Below are positions 1 to 64,000 of a stretch of DNA of 64,000 nt, piece after piece. The translations under genes and the position numbers were made by a program. The notes below the pieces were generated by a model. The model was given only the letters and a program-made list of their open reading frames with translations, was not told the DNA's origin and searched no databases. Every line of letters begins with the position of its first letter. The stretch's first letter is position 1. The stretch is from Thermoleophilia bacterium (lineage in GTDB: Bacteria; Actinomycetota; Thermoleophilia; Solirubrobacterales; 70-9). The stretch is taken from the NCBI GenBank assembly GCA_016650125.1, contig JAENWT010000004.1, positions 124,001 through 188,000 on the forward strand. Direction: 5' to 3'.

Positions 1-2118
<2,118 letters not shown>

Positions 2119-2210
2119 TTACTACCTTTCAGGAAATCTGTTGCGGCCACCATACGGCTCGGCTCAGCGACTTAAATTGCGAGCCGGGTGTTGCCGCGAA
2201 TCAAGCACCA

Positions 2211-2219
2211 ATTATACCA
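2211..2219 (-). promoter_or_regulatory. Extended -10 promoter of gyrB
   Basis: On the minus strand the sequence reads TGGTATAAT, a perfect -10 hexamer with the TGn extension. No good -35 is present at 16-18 nt, as expected for extended -10 promoters. The predicted transcription start is near 2204, leaving a leader of about 85 nt before the TTG of gyrB. It lies downstream of the putative terminator at 2253-2280, so gyrB probably has its own transcription unit. Confidence 0.6.
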
Positions 2220-2252
2220 GTCGCCGCCGGATCGACTCCCCTCCCTGAACTT

Positions 2253-2280
2253 AAAAAGTCCTGCAAACAGGCACTTTTTG
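2253..2280 (-). terminator. Intrinsic terminator after DUF721 gene
   Basis: Arms AAAAAGTCCTG (2253-2263) and CAGG plus ACTTTTT (2268-2279) pair around a CAAA loop with one bulged base. Read on the minus strand the hairpin ends in a T-run, as in a rho-independent terminator. It sits between the stop of the DUF721 gene and the gyrB promoter. It is nearly symmetric and could act on either strand. Confidence 0.55.
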
Positions 2281-2318
2281 TAGAGTTACGGAAACCACTG
2301 TGTGGTATCCGGGCCGGG

Positions 2319-2621
2319 TCAGGCCCGAAAACGCAGTTTTTCGGGGGTCTGGTCGCCCATGAGCGGACGCAATTTTTCCCGGAACTGGGGTCCCATCATC
2401 TCCAATTCGGCGGCCCAGACGGTGCTCTCGCACTCGATTGTCACGGTTCCGTCACGCTCTTTTGACACCTTCGTCACGGCCGCGATCCCCGGGCCGACCA
2501 CCGACGGCCAGATGCGCTGGAGTTCGGCCAGCGGCGTCATCGGCGCGACCGGGTCGAGGGCCCGGCCGAGGGTGGCACCGATCGGCTTCGGCCTCGTGCT
2601 GCGTCCTCGCTCGTCCCTCAC
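2319..2621 (-). CDS. DUF721 (DciA-like) protein
   Basis: Small 100-residue protein of the DUF721 family, whose characterised members (DciA) load or assist the replicative helicase DnaB. The family pattern is visible: an IWPSVVGPGIA stretch near residue 38, then a beta-strand segment TVTIECESTVWAAEL and a short Arg/Lys-rich end. It starts with GTG at 2621, overlapping the recF stop by four bases, which suggests translational coupling. Its place between recF and gyrB matches many actinobacteria. The helicase-loader role is known for the family and inferred here. Confidence 0.82.
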   Translation of the reverse strand: MRDERGRSTRPKPIGATLGRALDPVAPMTPLAELQRIWPSVVGPGIAAVTKVSKERDGTVTIECESTVWAAELEMMGPQFREKLRPLMGDQTPEKLRFRA

Positions 2622-3781
2622 GGCTCCTCCTGCTCTTCGGCGGGGGTGTCGGCGGCCGGCGAGTTACCGGGGTCCGCGTCGCCGCCCGGGCCGGGGTCGC
2701 CCGCGGCCACGATTTCCGAGAACTCGATCTTCCGCAGGTCGTCGCGCGCCGGAATCAGTTCGCTTTCGGCGGCGGTGATCACGCTCTGCCCGCCACCCTC
2801 GAGCAGCTGCGACACCAGGCGGTCGCGCCGCTCGCCGTCGAGCTCGGACATCACGTCGTCGAGCAGCATCAGCGGGGGCGGTGCGCCTCCGGCCAGCAAG
2901 GCGTTCCGCTCGGCGAAGAGCAGGGTCAGCAGGCCGAGGCGCTGTTGCCCCTGGGAACCAAACCGGCGAAGCTGGCGGCCGTTGAAGTCAAGCCGGATCT
3001 CGTCGTGGTGCGGGCCCCATGAGGTCCGGCCGAGGCGGATGTCGTTCTCGATCCGCTCCTCGAGGCCGGCGCGGATCGCGGCGGCGTCGGTTGAGGAGCC
3101 CGCCCGGTATTCGATCGAGCTCTCCCCCACCAGGCCGAGCTCACCGGCCAGGTCGGGGAAGAAGCCGGCCAGCTCGGTGACCGCCTCGGACCGGACCGCG
3201 CTGAGCGCCGCGCCTGATTCGGCCACCTGCTGGTCCCAGGCCGGCACCTGGTCGCGGCCCGCGGCTCCGGACTGGATCCGGTTGATCAAGGCGTTCCGCT
3301 GGGCCAGTGCACGGCCGAATTTCTTGCGCAGATCACCACGTGAAGGCCAGCGTGCGGCGATGTAGGAATCGAGGTGGGCGCGGCGTAAGGCCGGTGGTCC
3401 TTTGACCAGCTCCAGCCGGTCCGGGGAGAAAACCGTGACCATCGGCCGGAATCCGGCGGCGTCGGCACGTTCGATCGCGGCACCGTCCATCGCGAACCGC
3501 GAACCTTCGGCCCGACTCGTCGCCGACATGAACTCGTGCTCGATGCCACGGTCGTCGCTGACCGATATGCGGCAGCGCGCGTAGGTCGATCCGAACGGGA
3601 TCAGGTCCCGCTTGTCAGCTGTCCTGAAGGACCGGCCGGTCAACCCGAAGTAGATCGCCTCGACCAGGTTGGTCTTACCGGCGCCGTTCGGGCCGACGAT
3701 CGCGGTCAGGTGCGGGTCGAGGGTAAGTTCGGCTGTGTCCAGCGACCGCAGGCTGTCGGCCGCGACCGAAGCCACGCGCAT
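2618..3781 (-). CDS. recF: DNA replication and repair protein RecF
   Basis: SMC-like ATPase that helps load RecA at gapped DNA. The 387-residue protein has Walker A GPNGAGKT at residues 30-37, an ABC signature-like GSQGQQRLG near 270 and Walker B LMLLDDVMSELD near 303, in the usual order. The last 40 residues form an acidic, Pro/Gly-rich tail (DPGPGGDADPGN and onwards) not typical of RecF and probably disordered. The ATG lies five bases after the dnaN stop, so dnaN, recF and the DUF721 gene are likely co-transcribed. Confidence 0.96.
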   Translation of the reverse strand: MRVASVAADSLRSLDTAELTLDPHLTAIVGPNGAGKTNLVEAIYFGLTGRSFRTADKRDLIPFGSTYARCRISVSDDRGIEHEFMSATSRAEGSRFAMDGAAIERADAAGFRPMVTVFSPDRLELVKGPPALRRAHLDSYIAARWPSRGDLRKKFGRALAQRNALINRIQSGAAGRDQVPAWDQQVAESGAALSAVRSEAVTELAGFFPDLAGELGLVGESSIEYRAGSSTDAAAIRAGLEERIENDIRLGRTSWGPHHDEIRLDFNGRQLRRFGSQGQQRLGLLTLLFAERNALLAGGAPPPLMLLDDVMSELDGERRDRLVSQLLEGGGQSVITAAESELIPARDDLRKIEFSEIVAAGDPGPGGDADPGNSPAADTPAEEQEEP

Positions 3782-3786
3782 GGCGC

Positions 3787-4899
3787 CTACTCGTTCAGCC
3801 GGATCGGCATGACGAGGTAACGGTAGTCGTCACCGTCGACCGGTTGGAGCAGCCCGGGCCGCAGCGGGGAAATGAGCCGCAGCAACACTTCGTCGCCCTG
3901 GATCGCCTCGATCCCGTCACGGAAGAACTCGTGGTTGAAGCCGATGCTCAGCTCCTCCCCGTCGAAGTTCGCAGGCAGTTTCTCTTCGGCGTCGCCGAGG
4001 TCGGGTGTGTCGGCGGAGATCGTGATCTCTCCCGGTGACAGGGTCACCTTCAGCGGCCGGTTCTTCTGGGCCATCTGACTGACCCGCTTGACCGATTCGA
4101 GCAGTTCGGTCCGCGGCAGGCGCACGTCGTGCTCGTACGTCTCCGGGAAGAGCTGCTGGTACTTCGGGAACTGACCATCGACCGTTGTCGTCGACAGCAC
4201 CGCTCCGTCTACCACGAAGATGACCACGCGGTCGGTGACGGTGAGCTTGATCGATTCGGTCTCGCTCGAGGAGAGCAGCCGGGAGAGTTCCTTCAGGGCC
4301 TGGGCCGGGATGTTTTTGTCGAGATCGACTGCGACCGGTTCCTTCAGTTTGGTCTGCTTGACTGCCAGCCGGTACGAATCTGTGGCGACCATGGTCATCT
4401 CGTCGCCCGTTGCCAGCACCTGCACGCTGGTCAGGACCGGGCGCATGTCGTCACGTGAGGCCGCGCGGGCCACCAGGTCGATCGTCGACAGCAGCGAGTC
4501 ACGGCCGAGCGAGATCGTGTGCTCGCCGGCTTGGGGCAGCGGCGGGAAGTCGTCGCTGGCAAGAGTACGTATGTGGAAGTTGGAGCTGCCCGAGGTGATC
4601 GCCACGTCACGCTCGGCCTGGCGGTATTCGATTTCAGACTGGCCGGAACCGAGCAGGCGGGAGATATCGGAGAAGAGCCGGCCGGGGATCAGGACCTTGC
4701 CGTCACCTTCGATCGTTCCCTCGACATGGACCGGGACACGCAGACTGAGGTTGCCGTCGGTCGAGCTGAACGACAGGCGTCCCTCCTCACTCTCCATGAG
4801 GATTCCACCCAGGGCAGGGGTGCCACCGCCAGTGGCGACGGTCCTGGCAACCAGAGTGAGTTTTCCGGAAAGCTCCGAGTTCTTGATTGAGAACTTCAA
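3787..4899 (-). CDS. dnaN: DNA polymerase III sliding clamp (beta subunit)
   Basis: Ring-shaped processivity factor that tethers DNA polymerase III to the template. The 370-residue length and three repeated clamp domains fit DnaN. Recognisable segments include the N-terminal MKFSIKNSELSGKL, RPVLTSVQVLA near residue 153, and the C-terminal YRYLVMPIRL, which is the conserved end of the clamp. The start is TTG at 4899 with GAGG about ten bases upstream; no ATG is available nearby. It is separated from dnaA by 130 bp that contain DnaA-box-like sites. Confidence 0.97.
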   Translation of the reverse strand: MKFSIKNSELSGKLTLVARTVATGGGTPALGGILMESEEGRLSFSSTDGNLSLRVPVHVEGTIEGDGKVLIPGRLFSDISRLLGSGQSEIEYRQAERDVAITSGSSNFHIRTLASDDFPPLPQAGEHTISLGRDSLLSTIDLVARAASRDDMRPVLTSVQVLATGDEMTMVATDSYRLAVKQTKLKEPVAVDLDKNIPAQALKELSRLLSSSETESIKLTVTDRVVIFVVDGAVLSTTTVDGQFPKYQQLFPETYEHDVRLPRTELLESVKRVSQMAQKNRPLKVTLSPGEITISADTPDLGDAEEKLPANFDGEELSIGFNHEFFRDGIEAIQGDEVLLRLISPLRPGLLQPVDGDDYRYLVMPIRLNE

Positions 4900-4924
4900 A
4901 TCTTCTTACCTCTATTGATTAGGT

Positions 4925-5085
4925 AGGTCTGTGGAAGGTATGGGAAACCGTGGCAAACCGCATGGCGGTCGGGTTTGCGCTGTGGAGAGAGAGTTGGTAG
5001 CCCTTGATTGTCGCAACTGGTTCGGCGGCTCATCGAGTGTTGTCAGCCTGACTGTGGATAGTTGCGCGCAAGGTGTCCACAGCGG
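4925..5085. other. oriC: Candidate origin of replication (DnaA-box cluster)
   Basis: Four TGTGGA/TCCACA-type sites lie within 150 bp: TGTGGAAGG (4930), TGTGGAGAG (4981), TGTGGATAG (5053) and GTGTCCACA (5073). The last two differ from DnaA-box forms TTATCCACA and TTGTCCACA by one base. The first two lie in the dnaN-dnaA gap and the last two inside the 3' end of dnaA. An AT-rich stretch at 4895-4925 next to dnaN could unwind. Gene order supports an origin here. The dnaA-rpmH gap (6401-6541) shows no such boxes. Confidence 0.5.
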
Positions 5086-6400
5086 TGGTGATCTCGGGAT
5101 CGACCGAGAGGCGCGCTTCGATCACCTCAATTGAGTTGAGGACGGTTGAATGGTTGCGGCTGCCGTAGAGCTCACCGATCTGGGGCAGCGAGAGGTTGGT
5201 CATCTCCCTGGTGAGATAGATCGCGATGTGGCGGGCTGTAGACGTCCGCTGGTCGCGTTTACGGGAGACCAGGGTCTCGGTGTCGGTCAGGAAGTGGCGG
5301 GCGGTGATCTCGCGGATGCCTTCGGGAGTGACCGGCGCTGAATCGGTGACGCGGGAAGGGAAAACCCGAGCGATCAAGTCGGAGCTGAGCGGTGTGGAGT
5401 TGAGCGAGGCTTCGGCGATCGTGCGATTGAGAGCGCCGTGGAGCTGCCGGAGATTGGTCTCGATCCGGCGGGCGAGCATGGTCAGAGCTTCCTGGTCGGT
5501 GATCTCGAGGCCGGCTTCGGTCACGAGGTGACGCAGGACGGTGAGCCGGGTCGCGAGGTTCGGCGAGTCGAGCGGGACGGTCAGGCCCCATTCGAAGCGA
5601 TCGCTGAGGCGATCGGCCAGGGTTGAGATCTCGGCCGGGGTTCGATCAGCGGAAAGGACGATCTGGCTGCCGGATTCGTGGAGGGCGTTGAAGGTGTGGA
5701 AGAACTCTTCTTCAGTGGCCGGCTTGCCGGCGATGAACTGGATGTCGTCGATCAGGAGGACATCGATGTCGCGGTAGCGCCGTTTGAAGGAGTTGATGCC
5801 GTCGGCTTTGAGCGAGCCGACGAACTCGGCGGTGAAAGCCTCCGCGTTTGTATAGAGGACGCGCAGCTCGGGCACGTTCTGCTCCAGGTAGTTGGCGATC
5901 GCTCCCAGGAGGTGGGTCTTGCCAAGCCCGGGAGGGCCGTGGAGGAAGAGGGGGTTGTAAGCCTCCGACGGTGCCTCGGCGACGGCGAGGGCGGCGGCGT
6001 GAGCGAGGTGGTTGCCGGGGCCGATCACGAAACGGTCGAAGACGTGGGTCGGGTTGGGTCCGGGGGCCTGGTTTGAGGCCGGCCCGGGGCGGGTCTCGGC
6101 GGCGAGTGGCGCGAAGCTGATCGCGGTTACCTTGGGATCGGCGTCGGCGATGGCGGTCAGGATCATCGCCGAGTAACGGCGCTCGACCCAGGCGGTGACG
6201 GAGGCCGGAGCGTCGAGGTGGAGGGTGCTGCCACGGAGTCCGGTGGGATTGACCGGGGCCAGCCACATCCGGTAGGTGGGCTCCGGGAGACTGGCGGAAA
6301 GCTGGCGGCGGACCTCGGCCCAGATCAGTTCCATCGATCTGGTCTGATCGGCCGGAGACGGCTTGGTATCTGGGGTCTGGGACTTTGGTACGGCGTTCAT
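5030..6400 (-). CDS. dnaA: Chromosomal replication initiator DnaA
   Basis: AAA+ initiator that binds DnaA boxes and melts the origin. The 456-residue protein has the N-terminal DnaB-contact domain (ELIWAEVRRQL), a linker rich in Pro and Gly, and the AAA+ core with GPPGLGKTH near residue 154 and LLIDDIQFI near 215. It ends in the helix-turn-helix DNA-binding domain with the signature GSRNHSTVL near residue 416. The start is ATG at 6400. The 3' end carries two DnaA-box-like sequences. It diverges from rpmH across 141 bp. Confidence 0.98.
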   Translation of the reverse strand: MNAVPKSQTPDTKPSPADQTRSMELIWAEVRRQLSASLPEPTYRMWLAPVNPTGLRGSTLHLDAPASVTAWVERRYSAMILTAIADADPKVTAISFAPLAAETRPGPASNQAPGPNPTHVFDRFVIGPGNHLAHAAALAVAEAPSEAYNPLFLHGPPGLGKTHLLGAIANYLEQNVPELRVLYTNAEAFTAEFVGSLKADGINSFKRRYRDIDVLLIDDIQFIAGKPATEEEFFHTFNALHESGSQIVLSADRTPAEISTLADRLSDRFEWGLTVPLDSPNLATRLTVLRHLVTEAGLEITDQEALTMLARRIETNLRQLHGALNRTIAEASLNSTPLSSDLIARVFPSRVTDSAPVTPEGIREITARHFLTDTETLVSRKRDQRTSTARHIAIYLTREMTNLSLPQIGELYGSRNHSTVLNSIEVIEARLSVDPEITTAVDTLRATIHSQADNTR

Positions 6401-6498
6401 GTCCGGTTCGGATCAGGCTCGTGACAGTGAGCGCCGACCATACATCCGGACGTTCCCGGAGGGGGAGAGGCCCCCGCAAATCGCGGAGAAAAGATCTT

Positions 6499-6531
6499 GG
6501 GTCTTCCGGTTGCCGGAAAGACCCGTATACT
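6499..6531 (+). promoter_or_regulatory. rpmH promoter -10 overlapping a hairpin
   Basis: TATACT at 6526-6531 lies ten bases before the rpmH ATG, so the transcript would be leaderless or nearly so; no Shine-Dalgarno is present. Immediately upstream, GGGTCTTCCGG (6499-6509) and CCGGAAAGACCC (6513-6524) form a stem with one bulged A. The stem occupies the spacer region and may be a regulator site. Confidence 0.5.
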
Positions 6532-6541
6532 GCCCGATCCG

Positions 6542-6676
6542 ATGAAGCGTACTTACCAACCAAAGAAGCGCAAGCGGGCAAAGACCCACGGATTTCGCGT
6601 CCGGATGAGCACCAAGGGTGGCCGTGATGTCATCCGCCGCCGCCGGCGCAAGGGCCGCAAGCGTCTCGCCGTCTGA
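6542..6676 (+). CDS. rpmH: 50S ribosomal protein L34
   Basis: Very small, strongly basic ribosomal protein of 44 residues ([18 protein letters not shown] and onwards), with the conserved [15 protein letters not shown] core and an Arg/Lys-rich end. It is too short for many gene callers. The ATG is preceded by a -10 hexamer at only ten bases, which suggests a leaderless message. rnpA follows after two bases, the classical rpmH-rnpA pair. Confidence 0.97.
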
Positions 6677-6678
6677 CC

Positions 6679-7062
6679 ATGTCGGGCTCCGGCGCTGGGT
6701 CCCCCAGACGCCGACGACTCTCCCGCAGCGGAGACTTCAAACGGGTTTACAAGGAAGGGTCGTCGAAAGCGACCCGTCACCTCGTGCTCTATAGCTTCGA
6801 GCGGGCTGAAGGCGGGCCCGAGGAGGTACGGCTCGGCATCTCGGTCTCGAAGAAGCTCGGAGACGCCGTGGCCAGGAACCGGGTCAAACGGGTGCTGAAG
6901 GAGGCTTTCTGGACGCGGGTAGACCGCGACACTGCGGAGCACGACTTCGTCCTGGTGGCCCGTCCCAGCGTGGGTGAGGTGATCGAGGAGCGCGGACTCG
7001 ACGGGGCACTCGAATGTGTCGACGAGATCCTCGAGCTGAGCCGGGGCAAGCGTTCCACGTGA
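6679..7062 (+). CDS. rnpA: Ribonuclease P protein component
   Basis: Protein subunit that helps the RNase P RNA mature tRNA 5' ends. The 127-residue sequence is basic and contains the family signature VARNRVKRVLKEAF near residues 64-77, preceded by GISVSKKLGD. The N-terminal segment before RLSRSGDFKRVY is a short Arg-rich extension. The ATG lies two bases after rpmH. The stop overlaps the yidD start within a parS-like palindrome. Confidence 0.96.
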   Translation: MSGSGAGSPRRRRLSRSGDFKRVYKEGSSKATRHLVLYSFERAEGGPEEVRLGISVSKKLGDAVARNRVKRVLKEAFWTRVDRDTAEHDFVLVARPSVGEVIEERGLDGALECVDEILELSRGKRST

Positions 7063-7065
7063 AAC
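7052..7065. promoter_or_regulatory. parS: parS centromere site
   Basis: GTTCCACGTGAAAC matches the 14-base core of the bacterial parS consensus (GTTTCACGTGAAAC) at 13 positions. It overlaps both the rnpA stop and the yidD GTG start, so its bases are constrained three ways. parA and parB lie 2.5 kb downstream. ParB binding is known for this motif; its use here is inferred. Confidence 0.75.
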
Positions 7066-7334
7066 GCCTCTGGCTCGCGCCGGTCTTTGCCTACCGCCGC
7101 TGGCTCTCCCCGTTGCTGCCCCGCCGGTGCAAGTACGAACCCAGTTGTTCGACCTATACGGTGCAGGCGGTAGAACGTTTCGGTGTCCTACGGGGTACAG
7201 TTCTCGCCTGCTGGCGCATCCTGCGCTGCAATCCTTTCAGCCACGGAGGCTTCGACCCCGTGCGGGAAACATTCACTTTGAAGGTCGGGCCAATGGATCC
7301 GGCTGATTACCACGGAGAGTCAGAACCGCGTTGA
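7059..7334 (+). CDS. yidD: Membrane protein insertion efficiency factor YidD
   Basis: Small 91-residue membrane-associated protein that assists YidC-dependent insertion. It shows the family pattern: KYEPSCSTYTVQAVERFG near residue 26 followed by CWRILRCNPFSHGGFDPV, with conserved cysteines. I chose GTG at 7059, overlapping the rnpA stop, rather than the upstream alternative at 7014, because family members begin close to RLWLAPVFAYRRWLSP. The stop overlaps the TTG of yidC. Confidence 0.93.
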   Translation: MKRLWLAPVFAYRRWLSPLLPRRCKYEPSCSTYTVQAVERFGVLRGTVLACWRILRCNPFSHGGFDPVRETFTLKVGPMDPADYHGESEPR

Positions 7335-8245
7335 TCCCAGCAGCACACATACTTCAGCCCCTGATTGACGCCGCCAACGCGGTCCTCTCGTTTTTCCACT
7401 TCGACATGGGTCTCGAGTGGGGCTTCGCGATCGTGCTGCTCACCATCTGCACCAGGGCGCTGCTCATCCCCCTGACCTACAAGCAGCTCAAGGGCATGCG
7501 CGCCCTACAGGCCTTCCAGCCTCAGATCAAGGCTCTCCAGGAGAAGTACAAGAACGATCGTCAGCGCCTCTCGCAGGAGATGATGAACTTCTACAAGGAG
7601 AACAAGATCAACCCGCTGGCCTCCTGCATCCCGCTGCTGGCCCAGCTACCGATCTTCATCACGCTCTTCTACACGCTTAAAGGCCCGATGCGCGAGGACA
7701 TGTGTGGCCAGAACGAAATGTCCTGCGGCGACGTTCCTTTCCACGCCGTTCAGAGTTCGGCCACACAGGCACAACTGGAGCCCAAGCTGAACGCACTGAA
7801 GCAAGCCGGGGATCTGACGGCAAACCAGGCCACGAACGTCTACAACCACTTCAGCGCCATCAAGCCCCTCACCGACGGCGTCTCGTCCTTCGGTGAAAAG
7901 TTCTTCTTCATCCCCGACCTCACGGCGAATGCGGTCGGCGCCGTTCTGATCACGCTGATGATCCTCTACGTCGGCACCCAGTTGATCTCGGGCATCATCA
8001 CCGCGACCACCGGTGACCGCAATCAGAAGATCCTGATGATGGTCCTGCCGTTCATCTTCATCCCGTTCATCATCTCCTTCCCGGCCGGCCTGGTGGTCTA
8101 CTGGATCACGACCAACGTCTGGACGATCGGCCAGCAGGCGGCGGTCAACAAGTTCATTCCGGCGCCCGTGGTCCCGACTCCGGAGATGGCCGCGGCCGCA
8201 AAACCGCCGCCCCAACCACCGAAGAAGAAGAAACGCCGGCGGTAG
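7331..8245 (+). CDS. yidC: Membrane protein insertase YidC/Oxa1
   Basis: Insertase that places proteins in the cytoplasmic membrane alone or with SecYEG. The 304-residue protein lacks the large periplasmic domain of Gram-negative YidC, as in Gram-positive forms. Visible are a first membrane segment (WGFAIVLLTICTRALLIPL) containing the functional Arg, the coiled cytoplasmic segment KALQEKYKNDRQRL, the NPLASCIPLLAQLPIFI helix, and two late helices. The tail is Pro- and Lys-rich (KPPPQPPKKKKRRR), fitting ribosome contact. It starts with TTG at 7331, overlapping yidD. Confidence 0.96.
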   Translation: MIPAAHILQPLIDAANAVLSFFHFDMGLEWGFAIVLLTICTRALLIPLTYKQLKGMRALQAFQPQIKALQEKYKNDRQRLSQEMMNFYKENKINPLASCIPLLAQLPIFITLFYTLKGPMREDMCGQNEMSCGDVPFHAVQSSATQAQLEPKLNALKQAGDLTANQATNVYNHFSAIKPLTDGVSSFGEKFFFIPDLTANAVGAVLITLMILYVGTQLISGIITATTGDRNQKILMMVLPFIFIPFIISFPAGLVVYWITTNVWTIGQQAAVNKFIPAPVVPTPEMAAAAKPPPQPPKKKKRRR

Positions 8246-8257
8246 CTGGAACCTCTT

Positions 8258-8752
8258 ATGGCTCCCGAAGCGCAAGACGCAGAAGACTGGCCGGACGATC
8301 CGGCTGAGCGGATCCGGCTGGTAGTTGAACGGGTTCTCGAGCAATTGGAACTCGAAGGCACGGTCGAGGTCACCGAGGACGATGAAGTCATCACTGCCTC
8401 GGTCGAAGGCGAAGACGACTTCGGTCTGCTGATCGGCCGGCGCGGCCAGACGATCGACGCCCTCCAGCTTCTCTGCTTCCAGGCTGCCTTTCAGGGGATC
8501 CGGGAACGCAAGCGGGTGGTGCTCGACGCCGCCGGTTACCGGGCCCGTCGTGAAGAAGTCATCTCCGAGCGAGCCGACCGCGCGGCCGAGAAGGCGATCA
8601 GCACCGGCGACGAGATCGAACTCGATCCGATGACTGCCCGTGAGCGCCGAATCGTCCACGAACACCTGAAGGAACGCACCGAAGTCGAGACTTTCAGCGC
8701 CGGGGATGAGCCCCAGCGCCGCGTCGTCGTCGCGCCCCTCGTCTCCGAGTGA
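8258..8752 (+). CDS. jag: KH/R3H RNA-binding protein Jag (KhpB)
   Basis: RNA-binding protein usually encoded after yidC and linked to cell-envelope regulation. The 164-residue protein has an acidic N-terminus, a KH-type segment with the loop IGRRGQT near residues 60-66 followed by LQLLCFQAAF, and a C-terminal R3H domain with ARERRIVHEHLKE near 129. The Jag-N domain of some homologues is absent. The ATG is at 8258; the stop overlaps the rsmG GTG by four bases. Confidence 0.92.
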   Translation: MAPEAQDAEDWPDDPAERIRLVVERVLEQLELEGTVEVTEDDEVITASVEGEDDFGLLIGRRGQTIDALQLLCFQAAFQGIRERKRVVLDAAGYRARREEVISERADRAAEKAISTGDEIELDPMTARERRIVHEHLKERTEVETFSAGDEPQRRVVVAPLVSE

Positions 8753-9456
8753 AGCCGGACGAGCGCCCCTGGCTGGCCGGGGACCTGCAGCGGCGGCTGG
8801 AACCGATGCTCGAGATGCTTGCCGCGGCCCCCGCTTCGCTCTCCTCGATCACCAATCCCGACGAAGCGCGCCGGGTCCACCTGTCCGACAGCCTCTCGGG
8901 GCTGGTGGTCGATGAGGTCAGCCGCGCGCAGCGGGTCACTGATATCGGCTCCGGTGCGGGCTTTCCCGGCATTCCGCTGGCGATGGCGAGGCCGGAAGCC
9001 GACTTCACCCTGCTCGATTCCGTCGGCAGGAAGGTCAGGTTCATGCACGAGGTCATCGAGCGGCTCGAACTCGAAAACGCGGTCGCCGTCAACCAGCGGT
9101 CCGAGGAGTGGGCGGCTTCAGACGGGGCGGGGGCTTCGGACCTGGTCACCGCCCGCGCCGTGGCGCCGCTCGAAACGCTGGCCGAACTGGCCTCGCCGCT
9201 ACTCGAGACCGGAGGTTCACTGATCGCCTGGAAAGGTGAACGCGAGCCCGAAAGCGAAGTAAAACTGGCCGGACTGGAGCCGAAACTGGCGATGGCTCTC
9301 GATCGTGTGGTCACGGTGAAGCCGTACAGCGGCAGCCGTGAGCGCCATATCTACGTGGTCAAAAAGACGGCCGAGACACCGCCGAACTTACCGCGCAGAC
9401 CGGGAATGGTCCGGAAAAGACCGCTCACCGCACCACCCCGCGGCGCCGGGAACTGA
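8749..9456 (+). CDS. rsmG: 16S rRNA (guanine527-N7)-methyltransferase
   Basis: SAM-dependent enzyme that methylates G527 of 16S rRNA. The 235-residue protein has the GidB fold: NPDEARRVHLSDSL near residue 36, the SAM-binding loop DIGSGAGFPGIPLA near 65, DSVGRKVRFM near 90 and TARAVAPLETL near 136. The start GTG overlaps jag. The last codons and the stop lie inside a hairpin repeat (9438-9525), so the native C-terminus may have been altered by that element. Confidence 0.95.
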   Translation: MKPDERPWLAGDLQRRLEPMLEMLAAAPASLSSITNPDEARRVHLSDSLSGLVVDEVSRAQRVTDIGSGAGFPGIPLAMARPEADFTLLDSVGRKVRFMHEVIERLELENAVAVNQRSEEWAASDGAGASDLVTARAVAPLETLAELASPLLETGGSLIAWKGEREPESEVKLAGLEPKLAMALDRVVTVKPYSGSRERHIYVVKKTAETPPNLPRRPGMVRKRPLTAPPRGAGN

Positions 9457-9525
9457 TTGTCGTCTCGAACGGGCTACCGGCCCGCCCTTCGTCGCCAATC
9501 AGCCCCCGGCATCCACGGGTTGGCA
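9438..9525. repeat. Structured hairpin repeat, copy A
   Basis: An 88-nt sequence that recurs at 32357-32442. Shared blocks include CCGCGGCGCC, CTCGAACGGGCTACC and GCATCCACGG. Outer arms CTGATTG (9453-9459) and CAATCAG (9496-9502) and inner arms CGGGC (9470-9474) and GCCCG (9480-9484) can pair. The other copy has TCGATTG/CAATCGA in the outer arms, so two positions change together and pairing is kept. It sits between rsmG and parA and supplies the rsmG stop codon. Confidence 0.75.
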
Positions 9526-9540
9526 CGCCAACGTCTAAGC

Positions 9541-9552
9541 TCCGACGTCGGA
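9541..9552. promoter_or_regulatory. Palindrome upstream of parA
   Basis: TCCGACGTCGGA is a perfect 12-bp palindrome 30 bases before the parA start. It could be an operator for autoregulation, but no regulator is known to bind this sequence and it may be chance in GC-rich DNA. Confidence 0.25.
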
Positions 9553-9582
9553 TGACTTGCAACTGGAAAGCGGCATAAGCAC

Positions 9583-10341
9583 GTGGGACTTATCTACTCG
9601 ATCGCCAACCAGAAAGGCGGCGTCGGCAAGACGACCACCGCGGTCAACCTCGGGGCCGGCTTTGCCCGGCTGGGCAAGAAGGTGCTAGTCGTCGATTTGG
9701 ATCAGCAGTGCAACGCTACCGTCGCCCTCGGCGGAGACAAGCACGAGCGCCCGTCGAGCTACGACGTGCTTTCCGGCGAGAACACCCTTGAAGAAGCGGC
9801 GAAGCCGGCCGGGCCCGACAACCTCTGGCTGGTGCCGGCCAGCCGCGACCTGGCTGGTGCGGTAGTCGAGCTGCCACGTCTCGAAGAGCCCAATTACCGG
9901 CTCCGGGAGCAGCTGGGGAGCGTCGCCGACGATTTCGACATCGTCCTGATCGACTGCCCTCCCGCCCTCGGGCCGATCACAGTCAACGCCCTGGTCGCGT
10001 CCGACCGGGTGATCGTGCCGGTCCAGGCCGAGTACCTGGCACTTGAAGGACTGGTCGAGTTCCTCGACACACTCTCCACGGTCCGTCGCGAGATGAATCC
10101 GACGCTCGAGCTGGCCGGCGTCGTCGTGACCATGCACGACGAACGCACCCGCCTCGCCCAGGACGTCGAGCGTGAATTGCGCGACCACTTCTCCGAAACC
10201 GTTTTCCGCAACGTGATCCCCCGGACCGTCCGGGTCGCCGAGGCGCCCAGCTACGGCATACCGGTCACCGACTACGCGCCCACGTCACGTGGATCAAGTG
10301 CTTACCTGGCCCTCGCCGATGAAGTGATAGCCCGTGGCTGA
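9583..10341 (+). CDS. parA: Chromosome partitioning ATPase ParA (Soj)
   Basis: Walker-type ATPase that moves origin regions together with ParB. The 252-residue length fits chromosomal Soj without an N-terminal DNA-binding domain. The deviant Walker A KGGVGKTT begins at residue 11, Walker A' VVDLDQQCNAT follows near 37, and Walker B IVLIDCPPALG lies near 124. The start is GTG at 9583. The stop overlaps parB by eight bases. The parS site at 7052 is the likely DNA target of its partner. Confidence 0.97.
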   Translation: MGLIYSIANQKGGVGKTTTAVNLGAGFARLGKKVLVVDLDQQCNATVALGGDKHERPSSYDVLSGENTLEEAAKPAGPDNLWLVPASRDLAGAVVELPRLEEPNYRLREQLGSVADDFDIVLIDCPPALGPITVNALVASDRVIVPVQAEYLALEGLVEFLDTLSTVRREMNPTLELAGVVVTMHDERTRLAQDVERELRDHFSETVFRNVIPRTVRVAEAPSYGIPVTDYAPTSRGSSAYLALADEVIARG

Positions 10342-11182
10342 GCGGCGGGGAATGGGCCGCGGGCTGGGCGCGATCCTGCCGGAAGCGGCTTCCGGCCCGG
10401 ACATGCGGGAGCTGCCGATCGAAGTCATCAAGGCGAATCCGGGCCAGCCGCGCAGCCGTTTCAACGAAGATTCACTGAAGTCGCTGAGCGATTCGATCGA
10501 GGCCAGCGGGGTCGTCCAGCCGCTCCTGGTCCGCCCACTTAGTGACGGGAGTTACGAGATCATCGCCGGTGAGCGCCGCTGGCGGGCTGCCCGGATGGCC
10601 GGGGTCAGGAAGATCCCCGTGGTCATCCGGGATTCCGACGAAGCCGACCGGCTCGAGGTCGCCTTGATCGAGAACATGGTCCGCGAAGACCTGAACCCGG
10701 TGGAAGAGGCGAAGGCCTGCGCCGCCCTGGTCGAGGACCTGGGGCTCAGCAAAGAGGACCTGGGCAAGCGGGTCGGCCGCAGTCGCCCGCAGATCTCGAA
10801 CCTGATCCGCCTGCTCGACCTGCCAGATGAAGTGCTGGCCATGCTCGAGCAGGGTGAGTTGAGCGAAGGACACGGCCGGGCGCTGCTCCAGGTCAGCGAC
10901 CATTCCGCCCGCCGCCAGCTCGCGAAGCAGGCGCTGAAAGAGGGCTGGTCGGTCCGACAGACTGAAGCCCAGGCCCGGGCAGCCGGCGAGAGCAAGGCGA
11001 AGAAGACCAAACGGGCCAACCTGTCGGCCGAGGAACTCGACGCGATCAGCGACGTGTCGGACAAACTCGAAGCCAAGCTCAAGCACGAAGTGCGCATCAA
11101 ACCAAGAGGCAACGGACTGTCGGTGGAGATCCAGCTTGAGTCGTTAGAGCAGGCTCTGGATCTGGCGAAGCGTCTGAAGTAG
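10334..11182 (+). CDS. parB: Chromosome partitioning protein ParB (Spo0J)
   Basis: CTP-dependent clamp that binds parS and spreads. The 282-residue protein starts with GTG and shows the N-terminal GRGLGAILP, the CTP-binding GERRWRAARMAG at residues 79-90, the helix-turn-helix LSKEDLGKRVGRSRPQISN near 137, and a C-terminal dimerisation segment. An Ala/Lys-rich linker (AAGESKAKKTKRANLS) precedes the last domain. It is translationally coupled to parA. Confidence 0.97.
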   Translation: MAERRGMGRGLGAILPEAASGPDMRELPIEVIKANPGQPRSRFNEDSLKSLSDSIEASGVVQPLLVRPLSDGSYEIIAGERRWRAARMAGVRKIPVVIRDSDEADRLEVALIENMVREDLNPVEEAKACAALVEDLGLSKEDLGKRVGRSRPQISNLIRLLDLPDEVLAMLEQGELSEGHGRALLQVSDHSARRQLAKQALKEGWSVRQTEAQARAAGESKAKKTKRANLSAEELDAISDVSDKLEAKLKHEVRIKPRGNGLSVEIQLESLEQALDLAKRLK

Positions 11183-11204
11183 CCGGGGGTTGCGGTTCCC
11201 CCTA

Positions 11205-11278
11205 TGGGCGATCGTGGATTCGAACCACGGACCTCGTCCTTATCAGAGACGCGCTCTAACCAACTGAGCTAATCGCCC
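11205..11278 (-). tRNA. tRNA-Ile (anticodon GAT)
   Basis: On the minus strand a full cloverleaf is readable: acceptor GGGCGAT/ATCGCCC, D arm GCTC/GAGC, anticodon stem CGTCT/GGACG with loop CTGATAA giving GAT, and T arm CGTGG-TTCGAAT-CCACG. The discriminator is A and no CCA is encoded. It is not next to rRNA genes in this window. Confidence 0.96.
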
Positions 11279-11334
11279 GCATGACGCCCGCGGATTCTAA
11301 GGGTTAGGGACATCGGTCGGCTTGGTCGTTACCC

Positions 11335-11360
11335 CGGGCTGCCGGTAAGCAACCGGCCCG
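11335..11360. repeat. Hairpin upstream of the DUF151 gene
   Basis: CGGGC, then CCGGT (11342-11346), loop AAGCA and ACCGG-CCCG (11352-11360) pair with a small bulge. It lies between the tRNA-Ile and the promoter at 11396. There is no T-run, so its role as terminator or regulatory structure is open. Confidence 0.35.
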
Positions 11361-11395
11361 CGCCTCCCGTCAGCAGGGCGATCCCCCGGCCTACC

Positions 11396-11401
11396 TATAA
11401 T
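11396..11401 (+). promoter_or_regulatory. -10 hexamer of leaderless DUF151 gene
   Basis: A perfect TATAAT ends eight bases before the ATG at 11410, which places the transcription start at or next to the start codon. No Shine-Dalgarno and no clear -35 are present. Confidence 0.6.
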
Positions 11402-11409
11402 CGGGGTCC

Positions 11410-11898
11410 ATGCGTGAGATGCAGATCTACGGGGTCTCTTTTGACATGGTCGGCAAGCAGCCGATCGTCTTGCTGAAGACGGTTGACGACAACCGTTTCC
11501 TGCCGATCTGGATCGGCCATCCCGAGGCTGCCGCCATCCTGATGAAGCTCCAGGGAGCGGACACGCCGCGACCGATGACCCACGACCTGATAGTCGACAT
11601 CCTCGACCAGGTCGAGACCAAGTGCGAGCGCATCTCGATCACCGAACTTCGGGACAACACCTTCTACGCGACGATCACGCTCTCGGTCGCCGGCACCGAG
11701 GTCGAAATCGACTCACGGCCCTCCGACGCGCTGGCCCTGGCGGTGCGGGTGACCGCTCCGATCTTCGTCGCCGAAGAGGTCATCGACGAATCCTCGATCG
11801 AATTCGAGCAGGGTGTCGAGGACAACGAGCAAGTGGTCGAGAAGTTCAAGGACTTTCTCGACGATGTTTCCCCTGAAGATTTCTTGCAGGGTTCCTGA
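11410..11898 (+). CDS. DUF151 / bifunctional nuclease family protein
   Basis: Member of the BFN/DUF151 family, some of whose members have DNase and RNase activity. The 162-residue protein has the family hallmarks: an N-terminal strand segment, LPIWIGHPEAAAI near residue 31 and SRPSDALALAVR near 100. It ends in an acidic tail. The message looks leaderless (TATAAT at 11396-11401). It stands alone between a tRNA and the convergent TetR gene. Its physiological role cannot be read from the sequence. Confidence 0.88.
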   Translation: MREMQIYGVSFDMVGKQPIVLLKTVDDNRFLPIWIGHPEAAAILMKLQGADTPRPMTHDLIVDILDQVETKCERISITELRDNTFYATITLSVAGTEVEIDSRPSDALALAVRVTAPIFVAEEVIDESSIEFEQGVEDNEQVVEKFKDFLDDVSPEDFLQGS

Positions 11899-11899
11899 C

Positions 11900-12493
11900 T
11901 CAGCGCGAGCCATTCAATGATTTGAGCACCAGGTCGACGTGCACATCGGCGATCTCGCTCAGGCTCATGGAACCCGCGGGGTCAAACCAGATCGCGACGC
12001 CGGTGCATTGAAGTAGTACCGCCAGGGTCGCGATCTTTGGATCGCGACAGTCGAGCGTGCCCTGCTCCATCCCGTCGCGGATCAGCTGGTAGAACATCTG
12101 CTCATAGTTGTCTCGAGTGGTGAGGATCTGTAGACGGTCCGTACCCGTCAAGGCGCGCACCTCCGTATCGGTCACAAACGCCGCCCGTCGATGAAGCCCG
12201 TGATAGATGACGTGGGCGCGTACGGCGGCAGCGAGGCGATCGCTGGCCGAGACCTTCTCGTCGACGGCGGAAACGACTTCGCGCGTAAGGCCACCCAGAA
12301 ACTTCTGCATGATCGAGACGAGCAGGGCCTCTTTGTTGGGGTACCAGTGGTAAAGCGTCCCGGCCTGAATGTCGGCGATCCCGGCCAGCTTCCGCATTGA
12401 GGTCGCGTGATAGCCGAAATCAGCGAACAAATCCAGGGCGGCGCCCTCGATGCGTTCCACGGTTGGAGCCCGCGTTTCGAGGTCCTCGCTCAC
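11900..12493 (-). CDS. TetR-family transcriptional regulator
   Basis: Helical one-domain DNA-binding repressor of 197 residues. The N-terminal helix-turn-helix is typical: [21 protein letters not shown], then [22 protein letters not shown] near residues 38-60. The C-terminal ligand domain is unremarkable. It starts with GTG at 12493, overlapping the kal stop by four bases, so kal and this gene form one unit divergent from the importer operon. It is the obvious candidate regulator of both. The ligand may be the imported substrate or a CoA intermediate; that is inference. Confidence 0.92.
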
Positions 12494-12912
12494 GTGTTGC
12501 CGCCCGCGCCTTCCGGGACGCGGTTCCGCTGCCGGTTGGTCGGAGTCACCGTCGTGCCGAAGGCCTTGGCCACCAGCACCGGCTTGTCAAGAACCTCGGC
12601 AGCCGTTTCGCCGGCATCCGGCGAGGGCGCGATCACCTTGTGAGCGTGAAAGACCATGCGTCGGGAGGAACGCCCTGCCCCGATGATCTCGCCACGCGCC
12701 TCTACGAAGTCGCCCGCGAAAACGGGCGCAGTGAACTCGACTGACTCGTAGGCACGAAATAACCCCTCGTCGCCATCGCAACGGATCGAAAGTTCTGTGG
12801 CGAGGTCCCCGAACAGCTCAAGAATGCGGGCTCCGTCCACGAGCCCACCCGCGTAGTGGCTGTCGTGCGAACCCATACGCACGCGAAGAAGTGCGGTGAG
12901 TCTAGTTGGCAT
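12490..12912 (-). CDS. kal: 3-aminobutyryl-CoA ammonia-lyase (Kal-like)
   Basis: Hotdog-fold enzyme that removes ammonia from 3-aminobutyryl-CoA to give crotonyl-CoA, the step after Kce in lysine fermentation. The core matches Kal closely from memory: [38 protein letters not shown] and [19 protein letters not shown] chose ATG at 12912 (140 residues) because the family begins just before the hotdog core; the frame is open further upstream to 13020. The C-terminal 20 residues are Arg/Gly-rich and extra. It is co-transcribed with a TetR gene and divergent from the operon holding kdd and kce. Confidence 0.85.
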
Positions 12913-13009
12913 TTCGGGGGCGGAGGTATCCACTTGGGAACATACTAACGGGCGTCTGACTAAAAGTGAAACATCAAACACCCGTTCAGGGAATTGTCTC
13001 AAGATTTGC

Positions 13010-13061
13010 TTGACAATCACAGAAGTATCGATATATGGTCATCGTCAGTTGAACGTACGTT
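13010..13061 (+). promoter_or_regulatory. Promoter and operator-like palindrome of the catabolic operon
   Basis: A perfect -35 TTGACA (13010-13015) is followed after 16 bases by TATATG (13032-13037), predicting a start near 13044 and a leader of about 58 nt. The perfect palindrome AACGTACGTT (13052-13061) lies just after the predicted start, a position suited to repression, possibly by the TetR protein encoded at 11900-12493. Confidence 0.6.
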
Positions 13062-13101
13062 TGGAAATTCGTCCGCATTATGAGGAGAGGTGAGTTCGAT
13101 C

Positions 13102-14280
13102 GTGAAGCACCGAGACAGTTCGAACAATGAGAGCCGAAACCAGCCGAGGCAAAATCCCGGCCCTTTTAACTGGGAGCGCCCGCAGTACAGCCGCAGACGC
13201 GCCCTCCAACTCGGAGGAGCTGGAGCAGCCGCCGTATTTCTGGCAGCCTGCGGATCCACCAACGTGGGAAGTAGCGGCGGCGGCAACGCCGCTGCCAGCG
13301 ACAGCATTCTCTGGGCGACCAACGAGGCATACGCGCGGCCGCCGATGATCGATCCATTCACCCAGGAGTCGGGGATCAAGGTCGAGCTCGAACTCTTTTC
13401 CGACGTGACCGAGATCGCTTCGAAGCTGAAGACGGGCGGAACCGGAATCAGTGGCTTCGTCGACGGCTCCTACCACGCGGTAGATTCCTACGACGCCGGC
13501 GTCCTTCAGCCAATCGACCTCGCAAACGTTCCCAATTACGAAAAGTATGTCCTGCCGACCTTCCGAAACGCAAAGGCCCATCAGTTCGATGGCAAGGTGT
13601 ACGGCATCCCGATGGATTGGGGTACCGACTCGGTCGCCTACAACGGCGACTCGATCGGCTCCGGAATTGACGACCTCGCGGCGCTCTGGGACCCCCAGTT
13701 CAAGGGCCAGATAGCAATGCCGGCGGGGCTTCTCGAGATGGTCATCGTCGGCGGTATCTACGCCGGCGTCGACGATCCATTCGATATGAGTGACGACGAA
13801 CTGGCCAAGGTCCGGGAGCTACTGATCGAACAGAAGCCACTTGTGCGCACCTACTGGAAGGAAATCGGAGAGCTGACCAGCCTCTTCGCTTCCGGTGAGG
13901 TTCAGATCGCATGGGCGTGGGCACCGGTCCTGGAACTTCGTGAAAAAGCGGACATCGACATGGTCTGGGTGGTTCCGAAGCAAGGCCAGCTGGGCTGGTA
14001 CGACGCGAACTTCGTCACCTCGGAGGCAACTCCCGAGCAGAAGAAGGCGTTTGAGCAATTCGCCAACTACGTCATCGGAGATACCTACGGGGTAAAGCTG
14101 GCTGAAGAAGTCGCGTACCGGACGACTTCCCAGGCCGCGATCGACAACATCCCCAAGGCGACCCAGAAAGAGCTCGACCTGACCGATCCGGACGCCTTCC
14201 TCAACAACGTTAACTATTGGATTGCCCCGAAGCGGCCGAAGGCCTATGAGGCCGTCCAGAACGACGTACTGAACGCGTAG
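13102..14280 (+). CDS. Substrate-binding lipoprotein of Pot-type ABC importer
   Basis: Extracellular binding protein of the spermidine/putrescine type. The N-terminus has an SRRRALQLGG twin-arginine-like motif followed by a hydrophobic stretch and lipobox LAAC with Cys at residue 50, so it is probably a membrane-anchored lipoprotein. The mature part has the family pattern, with GKVYGIPMDWGTDSVAYN and AWAWAPVLELRE. I chose GTG at 13102 because GAGGTGA lies eight bases upstream; GTG at 13090 is the alternative. It is the first gene of a ten-gene operon. The ligand is unknown; the operon points to an amine or amino-acid derivative. Confidence 0.9.
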   Translation: MKHRDSSNNESRNQPRQNPGPFNWERPQYSRRRALQLGGAGAAAVFLAACGSTNVGSSGGGNAAASDSILWATNEAYARPPMIDPFTQESGIKVELELFSDVTEIASKLKTGGTGISGFVDGSYHAVDSYDAGVLQPIDLANVPNYEKYVLPTFRNAKAHQFDGKVYGIPMDWGTDSVAYNGDSIGSGIDDLAALWDPQFKGQIAMPAGLLEMVIVGGIYAGVDDPFDMSDDELAKVRELLIEQKPLVRTYWKEIGELTSLFASGEVQIAWAWAPVLELREKADIDMVWVVPKQGQLGWYDANFVTSEATPEQKKAFEQFANYVIGDTYGVKLAEEVAYRTTSQAAIDNIPKATQKELDLTDPDAFLNNVNYWIAPKRPKAYEAVQNDVLNA

Positions 14281-14324
14281 TCGACGCCATCGATACAACG
14301 AGCGGCAAGCGGGGCGGGTCGGGA

Positions 14325-15197
14325 CTGAGATTCAGTTATTCGGCCCTGCTCGCCCCGTGGACGGCGTGGCTGCTCGTCTTCTTTGCGGTTCCCCTGGGAT
14401 TCGTCTTCGTCGTTTCGTTTTGGCAGATGGACGGCCAGAATCTGCAACAGACATTCACCCTCTCCAACTACAGTGAAGTCCTCTCCAACGGACCTCAGGT
14501 TGCACTGCTGATACGAACCTGTCTCACGGCGGTCGTGGTCGTCGCGATAGTCATTTTGATCTGTTACCCGATCGCCTACTACCTGGTTTTCCGGATGCGG
14601 TCGGCCACCCGGGTAGCGACCACACTGACCCTGGTTGCCCTCCCGTTCCTGGTCGGTCCGCTGATCCGGGCGATCGCCTGGAAGGGGATTCTCGGACTGC
14701 AGGGGGTGGTCAACGGCCTGCTCGAAACCGTGGGGATCATCGACGACCCGATCCAGTGGCTCCTCTATTCCCGCTTCTCGGTCGTCCTGGCACTCGTCTA
14801 CAACACCTATCCGTTCATGCTCTTCGCTCTGGTCCTCACCCTCGAGACCGTTGACAAGCGCCTGGTCGCCGCCGCGAGAGACCTCGGCTCCGGCGCGATG
14901 ACGGCGTTCCGGGAGGTCGTCCTGCCTTTGTCGATCCCGGGTCTTCTGGTCGGTTCCCTGCTCACCTTCGTTCCGGCGGTCAGCGCCTCGATCGAGCCCG
15001 AATTGCTGGGGGGACCAGAGTCACGGTTCTCGGCCAACGCGATCACGGACAAGTTCCTGGTGGCCGTCGACTGGCCGCTCGGAGCCGCGCTGACGGTCTG
15101 CTTCACCACCCTCGCCGTGATTACGTGCCTGTTGCTCTCGGTGGTGCTGGTGCTAATTCTGCGGGGCCGGACCATGTTCAGGGGGCGCACCTCATGA
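14325..15197 (+). CDS. ABC importer permease, PotB-like (start uncertain)
   Basis: First membrane subunit of the importer, with about six hydrophobic helices and the EAA loop AARDLGSGAMTAFREVVLP near the usual place. The first ATG in frame (14427) would remove transmembrane helix 1, which is clearly encoded just upstream (APWTAWLLVFFAVPLGFVFV). The frame is open back to 14250, but no ATG, GTG or TTG occurs there. A CTG at 14325 or an ATC at 14289 are the only plausible initiators, or the sequence contains an error. Coordinates use the CTG. It begins right after the binding-protein gene and its stop overlaps the next permease. Confidence 0.85.
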   Translation: MRFSYSALLAPWTAWLLVFFAVPLGFVFVVSFWQMDGQNLQQTFTLSNYSEVLSNGPQVALLIRTCLTAVVVVAIVILICYPIAYYLVFRMRSATRVATTLTLVALPFLVGPLIRAIAWKGILGLQGVVNGLLETVGIIDDPIQWLLYSRFSVVLALVYNTYPFMLFALVLTLETVDKRLVAAARDLGSGAMTAFREVVLPLSIPGLLVGSLLTFVPAVSASIEPELLGGPESRFSANAITDKFLVAVDWPLGAALTVCFTTLAVITCLLLSVVLVLILRGRTMFRGRTS

Positions 15198-16012
15198 TGC
15201 CGAGGCAGCGGGGAGAACGTATCGGTGACGGGATCCTGCAAACTATGGTCGGGTTCGCCCTGGTCTTCTCGCTGGGACCGCTGCTGGTCCTGGCGGTATT
15301 CAGCTTCAACGACTTTCCCTACTACTCGCTTCCGCTCAAGGGTTTCACAACGCAGTGGTATAGCGAACTGTTTGCGAATGAACAGATCGGGGATGGTCTC
15401 GGGACGAGTCTCATTATCGGCGGGCTGGTCTCTGTCCTGGCCACCGTCCTCGGCACGGTCTTCGCACTCGGTGGGGCAAGGGTCCAGTCCCGGCGGGGCA
15501 AGGTCCTTTTCGGTCTCGGACTCATACCCCTGGTGACCCCGGCCCTGGTTCTCGGCATCGGGTCGCAGATCGTCTTCGTCCAGGCAGGTATCCCGCTCTC
15601 CAAGCTCACGGTGACGATCGCCCAGGCGACGGCGTTCACGCCCTTTGTCGTGTTGATGGTCACTGCCCGGTTGACCAATTTCCAGTGGAACCTTCTCCAC
15701 GCGGCGAGGGACCTCGGGGCCGGCCCGGGGCAGGCCTTCAGGGCAGCGGTCCTCCCGGCGGTACGGCCGGGCATCGTGTCCGGGTTCCTCATCGTCTTCC
15801 TGATGTCTTTCAGCGACTTCATCATCGGTTTCTTTACCGGGCGTGGCTTCTACACCTTGCCATCGCTCCTCTATTCGATGCAGCGGGTGGGAATCTCCCC
15901 GATGCTTCTCGCGTACGCGACCGTGATCGTCCTGGTTGCCCTGGCGGTTGCCCTGACGCTGCGCAGCGTGTTCATATCCATTGCCCAACGTCGTGGAGGC
16001 CCCGTTGTCTGA
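15194..16012 (+). CDS. ABC importer permease, PotC-like
   Basis: Second membrane subunit of the Pot-type importer, 272 residues from ATG at 15194, which overlaps the previous stop (ATGA). About six transmembrane helices are visible, starting with GFALVFSLGPLLVLAVFSF. The ATPase-contact EAA loop reads LLHAARDLGAGPGQAFRAA near residue 168. A conserved FNDFPYYSLPLKGFTTQWY segment after helix 1 is typical of PotC. An upstream start at 15125 would lie within the other permease gene and lacks support. Confidence 0.93.
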   Translation: MMPRQRGERIGDGILQTMVGFALVFSLGPLLVLAVFSFNDFPYYSLPLKGFTTQWYSELFANEQIGDGLGTSLIIGGLVSVLATVLGTVFALGGARVQSRRGKVLFGLGLIPLVTPALVLGIGSQIVFVQAGIPLSKLTVTIAQATAFTPFVVLMVTARLTNFQWNLLHAARDLGAGPGQAFRAAVLPAVRPGIVSGFLIVFLMSFSDFIIGFFTGRGFYTLPSLLYSMQRVGISPMLLAYATVIVLVALAVALTLRSVFISIAQRRGGPVV

Positions 16013-17078
16013 GTCCGAACTTGAATTCCGAGACGTGTCGATCAGCTTCGGGGATTCCCTGGCCGCCGACGGGATCAGTTTCGAAGTCGAGCCGGGGGAG
16101 TTCCTCGCGGTCCTCGGCCCCTCCGGTTCCGGCAAGTCGACTTTGCTCAAGATGATCGGAGGCCAGCTCACGCCGGATTCCGGCGAGATCCTGATCGGCG
16201 GAGAGTCGATCGTCGGCTCCCCACCAAACCAGATCGACTGTGCGACCGTCTTCCAGGACTACGCCCTCTTCCCGCACATGTCGGTGGTGCAGAACGTCGA
16301 GTTCGGCCTGCGGATGAGAAAGTGGGATCGCGCGAAACGCCAGTCGCGAGCCCTGGAAGTTCTCCGTTTGGTCGACATGGAAGATTTTGCGTCCCGTAAG
16401 GTGATGACTCTTTCCGGCGGGGAGAGTCAGCGGGTCGCCACCGCCAGGGCCTTGGCGATCCGGCCCCGAATCCTGCTCATGGACGAACCCCTGAGTGCCC
16501 TCGATCGGCTGATCCGCCTTCGGGTCCAGCATGAGGTCTCGGCCCTGCTCCATGACCTCGATGTGACCACTGTCTACGTGACCCACGACCAGCGCGAAGC
16601 GCTGACCATGGCCGACCGGGTGGCGGTGCTCCAGGGCGGGCGGCTCGAACAGGTCGCCGCACCCCTGGATCTCATACGCTCGCCGGCCACCCGCTTTGTC
16701 GCGGAGTTCCTCGGGGGAAGCGGGAACTTCATACGGGGCGAGGTTGCCGATCGTCCCGGGTCCGATGGCTACCTGCCGGTGAAGACCGCGCTTGACACCC
16801 TGATGGTTCGATCGCCTTCGTCAAAACCAGCGGTCGGAGACCCGGTTTCGGTTCACATCCGGCCGGAGGACCTCCTGATCGAGCCCGGAGCCGGACCCTT
16901 CAATGTCCAGAGCGTCACCTACACCGGCGAATTGGCCGAAATCACAGTGGAGACTCCCGGCGAGGGACTCCTGATCGCAAAGCAACTCGGCGTTTCCACA
17001 TTGAAGCCCGGTGACCGACTCAGTCTGAGTTCGGCCCCGGGTAATGCGGTCGTCGTACCAGACGAGGAGATCAAATGA
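16005..17078 (+). CDS. ABC importer ATPase, PotA-like
   Basis: ATP-binding subunit that powers the importer. Walker A GPSGSGKST is at residues 38-46, the signature LSGGESQR near 136, Walker B ILLMDEPLSALDR near 155 and the switch His in VTHDQREAL. A C-terminal TOBE-like domain (VSVHIRPEDLLI) follows. I chose TTG at 16005 because GGAGG lies five bases before it; an in-frame TTG at 15981 is an alternative. It overlaps the permease stop and its own stop overlaps hyuA. Confidence 0.93.
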   Translation: MSESELEFRDVSISFGDSLAADGISFEVEPGEFLAVLGPSGSGKSTLLKMIGGQLTPDSGEILIGGESIVGSPPNQIDCATVFQDYALFPHMSVVQNVEFGLRMRKWDRAKRQSRALEVLRLVDMEDFASRKVMTLSGGESQRVATARALAIRPRILLMDEPLSALDRLIRLRVQHEVSALLHDLDVTTVYVTHDQREALTMADRVAVLQGGRLEQVAAPLDLIRSPATRFVAEFLGGSGNFIRGEVADRPGSDGYLPVKTALDTLMVRSPSSKPAVGDPVSVHIRPEDLLIEPGAGPFNVQSVTYTGELAEITVETPGEGLLIAKQLGVSTLKPGDRLSLSSAPGNAVVVPDEEIK

Positions 17079-19072
17079 GCAACATCGTGGGAGTGGACGT
17101 CGGCGGGACCTTCACGGATGTCTACTACTTCGGAGGCGACGGCTCGACCCGGACCGCGAAAGCTCCGACAACCGGCGACACGATCAGCGGGGTCATCGAC
17201 GCGCTGACCCAGGTCAGTCCGGCGAGCCAGGTCGACTCTCTCGCCTTTGGGTCCACGATCGCTACCAATGCGCTCGTTCAGAGGAAGCTGGCCAAGGTGG
17301 GAGTGCTTACCACTACTGGCTTCCGCGACGTCTTGGATATTCGCCGGCTCTGGCGCCGGGACCTGTTCGGCCACTCCTGGGACCGTCCCGACGCGGTGGT
17401 GCCCAGGCGCTTTCGCATCGAGGCCGGAGGCCGCATCGACTGGCTCGGAACCGAAGTTGAACCGCTGGTCGAGGAAGACGTCCACGAGGCCGCCGAGTTC
17501 TTCGAACGGGTCGGAATCGAATCGGTGGCGGTGTCCTTCCTGTTCTCCTATTTGAACGCCGACCATGAGCAACGCGCGGCCGAAATTCTCAGGGACCGTC
17601 TACCCGGTGTTCACGTGATGCTCTCCAGCGATGTCAACCCGGAGCGCAGCGAATACGAGCGCACCTCAACGACGGCCATCGCGGCCGGCCTTGCCCCGGT
17701 TATCGATCAGGCTCTCGAGTCGGTAGAACGCAATCTTGGCGAGGCCGGTCTGCGTCGTCCCCCGAGGGTCATGAAGTCGAATGGAGGCGTGATGTCGGTG
17801 AGAGCCGCCCGCGAACGGCCGGTTGAGCTGGTCAAGTCCGGGCCGGCCGGGGGAGCTTCCGCCGGAACCTTCCTGTCGGAGAAACTAGGCGAGCCTCGTT
17901 TGATCCTGATCGACATCGGTGGCACGACCGCCGACGCGAGCCTGATCGTCGACGGGCGGGCTGTCCGCGCCAATCACGACATGCTCGAGTGGGACATTCC
18001 ACTACGGGTTCCGGTCGTCGATATCCGGTCGGTCGGTGCCGGCGGCGGTTCGATCGCACATCTGGACGCCGCCGGGGGTCTCGGGGTCGGACCCCAGTCG
18101 GCGGGAGCCGAGCCGGGTCCCGTGGCTTACGGCAAGGGCGGAACCGAACCCACGGTGACCGATGCCGCGATTGTTTCCGGTCTGATCGATCCGGACTACT
18201 TCCTTGCCGGCACCATTCCACTCGACGCCGCTGCCGCGGGTGAGTCCGTTCAACCGATAGCCGACTCACTGGGATACAGCACCGGAGAAGCAGCCGCCGC
18301 GATCATGCATGTAGCAGCGATTGAGATGGCCACCCTGGTCCGCGAGATCACGGTTGACCGAGGACTTGACCCGCGCGATTTCGCGTTGGTGGCTTTCGGT
18401 GGGGCCGGACCCCTCTTCGTCGGAACCCTGCTCGAGGAGCTGGACCTGAAGAAGGGGTATGTACCGACCGGCGCTTCCACCCTGTCGGCGATGGGAGGGG
18501 CCTTCGCCGATGTCACGTTCGACTACGTCCGTTCCGAAGTCGGGACCGTGGGTGAGGGGTCACACGATCTGGGGTCGGCGTTCGATCACCTACTGGCCAA
18601 GGCCAGAGTCGATATCAGTGCCGAAGAATTGACGGAGGTTGAGATGAGTACGTCGATCGATATGCGTTACCTGGGCCAGTGGCACGAACTCGAGATGAAC
18701 TTAGAGCCCGGGGGCGACCTGCTCGAGGCTGCGGCCCGCTTCGAAAGTGAACACATGGAGCTCTGGGGCCACACCAGACCGGAAGAGCCGATCGAGTTCA
18801 CGGCGATCAGGGTGCGGGCACTCTCCCGAATGCCCAAGCCGGTCATGAACGAGCAGGAGCCAGTCGCTGGAACCGAACCGAAGGCCCATCGTGAGGTCAC
18901 CTTCTTCCGCGGGAGCCCGAGTCAGGTCCCGGTATACGAGCGTACCGACCTCGGGCGGGACTGGTCGGTCGAAGGCCCAGTGATCGTGGAGGAGCCACAG
19001 ACCACGACGATCGTCCCCGATGGTCTCCGCCTGAGTATCGGCAATCTCGGCGAACTGGTGGTGGAGCGATGA
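17075..19072 (+). CDS. hyuA: HyuA-type hydantoinase/oxoprolinase subunit A
   Basis: Large ATP-using subunit of the hydantoinase A/5-oxoprolinase family, which couples ATP hydrolysis to opening of a cyclic amide, or to carboxylation in some members. The 665-residue protein has the actin-like phosphate loop VDVGGTFTDVYYF at the start, a second one LIDIGGTTADASLI near 275 and the family motif DIRSVGAGGGSIAH near 312. AFGGAGPLF lies near 445. It overlaps the ABC ATPase and hyuB by four bases each. The operon suggests the substrate is what the importer brings in; its chemistry is not determined by sequence. Confidence 0.88.
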   Translation: MSNIVGVDVGGTFTDVYYFGGDGSTRTAKAPTTGDTISGVIDALTQVSPASQVDSLAFGSTIATNALVQRKLAKVGVLTTTGFRDVLDIRRLWRRDLFGHSWDRPDAVVPRRFRIEAGGRIDWLGTEVEPLVEEDVHEAAEFFERVGIESVAVSFLFSYLNADHEQRAAEILRDRLPGVHVMLSSDVNPERSEYERTSTTAIAAGLAPVIDQALESVERNLGEAGLRRPPRVMKSNGGVMSVRAARERPVELVKSGPAGGASAGTFLSEKLGEPRLILIDIGGTTADASLIVDGRAVRANHDMLEWDIPLRVPVVDIRSVGAGGGSIAHLDAAGGLGVGPQSAGAEPGPVAYGKGGTEPTVTDAAIVSGLIDPDYFLAGTIPLDAAAAGESVQPIADSLGYSTGEAAAAIMHVAAIEMATLVREITVDRGLDPRDFALVAFGGAGPLFVGTLLEELDLKKGYVPTGASTLSAMGGAFADVTFDYVRSEVGTVGEGSHDLGSAFDHLLAKARVDISAEELTEVEMSTSIDMRYLGQWHELEMNLEPGGDLLEAAARFESEHMELWGHTRPEEPIEFTAIRVRALSRMPKPVMNEQEPVAGTEPKAHREVTFFRGSPSQVPVYERTDLGRDWSVEGPVIVEEPQTTTIVPDGLRLSIGNLGELVVER

Positions 19073-21144
19073 ATCAGGAAAAGCTTGATCCCGTCCTCGC
19101 CAGGGTTCTCGCCCGCTCCTTTGAGTCGACCTGTGCAGAGATGGGCAGCGCGATGATCCGCACGGCGGTGTCGGCCGTGTTCGTCGAAGGTCGCGACTTC
19201 TCCTGCGCGATGCTCGACACACGCGCCGAACTGGTCGCGGCAGCCAACTTCGATCCGAGTCATCTATCGGCGATGGCGCTGACCACTGAATTCGCGATGA
19301 TGCACCTCGGCTGGGAGAACCTGGCCGAAGGGGACGTGATTGTCGTCAATGATCCGTATCGGGGCGGCGGTCACCTTCCCGACATCTGTGTAATCCGGCC
19401 GATTTTCGCGGCCGGTGAACTGCTCGGTCTGGCGATCAACCGGGGACACCACATCGACATCGGTGGCATGTCGGTCGCGGGTTTCCCCGGCACGGCCAAA
19501 TCGATCCACCAGGAGGGGATGCGCATCCCCCCGGTGAAGTGGTTCGAAGGAGGGGTCGAGCGGCCGCAAATAATGGACCTGATCCTGCTGAACGTTCGCT
19601 TTCCGCGCGAGCAGCTCGGTGACTTCCGTGGGCAACTTGCCAGCTGCGTCACCGCTGAGCAGCGGATCCAGGAACTGGTGGCTCGATACGGCATCGAAAC
19701 GGTGCGGACCGCGATGCAGGAGACGAAGGATCATTCGGAGCGCCTGATGCGATCAGCGATCAGCGATATTCCGGACGGTGACTACCGATTTACCGACGTG
19801 ATGGACGATGACGGAGTCGGAAACGGACCCTACGAGATCAAGGTCCAGATCCGGGTCGCCGAAGATTCGGTGGTCGTTGACTTCGGGGGGTCCAGTGCGC
19901 AGGCAAAGGGACCGATCAATTCGTCGTATGGCAACACGGTGGGCAGTGTCTTCAACGCGTTCATGCACACCTTCGGCGCGGATATCCCGTTCAATCACGG
20001 CAGCTTTCGGCCGATCGGCTTCGAGATCCCTCGGGGCTCGCTGCTCAATCCGATCCCACCGGCGCCGGTTTTCGGCGGAGTGACGGAGACTTCGATCCGG
20101 ATCATCGACGCGGTGTTCGGGGCGCTGGGTGAAGCGGTCCCCGAACGGGTTGCGGCCGGGTGCTACGGGACCTGCATCAACATTGCGGGTGGAGGCTGGG
20201 ATGACACTCGCTCGAAGGAGTTCGGTGTCTATTTCTTCCAGGAGGGCGGCTGGGGAGCGACATCCTGGCGAGACGGCTGGACCTCGGTTCCGAATCCGAC
20301 CTCCAACTTCAACGACTATCCGGCTGAAGTCGTCGAGTCCACCTTGCCACTGAGAGTTCGCGAGTTCGCCTTGAACGAGGATTCCGGGGGCCCCGGAATG
20401 AATCGTGGTGGTCTCGGGACGCGCCGGATCTACGAGATGCTCGCGGACCGCTGCGACGTAAATGCCCTTGGCGACCGCTTCAAGACTCCCCCCTATGGCA
20501 TCGAGGGAGGAGCGGAAGGCGCTGCCGCAAGACTCCATTTGCGTCGCTCAGGCGAAAGCGAAGGCCGGCCCTTCGACGAGGTGTTCGAGCTTGATTCGCC
20601 GTCGAAGTTCGCGGAAATCACCCTTTGGGCCGGCGATCGGGTCGAGATGATGACCGGCGGAGGCGGCGGTTTCGGCAACCCCTTCACACGGGATCCAGAA
20701 AGGGTGCGGCACGATGTCGAGGAGGGCTTCGTGTCTGCCCTTCAGGCCCGGGTTGGTTACGGGGTAGTCATCGAAAAGGTGGGCGAGGAATTTGTGCTTG
20801 ATCCCGAGGCCACGATGGACCTGCGGAGCGTGCCACGTGAACCATTGGTCCCGACCCCACACGGCGAAGTAGTCAAGGACAGCGTTCCCGAGGGCCGGGA
20901 AGCCCAGGATGTGGCCAGGGTCGAGGCGCTGGTTGAGCGGGTCGAGAAGGAGATCGGCGACGACCCCTGTCGCACGCAGTGCCCGATGCAGGCAGATCCA
21001 GTTCGGTGCCCGTTCCATCATCCCTTCGCGGCGGAGTTCTGGGATGCCGAGGCGCTGGAGCGGTGGGCCGCGAAGAACTGCATGTTGGCCTCCACGCGAC
21101 GGCAGGCACCGAAGGTTCGAGAACTTCAGGAGGTGTCCAAGTGA
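19069..21144 (+). CDS. hyuB: HyuB-type hydantoinase/oxoprolinase subunit B with Cys-rich tail
   Basis: Partner subunit of HyuA. The 691-residue protein shows the HyuB core: NDPYRGGGHLPDICV near residue 93, FPGTAKSIHQEGMRIPP near 138 and the late TGGGGGFGNPFTRDPE near 528. Typical HyuB proteins are about 520-590 residues. Here roughly 100 residues follow the core and end in DPCRTQCPMQADPVRCPFHH and a final AKNC, with five Cys and two His that could bind metal. ATG at 19069 overlaps hyuA. The stop abuts kdd with AGGAGG inside the hyuB end serving as its ribosome-binding site. Confidence 0.87.
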   Translation: MNQEKLDPVLARVLARSFESTCAEMGSAMIRTAVSAVFVEGRDFSCAMLDTRAELVAAANFDPSHLSAMALTTEFAMMHLGWENLAEGDVIVVNDPYRGGGHLPDICVIRPIFAAGELLGLAINRGHHIDIGGMSVAGFPGTAKSIHQEGMRIPPVKWFEGGVERPQIMDLILLNVRFPREQLGDFRGQLASCVTAEQRIQELVARYGIETVRTAMQETKDHSERLMRSAISDIPDGDYRFTDVMDDDGVGNGPYEIKVQIRVAEDSVVVDFGGSSAQAKGPINSSYGNTVGSVFNAFMHTFGADIPFNHGSFRPIGFEIPRGSLLNPIPPAPVFGGVTETSIRIIDAVFGALGEAVPERVAAGCYGTCINIAGGGWDDTRSKEFGVYFFQEGGWGATSWRDGWTSVPNPTSNFNDYPAEVVESTLPLRVREFALNEDSGGPGMNRGGLGTRRIYEMLADRCDVNALGDRFKTPPYGIEGGAEGAAARLHLRRSGESEGRPFDEVFELDSPSKFAEITLWAGDRVEMMTGGGGGFGNPFTRDPERVRHDVEEGFVSALQARVGYGVVIEKVGEEFVLDPEATMDLRSVPREPLVPTPHGEVVKDSVPEGREAQDVARVEALVERVEKEIGDDPCRTQCPMQADPVRCPFHHPFAAEFWDAEALERWAAKNCMLASTRRQAPKVRELQEVSK

Positions 21145-22184
21145 TGCCGTCTGCCGACAGCCTTGGAGCCGACCGGGTGATCTCGCCTCCCGGGGCCCTG
21201 CCCCAGAGTGCCCGGAGGATCCATGCTGATCTTCCGACTCGGGTTCACGAAATCGGTATTGATGTGGAGACACTTTGTCTGGATTCGACCAGCTTCAGGC
21301 AGCTCTCGGATGAGGCGGAAGGCGATCCGCTCCGGATTGCAGAGTTGATCTCGGGGATCGTTCAGGATCGCGGCAAGATGCACAACCCGGTGACCGGATC
21401 GGGTGGAGTGCTGATCGGCACGGTCAAGGAGGTCGGCTCGGCGCTCGAGGATCCACCTTCGATCGGTGACCGTATTGTCACGCTCGCGTCGCTGACCCTG
21501 ACTCCACTTACCCTCGAGCGGGTCGGACCGGTCGAAACAGGTTCGGCCCAGATCCCGGTGGAGGGCACGGCTTTCTTGATGAGTTCAGCCCCCTGGGCGG
21601 AATGCCCGGACGACCTTGATCTGGACGTCGCGCTGGCCGCATTGGACGTTTGCGGATCTCCCTGGCAGACGAGGGAGCTGGTTGACAGGGGCGACACGGT
21701 GATGATCCTGGGTGCCGGTCACGCGGGAAAGCTGGCTATGGCGGCGGCCCGCGAACAACTCGGAAACTCGGGACTACTGGTGACCGTTGACAACAGCGAA
21801 ATGGCCTGCTCCCGGGCCCAGGAGCTGGGCCTCTCGGACCACGTCGTCCAAGCGGATCTCCGTAATCCCCTGAGCACCGTCGAAGCCCTGCGTCAGGCCG
21901 GGGTGGTCGGCCAGGCTGACCTCACGATCGTCGTGGTAAACGCCACGGACTGCGAAGCGACTTCGATCCTGCTGACCAAGAACAGCGGAACCGTTCTCTT
22001 CTTCTCGATGGCGACTTCATTCACGGCCGCGGCGCTCGGGTCCGAAGGTGTTTCTTCGAGGGCCCGCATGTTGATCGGATCAGGCTACTCACCGGATCGC
22101 GGTGCCTATGCGCTTGAACTTCTGCGGTCACATCCCACACTCCAAGACGCGCTGTCGAAAGAACCGAAAGAGGTACTCGAATGA
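21144..22184 (+). CDS. kdd: L-erythro-3,5-diaminohexanoate dehydrogenase-like (Kdd)
   Basis: NAD-dependent oxidative deaminase that turns 3,5-diaminohexanoate into 3-oxo-5-aminohexanoate in lysine fermentation. The 346-residue sequence carries the Kdd family pattern: RVHEIGIDVETLCLDSTSFRQ near residue 34, GKMHNPVTGSGGVLIG near 76, TLASLTLTPLTLE near 112 and the dinucleotide-binding MILGAGHAGKLAM near 190. The start ATG at 21144 has AGGAGG nine bases upstream and overlaps the hyuB stop by one base. The stop overlaps kce. True substrate could be a close analogue, since no aminomutase genes are present. Confidence 0.85.
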   Translation: MPSADSLGADRVISPPGALPQSARRIHADLPTRVHEIGIDVETLCLDSTSFRQLSDEAEGDPLRIAELISGIVQDRGKMHNPVTGSGGVLIGTVKEVGSALEDPPSIGDRIVTLASLTLTPLTLERVGPVETGSAQIPVEGTAFLMSSAPWAECPDDLDLDVALAALDVCGSPWQTRELVDRGDTVMILGAGHAGKLAMAAAREQLGNSGLLVTVDNSEMACSRAQELGLSDHVVQADLRNPLSTVEALRQAGVVGQADLTIVVVNATDCEATSILLTKNSGTVLFFSMATSFTAAALGSEGVSSRARMLIGSGYSPDRGAYALELLRSHPTLQDALSKEPKEVLE

Positions 22185-23041
22185 CAACCTGGAACGAGCA
22201 GCCGGTGATCATCACCGTGGCGCCCACCGGCGCCGAAGTAACCCGCGAAGAAAACCCCAAGGTTCCCTACACGCCGACTGAGATTGCGGCATCGGCCTGC
22301 GACGCCGCCCAAGCCGGGGCATCGCTGGTTCACCTGCACGCGCGCGAGGACGACGGAACACCGAGCGCCCGCCCCGAACTCTTCGAGGAAGCAATCCAGA
22401 AAATTCGATCGGGATCAGATCTCATCACCATGGTTTCTACTGGTGGCGCAGTTTGGATGGGGATAGAAGATCGAACTACCGGTCTCGAGGCGAATCCGGA
22501 CGTGGCCGGTGTAGAAACCGGTTCGCTGAACTTCGGCGATGAAGCGTTCGTCACGATCCGTCCCCACGGGTTGGGAATAATCGATCGGGCCACCAAGGCG
22601 GGCATCGCCCTCGAAGTGGAAGCATTTGAGGTGGGACACGTGCATGCGGCGGTCCAGATGGTCGATTCCGGTGAGATGCCTGAGCCCCTCCGCATGAACC
22701 TCGTGTTCGGAGTCCCGGGCGGCATCGACGCGTCTCCGGAAGCGCTGTCGGCCATGTTGCGGCCGCTACCACAGGGCACGCCCTGGTCGATCACTTGCGT
22801 TGGTCGTCACCAGGACCGGATGCTCGCTCTCGGCCTGCTCTTCGGCGCGACCGGGATCCGTGTCGGATTCGAGGATGCGGTCTATATGCGTCGCGGTGTG
22901 CTCGCGGAGAGCAACGCCGAACTGGTGAGGAAAGCGGTGACTCTCGTTCATTCGCTCGGTCGGGAGGTTGCAACACCTGCGCAGGCGAGAGAAATCCTCG
23001 GCCTGCCGAGGGCCCCTTCCGGGTCCGGGGTGACGACATGA
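22181..23041 (+). CDS. kce: 3-keto-5-aminohexanoate cleavage enzyme (Kce/BKACE family)
   Basis: Zinc-dependent beta-keto acid cleavage enzyme. Kce condenses 3-oxo-5-aminohexanoate with acetyl-CoA to give 3-aminobutyryl-CoA and acetoacetate. The 286-residue protein shows PTGAEVTREENPKVPYTPTE near residue 10, the metal-binding strand LVHLHAREDDGTP near 46, STGGAV near 83, and CVGRHQDRMLALGLLFGATG near 205 followed by VGFEDAVYM. BKACE enzymes vary in substrate. The neighbouring kdd and the divergent kal make the lysine-type reaction most likely. It overlaps genes on both sides by four bases. Confidence 0.87.
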   Translation: MTTWNEQPVIITVAPTGAEVTREENPKVPYTPTEIAASACDAAQAGASLVHLHAREDDGTPSARPELFEEAIQKIRSGSDLITMVSTGGAVWMGIEDRTTGLEANPDVAGVETGSLNFGDEAFVTIRPHGLGIIDRATKAGIALEVEAFEVGHVHAAVQMVDSGEMPEPLRMNLVFGVPGGIDASPEALSAMLRPLPQGTPWSITCVGRHQDRMLALGLLFGATGIRVGFEDAVYMRRGVLAESNAELVRKAVTLVHSLGREVATPAQAREILGLPRAPSGSGVTT

Positions 23042-23547
23042 CCGGTCTGGAACTGGAGGGGGCTCGGCTCCGCGATCCCGACGCCGGAGTTGATGCGATG
23101 GCGATCCGGTGGCGCGACCTTGACCCGCTCGGTCACGTGAACCACGAAGTCTTTCTCACATATCTGGAGCACATGAGAGACCGCTGGCTGTCCCGCATGA
23201 GTGAAGGGTCCCTCGGCCCGAGGGACTATGTTGTCGGCCGGGTAGAAGTCGACTTCCGGGCTGAACTGACCCAGGAAACCGGCTGGATCAACGGGATCTG
23301 CGAATTGAAATCGCTCGGCCGGTCAAGCGTGACAACGGCCGAATCTCTTACGACGCCTGACGGGACTCTCGCTGCCACAGCGACTGCGGTCCTCGTCATG
23401 TGGGACCCGATGACCCGCGCATCCCGGCCGCTGACCCAGGTGGAGAGAACATTGCTCTCCGGTACAGACGCCAGCAGCGACCCGAACTTTCCCGACGAAA
23501 CACCGACCGACGAACAAAGAGGTGAACCAGATGGACATGCCGCTTGA
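23038..23547 (+). CDS. Acyl-CoA thioesterase, hotdog (4HBT) family
   Basis: A 169-residue hotdog protein with the 4HBT pattern WRDLDPLGHVNHEVFLTYLEH near residues 24-44, where the Asp is the usual catalytic residue. ATG at 23038 overlaps the kce stop. The C-terminal 40 residues are polar and acidic and probably disordered. In the operon it may release a free acid from a CoA product or relieve CoA sequestration. The exact acyl group is unknown. It is distinct from Kal, also hotdog, which lacks the DxDxxGHVN motif. Confidence 0.82.
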   Translation: MTGLELEGARLRDPDAGVDAMAIRWRDLDPLGHVNHEVFLTYLEHMRDRWLSRMSEGSLGPRDYVVGRVEVDFRAELTQETGWINGICELKSLGRSSVTTAESLTTPDGTLAATATAVLVMWDPMTRASRPLTQVERTLLSGTDASSDPNFPDETPTDEQRGEPDGHAA

Positions 23548-24823
23548 TATCCCGACGGAGAGGTCCTCACAATTGGCCCAGCGGCTGCGACGAAGCCTGC
23601 CGGGAGGTGACACCCGTACATCCACCTATTACGCACCGTTCCCCCTTTCCCTGAGTGAAGGAAAAGGTTGTCGCGTGAGAGACGTGGACGGAAACGAGTT
23701 CATCGACCTGCTGAGCAATTTCACCGCGCTCGTCCACGGCCATGCTCCGGACACGGTTGTCAGAAGTCTCCACGAACAGGCCCTGATGGGCACGGCGTTC
23801 CCGGCGCCCGGAGAGGCCCAGGCATCGCTGGCCGAAGCAATCCGCGACCGGGTCGCCTCGATCGAGCTGATGCGTTTCACGAACTCCGGTAGCGAGGCGA
23901 TCATGATGGCGGTCAGAGCCGCTCGCTCGTTTACCGGGCGAGCGGCGATCATCAAGATAGACGGCGGCTATCACGGGTCCTGGGAGCAGGTTCCGATGGA
24001 CGTAGGCAGTGAAGCCTCACTTAGGGGGATTCCAGATTCCTCCCTGGATCTCCTTCATACGGTGCCGATGAATGACGTCCAAGCGCTCGAAAACATGTTC
24101 GCGCTGAGGGGCAGTGAGATTGCCGCGTTCTTGATCGAGCCCGTGATGGGGGAGGGCGTGCTGGTTGCCTCCGACGATTACCTCGCGGCGGCGAAAGAGC
24201 TGACCGAGGAGTATGGAGCGCTGCTTGTGTTCGACGAGGTGATCTCATTTCGCCTGGGGTTCGGCGGAAGGCAGGGGCAGGTGGGTGTGAAGCCGGACCT
24301 GACCACCCTGGGAAAGTTGATTGGAGGAGGCCTCCCCGTGGGAGCTTTCGGTGGGCGCCGCGACGTGATGGAGAGTTTCGATCCCACCCGTCCCGGCAAC
24401 CTCGAGCACGCCGGAACCTACAACGGCAACGCGATGACGATGGCCGCAGGTCTGGCGACACTTGACCTGCTGTCGGCTGACGAGATCGGGAGGATCAACT
24501 CCCTGGGCGAGCACTTCACCGCCGAACTCGATCGCTTGCTCGTCCAGTCGGCTTTGGATGGCAGGGCCACCGGTTGTGGTTCATTGACCCACGTCCACTT
24601 TGAGCTGAACTCAGAGGGAATGCCGGCCAAATTCGCCGACATGCGCCTGTCGAGCCCGCTGCTGAAGCAGTTTCACCGAGCCAGTCTGGACCAGGGGCTG
24701 TTCTTCGCCACGAGGGGCTTGATGTGCATGTCGACCGCGATGGACGAGGAAGTCGTCGACGAGATGCTGGGCGCCTTCACACTCGCAATCGAAAAGGTTG
24801 AAGGCAAGGTACGCGTGGGGTGA
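23531..24823 (+). CDS. Class III aminotransferase, GSAM/beta-amino-acid type
   Basis: PLP enzyme of fold type I, 430 residues. It resembles glutamate-1-semialdehyde aminomutase and the beta-phenylalanine aminotransferases that share that scaffold. Seen are GNEFIDLLSNFTALVHGHA near residue 53, FTNSGSEAIMMAVRAAR near 116, FDEVISFRLGFGG near 233 and the PLP-lysine region TTLGKLIGGGLPVGAFGG near 257. The true hemL lies at 34528, so heme synthesis is not its job. I chose ATG at 23531 with AGAGG eight bases upstream; GTG at 23522 is possible. It overlaps the thioesterase gene. A role in moving the beta-amino group of the imported substrate is inference. Confidence 0.85.
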   Translation: MDMPLDIPTERSSQLAQRLRRSLPGGDTRTSTYYAPFPLSLSEGKGCRVRDVDGNEFIDLLSNFTALVHGHAPDTVVRSLHEQALMGTAFPAPGEAQASLAEAIRDRVASIELMRFTNSGSEAIMMAVRAARSFTGRAAIIKIDGGYHGSWEQVPMDVGSEASLRGIPDSSLDLLHTVPMNDVQALENMFALRGSEIAAFLIEPVMGEGVLVASDDYLAAAKELTEEYGALLVFDEVISFRLGFGGRQGQVGVKPDLTTLGKLIGGGLPVGAFGGRRDVMESFDPTRPGNLEHAGTYNGNAMTMAAGLATLDLLSADEIGRINSLGEHFTAELDRLLVQSALDGRATGCGSLTHVHFELNSEGMPAKFADMRLSSPLLKQFHRASLDQGLFFATRGLMCMSTAMDEEVVDEMLGAFTLAIEKVEGKVRVG

Positions 24824-24835
24824 GCCGAGGGAATC

Positions 24836-25753
24836 TCAGCGGGCGAGTTCGAGGATCCGACCGACCATCTCGTTGAACTCGACGCCGGCCGCTTCCGCTG
24901 CCTGTGGCAGAAGCGATGTCTCGGTCATTCCGGGGATCGCGTTCACCTCGAGCACCTGGGGACCGTCCTCACCGAGGATCAGGTCGACCCGCGAGAAGCC
25001 CGAACATCCGAGCGCGTCGTAGGCGGCGAGGGCGACCCGGTTGATCTCTTGCGCTGAGGCCTCTTCGAGTTCCGCGGGGCAGATAAAATGCGCGCCGCCG
25101 ATCTCGTAGCGGGCCTCGAAGTCGTACGTGTTGCTGTCGGTCGGGATCACCTCGACGATCGGCAGGACCTCGTCACCGAGCACCGACACCGCGACCTCAC
25201 GGCCGCTGACCCAAGTCTCGAGCAGGGCCCGGCTGTCGTAGCTGAGCGCGGTGATCAGCGCGTCGGGAATGTCTTCCGGACTGGTCACGACCGTGATCCC
25301 GAGCGAAGATCCCTGTGAAGCGGGCTTGGCGACCAGGGGAATGCCAATGGTGTCGATCGCCCGCTGAAAGCTTGCCGCAGCGCCGAAATCACGGATCGCC
25401 GACTCGGAGAACGTGACCCAGTCCGGGGTCGGCAGACCGTGCTCGCGCAGGATGTACTTGGCCAGGCTCTTGTCCATGCAGCGCTGGCAGGCGGCGACGC
25501 CAGGACCGGTGTGGGGGATGCCCAGCAGCTCGAGCAGTGCCTGGATCGTGCCGTCCTCTCCCTCGGTACCGTGGAGCGCGATGAAGGCGACGTCGGGCCG
25601 GTTCGCTTCCAGCCGGCCGACCAGGTCCGGCCCGAGGTCGAGGTCTTCGACCACGTGCCCGAGATCGATCAGCGCCTCGGTCACCCGGGCGCCCGATCGC
25701 AGCGAGACGCCGCGCTCGAGCGAACGGCCACCCCGGAGCAGCGCGACTTTCAC
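24836..25753 (-). CDS. ddl: D-alanine--D-alanine ligase
   Basis: ATP-grasp enzyme that makes D-Ala-D-Ala for peptidoglycan. The 305-residue length is that of DdlB-type enzymes. Visible motifs are the N-terminal LLRGGRSLERGVSLRSG, the ATP-grasp segment FIALHGTEGEDGTIQALLE near residue 57, VAKPASQGSSLGI near 140 and the metal-binding VLEVNAIPGMTETSLLP near 268. It faces the catabolic operon tail-to-tail with a 12-bp gap. It probably belongs to a unit with the upstream aminotransferase, 41 bp away. Confidence 0.95.
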   Translation of the reverse strand: MKVALLRGGRSLERGVSLRSGARVTEALIDLGHVVEDLDLGPDLVGRLEANRPDVAFIALHGTEGEDGTIQALLELLGIPHTGPGVAACQRCMDKSLAKYILREHGLPTPDWVTFSESAIRDFGAAASFQRAIDTIGIPLVAKPASQGSSLGITVVTSPEDIPDALITALSYDSRALLETWVSGREVAVSVLGDEVLPIVEVIPTDSNTYDFEARYEIGGAHFICPAELEEASAQEINRVALAAYDALGCSGFSRVDLILGEDGPQVLEVNAIPGMTETSLLPQAAEAAGVEFNEMVGRILELAR

Positions 25754-25794
25754 GCTGACGCCTCCATCATTTGACCCTCGGCGGCAGCTTCACT

Positions 25795-27150
25795 TCATTC
25801 TCCCCCGGTCGGCGGCAGCCGCATCTCACTGCCGCCTCCATAGGTTGATCCCGAGGGCGGCAGCTTCATTTCATCCGTGTTGGTCATCGTCTCGTATAGA
25901 CCGAGCTGCTCGCGGGCGACCGCTCCGATCCGGCGGATGCCTTCGATGATCCGGTCTTCCTTGACCCCGGAGAAGTTCAATCGCATCGAGCTGGCACCGC
26001 GACCGTCGACGTAGGCCGCGGTTCCCGGTACGAAGGCGACGTTCTGGCTGAGCGCCTTCGCCAGCAGGTCTTCGGTGTTCAGCACGTCCGGCATCGTCGC
26101 CCAGATGAAGAGGCCGCCCTGGGGTTTGGTCCAGGTCGCGCCGTGGGGGAAGTACTCGGACATGGCGCCGATCATCGCGTTGCGGCGGTTCCGGTAGATG
26201 CCGATCAGCTCTTCGATGTACTCGCGCCACTGGCCTTCGGCGAAGTAACGGGCGGCGAACTCCTGGGTCAGGGTCGACGTGCAGAGGTCGGCCGCGCCTT
26301 TCCCGAGCACGACTTTCTCGCGGATCGGCGTGGGGGAGACGAGCCAGCCGATGCGCAGCCCGGCCGAAAGCACCTTTGAGAAAGTTCCGATGTAGACGAC
26401 ATAGTCCCCGCCGTCGAGGCTGTACAGGGTCGGCAGGGGTTCGCCCTCGTAGCGCAGCAGGCCGTAAGGGTTGTCCTCGATTACGAGGATCTCCTCCCGC
26501 CGGGCGATCTCGACCAGCCGCTGCCGGCGCTCGAGCGACAGGGTCGATCCGCCGGGGTTCTGGAAAGTCGGGATCGAATAGATGAACTTGGGGCGCTTTC
26601 CCTCGGCCGCGAGGGAGGCCAGGGTCTCCTCGAGGACATCGATCTTCATGCCGTCGTGGTCACATTCGATCTGGATGATCTCGGCTTCGTAGGAGCAAAA
26701 GGTCGGGATCGCCCCCGGGTAGGTCGGCGCGTCGCAGATCAGCACGTCGCCGGGATCGATCAGGACCTTGGTGATCAGGTCGATCGCCTGCTGCCCACCG
26801 GTGGTCGGGGTGATGTCGGCGGGATCGACGTTGGCGCCTTCGGCCGCCATCACCTTCGAAATCTGCTGGCGGACGCTGTCGAGGCCTTCGGTCGGGCCGT
26901 ACTGGAGGGCCTCGGCGAGCGAAGTCTTCGCGATGTGGTTCGTTACGCGAGTGAACATTTCGGCCGGGAAGGTCGAGGTGTCGGGCAGGCCGCCGGCCAG
27001 CGAGATCACGTCCGGGCGGGCGGTGATCGCCATCATGTCGCGCATCGCCGAAGAGCGCATGACGCGGGTCCGCTTCGCGAAGAGCGAGGCGTACCGCTCC
27101 AGGTCGCGGGACCTGGTGTGGGAGCGTCGGGGAGGTGGAGGAGCCGCCAT
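25795..27150 (-). CDS. PLP-dependent aminotransferase, LysN/Aro8-like
   Basis: Fold-type I aminotransferase of 451 residues resembling 2-aminoadipate and aromatic aminotransferases. It lacks the GntR domain of MocR regulators. Motifs include ISLAGGLPDTSTFP near residue 48, TTGGQQAIDLI near 115, IYSIPTFQNPGG near 190, EDNPYGLLRYEG near 223, the PLP lysine in YIGTFSKVLSAGLRIGW near 255, and SMRLNFSG near 398. The C-terminal tail holds two copies of an EM(K/R)LPP motif, and a third copy occurs in another frame just after the stop. It may supply amino acids for peptidoglycan or lysine metabolism. The specific substrate is not readable. Confidence 0.85.
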   Translation of the reverse strand: MAAPPPPRRSHTRSRDLERYASLFAKRTRVMRSSAMRDMMAITARPDVISLAGGLPDTSTFPAEMFTRVTNHIAKTSLAEALQYGPTEGLDSVRQQISKVMAAEGANVDPADITPTTGGQQAIDLITKVLIDPGDVLICDAPTYPGAIPTFCSYEAEIIQIECDHDGMKIDVLEETLASLAAEGKRPKFIYSIPTFQNPGGSTLSLERRQRLVEIARREEILVIEDNPYGLLRYEGEPLPTLYSLDGGDYVVYIGTFSKVLSAGLRIGWLVSPTPIREKVVLGKGAADLCTSTLTQEFAARYFAEGQWREYIEELIGIYRNRRNAMIGAMSEYFPHGATWTKPQGGLFIWATMPDVLNTEDLLAKALSQNVAFVPGTAAYVDGRGASSMRLNFSGVKEDRIIEGIRRIGAVAREQLGLYETMTNTDEMKLPPSGSTYGGGSEMRLPPTGGE

Positions 27151-27596
27151 CGTTCTATTCTCCCGGTATCAGCACCTTCGCCACAATCTGCCAGGCGGCC
27201 GGGATCGGCATTGCCATCGGGATGATGACCGGGACGACCGGGCTCGAAGGCTCGGCCCGCGGGCGCATGACCGTTCTCGCGGCCGTGATCGGCCTCCTCT
27301 TCGGCTACCTGATCACCTCGGCCACCGGCGGTACTGACGTGCTTGGGGCCATCGTTACAGCCTTCTTCGCCGGCTTCGCCTGTGCGGTGGTCAGTGGAGT
27401 GGTCGGTGGAGCCACCCGTCGCGGCGGCACCGCCGCCCTCGCCTTCCTCACCGTTTTCGGTGCCGTGGTGATCGCCGCGATCTCGGTGCTCTTCCCGCCT
27501 TTCGCGATCCTGCCCGCAGCCGGACTGGTCTGGCTCGCGATCGGGCGCCGCCGGCGTGCGGATCGCAAGCACGCCGGGCTGCGCGTCCTCAGGTAG
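27135..27596 (+). CDS. Small integral membrane protein, unknown function
   Basis: I do not recognise a family. The 153-residue sequence has about four or five hydrophobic segments (ICQAAGIGIAIGMM, MTVLAAVIGLLFGYLI, IVTAFFAGFACAVVSGVV, ALAFLTVFGAVVIAAISVL, ILPAAGLVWLAIG) and an Arg-rich end, so it is a cytoplasmic-membrane protein. The GTG at 27135 lies inside the start of the divergent aminotransferase gene, a 16-bp overlap; a later ATG at 27222 is possible. The phosphodiesterase gene follows after seven bases. Confidence 0.65.
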   Translation: MEEPPSFYSPGISTFATICQAAGIGIAIGMMTGTTGLEGSARGRMTVLAAVIGLLFGYLITSATGGTDVLGAIVTAFFAGFACAVVSGVVGGATRRGGTAALAFLTVFGAVVIAAISVLFPPFAILPAAGLVWLAIGRRRRADRKHAGLRVLR

Positions 27597-27603
27597 CAGC
27601 CGG

Positions 27604-29166
27604 ATGGAGCGGAAGCTCGTACTGGCCTACGTCGATTCGCTGCGGACCGACATGCTCAAACAGGCGATCTCCGAGGGTCGCGCCCCGACCTTCGGCCGCC
27701 TGATCAAACGCGGAGTCCTGGTCGAGGACTGCGTTTCCTCGTTTCCTTCGGTGACTCCGGTCGCTTCGGCCGAGATGGTGACGGGCGTCGCCGCCGACCA
27801 GCACTGGATCAGCGGCATGAACTGGTACCACCGGGTCGAACAGCGTTACGTCGAGTACGGATCCTCGCTCGAGGCCTCGCGGGCATTCGGCATCTTCCGC
27901 TCCCTGCATGACCTCGTCTACAACATGAACATGGCCCACCTCAACCCGGGCATCGAGACGATTTTCGAGACCCTCGACGACCGGCAGCTGCGTACCGCGG
28001 CGACGCCGTTCCTGATCTACCGCGGCCGGCACCGCCATCAGGTGACCCTCCAGGGGCTGACCGGAAAGGCGATCGAATCCGGCCTGGTCAAGATGGACTA
28101 CGGTACCTGGGGGCCGAAGGAGCTCTTCTACGGCGACCTCTATTCCTCGATGCCGGTTCCCTGCAAGCCGAGCTCGGTCCCGGGCCGGCGTGACAGCTAC
28201 TCGGCCTGTTGTGCCGCCGAGCTCGTTTCACGGAACCGCTTCGACTTCCTGCTGCTCTCGTTCCCCGACAACGACAACTACTCGCACCGCCACGGGCCGT
28301 CGGCTTCGGTGAACTCGATCGAACGGGCCGACCTGTGCATGGCAGAGGTGATTCGGGCGGCCGGCGGCCTGGATGGCTTCCTCACGGACTACGCGCTGAT
28401 CCTGCTGGCCGATCACGCCCACACCGACGTCGAAAAGCCGCTTTCCCTGATCGAAGGCATGGCCGAGAAGTGGCATGTGCTGCAGCCGTCCGAGGATGAG
28501 CCCGACGCCGCCGAGCTGGCGGTCAGCCCGACTTCCCGCGCTGCGCACATCTACCTCCTGGACGAGCACGACAACCCGGTGCGCCACCGGCGGGTGCGGG
28601 AACACGCCGCGACGATTGACGGCATCGAGCTGCTGAGCTGGCTCGAACACGAAGACGGATCCCCGGTGATCCGCACCGGTCCCGGCCTGGGAGGCCAGGG
28701 CAAGCTCGTAGCGGTGGCTGAACGGGACAGCAGGCAGATCAGGTTCAGCCCGGCCGGAGAGGGTATCGACCTCGGTGAAACGGTCACCGACCGTCGTGAT
28801 AACGCGTGGACCGTCAGTGGGGACCTCGAAGCACTGGAGGCGTCGGTCGAAGCCGGAAGGATCGAAACGCCCGAGTACCCGGACGCGCTCGGCCGCCTGC
28901 ATTCGGCCCTTCAGGCGCCGCACGCCGGCGACCTGATGGTCAGCGCCACGCTCGGCTACGAGTGCCTCGACTGGGGCGGAACCGCGCACGTAGGAGGAGG
29001 AAGCCACGGCTCCCTGCGCAAAGAAGATTCAGAAGGCCCATTGCTCTTCGTCAACTGCGGCCCGAAGTCAGCGGACGAACGGGACCAGTGGGGACTGAAG
29101 GACGTGGTCCCTGTGATCAAAGAGTTCTATGGCGTCGAAGCCCAACCACGTACCGCTCACGGGTAG
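27604..29166 (+). CDS. Alkaline phosphatase-superfamily phosphodiesterase
   Basis: Type I phosphodiesterase/nucleotide pyrophosphatase-like protein of 520 residues. It begins at ATG 27604 (MERKLVLAYVDSLRTDML), where Asp of YVDSLR is the usual metal ligand. SVTPVASAEMVTG near residue 50 holds the nucleophile Ser/Thr region. FPDNDNYSHRHGP near 220 and LADHAHTDV near 270 supply further metal ligands. No signal peptide is visible, so it may be cytoplasmic. The last codons (QPRTAHG) and stop lie in the left arm of a 329-bp inverted-repeat element, so the native C-terminus may have been replaced. Substrate unknown. Confidence 0.8.
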   Translation: MERKLVLAYVDSLRTDMLKQAISEGRAPTFGRLIKRGVLVEDCVSSFPSVTPVASAEMVTGVAADQHWISGMNWYHRVEQRYVEYGSSLEASRAFGIFRSLHDLVYNMNMAHLNPGIETIFETLDDRQLRTAATPFLIYRGRHRHQVTLQGLTGKAIESGLVKMDYGTWGPKELFYGDLYSSMPVPCKPSSVPGRRDSYSACCAAELVSRNRFDFLLLSFPDNDNYSHRHGPSASVNSIERADLCMAEVIRAAGGLDGFLTDYALILLADHAHTDVEKPLSLIEGMAEKWHVLQPSEDEPDAAELAVSPTSRAAHIYLLDEHDNPVRHRRVREHAATIDGIELLSWLEHEDGSPVIRTGPGLGGQGKLVAVAERDSRQIRFSPAGEGIDLGETVTDRRDNAWTVSGDLEALEASVEAGRIETPEYPDALGRLHSALQAPHAGDLMVSATLGYECLDWGGTAHVGGGSHGSLRKEDSEGPLLFVNCGPKSADERDQWGLKDVVPVIKEFYGVEAQPRTAHG

Positions 29167-29470
29167 GCAACCCAAGTCTTTAAACATGGATGTCCCGCAA
29201 GGGACCATCCCTGCCTTATGCAGAAGTCAGCGAGACTCGAATAGCGCGAAACCAACCGGCTGTTCGATTAATTGGATTCGCGCGCCATTGCGGTAGTCCA
29301 ACAATCGGTCTACCGCGGGGGGCGGGCAAAAACTGAATTAGGAGAACGAGCCTTCAGAGTTTTGCCCTGTCGGAGTCTCGCTGCGCTTTGCATAAGGCAC
29401 CGAATTTGCCTTCGGGCAAATCCGGTGTTTGCTGCAGTGAGAGGCCTACCCGTGAGCGGTACGTGGTTGG
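29142..29470. ncRNA. Nested inverted-repeat element, candidate structured RNA
   Basis: Outer arms of 27 bp (29142-29168 and 29444-29470) are perfect inverted copies. Inside, a second pair (29212-29238 and 29373-29399) matches in two 11-bp blocks. Local hairpins lie at 29188-29210 (loop GCAA), 29244-29283 (GCGCGAA-CCAA/TTGG-TTCGCGC), 29290-29316 (GCGGTAG/CTACCGC), 29324-29367 (GGGCAAAA/TTTTGCCC) and 29398-29427 (loop TTCG). No convincing gene is present. The arrangement would give a closing stem, a second stem and a three-hairpin junction. I see no RNase P, tmRNA or SRP RNA signatures. A fold-back transposon is the alternative. Confidence 0.55.
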
Positions 29471-29506
29471 CCTTGGGTTACTTCGGGCTCAGGTAAGGTC
29501 CGACGC

Positions 29507-30283
29507 GTGAATATTTTGTTCATCGGCGATGTCGTTGGAAGTGCGGGCCGTAAAGGCCTTGCGGCCGTCATGCCCGGGTTGAAGGAGAAATACGAGCCCG
29601 ATCTCACCATCGTCAACGGGGAGAACGCGGCCGGGGGGATGGGCATCACCGAGAAGACCGCTCGCAACATCTTCGACAACGGTGCCGACGTGATCACCCT
29701 CGGCAACCATACGTATCGCCATCGCGACGCTTACGATTTCCTCGATCAGGCCGAACGGGTGATCCGTCCTTCGAACTATCGCAAGGGCAATCCCGGCAAG
29801 GGTCATTTGATCGTCGAAGCCGGTGATATGACCGTCGCGGTGATCAACCTGAGTGGCACCGTCGGGCTGCGTGCGGCGCACTCGCCGTTCGACGAAGCCG
29901 ACGCACTCCTGGCCGACCTGGATGGCAAGGCCGACGCGGTCTTCGTCGACTTCCACGCCGAGGTCACCAGTGAAAAGGTCGCGCTCGGCTGGTACCTCGA
30001 TGGCCGGGTCGCCGCGGTCTGCGGAACCCACACCCATGTGCCCACCGCCGACGGCCGGGTGCTGCCTGGCGGCACCGCCTTCATCAGTGACGTCGGCATG
30101 ACCGGGGCCCGCGACAGCGTGCTCGGGGTCAAGAAGGAACAGGCGATCGAACGCATGCGGACCGAGATGCCGGTCCGGTTCGAGTCCGCCACCGAAGACG
30201 TCTGGGTCATGGGCGCGGCGATCGTGGTCAACGCGGCGGGCCTCGCTGATTCGATCGAGCCATTCCTTGTGCCCGCCGGTTGA
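29507..30283 (+). CDS. ymdB: YmdB-family metallophosphoesterase
   Basis: Calcineurin-like phosphodiesterase of the TIGR00282/YmdB family, some members of which hydrolyse 2',3'-cyclic nucleotides. The 258-residue sequence has FIGDVVGSAGRKGL at the start, VNGENAAGGMGIT near residue 37, ITLGNHTYRH near 63, FVDFHAEVTSEK near 146 and CGTHTHVPTADGRVLPGG near 170. All expected metal ligands (D, N, H) are in place. GTG at 29507 follows the structured element by 36 bases. The ABC ATPase gene overlaps its stop. Confidence 0.92.
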   Translation: MNILFIGDVVGSAGRKGLAAVMPGLKEKYEPDLTIVNGENAAGGMGITEKTARNIFDNGADVITLGNHTYRHRDAYDFLDQAERVIRPSNYRKGNPGKGHLIVEAGDMTVAVINLSGTVGLRAAHSPFDEADALLADLDGKADAVFVDFHAEVTSEKVALGWYLDGRVAAVCGTHTHVPTADGRVLPGGTAFISDVGMTGARDSVLGVKKEQAIERMRTEMPVRFESATEDVWVMGAAIVVNAAGLADSIEPFLVPAG

Positions 30284-31005
30284 TGGCTGACGCTCCGAAG
30301 CAGGCGCTGACCGCCTCCGGCATCGTTAAGCGCTTCGGCGACCGCGAGGCCCTGCGTGACATCGCCTTCGGAGTCGGCGCCGGCGAGGTGGTGGCGGTGA
30401 TCGGCCCGAACGGGGCCGGCAAGACGACGCTGCTCTCGATTCTGGCCGGCATCTCCGCGCCCGACCAGGGATCGGTTCAGGCCGAAGGCGGCGGGGTCGG
30501 GTGGGTGCCACAGCAGGCGGCGATCTACCGGCGGCTCACGGTCACCGAGAACCTGCTGCTCTTCGCCCGGCTCCAGGGCCACGCCGATCCGCAAGCGAAG
30601 GTCGAGGAGATGCTCGAGCTGACCGGCCTCGCCGAGCGGCGGGGCGACCAGGCGGGCAAGCTCTCGGGCGGCAACCAGCAGCGCATCAACATCGCGATCG
30701 GCCTGATGGCCGACCCGTCGGTGATGTTGCTCGACGAGCCGAGCGTCGGGCTCGACCCGGCCCAGCGGGCACGGCTCTGGCAGTTCATCCTCGGGCTGGT
30801 CTCCTCCGGCACGGCGGTCGTATTCTCGACCCACGACATCCAGGAGGCCGAGCGTTACGCCGAGCGCATCTTCGTCGTCGCCGACGGCAGTGGGATCTTT
30901 GACGGCACCGCGGCCGAGCTGCGCGACGCGGTCGTCACGCCGAACGGCTCCGGAGTCGACCTCGAGTCCTCCTTCCTCGCCTTCCTCAAGAAAGCCGGCC
31001 ACTGA
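30283..31005 (+). CDS. ABC exporter ATP-binding protein
   Basis: ATPase of an ABC-2 type exporter, 240 residues. Walker A GPNGAGKTT lies near residue 39, the signature is the LSGGNQQR variant near 128, Walker B VMLLDEPSVGLD near 147 and the switch FSTHDIQEAER near 184. I chose ATG at 30283, which shares one base with the ymdB stop. The membrane partner follows with a one-base overlap. Substrate unknown; possibilities include lipids or peptides. Confidence 0.92.
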   Translation: MADAPKQALTASGIVKRFGDREALRDIAFGVGAGEVVAVIGPNGAGKTTLLSILAGISAPDQGSVQAEGGGVGWVPQQAAIYRRLTVTENLLLFARLQGHADPQAKVEEMLELTGLAERRGDQAGKLSGGNQQRINIAIGLMADPSVMLLDEPSVGLDPAQRARLWQFILGLVSSGTAVVFSTHDIQEAERYAERIFVVADGSGIFDGTAAELRDAVVTPNGSGVDLESSFLAFLKKAGH

Positions 31006-32348
31006 TGCGCTGGCTGCTGCTCAAGGACCTGCAGATCCTCCGCCGCTCGCCGCTGCAGCTGGCATTGCTGGTGATCTACCCGATCGCGATCGCGCTCCTG
31101 GTGGGTTTCGCCCTGACCCGCGGCCTCGAGAAATCGACGGTCGCGCTTTACAATGCACTCCCGGCCGGCGCCGGTCTCGGATTCGCCGGTGAAGAGGTCA
31201 ATGGCGACGAGATCCGCGACCGACTGTGCGACCGGGTCGACTGCATCGAAGCCGACAGCCGGGCGCAGGCGAAAGACCTGGTCGAGTCAGGTGAAGCCAC
31301 CGCGGCCGTGATCGTGCCGGAGGACCTCAACGACAAGATCAAGTCGCTGGCCTCGTTCAACCCACAGAACCCCGAGATCGAGGTGGTGGTCAACGGATCG
31401 AGCGCCGTCGAGAACCAGATCGTCGACGACCAGATCGAAGCCCTGCGATCCCAGGCCAACCAGTTGATCGCCCAGCGGCTGGCCGAAGGTGGTCGCGAGT
31501 ACATCCAGCTGATCCGGGACGGCGGCAGTTTCAACGTGCTCGGGCAGGACCTCGAGGTGCTCGGCCTCAAGAAGAGTGGACAGACCCTCAAAGAGGTCCG
31601 GCAGAAGACCAGAGACCCGGCCGACCGGGAAGAGCTCGAGCGGGTGATCAAATTCGCCGGCCTCGCCACCGAGAACCTGGATCTCGCCGATCCCCTGCTG
31701 GGTGCGATCGCCCAGCCGATCAGGGTCCGGAAGACAGAGGTCGGAAACGAAGCACCGAGCCTCGACACCTTTGCGGTCGCCGTGACCGCGACCTTCGCGC
31801 TGATGTTCGTGACCCTGCTGCTGGTGGCAGGCTCGCTGGCGCTTGAGAAGGAGGAAAACGCTTTCACCCGTCTGACCGCCGGCCTGGTCACCCGCGCCCA
31901 GATCCTCCTGGGGAAACTCGGCCTCGGAATCGTGGTCGGAACGGTTGTCGTGTTGATCCTCCTGGCCGGTCTTTCCCTCTTCGTGACCGTCCAGTGGAGC
32001 CGGGCGCCGATCTGGATACTCGCGGCAATCCTCGGAGCGGCCGCCTTTGCCGCGGTCGGCGCTGCCCTGGGGGCAGCGGCCCGGGAAGTGCGCGCCGCGA
32101 CCCTGGCCGCGGTGATGATCTGCCTGCCGTTCGCCCTGCTTTCCCTGGTTCCCGATGATGCGGTCGGGCCGGCGATCGAAACCGTGATCTCGATCGTGAC
32201 TGCGGTCTTCCCCTTCCGCCCGTCGCTCGACGCGCTGACCGGGGGACTCGAGCTGGCGGGCCCTTCGGTCTGGATGCCGATGCTCCATCTGGTGATCCTT
32301 ACCGCCGCCTACGGCGCCCTGGCCCGGCTGGCGCTTCGCCGCTTTTGA
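31005..32348 (+). CDS. ABC-2 type exporter permease
   Basis: Membrane partner of the preceding ATPase, 447 residues. One N-terminal helix (LQLALLVIYPIAIALLVGFAL) is followed by a soluble domain of about 230 residues, then five or six helices from TFALMFVTLLLVAGSLAL to the end. This is the layout of ABC-2 permeases with a large extracytoplasmic loop. ATG at 31005 overlaps the ATPase stop. A hairpin repeat (copy B) starts nine bases after its stop. Confidence 0.88.
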   Translation: MRWLLLKDLQILRRSPLQLALLVIYPIAIALLVGFALTRGLEKSTVALYNALPAGAGLGFAGEEVNGDEIRDRLCDRVDCIEADSRAQAKDLVESGEATAAVIVPEDLNDKIKSLASFNPQNPEIEVVVNGSSAVENQIVDDQIEALRSQANQLIAQRLAEGGREYIQLIRDGGSFNVLGQDLEVLGLKKSGQTLKEVRQKTRDPADREELERVIKFAGLATENLDLADPLLGAIAQPIRVRKTEVGNEAPSLDTFAVAVTATFALMFVTLLLVAGSLALEKEENAFTRLTAGLVTRAQILLGKLGLGIVVGTVVVLILLAGLSLFVTVQWSRAPIWILAAILGAAAFAAVGAALGAAAREVRAATLAAVMICLPFALLSLVPDDAVGPAIETVISIVTAVFPFRPSLDALTGGLELAGPSVWMPMLHLVILTAAYGALARLALRRF

Positions 32349-32356
32349 GCACCCCT

Positions 32357-32442
32357 CCGCGGCGCCTGGAATCGATTGTCGGCTCGAACGGGCTACCAGC
32401 CCGTCCTCGGCGCCAATCGATCCCATGCATCCACGGATGGCA
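32357..32442. repeat. Structured hairpin repeat, copy B
   Basis: Second copy of the element at 9438-9525. Outer arms TCGATTG (32372-32378) and CAATCGA (32414-32420) and inner arms CGGGC (32389-32393) and GCCCG (32399-32403) pair. Compared with copy A both sides of the outer stem changed together. A third small hairpin ATCC-AC-GGAT follows at 32430-32439. It lies just after one operon and just before hemB, like copy A before parA. Confidence 0.75.
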
Positions 32443-32461
32443 GCTCAAATGCGACAATCTC

Positions 32462-32467
32462 TAGACT
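32462..32467 (+). promoter_or_regulatory. -10 hexamer of leaderless hemB
   Basis: TAGACT (TANNNT type) ends eight bases before the hemB ATG, which predicts transcription starting at or near the start codon. No Shine-Dalgarno is visible. Confidence 0.45.
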
Positions 32468-32475
32468 GGACCGGT

Positions 32476-33447
32476 ATGAGTTTTCCTGCGACCCGCCTGC
32501 GGCGACTTCGTCGGACGCCGGCCCTGCGTGGCCTGGTCCGCGAGACCCACCTTTCGCCAAGCGACTTGATTCAGCCTCTCTTTGTGACCGCCGGTGCAGG
32601 CGTCCGGGAGGAGATCTCCGCGATGCCGGGCATCTCCCGGTTTTCGATCTCCGAGCTGGTCGAAGAGGCCGGCGCGGTTCATGAGGCCGGCGTAGCCGGG
32701 ATTTTGCTCTTCGGCATTCCCGGCGACAAGGACGAAGCCGGATCGGGCGCCTATGACGACGAAGGCATCGTGCAGATGGCGGTGCGCGCAATCAAGGACG
32801 CCCACCCCGACCTGACCGTGATCACCGATGTCTGCCTCTGCGAATACACCTCGCACGGGCAGTGCGGCTTCATCCGTGACGGCGAGGTCGACAACGATGT
32901 GACCGTCGAACTGCTGTCGAAGACCGCGATCTCCCACGCCGAGGCCGGTGCCGACATCGTCGCGCCGAGCGACATGATGGACGGCCGGGTCGGCTCGATC
33001 CGCTTCCAGCTCGACGAGGAGGGCCACAGCGACGTCGCGATCATTTCCTACGCCGCCAAATACTCCTCGGCTTTCTACGGACCCTTCCGCGAGGCGGCCG
33101 ATTCGGCGCCGCAGGTAGGCGACCGCCACGGCTATCAGATGGATCCCGCCAACGGCGACGAAGCGATCCGCGAGGCCCGGCTCGATCTCGAAGAAGGGGC
33201 GGACGCCCTGATGATCAAGCCGGCCAGCCACTACCTCGACATCGTGCGGCGGGTGAAGGACGACACCGGAGCCCCGGTCGCCGCCTACCAGGTGTCGGGC
33301 GAATACTCGATGCTGAAAGCGGCCTCGGCCAACGGCTGGCTCGACGAGCAACGATCGGCGACCGAGGCCCTCGTCTCGATGAAGCGCGCCGGAGCAGATT
33401 TCATTGTCACCTACTACGCCAAGGAGGCAGCCCCGTGGCTGGCTTGA
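32476..33447 (+). CDS. hemB: Delta-aminolevulinic acid dehydratase (porphobilinogen synthase)
   Basis: Condenses two 5-aminolevulinate molecules to porphobilinogen. The 323-residue protein has RLRRLRRTPALRGLVRET near the start, the metal-binding DVCLCEYTSHGQCGF near residue 117, the Schiff-base lysine region IISYAAKYSSAFYGPFR near 191, and MIKPASHYLDIVR near 245 with the second active-site Lys. I chose ATG at 32476, where family similarity begins; the message looks leaderless. It overlaps the siroheme decarboxylase gene by 13 bases. Confidence 0.97.
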   Translation: MSFPATRLRRLRRTPALRGLVRETHLSPSDLIQPLFVTAGAGVREEISAMPGISRFSISELVEEAGAVHEAGVAGILLFGIPGDKDEAGSGAYDDEGIVQMAVRAIKDAHPDLTVITDVCLCEYTSHGQCGFIRDGEVDNDVTVELLSKTAISHAEAGADIVAPSDMMDGRVGSIRFQLDEEGHSDVAIISYAAKYSSAFYGPFREAADSAPQVGDRHGYQMDPANGDEAIREARLDLEEGADALMIKPASHYLDIVRRVKDDTGAPVAAYQVSGEYSMLKAASANGWLDEQRSATEALVSMKRAGADFIVTYYAKEAAPWLA

Positions 33448-34538
33448 GCAGGTCCGCGCCATCGGCGCCGAAGTTGAAGGTGCGTGCCCGAGAAGGTGGC
33501 GCCGCGATCGATCTGGATGACGTAGACAAGCGGCTGATGAACGTGCTGCAGTCCGGCTTCCCGCTGGTGCGGGAGCCGTTCGCCGTGATGGCCGGCGAGG
33601 CCGGGATCTCGCTCAGCGAGACGCTTCAGCGCACCAACCGGCTGCTCGAGAACCGGATCATCCGGGAGATCACCCCGATTTTCGACACCCGGGCGCTCGG
33701 CTACAGCTCGACGCTGGTCGCGGCCAAGGTCGATTCGGAAAACCCCCAGCGGGCTGCCGCGGTGGTCAACGCCCATCCCGGCGTTTCACACAACTACCTG
33801 CGGAACCACGACTTCAACCTCTGGTTCACGATCGCCACGCCTCCGGACTCGAAGCTCGGCCTTGAAACCTCGCTTGAACGGCTGATGGATGAAGCCGGCG
33901 CCGAATCGATGCGCCAGCTGCCGACGCTCACCCTCTTCAAGATCAACATGAACCTCGAGATGGAGGGCGGCACCGACGCCCTGTCCTCGACCGTGGAAGC
34001 CGTGCCGCCGCGGGAGATCGAGCCGCAGCCGTACGACGACACCGACATCGCCGTGATCAAGGCGCTCCAGGGTCCGATGGCCGCGATCCCTTACCCGTTC
34101 GACGCCGCGGCCGAAGAAGTCGGCATGACCATCGACGACTTTCTCGCGCACCTCGAAGGCATGAAGGAGCGCCACCTGCTGCGCCGCGTCGCCGCGATCC
34201 TCTTCCACCGCCGGGCCGGATTCTCGGCCAACGGCATGGGCGTCTGGAGGGTGCCGGAAGAGGACATCGACACGGTCGGACGCCGGATGGCCTCCTTCCG
34301 AGGCATCTCCCACTGCTACCAGCGCCCGACCTACGAGGACTGGCCCTACAGCGTCTTCACCATGGCCCACGGCCGCTCGAAGGAAGAGTGCGACGCGATC
34401 CTCGACTCGATCGCCGAGGACTGTGGCATGGGCCCGGACGATCGCGCCACCCTCTATTCCTCGACCGAGTACAAGAAGATCCGCCTGCGTTACTTCACCG
34501 ACGACTACCGTCAATGGGAAGAGGCTCATGGCGCCTGA
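33435..34538 (+). CDS. ahbAB: Fused siroheme decarboxylase AhbA-AhbB
   Basis: Two AsnC/Lrp-like halves in one 367-residue chain. Each has a winged-helix segment (DVDKRLMNVLQSGFPLV near residue 27; DTDIAVIKALQGPMAAI near 197) followed by a ligand domain. The second half carries the siroheme decarboxylase pattern GISHCYQRPTYEDWPYSVF near 290. AhbA and AhbB normally form a heterodimer that removes two acetate carboxyls from siroheme on the alternative heme or heme d1 routes. Location between hemB and hemL supports a role in tetrapyrrole synthesis rather than amino-acid regulation. GTG at 33435 overlaps hemB. Confidence 0.85.
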   Translation: MAGLSRSAPSAPKLKVRAREGGAAIDLDDVDKRLMNVLQSGFPLVREPFAVMAGEAGISLSETLQRTNRLLENRIIREITPIFDTRALGYSSTLVAAKVDSENPQRAAAVVNAHPGVSHNYLRNHDFNLWFTIATPPDSKLGLETSLERLMDEAGAESMRQLPTLTLFKINMNLEMEGGTDALSSTVEAVPPREIEPQPYDDTDIAVIKALQGPMAAIPYPFDAAAEEVGMTIDDFLAHLEGMKERHLLRRVAAILFHRRAGFSANGMGVWRVPEEDIDTVGRRMASFRGISHCYQRPTYEDWPYSVFTMAHGRSKEECDAILDSIAEDCGMGPDDRATLYSSTEYKKIRLRYFTDDYRQWEEAHGA

Positions 34539-35814
34539 GTCCGGTTTTCCGGGTTCGGGCAGCGAACTATTCGAACGGGCCCAGCGGGTCCTGCCAGGCG
34601 GGGTGAACTCGCCGGTTCGCGCGATGCGGCAGATCGGGCGCGAGCCGGTATTCATCGAATCCGGCGAAGGTTGCCGGGTCACCGATCGTGACGGCAACAC
34701 CTACATCGACTGGGTCTTCTCCTGGGGCCCGCTGATCCTCGGGCACGCCGAGCCTTCGGTGATCGCAGCGGTCACCGAGGCCGCCAACCGCGGCACCACC
34801 TTCGGTGCCGCGACCGAAGGCGAGGTCGAGCTGGCCGAAGAGATCGTCGCGCGGGTGCCGTCGCTCGAGATGATCCGCATGACCAGCTCCGGAACCGAGG
34901 CCGCGATGAGTGCGGCCCGCCTGGCCCGGGCGGTCACCGGCCGGGAGATCCTGGTCAAGTTCAGCGGCGCCTACCACGGCCACAGCGACGGTCTGCTGGC
35001 CGAGGCCGGCTCCGGCGTCGCGACCCTTGCCGTGCCGTCGGGCCCCGGAATTCCCGCCGCCCAGGCCGCCGGCACCGTGGTCATCCCGTGGAACGACCGT
35101 CAGGCCGCGGCCGACGCCCTCGACAAGCACGAGGTTGCGGCGCTGCTGGTCGAGCCGATCGCCGCCAACATGGGGCTGGTCCCGCCGGACGATGGCTTCC
35201 TCGAACTACTCAGGGAAAAAACAAGTGAAACCGGAGCGTTACTCGTCTTTGACGAAGTGATCACCGGATTCCGGGTTGCCCGCGGCGGCGCCCAGGAGCT
35301 GTACGGCATCGAGCCCGACCTCACCGTGATGGGCAAGATCGTCGGCGGCGGACTGCCCGCCGCGGCCTTCGGTGGGCCGCGCCGGTTCATGGAGCGCATC
35401 GCCCCGGTCGGCGACGTCTACCAGGCGGGAACCCTGTCCGGTAACCCGCTGGCGGTCGCCGCCGGACTTGCCACCCTGCGCCGACTGGACGCCGCGGCGT
35501 ACGAGCGGCTTGGCCAGCTGACCGACCGGCTCGTCGCCGGCCTCGAGGAACTGGCCGCCGGCCGGCCGCTCCAGGTCGCTTCAGTCCCGGGCCTGGTCAC
35601 CTTGTTCTTTCGCGACTCGCCGGTGCACGACTTCGCTGACGCCACCAGTACCGACCTCGAGGCGCACGCAGCCTTCTGCCGGGCGATGCTCGACCGCGGG
35701 ATTTACCTGCCGCCTGCCCAGTTCGAGGCCTGGTTCGTCTCGCTCGCGCACGACGAAGCGACGATCGACGAGACGCTCGAAGCCACCCGTCAGTCGCTTA
35801 CGGGGGTCCTTTGA
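34528..35814 (+). CDS. hemL: Glutamate-1-semialdehyde 2,1-aminomutase
   Basis: PLP enzyme that makes 5-aminolevulinate in the C5 pathway. The 428-residue protein has the HemL pattern: LPGGVNSPVRAMR near residue 21, TSSGTEAAMSAARLAR near 118, FSGAYHGHSDGLL near 144, FDEVITGFRVARGGAQ near 237 and the PLP lysine in VMGKIVGGGLPAAAFGG near 264. GNPLAVAAGLATL lies near 304. I chose ATG at 34528, which overlaps the ahbAB stop by 11 bases. It is distinct from the second GSAM-like enzyme at 23531. Confidence 0.96.
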   Translation: MAPESGFPGSGSELFERAQRVLPGGVNSPVRAMRQIGREPVFIESGEGCRVTDRDGNTYIDWVFSWGPLILGHAEPSVIAAVTEAANRGTTFGAATEGEVELAEEIVARVPSLEMIRMTSSGTEAAMSAARLARAVTGREILVKFSGAYHGHSDGLLAEAGSGVATLAVPSGPGIPAAQAAGTVVIPWNDRQAAADALDKHEVAALLVEPIAANMGLVPPDDGFLELLREKTSETGALLVFDEVITGFRVARGGAQELYGIEPDLTVMGKIVGGGLPAAAFGGPRRFMERIAPVGDVYQAGTLSGNPLAVAAGLATLRRLDAAAYERLGQLTDRLVAGLEELAAGRPLQVASVPGLVTLFFRDSPVHDFADATSTDLEAHAAFCRAMLDRGIYLPPAQFEAWFVSLAHDEATIDETLEATRQSLTGVL

Positions 35815-36395
35815 GCCCGGCCACGGCACTGGTCGCCCTGAGCGAACGGGTCGCCGATGAAGGCGAGCCGCTCTCCGGGCACGTCGTCACTCCGACCGAC
35901 CTGCCGGTCCTCGGCGAGCTGGCCGCCGCCGGCCCCCGGACCGCCCGCGCCGCTGCGCAGTATTCCTTCGTTGTCGAAGCGGTGCGCGAGGGTTACCTCT
36001 GCCACTACGGGAAGCCACGGGTCCTCGAGGGTTCCGACTCCGATCTCGAGCTGCTCGCCGGCGACCTGTTCTATGCGATCGGCATCTCCGGGCTCGCTGC
36101 ACTCAACGACCCCGAATCCGTTGGAATCCTTTCGGACTTGATCCGGATCGCGGCCGGGTTCCGGGCCGTGGGGGAGGCCGCCCGGGCCGAGGCCCTCTGG
36201 CTGGCGCAGCTTTTGGCTTTGGCCTGCGGAATCGACCCCGCCCAAAAGGCGCTGGTCGAGGCCCTCCGGCGGGGTGAGCCGGGCTCGCTGGAAGCCCTGA
36301 ACGAGTGGTCGTCGGCATCTGCCGCCGAGCACGGCCTCGGGCGGGCGTTCGATGCGGCGCGCAAGGCAATAGACTCCCGGGTCTCCAACCTCTGA
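35811..36395 (+). CDS. Helical protein of unknown function in heme/bc cluster
   Basis: I do not recognise a defined family. The 194-residue sequence is Ala/Leu-rich and helical with no signal peptide or membrane helix. A stretch LLAGDLFYAIGISGLAALND near residue 84 loosely recalls the GD(Y/F)L helix of polyprenyl synthase partner subunits, but the catalytic Asp-rich motifs are absent. TTG at 35811 overlaps the hemL stop by four bases, so it is translated with the heme genes. The Rieske gene follows. A chaperone or assembly role is possible but unproven. Confidence 0.7.
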   Translation: MSPATALVALSERVADEGEPLSGHVVTPTDLPVLGELAAAGPRTARAAAQYSFVVEAVREGYLCHYGKPRVLEGSDSDLELLAGDLFYAIGISGLAALNDPESVGILSDLIRIAAGFRAVGEAARAEALWLAQLLALACGIDPAQKALVEALRRGEPGSLEALNEWSSASAAEHGLGRAFDAARKAIDSRVSNL

Positions 36396-36411
36396 GAAGT
36401 TTCCACTGACG

Positions 36412-37086
36412 TTGCCCGACTCGCAAGAAAAAAACCTCTCCGCGGAGGCTCGACCCCGCACGAAGCTGCCAGAAGCAGAGCCTCGCGGCTACTTCGAAGG
36501 CGAGTCGCTGACCCGACGCAAGGTTTTCGTCGTGGCCAGCCAGGCCCTCGGGGGTCTCGCCGGCGCCGCTGTCGTGCTGCCGGTGGTCGGCTTTGCCCTT
36601 GCTCCGGTCTTCGAACGCGGCCGTGAACGCTGGGAGTCGGTCGGCACGATTGAGGACTTCGGCCCTGAGACCTACAAGCAGGTCGTGTTCACCGAGACCC
36701 TCGGAATCGGCGAGGCCGGCAAGACGACCGCGTACGTGCGGCAGGGCTCGGAGAAGTACGGCGAAGACCCGGCCGAGTTCATCGCTGTCTCGTCCCGCTG
36801 TGCCCACCTCGGCTGTCCGGTCCGGTACGTCCAGGCCGCCGCGAACTTCATCTGCCCGTGCCACGGTGGTGCCTACGACTTCGTCGGCAAGCGCATCGGC
36901 GGCCCGCCGGTCCGCCCGCTCGACCGCTTCCAGACCCGGGTGACCAAGAACCACGTCGAACTCGGCCCGCGCTACAGCGTGACCAACCAGCTCAAGGCCG
37001 TCCGGGTTCGCGACCCCGGCGAGTTCACCGGCGGCATCTGGGAGTACCTGTACCCGCCGCGCCCAACAACTTTCCCGCCCCCGTGA
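36412..37086 (+). CDS. qcrA: Rieske iron-sulfur protein of cytochrome bc complex
   Basis: Electron carrier of the menaquinol:cytochrome c reductase. The 224-residue protein has a twin-arginine-like TRRKVF followed by one hydrophobic helix near residues 40-62, fitting Tat-dependent anchoring. The cluster ligands are CAHLGC near residue 131 and CPCHGG near 149, and GPPVRPL follows as in b6f/bc-type Rieske proteins. The start is TTG at 36412 with no strong ribosome-binding site. It heads the qcrABC cluster. Confidence 0.95.
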   Translation: MPDSQEKNLSAEARPRTKLPEAEPRGYFEGESLTRRKVFVVASQALGGLAGAAVVLPVVGFALAPVFERGRERWESVGTIEDFGPETYKQVVFTETLGIGEAGKTTAYVRQGSEKYGEDPAEFIAVSSRCAHLGCPVRYVQAAANFICPCHGGAYDFVGKRIGGPPVRPLDRFQTRVTKNHVELGPRYSVTNQLKAVRVRDPGEFTGGIWEYLYPPRPTTFPPP

Positions 37087-37099
37087 TGGTGACTGAGCG

Positions 37100-38137
37100 A
37101 TGAAGTCACCCTTCCCCTCACGCACGAAGAAGGCCGATCAGGCCGAGAACGGCACCGCGCCCGAAGAGAACGGCGCGGCCGTGGAAGAAGAGGCCAAGCC
37201 GACCCGCAAGGAGAAGCTCTCCGGCCACAAGGACCTCGCGGTCCATCACAGCGCCGAAGCCGGCAAGGATGTCGCCGGCTGGGTCGACTCGCGCACCAAC
37301 GCGACCGGCATCTTCACCGCGATGATGTCGCGCCACGTGCCCAAGGGGACCAACTGGTTCTACACCCTGGGCTCAGCGACGATGTTCATCTTCGCGATGC
37401 AGGCGATCACCGGCGTGATCCTCTCGATGTATTACACGCCTTCGGCCACGCAGGCCTACGCCTCGATCACCCACCTGACCAACGACGTGTTCCTCGGCGA
37501 GTTCGTACGCGGCCTCCACAAATGGGGCTCCAGCCTGATGATCATCCTGATCTTCCTGCACATGGCGAGGACCTTCTTCTTCGGCGCCTACAAGTACCCG
37601 CGTGAGCTCAACTGGGTGATCGGTGTCGTACTGCTGATCCTGACCATGGTCATGGGTCTCACCGGTTACCTGCTGCCCTTCGACCAGAGGTCCTTCTGGG
37701 CGACGATCGTGGCCAACAACATCACCGCCTCGGGTCCGGTCGTCGGGCCGTACCTGGCCGACTTCATGCGGGCGGGCCCCGACTTCTCGGCAACCACCCT
37801 TTCCCGGTTCTACGCCCTGCACATGCTGGTCGTGCCCGGACTGATCGGTGCCCTGGTCGGTGCCCACCTCTTCCTGGTCGTCAAGCTCGGCACGACCGCC
37901 CCGCCGTGGGTCCGCGCCGCTCGCCCGAAGGGCGCGCAACGGGCTGAGACCGTGGTCGCCGGCGTCGCTGTCGCCGATTCCGAAGAAGTGCCGGTTTCCT
38001 CGAACGGGTCCGTCGAAACCGCAACCGAGGTCGTCGAAACCGCGACCGAGGTGCCTGAATCAGAAGAGCCGGAAGGTCCGGAAACTGAAGACGCCGATCC
38101 GACCGAAGCTGCCGATGAAGGGGAGACCCCCTCGTGA
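37100..38137 (+). CDS. qcrB: Cytochrome b6-like subunit QcrB
   Basis: Diheme membrane subunit with the N-terminal four-helix half of cytochrome b. Paired heme ligands lie in GLHKWGSSLMIILIFLHMAR and in YALHMLVVPGLIGALVGAHL, each His-x13/14-His. The helices are flanked by long charged extensions: about 75 residues before helix 1 (Glu/Lys-rich) and an acidic tail of about 65 residues (for example EEPEGPETEDADPTEA). The C-terminal half of cytochrome b is in the next gene, as in Bacillus. Start ATG at 37100; the stop overlaps qcrC. Confidence 0.94.
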   Translation: MKSPFPSRTKKADQAENGTAPEENGAAVEEEAKPTRKEKLSGHKDLAVHHSAEAGKDVAGWVDSRTNATGIFTAMMSRHVPKGTNWFYTLGSATMFIFAMQAITGVILSMYYTPSATQAYASITHLTNDVFLGEFVRGLHKWGSSLMIILIFLHMARTFFFGAYKYPRELNWVIGVVLLILTMVMGLTGYLLPFDQRSFWATIVANNITASGPVVGPYLADFMRAGPDFSATTLSRFYALHMLVVPGLIGALVGAHLFLVVKLGTTAPPWVRAARPKGAQRAETVVAGVAVADSEEVPVSSNGSVETATEVVETATEVPESEEPEGPETEDADPTEAADEGETPS

Positions 38138-38838
38138 ACAATCGCGAAAAAGAGGACTACCTCCGCGAGTACGAGCAGCTGAAGAAGAAGGGCAAGCCTT
38201 TCTTCCCGTACGCGATCATGAAGGACTCGGTGATGTTCTGTGTGGTCGCCGCCGTCCTGATCATCATGTCGCTGGTCCTCGGCGCCGAGCAGGGCCCGAA
38301 GGCCGACCCGACCACCACCACCTACACGCCGCGCCCCGAGTGGTACTTCTTCTTCCTCTTTGAGCTGCTGCGCGTGATCAAGCCGCCGGCCCTGGTGCCG
38401 ATAGCGACGGTTGGCATCCCGACGATCTGCATGGTGCTGCTCCTGCTTTTGCCCTTCTACGACCGCGGTGCCGAGCGCATCCCGTGGAAGCGGCCGATCG
38501 CCACGATCACGGGCATCATGATCATCGTCGCCATGGCTTACCTGACACTCCTCGGAGCGTCGTCCGGCTCGCCGTCCGAGATCGAGCTGGCAACCAAGCC
38601 CCAGTACGAGCAAGGCAAGGAGATCGTCGCCCAATCGGGCTGTCTCGCTTGCCACGCGATCGGAGAGAACGGGGCCCATGGTGGCCTCGGACCAGACTTG
38701 ACCGATATCGGCACCAAGATCCCGCGGGCCGCGATCAAGCAGTCACTCGAGATCGGCCCGGGCATCATGCCGTCCTTCCGCGGTCTCGGGCAGGAAGATC
38801 TTAATGCGGTGGCCGATTACCTGGCCTCGCTCGATTAG
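38134..38838 (+). CDS. qcrC: Fused subunit IV-cytochrome c (QcrC-like)
   Basis: A 234-residue fusion. The first part is subunit IV-like (RPEWYFFFLFELLRVIK near residue 67 is the quinol-site PEWY motif) with three hydrophobic helices. The second part is a monoheme cytochrome c domain with GCLACHAIG near residue 168 and Met ligand candidate IMPSF near 210. This fusion is known from Bacillus QcrC; most actinobacteria instead have full-length cytochrome b and a diheme QcrC. GTG at 38134 overlaps qcrB. Confidence 0.93.
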   Translation: MNNREKEDYLREYEQLKKKGKPFFPYAIMKDSVMFCVVAAVLIIMSLVLGAEQGPKADPTTTTYTPRPEWYFFFLFELLRVIKPPALVPIATVGIPTICMVLLLLLPFYDRGAERIPWKRPIATITGIMIIVAMAYLTLLGASSGSPSEIELATKPQYEQGKEIVAQSGCLACHAIGENGAHGGLGPDLTDIGTKIPRAAIKQSLEIGPGIMPSFRGLGQEDLNAVADYLASLD

Positions 38839-38853
38839 ATCGAGGAAACCTTC

Positions 38854-39576
38854 ATGAATGAAACGCCTCCCCGCCGGGGCGACGAGCAGTTCGCCGGTGA
38901 GGTCAACTCGATGTTCGACCGGATCAGCGGGGTCTACGACCGCATGAACCGGGTGATGACCGCGGGGCTCGATCAGACCTGGCGGGAACGGGCGGCCGAC
39001 CGGGTGCGCCTCGAAGCGGGCCAGAAGGCCCTCGACCTTTGCTGCGGAACCGGTGACCTGAGCTTTGCCCTCGCGAGGAGGACCGGACCGGAAGGCGAGG
39101 TGACCGGTGCCGACTTCTCGCGGCCGATGCTCGCGATCGCCGACGAGAAGGCGGCGGCGCGCGGCGTGACGCAGGTCGGGTTCGAGTGGGCCGACGCGCT
39201 CGAGCTGCCCTATGGGGACGACGAGTTCGACGCGGTCACGATCGCCTTCGGCGCCCGCAACCTGGCCGACCTCGATCGCGGCCTGGCCGAGATGCACCGG
39301 GTACTCAAACCGGGCGGACGGCTGGCGATCCTCGAGATCACCCAGCCCAGCCGGCAGCCGCTGGCCCTCTTCTTACGTGCCTGGTTCGACCGGGTCGTGC
39401 CGATGCTCGGCAAGTTGGCGGGCGATTCCTCCGCCTACGAGTATCTGCCGGAGTCGGTCCGGAGCTTCCCCGACGCGACCAGCCTCGGCGCGAAAATGGA
39501 CGGGGCGGGGTTCCGGCACGTCCGCTGGACGATCATGGCCGGCGGCATCATCGCCCTCCACTCAGCGGTCAAGTGA
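38854..39576 (+). CDS. menG: Demethylmenaquinone methyltransferase
   Basis: SAM-dependent C-methyltransferase of the last menaquinone step (UbiE/MenG family). The 240-residue protein has MFDRISGVYDRMNRVMT near residue 20, the SAM loop ALDLCCGTGDLSFALA near 59, FSRPMLAIA near 87, and AFGARNLADLDRGLAEMHRV near 131. The C-terminal ending TIMAGGIIALHSAVK is typical. Its location between the bc complex and a polyprenyl synthase fits the respiratory quinone pathway. Confidence 0.94.
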   Translation: MNETPPRRGDEQFAGEVNSMFDRISGVYDRMNRVMTAGLDQTWRERAADRVRLEAGQKALDLCCGTGDLSFALARRTGPEGEVTGADFSRPMLAIADEKAAARGVTQVGFEWADALELPYGDDEFDAVTIAFGARNLADLDRGLAEMHRVLKPGGRLAILEITQPSRQPLALFLRAWFDRVVPMLGKLAGDSSAYEYLPESVRSFPDATSLGAKMDGAGFRHVRWTIMAGGIIALHSAVK

Positions 39577-40553
39577 GCCCCGAGCGCTCAGCTCCCGAGC
39601 CGGTCACGGCGGTAACCGACACTGCCGGTGCCTGGCTGACCCAGGGGCTGAAGGAAGTCGAGGACGGACTCGGCGTCGCGGTCGACCGTGGTGGCGCGAT
39701 CTCCGAGGACGCGATCTCCACCCTCAAGGCCGGCGGCAAGCGCATGCGTCCGATGCTGGTCTTGCTCTGCGCGGGGCCTGACGGCGGCGCTTCCGCGGTC
39801 CGGGCAGGGATCGCGGTCGAGCTGGTCCACATGGCCAGCCTGGTCCACGACGACGTGCTCGACCGGGCGCCGCTCCGGCGCGGTGCTCCCACGGTCTTCG
39901 CCAGCGCCGGCCCCGGACGGGCCGCAGCGGTCGGCGATCAGCTCTTCGCCTCGGCCTTCCGTGTCCTGGTCGACGGCGGCGACCAGGCGGCGGTCGCGGA
40001 ACTCAGCCGGACAGCGGTCGACCTCGCCCGCGGTGAACTGATGCAGCGGCGCGGCGAGTTCAACCTCGCCCTGTCCGAAAGCGAGTACTTCGAGCGTTCC
40101 GGCCTCAAGACCGGGCGCCTGTTCGAGGCGGCCTGCGTGCTCGGCCGGTCCACAGTGGATCCCGGGCAGGCCGACATGATCTCCCTGTTCGGGCACCGGA
40201 TCGGACTCGCCTTCCAGATGCTCGACGACGTGCTCGACATCGCGGGACCGGTCGAGCGCACCGGTAAGGCCCGTGGCACCGATCTGCTCGACGGCACCGT
40301 GACCCTGCCGCTGATCACCGCCGCCGGAATCGATCCCGGCCTGCTCGCGATCGATCTGCGCGGTCTGGACGAAGGCAGCGCCGAGAAGGTCTGCGACCGC
40401 ATTGCCGGGACCGGCGCGCTGGAGCAGGTGCGGACCCGCGCGATGGGCATGATCGAAGAGGCCAAGGCGGGCCTCGCACCGGCCGGCCTCGAGGAAGAGC
40501 AGCGGCAACTGCTCGAGTTGATCGCCGACGGCGTGGTCCTGCGGTACAGCTGA
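39573..40553 (+). CDS. Polyprenyl diphosphate synthase
   Basis: Trans-type isoprenyl diphosphate synthase, probably making the menaquinone side chain. The 326-residue protein has GGKRMRPMLVLL near residue 51, the first Asp-rich motif in LVHDDVLDRAPLRRGAPT near 91 and the second in AFQMLDDVLDIAG near 217. FERSGLKTGRLFEAAC near 171 contains the usual KT. I chose GTG at 39573, overlapping menG by four bases; the upstream open frame overlaps menG. Chain length cannot be set from sequence alone. Confidence 0.92.
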   Translation: MSPERSAPEPVTAVTDTAGAWLTQGLKEVEDGLGVAVDRGGAISEDAISTLKAGGKRMRPMLVLLCAGPDGGASAVRAGIAVELVHMASLVHDDVLDRAPLRRGAPTVFASAGPGRAAAVGDQLFASAFRVLVDGGDQAAVAELSRTAVDLARGELMQRRGEFNLALSESEYFERSGLKTGRLFEAACVLGRSTVDPGQADMISLFGHRIGLAFQMLDDVLDIAGPVERTGKARGTDLLDGTVTLPLITAAGIDPGLLAIDLRGLDEGSAEKVCDRIAGTGALEQVRTRAMGMIEEAKAGLAPAGLEEEQRQLLELIADGVVLRYS

Positions 40554-40610
40554 CACCTCGCGTTCGGCAGGCGCGCGGGACGGGACCGGGGTTTTTGGAA
40601 TACTCCGGCC

Positions 40611-41177
40611 ATGGTCCTCAGCGACGGAACGATCCGCAAAGAGATCGAATCAGGCCGTATCAAGATCGATCCTTTCGATGCCGATCTGGTCCAGCCTTCG
40701 AGCGTCGATCTGCGGGTCGATTCGAAGTACCGGGTCTTCAATAACTCGCGATACCCGTTCATCGACGTGCGCGAGCCGATGGAGGACCTGACCGAGCTGG
40801 TCACGACCGAAGAGGACGAGCCGTTCATCCTCCATCCGGGCGAATTCGTGCTCGGCCAGACGCTCGAGAGGGTCACCCTGCCGAACGACCTGGTCGCCCG
40901 CCTCGAGGGCAAGAGTTCGCTCGGCCGGCTCGGGCTGCTGATCCACTCGACCGCCGGTTTCGTCGACGCCGGCTTCTCCGGCAACCTCACGCTCGAACTG
41001 TCGAACGTCGCCAACCTGCCGATCACGCTCTACCACGGCATGCCGATCGGGCAGCTGTCCTTCATGCGGATGGACCAGGCCGTCGATTCCCCTTACGGCA
41101 GTGAACAGAACGACTCGAAGTACCAGGGGCAGGCCGAACCGACAGCTTCGCGCTACTACCTCAACTTCAGGGACTGA
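40611..41177 (+). CDS. dcd: dCTP deaminase
   Basis: Converts dCTP towards dUTP/dUMP for thymidylate synthesis. The 188-residue protein has the family core [15 protein letters not shown] near residue 26, [21 protein letters not shown] near 97 with the catalytic Glu region, and [11 protein letters not shown] near 122. Bifunctional DCD/DUT enzymes of actinobacteria share this layout, so it may also hydrolyse dUTP. AATACT ends six bases before the ATG, suggesting a leaderless message. Confidence 0.95.
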
Positions 41178-41218
41178 TCCGCAGGCGAGGTCGCCTCGTA
41201 GATACTCTCTAGATAACC

Positions 41219-41545
41219 ATGATCCCAAACATCGGCCCACTAGAGATTGCGATCGTCCTGATCATTGCCTTGATTGTCTTCGGGCCGAAGCGCCTGCCCG
41301 AGCTCGGCAAGTCACTGGGCCGGGGCATCAACGAGTTCCGTGACGGCATCAACAAGGTCGGCAAGGACGATGATGACGATGAGGATGACGACGACGGTTC
41401 CGAGGACGATCAGGAACCGGCCGCGCTGACTCCGCCCCCCGGCACCGAGCCCGAGGTCACCGAGATCGTCAATGACGAGAATCGCACGGCCGACGACGAA
41501 CCTGAACAGGTCGAGGCTGAGGTAGTGCGCGAGCGTCAAGACTGA
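41219..41545 (+). CDS. tatA: Sec-independent translocase TatA
   Basis: Pore-forming Tat subunit: one N-terminal helix (PLEIAIVLIIALIVFGPK) followed by the amphipathic helix with FGPKRLPELGKSLGRGINEF, 108 residues in total. The rest is an acidic tail (GKDDDDDEDDDDGSEDD) longer than usual. It pairs with tatC ten bases downstream. The Rieske protein and the Pot-type binding lipoprotein in this window are likely Tat clients. Confidence 0.95.
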   Translation: MIPNIGPLEIAIVLIIALIVFGPKRLPELGKSLGRGINEFRDGINKVGKDDDDDEDDDDGSEDDQEPAALTPPPGTEPEVTEIVNDENRTADDEPEQVEAEVVRERQD

Positions 41546-41555
41546 GGTTCCCCGG

Positions 41556-42326
41556 TTGGCAAAGCTGAAGCCGGTCCGGCACGAAGAGCAGCTCTCCCTT
41601 GTCGACCACCTCGACGAGCTGCGCTCACGCATCATTTTCACCCTGATTTCGGTCGGGCTGATTTTTGCCGTCTGCTTCTGGCAGAGCAGCCTGATCCTCG
41701 ACATCGCTTCGGCGCCGCTGCCGGAAGCGAACCAGGACCTGCTCGTCCTCGCCCCGACCGAGGCCTTCATGACCACGGTGACCGTCTGCGCCTACGCCGC
41801 GGTGATCGTCTCGGCGCCGCTGATCAGCTACCAGTTCTTCGCCTACGTGCTGCCGGCCTTCTCGCCGCGCGAGCGCAAGGCGGTGGTGCCACTCCTGATC
41901 ACGATCCCGCTGCTCTTCCTGGTCGGCGTGATCTTCGCCTACTTCGTGATCCTGCCGGCCGCGATCAACTTCCTGCTCAACTTCGGCGGTGACAATTTCG
42001 ACACCGAGCTGCGGGCGCGCGAGTACTACTCGTTCTTCTCGACCACGCTGCTGGCCGGCGGTGTCGTCTTCCAGATGCCGGTGATCATCCTGGCGCTCGT
42101 AAAACTGCGAATCGTCACCGTTAAACAGCTCCGTTCCAACCGTCGGTACGCGTATCTGGTGATCGCGCTGATCGCCGCGGCATTGCCCGGAGTCGACCCG
42201 CTTTCGATGCTGATCGAGATGGTTCCGCTGCTAATCCTGTACGAGTTGAGTATCTTCCTCGCTCGGGGCATGGGACGGCAACCCAAGCCCGCTGACGAGG
42301 AAGAGCCGACCATCGAGGAGCACTAG
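41556..42326 (+). CDS. tatC: Sec-independent translocase TatC
   Basis: Receptor subunit of the Tat system, six transmembrane helices in 256 residues. The N-terminal SLVDHLDELRSRI near residue 14 is the signal-peptide-binding region, and FAYVLPAFSPRERKAVVPLL near 92 is the family signature. LPGVDPLSMLIEMVPLLILYE near 210 forms the last helices. Start TTG at 41556. The following gene starts two bases after its stop. Confidence 0.95.
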   Translation: MAKLKPVRHEEQLSLVDHLDELRSRIIFTLISVGLIFAVCFWQSSLILDIASAPLPEANQDLLVLAPTEAFMTTVTVCAYAAVIVSAPLISYQFFAYVLPAFSPRERKAVVPLLITIPLLFLVGVIFAYFVILPAAINFLLNFGGDNFDTELRAREYYSFFSTTLLAGGVVFQMPVIILALVKLRIVTVKQLRSNRRYAYLVIALIAAALPGVDPLSMLIEMVPLLILYELSIFLARGMGRQPKPADEEEPTIEEH

Positions 42327-42328
42327 CC

Positions 42329-43177
42329 GTGGCTGACGAACCTGAAAATCGAATGTTGTTCGACCTGCGCGGGAAGCGCAAGCGTGTGATCCAGGTTATT
42401 TACGTCATGCTCGCGATCATCATGGGCGCCAGCCTCGTGGTGATCGGCCTCCCCGGCGGCGTCAATCCGTTCAGCAGCGGCAGCGGCGTGGTCTCTCAGG
42501 ACCAGGCCGACCTCAGCATCGACCGGGCGGAGAAGATCCAGAAGAAGCTCGCCACCGACCCGAACAACACCCACGCCCAGGAAGAGCTGATCCGTGCCCG
42601 GATCGCGGCCGGCAACAGCCTGATCGAGATCGACCCGGACACTCAGGCCCAGACGATCACCGACGGGGCCTCCACGCAGTACGACCTCGCCGCCCAGACC
42701 TGGGAGAAGTACCTCAAGTCGACCAAGCAGCAGCCCGAACAGTCCGTCGCCCAGGTCATCGCCAACACCCTCTTCACGCTGTCCCAGGACTCGACGGTCG
42801 CCCAGTTCCAGACCAACATCAGCGACGCCGCCGAGGCTCAGAGTTACGTCGCCAAGGACGTCGAAGCGGCCGCGAAGAAAAACGGCCCGAGCGCCGCCCC
42901 CACCCTGGCCACCCTGGCCACCTACCAGTTCTACGCCCAGCAGACCGCGGAAGCCAAGGCCACCGGCAGGCGCGCGCTTGCGGCGACCCCGGACAAGGCC
43001 GAGCAGAAGCAGATCCAGGCCCAGCTCGATTCGGTCGAGAAGGACGCTGCCCGGATCGGCAAGATCCTGGTCCAGGCCAAGAAGCAGGCCAAGAAGGACG
43101 GCGGCAAGTCCCTCGAGGAGCCGGCCGGCAGCCTCGGATCGTCGAGTTCCCTGACCGCCCCGCCCACCACGCCGTAA
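42329..43177 (+). CDS. Membrane-anchored TPR-like protein, unknown function
   Basis: A 282-residue protein with one hydrophobic segment near residues 20-42 (VIYVMLAIIMGASLVVIG) and a long helical outer or inner domain with TPR-like spacing (EKIQKKLATDPNNTHAQEELIRARIAAG and onwards). The C-terminus is Ser/Pro/Thr-rich. It starts with GTG two bases after tatC. Similar proteins occur next to tat genes in related actinobacteria as far as I recall, but no function is established. It marks the right end of the conserved chromosomal segment. Confidence 0.75.
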   Translation: MADEPENRMLFDLRGKRKRVIQVIYVMLAIIMGASLVVIGLPGGVNPFSSGSGVVSQDQADLSIDRAEKIQKKLATDPNNTHAQEELIRARIAAGNSLIEIDPDTQAQTITDGASTQYDLAAQTWEKYLKSTKQQPEQSVAQVIANTLFTLSQDSTVAQFQTNISDAAEAQSYVAKDVEAAAKKNGPSAAPTLATLATYQFYAQQTAEAKATGRRALAATPDKAEQKQIQAQLDSVEKDAARIGKILVQAKKQAKKDGGKSLEEPAGSLGSSSSLTAPPTTP

Positions 43178-43398
43178 CCAATGGGGTCATTCCGGGGTTG
43201 GATCAAACGTAGCTCCGATGGTGCTTCTTAATCTGAATCTTCAGTGGTTCTTCCAAGCGTCGCGCTGGGTCCTTCCAACTCCGTCGTAGCGAGTGGCTTT
43301 GGGAGCGGAAATCCCGGGTCAAATGCTTCTTTTGGGCTGCCCATCCGAACTGGGCTAAATCCCGTGGTTTCGCCGGGGCGAGACCTACGGTGGGCTTC

Positions 43399-44541
43399 AT
43401 GGATTCAATTGAACAAATCGGGACCTCGAGCAGAGAAACGGATCGGTTGGCCTTTCTGATCTACAAGGCACTCAGAGATCTTCCCTCGTCCGACAAGCAG
43501 CTGGTGCTCAATTCTCTGAAGTCCACTCCGGAGGTAAATCCGGCCCGCGCTGCCCTCATCCGGACTGCAGTGGAGCGGTTCGAAGTCGAGCGCGGAGGCC
43601 GGCTCTCGAAACGACGCTACGAAAGGTGGCGGGTAGAAACCGGAGACAAGTCGCTTCCGTCAGCCACATTCATTTCAACCACGTATGGCAGAACCTGGTC
43701 CAAAGCGATGGACGCGCTTGGTAGGCAACCTTCTCTCGAGCATTCTGCTTTTCGCCTCCGCGCGCTGGGCAAAGCGCCTGACTCGGACGAGGTCCTCGCC
43801 GACTTGGCTAGATGTGCCGCCGATCTAGACACAAACACTTTGAGATTCGCGGACTACCACAATTGGGCAAAGCAAAAGCAGCCACACGCGCCGGTCGGGA
43901 AGGTCTACCTGATGTCGGCCGGGTCGTTTATTAACCGCTTCCAGTCCTTCCGGCGAGCCCTCGTTTTGGCCGGCTTGAAACCAAACTCACTTGGCCGATG
44001 GGGTAACGCAGAGCACTACACGGACGACAGTGCGATCAGATCGCTGCGAGTAGCGACCGAGGAAGTTGCGCCGAGTGGAGCGATAACCATGGCCCAATAC
44101 AACAGATGGCGTCAAGGTAAATATTCGCGCGCGAATGAAACCGGGGAATGGCTTGCGATCCCCAGCTTCCATACCATCCGTTACCGACTTGGAACATGGC
44201 CCGAAGCACTTGCCGCGGCCGGCCTGGTATCGGAAGCGACCGCTGCCGGATTCTCCCGAGGGGCTGGTGCCAAGATGCCACCTAGCCAGATCGCCGATGG
44301 ACTGCTGCGTGCGAGCGAGAACCTTGGAGCTCGATTCACTTTCAAGGCTTACGTGCAGTGGCGAACCGCCGAAGCGAGAGACATGAGCAAGGTGCGACCC
44401 GCTTCGGTCTCGATCGTTCGAAGGGCTTTCGGAGGTTGGATTTCCGCCATGGACGCTCTGTGCAAAGGCCGGGCGAGTCTGGATCCGCAGGGATACCTTG
44501 TAGATGTCATCCTCGAACGGGGGGCCAAGCATGACAAGTGA
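43399..44541 (+). CDS. Protein of four homing-endonuclease-associated repeats
   Basis: A 380-residue protein made of repeated ~60-75-residue units, each with a helix-rich start, a Y-x-x-W turn and an ending like (R/Y)(F/L)G-x-W-x-x-A-(L/M)-x-A-(A)G. Examples are RYERWR...TYGRTWSKAMDALG, YHNWAK...FQSFRRALVLAGL, YNRWRQ...RLGTWPEALAAAGL and YVQWRT...AFGGWISAMDAL. These match the DNA-binding repeats (HNR/HNH_repeat) that accompany homing endonucleases, but no HNH or LAGLIDADG nuclease is seen. I chose ATG at 43399 over GTG at 43390. It overlaps a second gene of the same kind and starts the accessory island. Confidence 0.75.
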   Translation: MDSIEQIGTSSRETDRLAFLIYKALRDLPSSDKQLVLNSLKSTPEVNPARAALIRTAVERFEVERGGRLSKRRYERWRVETGDKSLPSATFISTTYGRTWSKAMDALGRQPSLEHSAFRLRALGKAPDSDEVLADLARCAADLDTNTLRFADYHNWAKQKQPHAPVGKVYLMSAGSFINRFQSFRRALVLAGLKPNSLGRWGNAEHYTDDSAIRSLRVATEEVAPSGAITMAQYNRWRQGKYSRANETGEWLAIPSFHTIRYRLGTWPEALAAAGLVSEATAAGFSRGAGAKMPPSQIADGLLRASENLGARFTFKAYVQWRTAEARDMSKVRPASVSIVRRAFGGWISAMDALCKGRASLDPQGYLVDVILERGAKHDK

Positions 44542-45106
44542 ACTTGCCCTCGCAGTCGCGTCGTTTTCAGCCGAATTGCCGAACCGGACGAAGGCTACCC
44601 TCGAGCATTTACTCAAACGGGACCTAGCCGAGAACGATCTGAAAGGCAAGGGACCAGAGATGCGACTTGGGCTACTTCTGGATCTGCTCAGTTCCGGAGA
44701 GGGTGAGTTTCCAACTGTTCGAACGTACGAGGAAATGCGAAACGGTCTGAGCGAAGACTGGCCATCCGCCTCTCAGCTTGTTCGGATCTATGGAAGCTGG
44801 CTCCTCGCCGTGAGGGCTGCCGCGTCTCTTGCCTCAGCTGGGCCCACGCGTCCGAAGAAAACGGCTTACCCGAGCCATCCGTATTCGCGCGACGAAATTC
44901 TCCATTCCCTTCTGAGATTCCGTTCTGAGCTCGGGCAATGGCCTACCAGCCATTCGGAGTACACGGCGTGGGCGACAATCAGCCGGGCCATCCAGCTCAG
45001 GTGGGGCACGACTCACGCACGAATTGCGAGCGTGACCGTGTTGCGAAGGAGATTCGGAACGCTCGAGTCAGCCATATCTGCCGCCGTTAGACGGGAGAAA
45101 CGCTAG
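44531..45106 (+). CDS. Second homing-endonuclease-associated-repeat protein
   Basis: A 191-residue basic protein with at least two repeats of the same type: TYEEMRNGLSEDWPSASQLVR with YGSWLLAVRAA, and SEYTAWATISRAIQLR ending in RRFGTLESAISAA. ATG at 44531 overlaps the previous gene by 11 bases, so the two are probably translated together and may act as partners. DNA binding is likely by family; no catalytic domain is present. Its end overlaps the convergent HxlR gene by four bases. Confidence 0.7.
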   Translation: MTSELALAVASFSAELPNRTKATLEHLLKRDLAENDLKGKGPEMRLGLLLDLLSSGEGEFPTVRTYEEMRNGLSEDWPSASQLVRIYGSWLLAVRAAASLASAGPTRPKKTAYPSHPYSRDEILHSLLRFRSELGQWPTSHSEYTAWATISRAIQLRWGTTHARIASVTVLRRRFGTLESAISAAVRREKR

Positions 45107-45444
45107 GCCGCAAGCGAAGGCAGGTCTTCGCTCGTCGCGACCGCTTCGATCAGGTCTGCGGCATGCGCCAGCTGTTGTCCGTGACTCGTGAGCGAGTACC
45201 TGGTCGAAACGGGCGGGCCTTCGATTACCGAACGCTCAATCATCCCCGTCTCGCGGAGTTCGGCCAGCCTGGCATTCACAACTCGCTTGGCGACAAGAGG
45301 GATGCCTTCGTCGATTTCTGTAAAACGGAGGCGGTCCTGATCCTTCAGCAGGAGCAGTATCTCGACGGTTCCGCGACGCTGAAACACCCGTCGAACCAGA
45401 GGCTCGTCGAGCCGGCGCCCAAGTTTTTCCCGGGTTAGCGTCAT
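45103..45444 (-). CDS. HxlR-family winged-helix regulator
   Basis: A 113-residue regulator with the HxlR pattern: EILLLLKDQDRLRFTEIDEGI near residue 28, RVVNARLAELRETGMIERSV near 54, and a wing with RYSLTSHGQQLAHA near 82. HxlR proteins usually have an N-terminal Cys; none is visible here. The ATG is at 45444. It is tail-to-tail with the repeat-protein genes. Target unknown. Confidence 0.85.
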   Translation of the reverse strand: MTLTREKLGRRLDEPLVRRVFQRRGTVEILLLLKDQDRLRFTEIDEGIPLVAKRVVNARLAELRETGMIERSVIEGPPVSTRYSLTSHGQQLAHAADLIEAVATSEDLPSLAA

Positions 45445-45800
45445 AACGACAGGTTACGCTGCCGGGAAATTGACGACCTATTAGTTACGGGAGGACTTCC
45501 AAGGCACCAAACCCGTTTTCTCAAATCCAGATATCCACGGGCAGCATTTGATTGGGTCGCTGACAGAAGGAGATTCATCAATCGACACCGTCAGTCATCC
45601 ACAGAAAGAAATTCAGTCCGAAGCGTCCCATGTGAGTTTGTTGGAACCAGAGCATTACTGATTTAGCCAATCAGCCCGGCTTGACTAGTTAGCGGATAGC
45701 TACCGTTCGTTCAAGCAGTGGATCCAAACCGAGGACCCTTGGTCCAGTTAGGAACCCATTGTTTTTTACGCACGAGAAGTCTGATTTAAGTCGACGCAAC
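45445..45800. other. Gene-free stretch before the transposase
   Basis: AT-richer than the surroundings. I see no tRNA, terminator or convincing inverted repeat that would mark the left end of an insertion sequence. A 74-codon frame on the minus strand (45689-45913) has unconvincing composition. It probably holds the promoter of the HxlR gene and the left flank of the transposon. Confidence 0.5.
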
Positions 45801-45923
45801 ATGGCACCAAAGAAATCTGATTCAAGAGCGATTGAAGGATCACGAATCAGGTGGAGTGACAATTCGCGAAGACACGAATGGTTGAGGAGGTTGGCCGAGG
45901 CGGCCCGACGCACCGACGCCTGA
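45801..45923 (+). CDS. Short basic leader frame before transposase
   Basis: ATG at 45801 opens 40 codons (MAPKKSDSRAIEGSRIRWSD and a second half rich in Arg) ending in TGA at 45921-45923. The transposase GTG follows at the very next base and in the same frame. The two may once have been one frame now interrupted by the TGA, or this may be a translated leader. Confidence that it is expressed is low. Confidence 0.3.
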   Translation: MAPKKSDSRAIEGSRIRWSDNSRRHEWLRRLAEAARRTDA

Positions 45924-47639
45924 GTGGCCTCGCCATCAGGCCACCCTCACGGCGGGCCCGAATCGAACCGGGTTGTCGATTCGGAGAGTGACGCTGACCG
46001 GACGGTCACGCGTACCTATTCGGACGACGTTCACCGATCCCCAGGTGTCATCCCGCGGAGGCATCGGCTCGTTGAATTGGAGATCCTGGCCGAAGAGAGG
46101 CTAAAGCGCAAGGGCTTTGATCCTGAAGAGATCGAAAAGGTTCTGGAAGCAGAATTCCGAAGCCCGGTTACTAGAGATCGTCGGTTCAACAAGGCCTGGG
46201 AGCGCCTCGCTCGCATCTCAAGGACGTTTCCGCGCCAGCATGTAATTCCGCTGATTGAATCAGCCGCGATTCGCCGCATCCCCGAGGTAGCCTGGTTCGC
46301 AAATTGGTTTGCGACCCATGATGGTCCGGGACCTCAGCCCGGCGGGCTGGGCACCGCGACGGCACTCTCGCTCGCGCTCGAAGGTGGTCCCCCGAATTTC
46401 CTTGCCCGCATGAAGCTGTTCGGCCATGCGGATGCCCTGCGTGGCTACGCGTACGACTACATCGACGTGAAAAAGAAAACGAGCGCGTATGAGCAATGGC
46501 ACAAGTCGTGCGATCGACGAGCCCCTGACTCGGTACTCCACGTAAGCCTCGCGCTGATCAAAAAGCTGGCGAAACTTCTCGATGACCCAAACAACAAGCA
46601 CCGGCCAAGAGTCGGTCAGTATCTCGTGGTCGACGGCACACAGCAACAAGCCGACGTTCGGCAGGTGTTCCCTTTGGGCAAGAAGCACGCGAAGTTCCTA
46701 GACCGCGACTACGAAGGACTTGGATACGTGCGTCACCAACGAGGCGACGGTTCGGAACTAAAACGAAACCACGGCTACAACATCGTGGTCATCTCCGACC
46801 TGGCAACCGGTCTGCCCCTCGTCTGGCACGTGATCCCGGCCGGCGGGGATGAAAGAGCGGCCACAATCGAAATGCTGGAGATACTCTTTCGGATCTGGCC
46901 CGAGTGCCCCGCAGAAGTTCTACTGGGCGACTCTCTCTACGACCACAGCATCCAGTTCTCCCGGGAACTGGAGTTCATCTGGAACCTGCATCCGCTTTTC
47001 ACCCCTCACGGATCAAGGTCTGACTCGGCCTCAGAGTTCGCGGCCACGAACGGCGTCCCACCGTGCCCGCATTCGGCCAGTAACTACATGCACCTCGAGA
47101 AGGCTGAGAAGTTCTTCAATGGACTTGACGGAGTGGCCAAGGGCTCCGCCCGCGGCGAGGAGCCCCCAAATCGGCAGGCATTCAATCGCTGGGTTTGCCC
47201 TGAAGGAATCTGCAAACCAATAAACGTCTATTTCGACAAGGACCCGAGGCGCAACTCGTACTTTCCCCAAGCCGGTGACCATGGCCGATACTTCTTTCGG
47301 GCGGCAGCGATGCCGTATCGAAATTCAGCAGAATCGATCTTTGCCGAAGTGAAAGCTCTTCTTCTGTTTGGTCCTCTCACGAACAGGGTTCGCTACGCGA
47401 AGACCCACCGCGAGGCCATGTTCGCCTTCGGAATGGCATTCATGGGATTGGTTGCCAAACGATTTGCGCACGAGATAGGCCTCTACGAGGAGATCAAGCT
47501 GCGAGCGGAAAGTGTGGGGCTCCTGACTCCTCCATCGATCGATCAGCCGGCACCCGGCCCCGACCATCAGCAGCTCGCGGTCATACGTGAACTGGATCCG
47601 CAGGACCCGCCGCCGCCTGAATCGTTCATCGATCCGTGA
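45924..47639 (+). CDS. DDE-type transposase
   Basis: A 571-residue protein with transposase features: VVDGTQQQADVRQVFP near residue 233, LPLVWHVIPAGGDERAATIEML near 297, LLGDSLYDHSIQF near 332, and the late NSAESIFAEVKALLLFG near 470 that supplies the catalytic Glu, giving D-D-E spacing as in IS4/IS1182-like elements. The first 50 residues after the GTG start look non-domain-like, so translation may begin later. No terminal inverted repeats or target duplication were found by eye, so element ends are undefined and it may be immobile. Confidence 0.8.
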   Translation: MASPSGHPHGGPESNRVVDSESDADRTVTRTYSDDVHRSPGVIPRRHRLVELEILAEERLKRKGFDPEEIEKVLEAEFRSPVTRDRRFNKAWERLARISRTFPRQHVIPLIESAAIRRIPEVAWFANWFATHDGPGPQPGGLGTATALSLALEGGPPNFLARMKLFGHADALRGYAYDYIDVKKKTSAYEQWHKSCDRRAPDSVLHVSLALIKKLAKLLDDPNNKHRPRVGQYLVVDGTQQQADVRQVFPLGKKHAKFLDRDYEGLGYVRHQRGDGSELKRNHGYNIVVISDLATGLPLVWHVIPAGGDERAATIEMLEILFRIWPECPAEVLLGDSLYDHSIQFSRELEFIWNLHPLFTPHGSRSDSASEFAATNGVPPCPHSASNYMHLEKAEKFFNGLDGVAKGSARGEEPPNRQAFNRWVCPEGICKPINVYFDKDPRRNSYFPQAGDHGRYFFRAAAMPYRNSAESIFAEVKALLLFGPLTNRVRYAKTHREAMFAFGMAFMGLVAKRFAHEIGLYEEIKLRAESVGLLTPPSIDQPAPGPDHQQLAVIRELDPQDPPPPESFIDP

Positions 47640-47822
47640 TGAGCAAACTGCGGCGAGTCGTGATCGAAAACTCGGCTGCTGTCGTGCGAGAGCGGGCCGG
47701 GTGTGCGGTCCTCGCAACACGATGTTTCAGCTCACGCGGTGCCGAACCGCGAAAGTCGAGTCCGCGACCAGCCGTAAATTAGGGCAAAGCATGTATGACG
47801 ACCGACAGAGATTGCGTTTCGA

Positions 47823-49838
47823 ATGGGCCTAAACGCGGACGCGCCCATTGCCAAACCAGCGGACGATCTCCTTGGTCGCGAAGGACTGATTCGTGAACTT
47901 GCCCTGACAATCGACGAAGCCCCCGGTACACGAGGCTTTGTTATCGGCCTGACGGGGTCATGGGGTTTGGGCAAGACGTCTCTCCTCAACCTTTTGGAAG
48001 GCGCGATGAACGAGTCCCAGGTTCTGTTCCGCTTTGAACCATGGCTATTTGCGGGAACCGCAGAGCTGGTGGAGCGATTCTTTTCCGAGCTCTCCACCGA
48101 CTTGAAGTCTTCAAATTCCCAGAAGCTCCACGATCTCGGACGGGCGGCCGCTGGATATAGCCACGCTCTAGCGCCGCTCGCCTCACTAATTGTTGGCCCC
48201 CTGGGCTCGGCCCTCAAAATTCCCCGCAGCCTCGTCAAAGAAGAACGATCTGTTTTGGCCCAGCGGGAACTTATTACGACCGCTCTCGAAGACCTCGAAA
48301 AACCGATAGTCGTGTTTATCGACGACCTGGATCGCTTAGACCCCTCGGACCTTCGAGAAGTAATGCGTCTCGTCCGCCTGGTCGGCGACCTCCCGAACCT
48401 GCTCTATGTGATGGCGTACGACCAGCAGACCACCGAGCGAAACCTCAAGATGTCCGGGATAAAGAATGGTGCCTCGTACTTGGAAAAGATCGTCCAGGTA
48501 ACGATCCCGGTTCCGCCCCTCTCCCCTGAAAAGTCCAGCGAGCTGACGCTCCAATTTCTCAACGAAGGCATTGACGATGGCTCCCTCATTGAATGGAATT
48601 CACGAATTTGGGGCGACCTCTACGACGGGTGCCTTGACGGATACTTCTCCACAGTCCGAGACGCGCGCCGCTTCTCAAATTCAGCGCCTATTGCCTTGAG
48701 GGTCTGCGGACAAGAAGTCGCCTCTATGGATGTTTTGGCCCTTGAGGCCATCCGTGTCTTCGACCCACAGGTTCACCTCAAGCTCCCCGAAGTCACCAGC
48801 GTCCTGGTCCCTGGCCTCAAAGATTGGATCCCCTTCGACGAAGACGTGAGACGCGACAAGGCCAAGAAGCAGCTCGACTCTCTCCTCAAGAAAAGTATCT
48901 ACCCAGAGACAACGAGAAAAGTCCTGGCGAAGCTCTTCCCCGAGCTGGCAGACCTGTTAGCCATGCCAGGTCCGGAGATTGTGCCCGACGACCCTCAAGT
49001 GGAGAAACGCGTTTCTGCCTCTCCCGTGTTCCACCATTACGTCCACAACCGCTTACCCAGCAACGAGGTGTCCTCCGAAACATTGGACCGCGCTCTGGGG
49101 TCGATGTCGAACGGACAGGAATTTGAGGATGTGCTTGATGAGACGGAAGGCAACAAGATGCCGAGTCTCCTTACCAGACTCGGGCGTTCTGTTGACCGAG
49201 TCGAAGACATCGACGTTGATGGGAGCAGCCAGGCCTTGGTGCGTTCAATCCCAAGGATCGAAGGAAGTTATGGCCTCTTCGGCAAGGATCCGTACCGGCT
49301 AGGGGCGGAGTTGATCGAAAAATTGTTCGAACGTCTACCGGATCATGAGGCCCGAGTCGAGTCCGCCCTACGGGCGATCGACGCTTCACCAAACCTTACG
49401 GTCAAGGCCGAATTGTTTCGACGTTGGAGACTGCCGGCCGACGGACCCTCCTCGCGACCCGAACTAGATTTGTTCACTGGTGACGTGTTCGAGGATCTCG
49501 AATCACAAATTGCGGATGAAGTTGTCGCGGCTGATCTGTCCGGCGAAAAAAATGCCTTCTGGGTTCTCGGATTCGTCGAACACCAGAAGGGATCAGAAGC
49601 CGTGCTCCAAAAATTGAAGGAGCCTGGGGTACTGGCGGCCGCATTGTGTTCTTACAACACGGAGCTACGTCCACTCTCGAGCGGAGGGGCTACCTTCCAT
49701 TTGGAGAAACTTGTCGAACGGGCAGGCCCGGATGTCCTGGACCTAGTCCGTGATTTCGTTGAGTCAGGCGAAGGTCTAACCGACGACGAATTCGCGGGGC
49801 TGAAAGGTGCGCTAAAGGGATATGAACATAAGCCGTAA
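47823..49838 (+). CDS. KAP-family P-loop NTPase
   Basis: A 671-residue NTPase. Walker A is GSWGLGKTSL at residues 45-54 and Walker B VVFIDDLDRLDPSDL near 162, followed by FRFEPWLFAGTAEL between them, all typical of KAP P-loop proteins. No membrane helices are obvious, unlike many KAP proteins. KAP NTPases are recurrent in anti-phage loci. Here it lies between a transposase and an OLD-family nuclease encoded on the other strand, whose gene ends 41 bp away. The ATG at 47823 lacks a strong ribosome-binding site. Confidence 0.85.
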   Translation: MGLNADAPIAKPADDLLGREGLIRELALTIDEAPGTRGFVIGLTGSWGLGKTSLLNLLEGAMNESQVLFRFEPWLFAGTAELVERFFSELSTDLKSSNSQKLHDLGRAAAGYSHALAPLASLIVGPLGSALKIPRSLVKEERSVLAQRELITTALEDLEKPIVVFIDDLDRLDPSDLREVMRLVRLVGDLPNLLYVMAYDQQTTERNLKMSGIKNGASYLEKIVQVTIPVPPLSPEKSSELTLQFLNEGIDDGSLIEWNSRIWGDLYDGCLDGYFSTVRDARRFSNSAPIALRVCGQEVASMDVLALEAIRVFDPQVHLKLPEVTSVLVPGLKDWIPFDEDVRRDKAKKQLDSLLKKSIYPETTRKVLAKLFPELADLLAMPGPEIVPDDPQVEKRVSASPVFHHYVHNRLPSNEVSSETLDRALGSMSNGQEFEDVLDETEGNKMPSLLTRLGRSVDRVEDIDVDGSSQALVRSIPRIEGSYGLFGKDPYRLGAELIEKLFERLPDHEARVESALRAIDASPNLTVKAELFRRWRLPADGPSSRPELDLFTGDVFEDLESQIADEVVAADLSGEKNAFWVLGFVEHQKGSEAVLQKLKEPGVLAAALCSYNTELRPLSSGGATFHLEKLVERAGPDVLDLVRDFVESGEGLTDDEFAGLKGALKGYEHKP

Positions 49839-49879
49839 CGCTAGTCGCGAGCCGTCCCAAGAAATAGTCGATCCCTTGG

Positions 49880-52246
49880 TCAATCGGGTATGGAGAGCGT
49901 CGCCCCGACCTGAGGGGCCTCTCGCCGCTTCACGGGAAGCGCTTCAACTCGATGTCGAAAGTCATCGAAGCCCTTGACCTCATCGAGAGGATTCTGGCTC
50001 AGTTCAAAATCACCGCGCAGACGAGCAATTTCGGAACGAACTGCCTCATCCGCGACCTCTCCTTCTTCCAGGCCGGCTTCCACCCGACGAAGAAATTGGT
50101 TCGCCTTATCTTTGACCAGACCTCCCACGTTTTCGGCGAGAAATTCCGAGACGAGACGATCGAGTTCGCCGCCACGTCTACGCCTGCTTTCGTCGCGTTG
50201 CGCGTTTTCGAGCCGTCCGGCAAGAGCCCCGATCATCAGGCGGAAGTTGCTCTGCATCGGTCTTAGCCCTTTAGCGTTGCTTCCGACACCATGCTCTGCG
50301 ACAAGGCCTACTACCTCGCGGGCGAAGCCGACCTTGGGCAACTCCGCTCCCTCGAATGCATCCGAGTAAACAGCTTTCAGCGCAGCAAAAAGACCGACGC
50401 CGTCCTTTCCCATTTTTGAGACCACCTCGTCAACGCTCAGCTCATTGGCAGCAGAGAGTCCGGGGGTGTGGTCCGCGCATCGAACAGCAGCCGACACCGC
50501 GATCGTCATTGGAATCAAGTCTTCGAGTTCCTTGATCTCGAGCCCATCGGAAACTTCGCAGCCGGCCTGTTCCGCCAGCTCCCCGACCTGCACGATGAAC
50601 TCGTCGCCCAGAAGGGGTTTGCCTCCTACATCCGACTTTCTCAGGCGCTTAACGGCCTCTTGGCCAGCATTATCGCTATCAAGCAGGGCTACGCAGGGAG
50701 GTTTGAGCGCGTCGCGTCCGCGTGCGAGGTAGACAAGATAGGGCACGTTCGGCGCGCCGCCCGACGGAACGACTGTGACGTTGTTGAGGTCCAGCAGCTC
50801 GCTGGGTGGAATTTTCTCGATGCGGCGCAGGCGGGTGTTCATGCCCGCCAAAAGAATTTGGTCAGCCAAACCTTCGACTATAAGATTGGCTCCTCCGATG
50901 AATGCAGTTTCGGCGACTTGTGGTCCGAGCGCGGAGCGCAGCGGCTCGTAATGAGTTCGAGCCACGTCCTTCACAACACGGGTCCCCTGGTCGTTCGTAC
51001 CCTTGTCGAGAACACGAATTCGGTGTCCGGCATTTCGGTTGATTAAGAACGGCGAATGGGTCACGTAGATGACTTGGTCTCGGCGCGAGTAGTCAGAAGG
51101 TCTGGCGAATTCCTCGAGGATCGTCAATAAGTCCTGCTGCCCCTCCCCGGAGAGATATGCGTCAGGTTCGTCGACGAGCAAGAGAACGGGCCTTCCTTCG
51201 GGCCGCTTCATCGCCAGTAGTTGTATGTAGTAACTGAGAAAGAAGCTGAGACCTTTGCTCCGCTCGTTGAAAGAGTATGAGCGACCCGTTCGATCGTGGA
51301 CTGTGAAGGAAAGCCCATACTCTTGAGCGTCGACAAGCAATCTGAAGTCCTTGTCTTGGCGCCAAACGTGCGAAAAGTTCAAACGCCTCGTGAGGGCTTC
51401 GTTCATCTGCCCCTCGATCGCTTTCGCCTGGCCGTCTTTGCCGTCACGGATTGCGTTGCTGAGGTCATTCACGCGCTCAGGGTCGATCTGGGCTACATCA
51501 AAGAGGAGTTGCCGCGCCATTCGTTCCCCCGCCTGGCGCTTGAGCAGGTCTTCGTGGGAGGGTTGGACAGTTGCGGCGCTGACGATCTCGTCTGCCTTGG
51601 CATTGAGGCTCGGCACGTCGACGACTCCATCCAATGCCTCTGCCATCTTTGACCGGCGTATTCGTGTTCCTAGGGGACTTGGGCCTTCCTCGCGGAGAGC
51701 CTCGTAAGAAACCTCGTCAGGAATCGACACCCGGGTTTCAAGCTTTTCGGGCACCGGGAGACGCGCCAGTAGTTCGTCGGTGAGCGAGTCGCTCAACTCT
51801 ATTGGTGTCCCATCAGGCTCAAACAATTGCGCGGCGTGGTCGCCGCGTCGGACAACCCTAATTCTATCGCCAGGTTTGAAGCGTTCGCCGAGCGCCTCCA
51901 GCTCCCTCAAGTCCTGTTTATCGATCTCGGCTTCAAGGCCCAGGTCGGGCTCTCTTAAGCCTCCTTTCTCGACTGAGAAGAGAGGTGAATAGCGGCAGAA
52001 ATCCTCGCGGGAAATTTCTGCGCCCGTCAGAGCTTGTGCCGCAGCATCAACAAGGTGACTCTTCCCGGATTCGTTTGCGCCTACGATCGCTGTCACATCA
52101 GGTTCGATCAAAACACGGACAAAAGGTCTGACCTGGCCTTCGACTAAATCCCATTCGAGGACCTCGTTGGCTTCCAAACGAGCTCGGCGCTCATAGTCGT
52201 AGTTGAATGAACGAAAGAATCGAAGGTCCAATTCTGTAAGTCGCAT
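49880..52246 (-). CDS. OLD-family ATP-dependent nuclease (AAA + Toprim)
   Basis: A 788-residue protein with an SMC/ABC-type ATPase followed by a Toprim nuclease. Walker A GANESGKSH is at residues 56-64, Walker B VLLLVDEPDAYLSGEGQ near 355, THSPFLIN near 398. Toprim motifs are LIVEGLADQILLAG near 455 and ALLDSDNAGQEAVKRL near 519. A helical C-terminal part follows. OLD nucleases act in phage exclusion, and related ones form the Gabija core (GajA) with a UvrD-like GajB. No helicase partner is adjacent, so this looks like a stand-alone OLD gene in a defence cluster. Confidence 0.85.
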   Translation of the reverse strand: MRLTELDLRFFRSFNYDYERRARLEANEVLEWDLVEGQVRPFVRVLIEPDVTAIVGANESGKSHLVDAAAQALTGAEISREDFCRYSPLFSVEKGGLREPDLGLEAEIDKQDLRELEALGERFKPGDRIRVVRRGDHAAQLFEPDGTPIELSDSLTDELLARLPVPEKLETRVSIPDEVSYEALREEGPSPLGTRIRRSKMAEALDGVVDVPSLNAKADEIVSAATVQPSHEDLLKRQAGERMARQLLFDVAQIDPERVNDLSNAIRDGKDGQAKAIEGQMNEALTRRLNFSHVWRQDKDFRLLVDAQEYGLSFTVHDRTGRSYSFNERSKGLSFFLSYYIQLLAMKRPEGRPVLLLVDEPDAYLSGEGQQDLLTILEEFARPSDYSRRDQVIYVTHSPFLINRNAGHRIRVLDKGTNDQGTRVVKDVARTHYEPLRSALGPQVAETAFIGGANLIVEGLADQILLAGMNTRLRRIEKIPPSELLDLNNVTVVPSGGAPNVPYLVYLARGRDALKPPCVALLDSDNAGQEAVKRLRKSDVGGKPLLGDEFIVQVGELAEQAGCEVSDGLEIKELEDLIPMTIAVSAAVRCADHTPGLSAANELSVDEVVSKMGKDGVGLFAALKAVYSDAFEGAELPKVGFAREVVGLVAEHGVGSNAKGLRPMQSNFRLMIGALAGRLENAQRDESRRRRGGELDRLVSEFLAENVGGLVKDKANQFLRRVEAGLEEGEVADEAVRSEIARLRGDFELSQNPLDEVKGFDDFRHRVEALPVKRREAPQVGATLSIPD

Positions 52247-52486
52247 CCGTTCAAACTAGATGTCACCTCGGACGAAGGCCTACAAGTCAGGATCATGGTT
52301 CGTCGGCACGTCGCCTGGCGCCGGCTCGCCGTTCGGCTCCATCGGCCATCGGAGGTTGAGCGCTGCTTCCGCTGACCCTGAAGTTGACGACGCATCGGTT
52401 GGGATCAACGATCGATTGCCGTCAGATCTTTGCGGTAGGCGGAGACTTGTCCGCAATGCCTGGTTCCGAACAGATATTGGAGTCCC

Positions 52487-52876
52487 TTGGACGCCGATGA
52501 CGAAGCGACCCAAGACGAGAGTCGGTTGATCCCATTGGCCGAAGGGTCAGTTCGAGCCGCCGGCTCCTTGTCTTCGACAGGCATTCGCGTCTTTGTCGAT
52601 TGGAACAATGGCGAACTTTCTGGCCACGACTCCGGAGTTCTTGAATTCGAACGGGCGATTCAAAATCAATTAGTTGTTCGGATGCCTCACACCCATCCTT
52701 CATCGTGCTACGCGAGCGTCGAGAGTAAAGCTGATTTCTTCGGCACCGCTTCGAGCCTTTTGGTGGACTGCACATTTAGTGAACCAGTTCCCCTCTACAA
52801 CGTTCGAGGAGACGTCCGCACACTCGGGCCTCAATCAGATCCCGATCTTCTTGATCTCGGTTCTCTCCACGAGTAG
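52487..52876 (+). CDS. Hypothetical protein, possibly a remnant
   Basis: A 129-residue frame starting with TTG at 52487; it is open back to 52439, where codons read ETCPQCLVPNRYW, hinting at a lost upstream part with a Cys pair. The body (for example GIRVFVDWNNGELSGHDSG) resembles no family I know. No ribosome-binding site is clear. It lies in the 700-bp gap between the OLD nuclease and the restriction-modification gene. It may be real, a fragment, or noise. Confidence 0.35.
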   Translation: MDADDEATQDESRLIPLAEGSVRAAGSLSSTGIRVFVDWNNGELSGHDSGVLEFERAIQNQLVVRMPHTHPSSCYASVESKADFFGTASSLLVDCTFSEPVPLYNVRGDVRTLGPQSDPDLLDLGSLHE

Positions 52877-52952
52877 AAACCAGCTAGCAGTTTCAATTGT
52901 GTCCGTCGTCATTCTCTATTTGTTTTCGCTTATAGACCCGTAGCGTCGGAGC

Positions 52953-55900
52953 GTGCCAGTAGCCTCCGGACCTGTGCCGACCGCATTCAACAATCAGCGC
53001 CTCTTCTCGGATTACTACCTTGATTCTGTGGTGCCGACGTCGTCGGAGTGGTCGTCGATCGATGCGCCCGCATCGGAAGCACAGGCCACTCTCCGGGAGC
53101 TTTGGAGTTCGGTAAAGACCCTTGTTGGTGGCCATGAGGGTCAGACCGAAGAACACTGGATCCGACCCGTTCTCGGTCTTCTTGGCTATTCGTTCCAGGT
53201 CCAGACCGCTGTGCCCGACGCCGAGGGCACGATCCGTTGGCCGGACTACGCTTTGTTTTCGTCGGCCGAGCTGCGGAATGCCGCGGCGCCGTTCGCCGGC
53301 GCTGTCGAATACTTCGTCGGTGCGATCGGGGTTGCGGATGCCAAAGTGTGGGACGCGCCACTTGATCGCTCATCCGATTCTGGATCGGGCTTCAATCGAC
53401 TGAACCCGAACTACCAGATCGATGCGTATCTGAGGGAGACGAACCAAGCCTGGGGGATGCTCACCAATGGACGACTCTGGCGGCTGTACAACAGAGAAAC
53501 TAGCTATCGACTGGATACGTATTTCGAGATTGATCTCATTGAGCTTTTGGATGGGGATATCGAAAGCTTCAAGTATTTCTGGGCCTTCTTTCGGCCTCAA
53601 GCTTTGGAAGGGCAGCCGGTCTCCTTCGCCGATCGAACGCGACTGGGAAGCGAGGAGTACGCGGAAGCCCTCAGCGGACGAGTTAAGGTCCGAATCTACG
53701 AGGCGCTAACGGCTTTCATCAATGGGTTCTTTGAGTACCCGGAGAACAATCTCGATCCGGTGGCTGACTTGAAGGAGGCCTATGACAACTCCTTGATCCT
53801 TCTCTACCGCATCCTCTTCGCGCTCTACGCAGAGGCGCATGGCCTTCTCCCAACGGATAACGGTGCCTATCGCGATACGTACAGCATCCTTCGAATCAAG
53901 CAGGCGCTCGCTCATCGCCTGGACACCGGGGGCGCACTTCTCCCGCACGCAAACAACTACTTTGCGGATCTCAAGAGCCTTTTCACGATCATCGACCGGG
54001 GCGCGCCGCAGATCTCAGTTCCTCCCTACAACGGCGGCCTCTTCGACGACTCGAAGTACCCATTCTTGGCTCGAAACGAGATTGGCGATGCACAGTTGGC
54101 GGCCGGTCTTGATCAGCTTGTGCGGGTTCCGTCGGAGGATGGGCTCGTATTTGTGGACTTTCGGACGCTGGAAGTCCGTCACTTGGGCGATATCTACGAG
54201 GGGCTGCTCGAGTACCACCCTCGGCTCGCCGATGAAGACATGGTCGCGGTTCGAAGGGGTGGGTCCGAGACTTGGAAGGCAGCCTCTCAAATGGTTGACG
54301 GAGATCGCCCAGTCGCTCGCGTTGACGCGGGAAAGATCTTCTTGGCGACCGGCCAGGGAGAAAGGCGGGCAACTGGGTCGTATTACACACCCGAAACCAT
54401 CGTGAACCTCATGCTCGATGAATCGTTGGGTCGAACCATCAAGCGACTCGAACATGAGTTCAGCGGCGAGGACTTGACAGCTGCTCTTCTCGAACTTCGG
54501 GTGTGTGACCCCGCAGTCGGCTCAGGTCACTTCTTGATCGGAGCTCTAGATCACATTGCTCGGGCAATTGTTCGGTCCGGCTCTGCCACCTCGCCAGGTG
54601 ACTCCGAACTACAGAGCGCAAGAAGAGCTGTGGTTGAGCGGTGCGTGTATGGAATGGACCCAAACCCGCTGGCTGTTGAACTGGCGAAACTTTCACTTTG
54701 GCTCGCCACGGTTGCGAAGGACAGGCCCCTTTCCTTCGTTGACGCCCATCTGATTTGTGGGAATAGCGTGATTGGGACATCTATCGAAGAGATGGCGACC
54801 CTACGCGGCTCCGGCGGGCCCCAAATGAACTTCGTTGAAGAGGCGCTAGGCAACGTAGCCCCAGAGATGCTCGAGTTGATTTCGGCGATCACTGAATCTG
54901 CGTCAGACTCGGTCGCGGATATCGAGGGCAAGAAGGTTCAATTCGATCGCCTCAACGCTCTTCGCGCATCTTTCGTGGGGACGGCGAATCTAAAGACAGC
55001 CCGATCATTCGGGATTGACGTTTCGGAAGACTCTTACCTTCAGGCTGTGACCCTGTTGGCTGACGACGAACCCAATTTTGCTCAGGTTCCGGATTGGGCA
55101 ACCGCCCAAGAGGCGGCTCAGCGCTACCGCTTCAATCATTGGGAGCTTGCGTTTCCTGAGATTTTCCTCAACCCAAATCGTCCCCGCGGATTTGACCTCG
55201 TAATCACCAACCCGCCCTACGTGAGCGCGAACGAGCGAAATCAGGCATTCGATGATCTAACAAACGCCTACTGGCGCAGGGAGTTCGATTCCGCCTCAGG
55301 AGCATTCGATCTCTACATCCTTTTCATGGAGATAGGACCGCGCTTGGCTAAACCGGGCGGGTTTTCGTGCCTGATCACCCCTAACAAATTCCTGGCCGCG
55401 CCCTACGCGTCCAAGTTACGGGAACACTTGGTAGACCACCACAGCCTCGAGGCGCTTGTAGACGCAAGTCGGGTGAGCGTTTTCGAAGATCCCAGTGTGT
55501 ATCCCGTCATTACTCTGTTTAGTGCTCACGAAGACTCCGATTCAGAAACCGATGTCTGGCGCCTCGAAGGGGCGGGATCGTTGCACCTCGTGGGAAGCCA
55601 CCCCTCTGCCGCACTGACTCGCCTGCCCGAAAACCTCTGGGCTTACCTGCTTCTCGAAGACGCCGATCTCATTCTCCGCCTCGGAGAAGACTCCCCCCAG
55701 CTCGAGGGTTTTCGTGGCATGAGAGCGGTCGCCTCCACTACAGCAGCGGAAGCCGACGGGTACGGCCAAGAAATTAGGGAAGAGCATCTCGCGACTCAGC
55801 CGGGCTGGCCCATTTTGGTCACCGGCACCATCGGGGAATTGTCAAGCAGGTGGGGGTTAAGTCTGCTCAAGCACCAAGGTCGAGCGTTTCTACGACCTGT

Positions 55901-56747
55901 CCTCCCGTTTCGATCAGATGCCGTTTCTAACAACCGTCGTGACGCCTACTGGGCACCGAAGTTGATCGTCCGCAAGCTCGGTACCAGCCTTGAAGCGACC
56001 TTGGATCCGGACGGCACGTTCGCGTCGATGAATACCAACTTTATTTTCCCTGGCACCGTGGACATTTTCGCGGTTGGTGCCATTGTCCACAGCACCCTGA
56101 TGTCGTGGATCTACGAAGGGTACTTCGGCGCACTACGAATGGGCGGAGGCTACCTTCAGTTTCAGGCTCCTCAACTGAGATCGCTACCAATGCCACCACT
56201 TCCAGACCTCTCTCCTGAAATTCTCGATCAACTCGCTGAGGGTTATGACCCCGTTGACCTCGATCTGCCAGCGGCTGCTCAAGAGTCGGACCTGGCTGTC
56301 CAATACGCACTGCTACGACTATCAGGATCGGCCTGGTATACGAAGGCCATCGAGATAGCTGAACTGCGGGGAAGTCTCGTAGGAAAGATTATGGACGCAC
56401 TCGACTTGACGAAACGACGAGACACAGAGCCCTCATTTGTCATCCCTCGGCAAGATCGAATCTTGGAAGAAGCCACCAACCTGGAGAGCCCAGATTTGGC
56501 AGCTTTTTGGAGGCCCCTGAGGCAGAGCGCCGGGGACCTAGGCGTAACAATTTCTCCGACTGTCACCGACTCCATCGTTGATGCCGTCCAGAGCCTGAGG
56601 GCCGACCTGACTCAGCCGAGCCAAGACCTAGGTGTCATCCAGAGGAATGTAGATGGTCTGGTCTATTCGCTATTCGGCCTTACGTCGGATGAAATCGAAT
56701 CAGTTGAGTCGGGTCACGAAGGCGCACTTCAGCTTTTGGACGCTTGA
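52953..56747 (+). CDS. Type IIG restriction-modification enzyme
   Basis: A 1264-residue single-chain restriction-methylation enzyme. The N-terminal third has a PD-(D/E)xK-like nuclease site: RWPDYALF near residue 95 and GVADAKVW near 125 (DxK form), and NGRLWRLYNRET near 172. The methyltransferase has SAM motif I CDPAVGSGHFLIG near 517, MDPNPLAVELAKLSLWL near 567 and catalytic NPPYVSANERN near 752. The C-terminal third fits a target-recognition domain. Start GTG at 52953. Such enzymes need no separate modification subunit. BREX PglX is the nearest alternative, but the other BREX genes are absent. Confidence 0.85.
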   Translation: MPVASGPVPTAFNNQRLFSDYYLDSVVPTSSEWSSIDAPASEAQATLRELWSSVKTLVGGHEGQTEEHWIRPVLGLLGYSFQVQTAVPDAEGTIRWPDYALFSSAELRNAAAPFAGAVEYFVGAIGVADAKVWDAPLDRSSDSGSGFNRLNPNYQIDAYLRETNQAWGMLTNGRLWRLYNRETSYRLDTYFEIDLIELLDGDIESFKYFWAFFRPQALEGQPVSFADRTRLGSEEYAEALSGRVKVRIYEALTAFINGFFEYPENNLDPVADLKEAYDNSLILLYRILFALYAEAHGLLPTDNGAYRDTYSILRIKQALAHRLDTGGALLPHANNYFADLKSLFTIIDRGAPQISVPPYNGGLFDDSKYPFLARNEIGDAQLAAGLDQLVRVPSEDGLVFVDFRTLEVRHLGDIYEGLLEYHPRLADEDMVAVRRGGSETWKAASQMVDGDRPVARVDAGKIFLATGQGERRATGSYYTPETIVNLMLDESLGRTIKRLEHEFSGEDLTAALLELRVCDPAVGSGHFLIGALDHIARAIVRSGSATSPGDSELQSARRAVVERCVYGMDPNPLAVELAKLSLWLATVAKDRPLSFVDAHLICGNSVIGTSIEEMATLRGSGGPQMNFVEEALGNVAPEMLELISAITESASDSVADIEGKKVQFDRLNALRASFVGTANLKTARSFGIDVSEDSYLQAVTLLADDEPNFAQVPDWATAQEAAQRYRFNHWELAFPEIFLNPNRPRGFDLVITNPPYVSANERNQAFDDLTNAYWRREFDSASGAFDLYILFMEIGPRLAKPGGFSCLITPNKFLAAPYASKLREHLVDHHSLEALVDASRVSVFEDPSVYPVITLFSAHEDSDSETDVWRLEGAGSLHLVGSHPSAALTRLPENLWAYLLLEDADLILRLGEDSPQLEGFRGMRAVASTTAAEADGYGQEIREEHLATQPGWPILVTGTIGELSSRWGLSLLKHQGRAFLRPVLPFRSDAVSNNRRDAYWAPKLIVRKLGTSLEATLDPDGTFASMNTNFIFPGTVDIFAVGAIVHSTLMSWIYEGYFGALRMGGGYLQFQAPQLRSLPMPPLPDLSPEILDQLAEGYDPVDLDLPAAAQESDLAVQYALLRLSGSAWYTKAIEIAELRGSLVGKIMDALDLTKRRDTEPSFVIPRQDRILEEATNLESPDLAAFWRPLRQSAGDLGVTISPTVTDSIVDAVQSLRADLTQPSQDLGVIQRNVDGLVYSLFGLTSDEIESVESGHEGALQLLDA

Positions 56748-56757
56748 TGCGCGGCAT

Positions 56758-57096
56758 TTAGCTCGCGATCGTGCCTTCCGTGCCGGCGATGACTCTCTTC
56801 ACTGCCTCGCACTCACCGCGCTTGATCACGTCGATGGGCCTCTGGTTGTCGAGTGCTGGCACCGAGCTGAACAACCACGGTCGAACCGCTTCGACCACCA
56901 AGACGCCGTTCAGCCGCTGAACGATTTCTGTAAGGCCGGTGAGTCGGACGGGTTCGAGCTCCGAACCTGTGCCGGCAACGATGTCGCTTTCGGTGAACCC
57001 GGCTAGACGAAGTAGCTCGATCTGGGCAGTCTTAGGATTGGGTGAACCTTCGATGATGTGGCGAGAGTAGCTGGTTACTAGACTAGGAAAGGAATC
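56758..57096 (-). pseudogene. Antitoxin-like (DUF2384-type) frame without a start codon
   Basis: On the minus strand 112 codons are open and end with TAA at 56758. The C-terminal part, with VRPWLFSSVPALDNQRPIDVI and KRGECEAVKRVIAGTEG, resembles the toxin-binding domain of Xre/MbcA/ParS antitoxins. No ATG, GTG or TTG occurs near its 5' end. The frame is continuous with the next gene upstream (57097-57288), separated only by an in-frame TGA. I read it as a decayed or interrupted antitoxin-like gene. A non-canonical start is the alternative. Confidence 0.5.
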
Positions 57097-57288
57097 TCAC
57101 TCGGTTACCAAGCGCTTGAACACTCGCTTTTCTTCCTCGATGAGGCAGTCGAGGCGTGCGCGAAAGCTCTCATCTTTCTCGTACCGGTCCTGGTCGGCGA
57201 GGATGAGCTTCTTCTCTTCATCGACCGCCGCGGCGCGTTTGGGGTCCGCCATCACTTCGTCTTGCAATTCTTTGAATGGCCTGACCAT
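57097..57288 (-). CDS. Short protein resembling the N-terminus of Xre antitoxins
   Basis: A 63-residue frame from 57288 to TGA at 57097. The start (FKELQDEVMADPKRAAAVDEEK) resembles the segment preceding the helix-turn-helix in HigA/Xre antitoxins, but the helix-turn-helix itself is missing and a charged helical stretch (EKDESFRARLDCLIEEEKR) follows. It reads in the same frame as the antitoxin-like remnant downstream. It may be the first part of a 177-codon gene broken by the TGA. Confidence 0.45.
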   Translation of the reverse strand: MVRPFKELQDEVMADPKRAAAVDEEKKLILADQDRYEKDESFRARLDCLIEEEKRVFKRLVTE

Positions 57289-57389
57289 GTCGGTAAGCGT
57301 ACTTTGGCGCGCGGGCCGGCCAGTGTTTCTTGTCAGCTTCCGTCGTTTGCTCCCGACTCCTCGGTCACGTCATCAAACTGGGAGGGCCG

Positions 57390-57812
57390 ATGGGGTTTTG
57401 GTCAAAGGTCAAGAATTTCTCTCGACGCAGGCAAGTTCCTGAGGAGAAGGCACCGCCTCGAGTGTTTCTCACCGATCATGCCGTTGAACGATTTCCAGAG
57501 AGGTTTCGCCCAGGACTGAACTTCAAACAGACCCGAGCAGAACTCGTTCAACTCCTTTCAATCGGTGAACTCTCGTCCTCTCCCCCCGAATGGTTCCGTC
57601 CGGGACCAGAAGAAAATCCTTCTTTCCTGATGGTTGGTGACGACATGGTCCTGCCCCTTCGAGAGCAGGGTTCCAACAAGTTGGTTGCGATCACTTGCCT
57701 TGGCCGCGGCACGATCAGTCCCTGCGAGTGCCGACGCAAAAAGAGCCGGAAAAACAGTCAAACGCGGGGACGCAAAGATCGTGCGAAGCCGCGACGGAAA
57801 CGGATACGGTGA
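57390..57812 (+). CDS. Basic hypothetical protein, possible toxin
   Basis: A 140-residue protein with a core FLTDHAVERFPERFRPG near residue 24, SPPEWFRPGPEENPSFLMVGDDMVLPL near 70 and ITCLGRGTISP near 108, then a Lys/Arg-rich tail. The H-A-x-x-R-x-x-x-R opening and beta-rich body recall small nuclease-like proteins of mobile elements, but I cannot assign a family. GGAGGG lies just upstream of the ATG. A small membrane protein gene follows after four bases. Confidence 0.55.
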   Translation: MGFWSKVKNFSRRRQVPEEKAPPRVFLTDHAVERFPERFRPGLNFKQTRAELVQLLSIGELSSSPPEWFRPGPEENPSFLMVGDDMVLPLREQGSNKLVAITCLGRGTISPCECRRKKSRKNSQTRGRKDRAKPRRKRIR

Positions 57813-57816
57813 CACC

Positions 57817-58038
57817 ATGGCGATTATCTGGAGGATCCTTCGCTGGCTTGCCGTAACAGTCTGGTTCGGAGCTTGGGCTTGCGGGATCAGCTACCTGCTC
57901 CTTTCCGACACCATCATCGATCCTAGGGATCCGTTTCCGGAGTGGATGAGCAACCTCGGCTGCGGGATGCTGGTTCTTGGCTGGCTCGGTCTGTCGGTCT
58001 ACTACGCGATCAACGATGACTTTCCCGAAAGTTGGTGA
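57817..58038 (+). CDS. Small two-helix membrane protein
   Basis: A 73-residue protein with two hydrophobic segments (ILRWLAVTVWFGAWACGISYLL and LGCGMLVLGWLGLSVYYAI) joined by an acidic loop DPRDPFPEW. ATG at 57817. No family recognised. It is packed tightly between two hypothetical genes, so it is probably part of the same unit. Confidence 0.55.
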   Translation: MAIIWRILRWLAVTVWFGAWACGISYLLLSDTIIDPRDPFPEWMSNLGCGMLVLGWLGLSVYYAINDDFPESW

Positions 58039-58040
58039 GG

Positions 58041-58589
58041 ATGGGCCTGAAGAGAAAACACGTGAGTCGGTGGTCCAGGAAACGCTGGCTGAGGCAGGTT
58101 CGAGCTTGCTTCGTCGCCCTTCCTGAAGCCGGCGGACGGCGAGCCACAGTCGTGGTTCACATGGCACCAGACCTCTTGCCCCGTAATACCGAAGAACTTA
58201 TGAAGCAGGAATGCTTGGAAGCTAATGAACCCTGGGAGGGATTCCGCGAGTTTGCGGTTTTCTGCCTCGAGGTGACCGAGCAAGATCAAGCCGGATACAT
58301 GATGGGCGACACGTCGGAGATTTTCTTGAAGGACCTCTATAGGGAGGTGACCTTCGACGACGCCAGAACGACTTCGGCCTCGTGGATCGGAAATTCAATG
58401 ATCGAAACTGACTTTGACCACATCCCGGGGCTCTTCAGAGCCGCATTCCTCTCGGACATCACCGGGGCCGAGACCGACTATGACGGTGCCGAATTTCTCT
58501 GGCACCTTCCGAATGCGGGCCCAATCGATCAGGTGGTGCGCCACCCCCTGCCAGAATCAAAGGAGTCAACCGAACCCAATGAAACTTGA
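58041..58589 (+). CDS. Hypothetical protein paired with Xre antitoxin
   Basis: A 182-residue protein with a basic N-terminus (KRKHVSRWSRKRWLRQVRA) and a mixed acidic body (for example DTSEIFLKDLYREVTFDDAR). No family is recognised. I chose ATG at 58041; in-frame TTG 58032 and GTG 58035 are alternatives. Its end overlaps by 11 bases the start of an Xre-family gene, a layout typical of HigBA-like pairs with the toxin first. It does not look like a RelE/HigB fold by eye, so a toxin role is only suggested by position. Confidence 0.6.
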   Translation: MGLKRKHVSRWSRKRWLRQVRACFVALPEAGGRRATVVVHMAPDLLPRNTEELMKQECLEANEPWEGFREFAVFCLEVTEQDQAGYMMGDTSEIFLKDLYREVTFDDARTTSASWIGNSMIETDFDHIPGLFRAAFLSDITGAETDYDGAEFLWHLPNAGPIDQVVRHPLPESKESTEPNET

Positions 58590-58947
58590 ACCTCAAAAGG
58601 GCGGAGCAGTTCCCAATCCATACGACAAGTTGAAGGATCGCAACCCATCCGATGCTGCCCTGGCACCACCGTTGCCAGCGAAACCGAAGCTGCCCCTTCT
58701 CAAGCCCTTGGTCGATGCGCGCAAGAAGGCCGGGATAACTCAAGTCGAAATAGCGCGAAGCATGAGGACCAGCCAAGAGAACGTGTCCCGCCTCGAACGC
58801 GCGAATGACATGAAGGTTTCAACCCTCGAGAAATATGCTTTCGCGGTCCTCGGGGACCTGAAGATCGAAGCGAAAATCCAAGGCCGCTCGATACTGCTGC
58901 TCCACCACATCGTGGCGGTTGAGGACGGTGGGCCTGGCCAAGGCTGA
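58579..58947 (+). CDS. Xre-family antitoxin-like regulator
   Basis: A 122-residue protein with a helix-turn-helix near residues 43-85: ARKKAGITQVEIARSMRTSQ and NVSRLERANDMKVSTLEKYA, typical of Xre/HigA antitoxins. The N-terminal 40 residues are Pro- and Lys-rich. ATG at 58579 overlaps the upstream gene. It probably binds its own promoter and the product of the preceding gene. Confidence 0.75.
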   Translation: MKLEPQKGGAVPNPYDKLKDRNPSDAALAPPLPAKPKLPLLKPLVDARKKAGITQVEIARSMRTSQENVSRLERANDMKVSTLEKYAFAVLGDLKIEAKIQGRSILLLHHIVAVEDGGPGQG

Positions 58948-59318
58948 TGAATGCAAATAAGCACCGATCTAGATCTTTCTAGTGAAGCTCATTAGACAAC
59001 CCTAGATTTCACACCCGAATGAACTTGTCTACGTCCGTCTACGTGAGGACCGTATACAGTCGCCTCGCGCGGATCTGGCCCATTTGGGCGCCAATGCCAA
59101 GCGTCTCTGGCTCAAGAATGGAAGACACCGTGCTTGACTCCACTCGTTGGCTTCCGCACTGATGCAGACCTGACTACTCAGGGAGGCCGGCTTCCGCAAA
59201 GCCGATTCAGAGAACTCCTCGCTGCTCACTATTCGAACTGGCCGTTGCCGGACGCATCAGATTGCGGCCTTTATGCGGAATTCCGCATAAAACCGGATAA
59301 AGCCAACTAAGCAACTGA
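58948..59318. other. Gene-free stretch with palindromes
   Basis: No convincing gene. It contains a near-tandem repeat TCTACGTCCG/TCTACGTGAG near 59033, a CCGTATAC site at 59050, and at its right end the 22-bp perfect palindrome TTTATGCGGAATTCCGCATAAA (59270-59291). A 66-codon minus-strand frame (59029-59229) is judged spurious. Confidence 0.5.
59270..59302 (-). repeat. Palindromic inverted repeat, left copy
   Basis: The palindrome at 59270-59291 overlaps a 20-base block (59283-59302) whose complement CTTTATCCGGTTTTATGCGG recurs with one change at 59935-59954 in opposite orientation. The pair flanks the membrane protein gene at 59319-59753. Possible roles are recombination ends, an invertible segment, or regulator sites. 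Confidence 0.6.
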
Positions 59319-59753
59319 TCAGGACTGGCGGGATCTCATACTGGCGCTCAAGACGCCGAGTGCCCAAGCCGGCACAAAAATGAACGAAAGCGTGAGCCAG
59401 ATCTCTGCGAAGTTCGCGTTCGTCCCAATCACGACACCATTTTCATACTCAACAGTCCAAACACCGTTCACGAAGTAGACGGCCACAAGCAGAGGAGCTG
59501 CCAGCATCAGCCCAGACAGCCACGACCTTGAGAAATAGCCAAGCGCGAAATAACCAGCCCCAGCAAGCGCTAGCAATCCCCAGAGCGGGGTGCTGAAGTA
59601 GCTGAACTCGTAGATCTTGTCTCCTAGGAGCCAGATGAAAAGCGCCTCAAAAACGACGAAGCCCATGCCCGCCAGCAGCAGGCGCCGCGCGCGCGACGAC
59701 GTGCCAATAGTCCTGGACGACTTGAGATCTTCGGTGTGGCTCGTCGCATTCAT
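59319..59753 (-). CDS. Four-helix membrane protein, unknown function
   Basis: A 144-residue protein with a polar, Arg-containing N-terminus and about four hydrophobic helices (LLAGMGFVVFEALFIWLLG, LWGLLALAGAGYFALGYF, WLSGLMLAAPLLVAVYFV, IWLTLSFIFVPAWALGVL). It resembles the subunit-IV-like small membrane proteins found near cytochrome oxidases of actinobacteria, but the similarity is weak. It stands alone between inverted palindromic repeats in lower-GC DNA. Confidence 0.65.
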   Translation of the reverse strand: MNATSHTEDLKSSRTIGTSSRARRLLLAGMGFVVFEALFIWLLGDKIYEFSYFSTPLWGLLALAGAGYFALGYFSRSWLSGLMLAAPLLVAVYFVNGVWTVEYENGVVIGTNANFAEIWLTLSFIFVPAWALGVLSASMRSRQS

Positions 59754-60055
59754 CGTGAATCCTCCCTAGGTCACTTGAGCCGGTGGATCATACTTCAGGC
59801 GGGCAACTAGTCCTGGGTCGACGCTTATAGGGAACTGCCCTATAAGTCCCTAGACTTGTCTATAGGTATCCCGCGAGCAGGCGAACCGGTCTCGCAATCT
59901 TGCAGCTGTCTAAAACGCGAGGTGTCCGGCTGGCCTTTATCCGGTTTTATACGGCCGTATACGGTAAGTCCGTATAAAACGCGAAACACGGCCACCCTCA
60001 CTTCCCGGCATCCCCTTCCGTTAAGCAGGATACGAGAGGGATTCGCTCAGCCTAG
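59754..60055. other. Gene-free stretch with palindromes
   Basis: No gene. CTTATAGGG (59824-59832) and CCCTATAAG (59838-59846) form a 9-bp inverted repeat around AACTG, near the promoter side of the membrane protein gene. Further right lies the TATACGG palindrome cluster described separately. Confidence 0.5.
59935..59979 (+). repeat. Palindromic inverted repeat, right copy
   Basis: CTTTATCCGGTTTTATACGG (59935-59954) is the inverted partner of the left copy, 19 of 20 bases identical. It overlaps the palindrome TATACGGCCGTATA and a larger inverted repeat TTTTATACGG (59945-59954) / CCGTATAAAA (59970-59979). Confidence 0.6.
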
Positions 60056-61402
60056 CTAAGGGAAAATCCGGTAGAGCACGCGGTTGGAACCTTCAACTCC
60101 AGCTACCGTTATGCGCTTGCTCGGAGCCACCAGCGGAATGAAGTTTCCGGTGGACTCGGTCGTCCGAAAGAGACCAGCGTCCGCAAAGGATCGATCTGGC
60201 TCGCCGTCGGGCTTGACTCGGAACACGACCGGTTTGGTGGCGAAACGCGAAGCAACAAGGGTCGAACCGTCGGACTGGCTGGCGATCATCGAACTCAGAA
60301 CCGGAACCGGACGATCGTAGCCATAGAACTTGGCCAGCCTCTTAGAGGAGAAGCGCGCGATCCCGTTCGAACCCAAAGTTCGATCCCACTGTCCGCGAGC
60401 CGTAAGTCGGGCAAGGACGGGTCGTCTCCACGCAGATGAACCGACGCGTTCATTCAAAAGAACAACCGATTTTCCATTCGGAAGAACATTCAAATCTGGG
60501 GTGATCGGATCAGACTTCACCGTGAGAGGTTTCCGTCCATCACTCCCTCCAAAAGTGCGATCAGTTTTGCCGTTGGGCTTCAACCGGACGACGGAAGGAA
60601 GACTCGATTGCGAGGCAACGATCATGATCTGATCGTTCGGAAGGGTCTGGACACTCGAAACTGTCATCGGGTTCGAATCGTCTGCTCTTGCCACGCTGGC
60701 TCTCCCGCCTTTTCCGAACGAGCGGTCCAACTTGCCGTTAGCCTTGATCCGGACAACCAGCCCGCGGCGGAAGACATCCCGTCCCGCAGCTATAACGCTG
60801 CCATCCCTCTGGTGGGCCAGCGCATAGATCGCCTGGTTCTCAGCGCTGGTGACCCCGGTGGTCTTGATTCTCGTGATTCCCCCTCGACCGAACGTCTTGT
60901 CGGGAGCCCCCGACGAATCCAGGCGGGCGAGGAAGGCGCGGACCGTGACGCCGTTGATTGGATGGCGTTCAGAAATGAAGCCTGCGAGCGTCACTCTTCC
61001 ATCGTCGCCGACGTCGATTGAGGTGGTTGTCACCTTTCCTTCGAAACCAAGTGCGCGATAGTCGATCTTTGCGATGCCGTCGTCACCGAACGACTCATCC
61101 AGCAGTCCATTCGGATCAACGCGGGAAGCCGAAATGCCCGCGCCCGAAAGCAGGACCTGGCCATCATTCAAAAAGGCGTCACTGCCGATCCCGATGGGGC
61201 CCACGTCAGAGCGACCGTCATTTCCGAACGATGCGTCCCACTTGATTTCAGCGCTAGCGGGACTAGCTAGGACGGAACCGGCGAATAGCGCGCAGAGCGC
61301 CACAAGCAGACCACGCAACGCGATCCGGAAATAGTTCGTGCGGGACTCGAAATCGTTTCGCATCTCTTTCGCCTCAGATTGCTGGTGGTTTGTGTCGATC
61401 AT
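60056..61402 (-). CDS. Secreted delta-60-type repeat protein
   Basis: A 448-residue exported protein. After a polar lead, a hydrophobic signal segment (ALRGLLVALCALFAGSVLA) ends at ASPASA-E. The mature part has repeats spaced about 50-60 residues with the motif x-D-x-(S/T)-(F/L)-G-x-x-G: LDESFGDDGI, PDKTFGRGGI, LDRSFGKGGR, TDRTFGGSDG and WDRTLGSNGI, as in delta-60 beta-propeller-like proteins. I chose ATG at 61402 with GAGAGGG seven bases upstream; 61447 and 61363 are alternatives. Function unknown; cell-surface or extracellular. Confidence 0.8.
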   Translation of the reverse strand: MIDTNHQQSEAKEMRNDFESRTNYFRIALRGLLVALCALFAGSVLASPASAEIKWDASFGNDGRSDVGPIGIGSDAFLNDGQVLLSGAGISASRVDPNGLLDESFGDDGIAKIDYRALGFEGKVTTTSIDVGDDGRVTLAGFISERHPINGVTVRAFLARLDSSGAPDKTFGRGGITRIKTTGVTSAENQAIYALAHQRDGSVIAAGRDVFRRGLVVRIKANGKLDRSFGKGGRASVARADDSNPMTVSSVQTLPNDQIMIVASQSSLPSVVRLKPNGKTDRTFGGSDGRKPLTVKSDPITPDLNVLPNGKSVVLLNERVGSSAWRRPVLARLTARGQWDRTLGSNGIARFSSKRLAKFYGYDRPVPVLSSMIASQSDGSTLVASRFATKPVVFRVKPDGEPDRSFADAGLFRTTESTGNFIPLVAPSKRITVAGVEGSNRVLYRIFP

Positions 61403-61734
61403 CCGATGACCCTCTCGGACAATGATGAAGAAAGCGCACTGGCCCACTTGAACTCTCCTCGTACCCGCATTAGACCGAAAATCGCTTGGAAGTTATGGTC
61501 TCTGGACGCCGCACCTTTCGCGGCATCAAGTCGATCATGCGGTCCATTCAGCGGCCAGAACAACCCGGAACTACGTCTCTCCCAAGATGTTCTCAATATT
61601 GAACCCCGGTGATCGAGTGACGTTGTATCTAACGAAACCCGCTAGACGACGTTAGATGACGATAGACATCGAATCAACTTCAGATTTCTAACTGAAGGAC
61701 GTCCCGCCGTTGATGCTTCCATTGCGGCGGTGGG
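61403..61734. other. Gene-free stretch between two secreted-protein genes
   Basis: No gene seen. Arms ATCTAAC (61628-61634) and GTTAGAT (61652-61658) form an inverted repeat, followed by GACGATAGAC; these may be regulator sites for the downstream delta-60 gene on the minus strand. No clear terminator for the gene ending at 61735. Confidence 0.4.
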
Positions 61735-63537
61735 TCAGATATCCCCGAACGGATCCGCTTCTTCTTTGGAGCAGGCTTCGGTTTTGATCGGACCGAGCAT
61801 CTCCATCCGCCGGGAGAAGGTGAGCAACGGCCGAATCTCATTCGGCTTCGCGTCCAGCCTCTCGGCGGCCCGCTTGATGCCGGTCCGGCGGACCAGACGG
61901 GCCACCAGGTCGACCACGTTCGGCATGCCCTTCGGCAGGTAGAGGGCAGGCAGTTTCTTCGGCGGTCCGGCGGTGTCCGCCGGGCGCAAGGTGTCGATCT
62001 GCGCTTCGAGTTGCGCGAAGGTCGTCCGCCGGTCGCCAGAAATCGAGACCATCGTGTCGCCGGTGAAGACGGTGATCCTCTTCACCTTGCTCCGTCCCCC
62101 GCTCTCACGGAGGAAGGCGACACCCTTTCGGTGACCGAAGGCCGACCGCTTCGCCTCCCCGACGACGAGTCCGAGGTATAGGCCGGCGAAGCAGGTAGAG
62201 ATGCCGCCGATGTCGTATTTGGGGGCCGGTGCGCAGGCCTTCGCGTCGAAGACCGCGCAGTCGTCATACATGGCAAACCGGAACGGCCCGGTCAGGATGG
62301 CCTGGGAGACGAGGCGGTCGCCCGACACCGGTCCTCCCCACACGCTCTTGGCGGCGTCCTTCGCGCCGAGCGACGTCCAGTCGCCTGCGAGCACCGGCTC
62401 CCGTGGATCGATCCCGCAGGCCAGGTCCGAACGGCCGGCGTCCGGACTCCAGTCTGGTTCGACCGAAGCCGGACTCCCGTTGGTCAGCCAGGAAAGACAG
62501 CTGCCGTCGGGGGCGATCGCGTAGATTTCGGCCGCGGCACCCGACTTGGGCAGGTTGTAGTTGGCGTCGAAGGCGATGCGCAGCCCGTCGGGGGACCAGT
62601 CCGGGTTCTCCTCGGCCGCGCGACTGCGAGTCACCCTCTGCTTATCGCCACCGTCGGTGTCCTGGGTGTAGAGGTCGCCCTGGATGACGCAGCTCGTCTC
62701 ATCGGTCTCGGTGCAGGTCTCGCCCTTGTTGCCGGCTGAAGAGACGTAGACGAAGCGCTCTCCACCCGGGGAGAAGGAGCCACTCCGGGTGTTTTTGCCG
62801 ACGGTGCGCTGCTTGCCCGTTTCGAGGTCGACCAGGACCAAATACTTCTTGTCGTAGAAGTAGCCATTGCTGACGGTGACCAGCAGCTTGCTCCCGTCGG
62901 GTGAAACGCCGATGTCGATCGGTTCGCGGTAGGTCGCTTCATCCAATTTGAAATTCTCGCCAGTCCGGTGGAGCGGCAGCTTGAAGACGGTCTTGAGCGA
63001 CTTGCCGTCGAGCCCGGCGATCACGACCGAGCGGGCGTAGCCACGGCGCCGGTCGACTTCACGCGCCACCGCAACCGACTGACCGTCAGGCATCCATGCG
63101 GGTGAGGAGAACGAAACCTTCTTGGTACCGCGGAGGATCGGGGCGGGTTCGGTGCCGTCGGCGCCGGCGAGCACGATCGACCGGTTGACCCCGTAGTCCT
63201 TCCGCGGGGTGGTGCGGGTGACGAGCAGGTGGGAGCCGTCGGGCGAGAGCTGTGGAGCCGCATCACCGACACGACCCTGGGAGTCGCCGTTCGCGAAAGG
63301 TCCGGTCTTGGTGAGCTCCCGCCGGTCCGAGCCATCAGACCCGATCCGGAGGATCTTTCCGCCGAAACTGAAGGCGATGCCACTTGGAGGGGGCGGCGGA
63401 GTGAGAGCGCTTGCCGGGCCGGCCACGGCGTTCCCGAATGCCGTGGCGGCGATGAGTGCAGCCCCCAGAAGCAGCCCTCGACCTAACCTATTGGGCGGAT
63501 GCCCTGAGCTGTGTCTTGATGTTTCCCTGCGATTCAT
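61735..63537 (-). CDS. Secreted WD40/TolB-like beta-propeller protein
   Basis: A 600-residue exported protein. The start chosen is ATG 63537 with GGGAG six bases upstream; a signal segment (GRGLLLGAALIAATAFGNAVA) ends at GPASA. The next 330 residues contain TolB/PD40-like repeats, with APQLSPDGSHLLVT near 97, SPAWMPDGQSVAVA near 145, GVSPDGSKLLVTV near 210 and NPDWSPDGLRIAFD near 310. A Cys-containing domain (YDDCAVFDAKACAPAPKYDIGG) and a polar end follow. It may bind ligands at the cell surface; no enzyme motif is visible. Confidence 0.8.
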   Translation of the reverse strand: MNRRETSRHSSGHPPNRLGRGLLLGAALIAATAFGNAVAGPASALTPPPPPSGIAFSFGGKILRIGSDGSDRRELTKTGPFANGDSQGRVGDAAPQLSPDGSHLLVTRTTPRKDYGVNRSIVLAGADGTEPAPILRGTKKVSFSSPAWMPDGQSVAVAREVDRRRGYARSVVIAGLDGKSLKTVFKLPLHRTGENFKLDEATYREPIDIGVSPDGSKLLVTVSNGYFYDKKYLVLVDLETGKQRTVGKNTRSGSFSPGGERFVYVSSAGNKGETCTETDETSCVIQGDLYTQDTDGGDKQRVTRSRAAEENPDWSPDGLRIAFDANYNLPKSGAAAEIYAIAPDGSCLSWLTNGSPASVEPDWSPDAGRSDLACGIDPREPVLAGDWTSLGAKDAAKSVWGGPVSGDRLVSQAILTGPFRFAMYDDCAVFDAKACAPAPKYDIGGISTCFAGLYLGLVVGEAKRSAFGHRKGVAFLRESGGRSKVKRITVFTGDTMVSISGDRRTTFAQLEAQIDTLRPADTAGPPKKLPALYLPKGMPNVVDLVARLVRRTGIKRAAERLDAKPNEIRPLLTFSRRMEMLGPIKTEACSKEEADPFGDI

Positions 63538-63750
63538 TCTTCTCCCTGAGGCATTCGTTGCTCGTACGCGTCCAGACCTACAACCCACCTGCGTAAATCA
63601 TGTTTCGATGGGTTTTCCAAAGTTTTTGGAAAGAATGGCCAGTTTCAACCCCCCCTAACTCCGGAAAAACGCGGACCCCTAGAGCACTGCCAGTTGCGAA
63701 GCCATTTCCCAGAGGGGGCAACTCCGGAATTAACTCCGGAACTCCCCCAA

Positions 63751-63823
63751 TGGGCCGTGAAGGATTCGAACCTTCGACCTTGAGATTAAGAGTCTCCTGC
63801 TCTACCAACTGAGCTAACGGCCC
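63751..63823 (-). tRNA. tRNA-Lys (anticodon CTT)
   Basis: Minus-strand cloverleaf: acceptor GGGCCGT/ACGGCCC, D arm GCTC/GAGC, anticodon stem GGAGA/TCTCA with loop CTCTTAA giving CTT, T arm GAAGG-TTCGAAT-CCTTC, discriminator A, no encoded CCA. The first anticodon-stem pair is a mismatch. A TATACT-like -10 (63860-63865, complement) lies about 37 bases upstream. It borders the accessory island, a common integration site type, but no repeat of its 3' end was found in the window. Confidence 0.96.
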
Positions 63824-64000
63824 ATGCGGCATCGCTGATCGCGACCACCGGTCGGCCGAAGTATAGATTGAGCTGCTCCGGAGGTGCCTCATGGCTCTCG
63901 CCGTTGAGATGCGACCCTCATAAAACGATTGTTTGCGGGATTGGCTCTGGACCTGTATGCCGCTGCCATCAGAACTTGTGTGACGCCCGTCACTGGGTGT
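63824..64000. other. Flank upstream of tRNA-Lys
   Basis: No gene found in this last stretch. It holds the presumed tRNA-Lys promoter and otherwise only short frames. Confidence 0.4.

What the first reader, a model, noticed from the sequence alone, without database searches (positions are those of the whole stretch)
29142..29470. 329-bp nested inverted-repeat element that could be a large structured RNA
A perfect 27-bp outer inverted repeat encloses a second inverted repeat and at least five local hairpins, including stems capped by GCAA and TTCG loops. Folded, this gives a closing helix, a second helix and a multi-hairpin junction with little unpaired sequence, and no protein is encoded. The left arm carries the last codons and stop of the upstream gene, so the element may have inserted there. 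It resembles no RNA I can name (not RNase P, tmRNA, SRP or 6S).
Basis: seen in the sequence. Interest (0 to 1): 0.75.

Follow-up and report, generated by a model that had tools for sequence, protein, structure and literature searches.

The report
Two back-to-back dispersed palindromic repeats
The 329-base structure is not a one-off RNA gene: it is two copies, placed back to back, of a hairpin-rich DNA repeat found at about 41 places in this one bacterium's genome and in none of 231 other genomes of its order, a new family of a known kind of bacterial repeat.

Summary
The reading as one large structured RNA does not hold. The stretch is two ~165-bp units of a dispersed repeat family, joined head to head and about 70% identical to each other. 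A covariance model of the unit finds 41 places in this 2.83-Mb genome (Solirubrobacterales by its relatives), 15 of them full length, and none in 231 other genomes of the order, 17 congeners included. The "perfect" outer stem is simply the family's conserved end module, present in both units; solo units fold far less strikingly (mean z about -3). Units are modular (A-B-C, with B repeated or ends exchanged), hairpin B is kept by compensatory changes, copies sit beside gene 3' ends, and IS30-family insertions abut them. This is most like BOX or BIME elements. No target-site duplication, REP (Y1) transposase or reverse transcriptase was found, so the mobiliser is unknown. New family of a known kind; modest interest.

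The parts
29138..29474 (.). Whole feature: two ~165-bp units of one dispersed repeat family, head to head (A ends inside, C ends outside)
29142..29303 (-). Left unit, full length, read on the minus strand
   Evidence: model R1 hit G000:C4:153142-153302 minus, 143.2 bits, E 1.6e-31
29304..29470 (+). Right unit, full length, read on the plus strand
   Evidence: model R1 hit G000:C4:153304-153470 plus, 164.8 bits, E 1.0e-36
29142..29168 (-). C-end module of left unit (reads GCCTACCCGTGAGCGGTACGTGGTTGG on the minus strand); on the plus strand it also codes for the last 7 codons and stop of the upstream gene
   Evidence: 16 places in the genome with up to 3 mismatches, control 0
29444..29470 (+). 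C-end module of right unit, GCCTACCCGTGAGCGGTACGTGGTTGG
29304..29324 (+). A-start module of right unit, ATCGGTCTACCGCGGGGGGCG
   Evidence: 34 places with up to 3 mismatches, control 0
29324..29367 (+). Hairpin A of right unit (GGGCAAAA...TTTTGCCC)
29244..29284 (-). Hairpin A of left unit (GCGCGAATCC...GGTTTCGCGC on the unit strand), changed on both sides relative to the family
29398..29427 (+). Hairpin B of right unit, TTCG loop
29186..29214 (-). Hairpin B of left unit; the GCAA loop on the plus strand reads TTGC on the unit strand
27604..29166 (+). Upstream gene, type I phosphodiesterase/nucleotide pyrophosphatase family; 3' end lies in the repeat
   Evidence: PF01663 E 5e-23
29507..30283 (+). 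Downstream gene, YmdB-like metallophosphoesterase (TIGR00282), flipped in orientation relative to all named relatives that hold both genes

Best explanation
Window 29138-29474 is two abutting, inverted units of a species-restricted, non-autonomous, modular palindromic repeat family. SHOWN: a ~165-bp unit (A start, hairpin A, hairpin B, C end) recurs at about 41 places, whole, truncated or with modules exchanged or repeated; stems are preserved although sequences drift; full-length copies lie between genes, often directly at gene 3' ends; IS30-family insertions sit beside several copies. INFERRED: the units spread as DNA by an enzyme acting in trans that recognises the hairpins or end modules, persist where insertion is harmless (downstream of stop codons), and diversify by recombination between modules. 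Where transcribed, single units would form multi-hairpin 3' or 5' untranslated structures that could stop or stabilise transcripts, a side effect rather than a dedicated RNA gene. In the window, the second unit came to lie next to the first in opposite orientation, giving the large closing helix.
For: DNA search of own genome: 61 local matches, most to one ~165-bp half of the element. Model R1 from 15 units: 41 places at E <= 1e-3 in own genome, 0 in 17 congeners, 0 in the other 231 genomes searched in the order. Left and right halves align over their length at about 70% with the C end identical. C-end pattern 16 places, A-start pattern 34, reversed-pattern controls 0. Modular copies: tandem B modules on C26, C8, C32 and C5, alternative ends after B. 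Stem constraint: hairpin B own halves -18.2 vs swapped -9.7 kcal/mol, 0 of 20000 permutations; whole structure 92.9% paired vs 36-52% when slid, 8 pairs changed on both sides, 0 of 500 shuffles. Solo units fold with mean z -3.0 and -2.6 on the two strands, against -15.7 for the pair. Gene context: at the 14 full-length loci nine gene 3' ends but one gene start lie within 30 bp (my count; binomial P 0.011). Four of five IS30-family transposase places lie within 140 bp of a unit.
Against: No target-site duplication signal (mean 4.15 vs 4.05 in mismatched flanks). No Y1/REP transposase (PF01797) and no reverse transcriptase (PF00078) in a 95%-complete genome, so no mobiliser is identified and movement itself is inferred from copy number and from relatives that lack the family. 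No orthologous empty site alignable at nucleotide level was available. Gene calls around copies come from a simple codon-score ORF caller.
Confidence: 0.9

Rival explanations
1. A dedicated large structured non-coding RNA of ~330 nt, closed by the 27-bp helix.
For: Very stable fold, compensatory changes in stems of the units, no ORF.
Against: The pair is unique to this locus; 13 other full-length units are solitary. The outer helix is the family's C-end module twice. The units are nearly as foldable on the other strand. No Rfam family, no promoter-like site (a poor test for this phylum).
Confidence: 0.04
2. A classical MITE: non-autonomous transposon with terminal inverted repeats moved by a DDE transposase and leaving target-site duplications; the window element would be one MITE with 31-bp TIRs.
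For: The window pair has 31-bp outer inverted repeats and many dispersed relatives.
Against: Other copies carry the C end on one side only; the A start and C end share just a short inverted TACCGC core. No duplication signal. IS30 ends read here (TCA..CGTCAACGCAAC) do not resemble the unit ends.
Confidence: 0.12
3. REP/BIME system: palindromes mobilised by a REP-associated tyrosine transposase (RAYT).
For: Palindromic, extragenic, mosaic, both orientations, associated with insertion sequences, species-specific, as described for REPs (PMC2817692, PMC1525189).
Against: No PF01797 protein in own genome (with positive controls). A unit of 165 bp is far longer than 20-40 bp REPs.
Confidence: 0.1
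4. A host-useful element: bidirectional transcription terminator or 3'-end RNA stabiliser kept by selection at gene ends.
For: Position at gene 3' ends, stems kept by compensatory changes, fold on both strands.
Against: Only one weak terminator-like site, no more than shuffles give; absent from all relatives searched, so not needed at these genes; the same placement is expected from insertion tolerance.
Confidence: 0.2

Closest known systems
BOX elements of Streptococcus pneumoniae (A-Bn-C modules; PMC3049150)
   Same: Modular start-middle-end build with variable numbers of the middle module; BOX ranges 67-637 bp; hairpin-rich if transcribed; proliferated within a species; over-represented between convergent genes; no transposase of its own.
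   Different: No sequence relation was tested; host and element are GC-rich here; BOX is reported to have TIRs and to cause target duplications, while here no duplication was detected.
REP/BIME elements with RAYT (PMC2817692)
   Same: Extragenic palindromes in both orientations, species-specific, mosaic.
   Different: REPs are 20-40 bp (PMC3733652); a RAYT-type transposase was not found in this genome.
REPs as targets of insertion sequences (PMC1525189)
   Same: Insertion sequences lie in or beside the palindromes; that survey's table lists IS1655 of Neisseria meningitidis as partly REP-associated (that IS1655 is an IS30-family element is my own knowledge).
   Different: Here the repeat is another family and the host another phylum; only five IS30-type places.
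Correia elements, ERIC, Rickettsia palindromic elements
   Same: Palindromic repeats of the 100-160-bp class; Rickettsia elements can lie inside genes (own knowledge; Correia size and 26-bp inverted repeats as cited in PMC3049150).
   Different: No sequence comparison was made; module structure differs.

Membership tests
Dispersed modular palindromic repeat (BOX/BIME-like kind) | Many dispersed, non-coding copies in one genome | tested here: met
   41 places, 15 full length
Dispersed modular palindromic repeat (BOX/BIME-like kind) | Recombined or repeated modules | tested here: met
   Truncated units, tandem B modules, alternative ends
Dispersed modular palindromic repeat (BOX/BIME-like kind) | Extragenic placement | tested here: met
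   Full-length units intergenic or overlapping only gene ends, one doubtful ORF at L138 excepted
BOX element proper | boxA/boxB/boxC sequence homology | not tested
   No BOX sequence was compared; kinship not claimed
MITE | Terminal inverted repeats on each copy | tested here: not met
   Only the window pair has long ones; solo units share just TACCGC/GCGGTA
MITE | Target-site duplication | tested here: not met
   4.15 vs control 4.05; boundaries uncertain by a few bases
MITE | Matching autonomous transposon in the genome | tested here: inconclusive
   IS30 ends do not match; other transposase families were not searched
REP/BIME with RAYT | Y1 transposase gene in genome | tested here: not met
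   PF01797: none, control genomes ring; genome 95% complete
REP/BIME with RAYT | 20-40-bp palindrome unit | tested here: not met
   Unit ~165 bp
   41 places in one genome, none in relatives
   Needs RNA-seq or a northern blot
Known Rfam family | Covariance-model match above gathering score | tested here: not met
   Only two tRNAs in the window; nothing in the element at E <= 1

The most novel reading that the evidence does not exclude
The family spreads by a route not yet described for bacterial palindromic repeats: structure-guided movement of single-stranded hairpin DNA by a recombinase other than a Y1 transposase, without target duplication, the compensatory changes being kept because the enzyme reads the folded strand; in the same process it can flip neighbouring genes, as at the YmdB-like gene here.
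Probability: 0.08. Interest if true: 0.65.

Novelty: new member of a known kind. Interest (0 to 1): 0.27.

Why it matters
It removes a false candidate for a new large RNA and shows how two inverted repeat copies can imitate one. It adds a new modular palindromic repeat family in an uncultured actinobacterial order, lacking the transposase expected for REPs, with stems kept by compensatory changes. What moves such repeats is an open question, and this genome is a case where the usual answer was not found.

Tried and rejected
Rfam at gathering and relaxed thresholds: nothing in the element. Phage and plasmid collections: no match. RAYT-type (Y1) transposase and reverse transcriptase: not found. 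Target duplications: none above control. A first hairpin-A swap test mixed both orientations and is invalid (hairpin A part); redone in one orientation it gives only a weak effect (504 of 20000). G-U preference as a sign of RNA: 19 vs 8 G-U pairs on the unit strand vs the other for hairpin B, but on 18 related sequences, so not used (the hairpin A counts there come from the mixed set). L120 looked like a near sister (91% over part of one protein), but its other genes are 66-81% identical, so it gives no close empty site; its genome gave no match. An automatic alignment of hairpin B was misregistered for the shorter types and replaced by the half-swap test. A crude count of perfect hairpins per 100 kb did not separate this genome from congeners.

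Full report
OBSERVATION. Outer arms pair perfectly over 27 bp and over 31 bp with one mismatch; an inner pair of 65-nt arms is 71% complementary. The GCAA and TTCG hairpins are there. As RNA the 329 nt fold to -190.5 kcal/mol, z -15.7. No ORF of 80 aa or more lies inside it, no Rfam family matches it, and the left arm carries the last seven codons and the stop of the upstream gene.

WHAT IT IS. Searching the genome in which the window lies (2.83 Mb, 41 contigs, 95% complete) with this DNA gave 61 local matches, almost all to one half of the element. The two halves are homologous: the left half, reverse-complemented, aligns with the right over its whole length (69%, 73% over the best part; alignment). 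So the element is two units of about 165 bp, head to head. Fifteen full-length units, 13 of them solitary, align without difficulty. A covariance model built from them (R1) finds 41 places in this genome at E <= 1e-3, none in 17 congeners and none among the 231 other genomes searched in the order (stricter filters). Relatives named by a protein search are Solirubrobacterales metagenome-assembled genomes.

ANATOMY OF A UNIT. Read from the A end: ATCGGTCTACCGCGGG..., hairpin A (GGGCAAAA...TTTTGCCC), a linker (often GAGTCTCGCTGAG), hairpin B inside AAGGC...GTTT, and the C end GCCTACCCGTGAGCGGTACGTGGTTGG. TACCGC near the A end pairs with GCGGTA in the C end, closing the unit. The 'perfect 27-bp closing helix' of the window is this conserved C end present once on each side; its core occurs 16 times in the genome with up to three mismatches, and the reversed pattern never. 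The A start occurs 34 times. Many places hold only part of a unit, B modules in tandem (C26, C8, C32, C5), or another end after B: a mosaic.

IS THE STRUCTURE KEPT? Yes, at the level of the unit. Hairpin B comes in at least 18 sequence versions; its own halves give -18.2 kcal/mol on average, halves swapped between versions -9.7, and 0 of 20000 permutations reach the observed total. Over the whole consensus structure 92.9% of cells pair, against 36-52% when partners are slid; 8 pairs have changes on both sides; 0 of 500 shuffles match the covariation score. These are related copies in one genome, so this shows constraint on the palindrome, not on RNA as such. Solo units fold moderately well on both strands, mean z -3.0 and -2.6; the window's two units alone score -3.6 and -1.8. 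The -15.7 of the pair is mostly one unit pairing with the other.

WHERE COPIES SIT. With a simple codon-score gene caller, the 14 full-length loci (counting the window pair as one) have nine gene 3' ends but only one gene start within 30 bp of the element (my count; P 0.011 by a two-way binomial); several sit flush with a stop codon or supply it. This matches BOX elements, which are over-represented between convergent genes (PMC3049150), and can be read as tolerance of insertion.

MOBILITY. No target-site duplication stands out. No Y1/REP transposase and no reverse transcriptase was found in the genome. An IS30-family transposase (NF033563) occurs at five places, four of them within 140 bp of a unit (P about 5e-5 even if only an assumed 12% intergenic space is counted); contigs C17 and C27 begin in what looks like the same kind of insertion next to a unit. 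The IS30 ends do not resemble the unit ends, so IS30 looks like a guest of the repeat, as known for other insertion sequences and REPs (PMC1525189), not its motor. The mobiliser remains unknown.

THE LOCUS. In every named relative that holds both genes, the upstream phosphodiesterase gene and the YmdB-like gene converge (nucleotide view of one, without the element). In the window the YmdB-like gene alone is flipped to co-direction, its stop overlapping the start of the next gene, and its leader GGTAAGGTCCGACGCGTGAA still resembles the relative's GGTAGGGTCAGACCGGTGAA. The repeat pair lies at the left end of the flipped gene. Whether the repeats caused the flip is not shown: no unit lies at the right end.

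COMPARISON. It works like, and has the general anatomy of, modular palindromic repeats such as BOX and BIMEs. It is not shown to be a member of either named family: BOX homology was not tested, the REP transposase was not found, and the MITE criteria tested here were not met. I file it as a new family of that general kind.

VERDICT. Ordinary in kind, new as a family; interest 0.27.

Noticed in passing
window 29475-30285: The YmdB-like gene alone is inverted relative to all named relatives that hold both genes, with a TGATG stop/start overlap to the next gene at one end and the repeat pair at the other.
   Followed up: partly
G000:C13:55164, C8:132765, C1:245010, C26:4 (L165, L167-L169): IS30-family insertions lie beside units of the repeat at four of five places.
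   Followed up: yes
L166 (G000:C2:98620-99705): The fifth IS30-type copy, with one in-frame stop, sits between GCCGAACTGGGTCGGTT and AACCGACCCAGTTCG, another palindromic sequence that also recurs beside some units (L037, L043, L067).
   Followed up: partly
L029, L034, L039, L061, L066 flanks: A second short palindromic repeat, GTTCTTTGCCGCGTT...AACGCGGCAAAGAAC, and a third around GAGATCCCGAAAGTC...CTTTCGGGATCTCGG (L138, L147), often lie next to units.
   Followed up: no
L226-L235 (congener G014, C1:1-200000): An unrelated palindrome family, TTCTGGAGCCGATTGTGG...CGGCTCCAGAA, often in pairs about 70 bp apart: at least one congener has its own family.
   Followed up: partly
G000 contig ends C5, C16, C17, C20, C26, C27, C37: Several contigs begin or end in or near the repeat, so the true copy number is probably above 41.
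   Followed up: no
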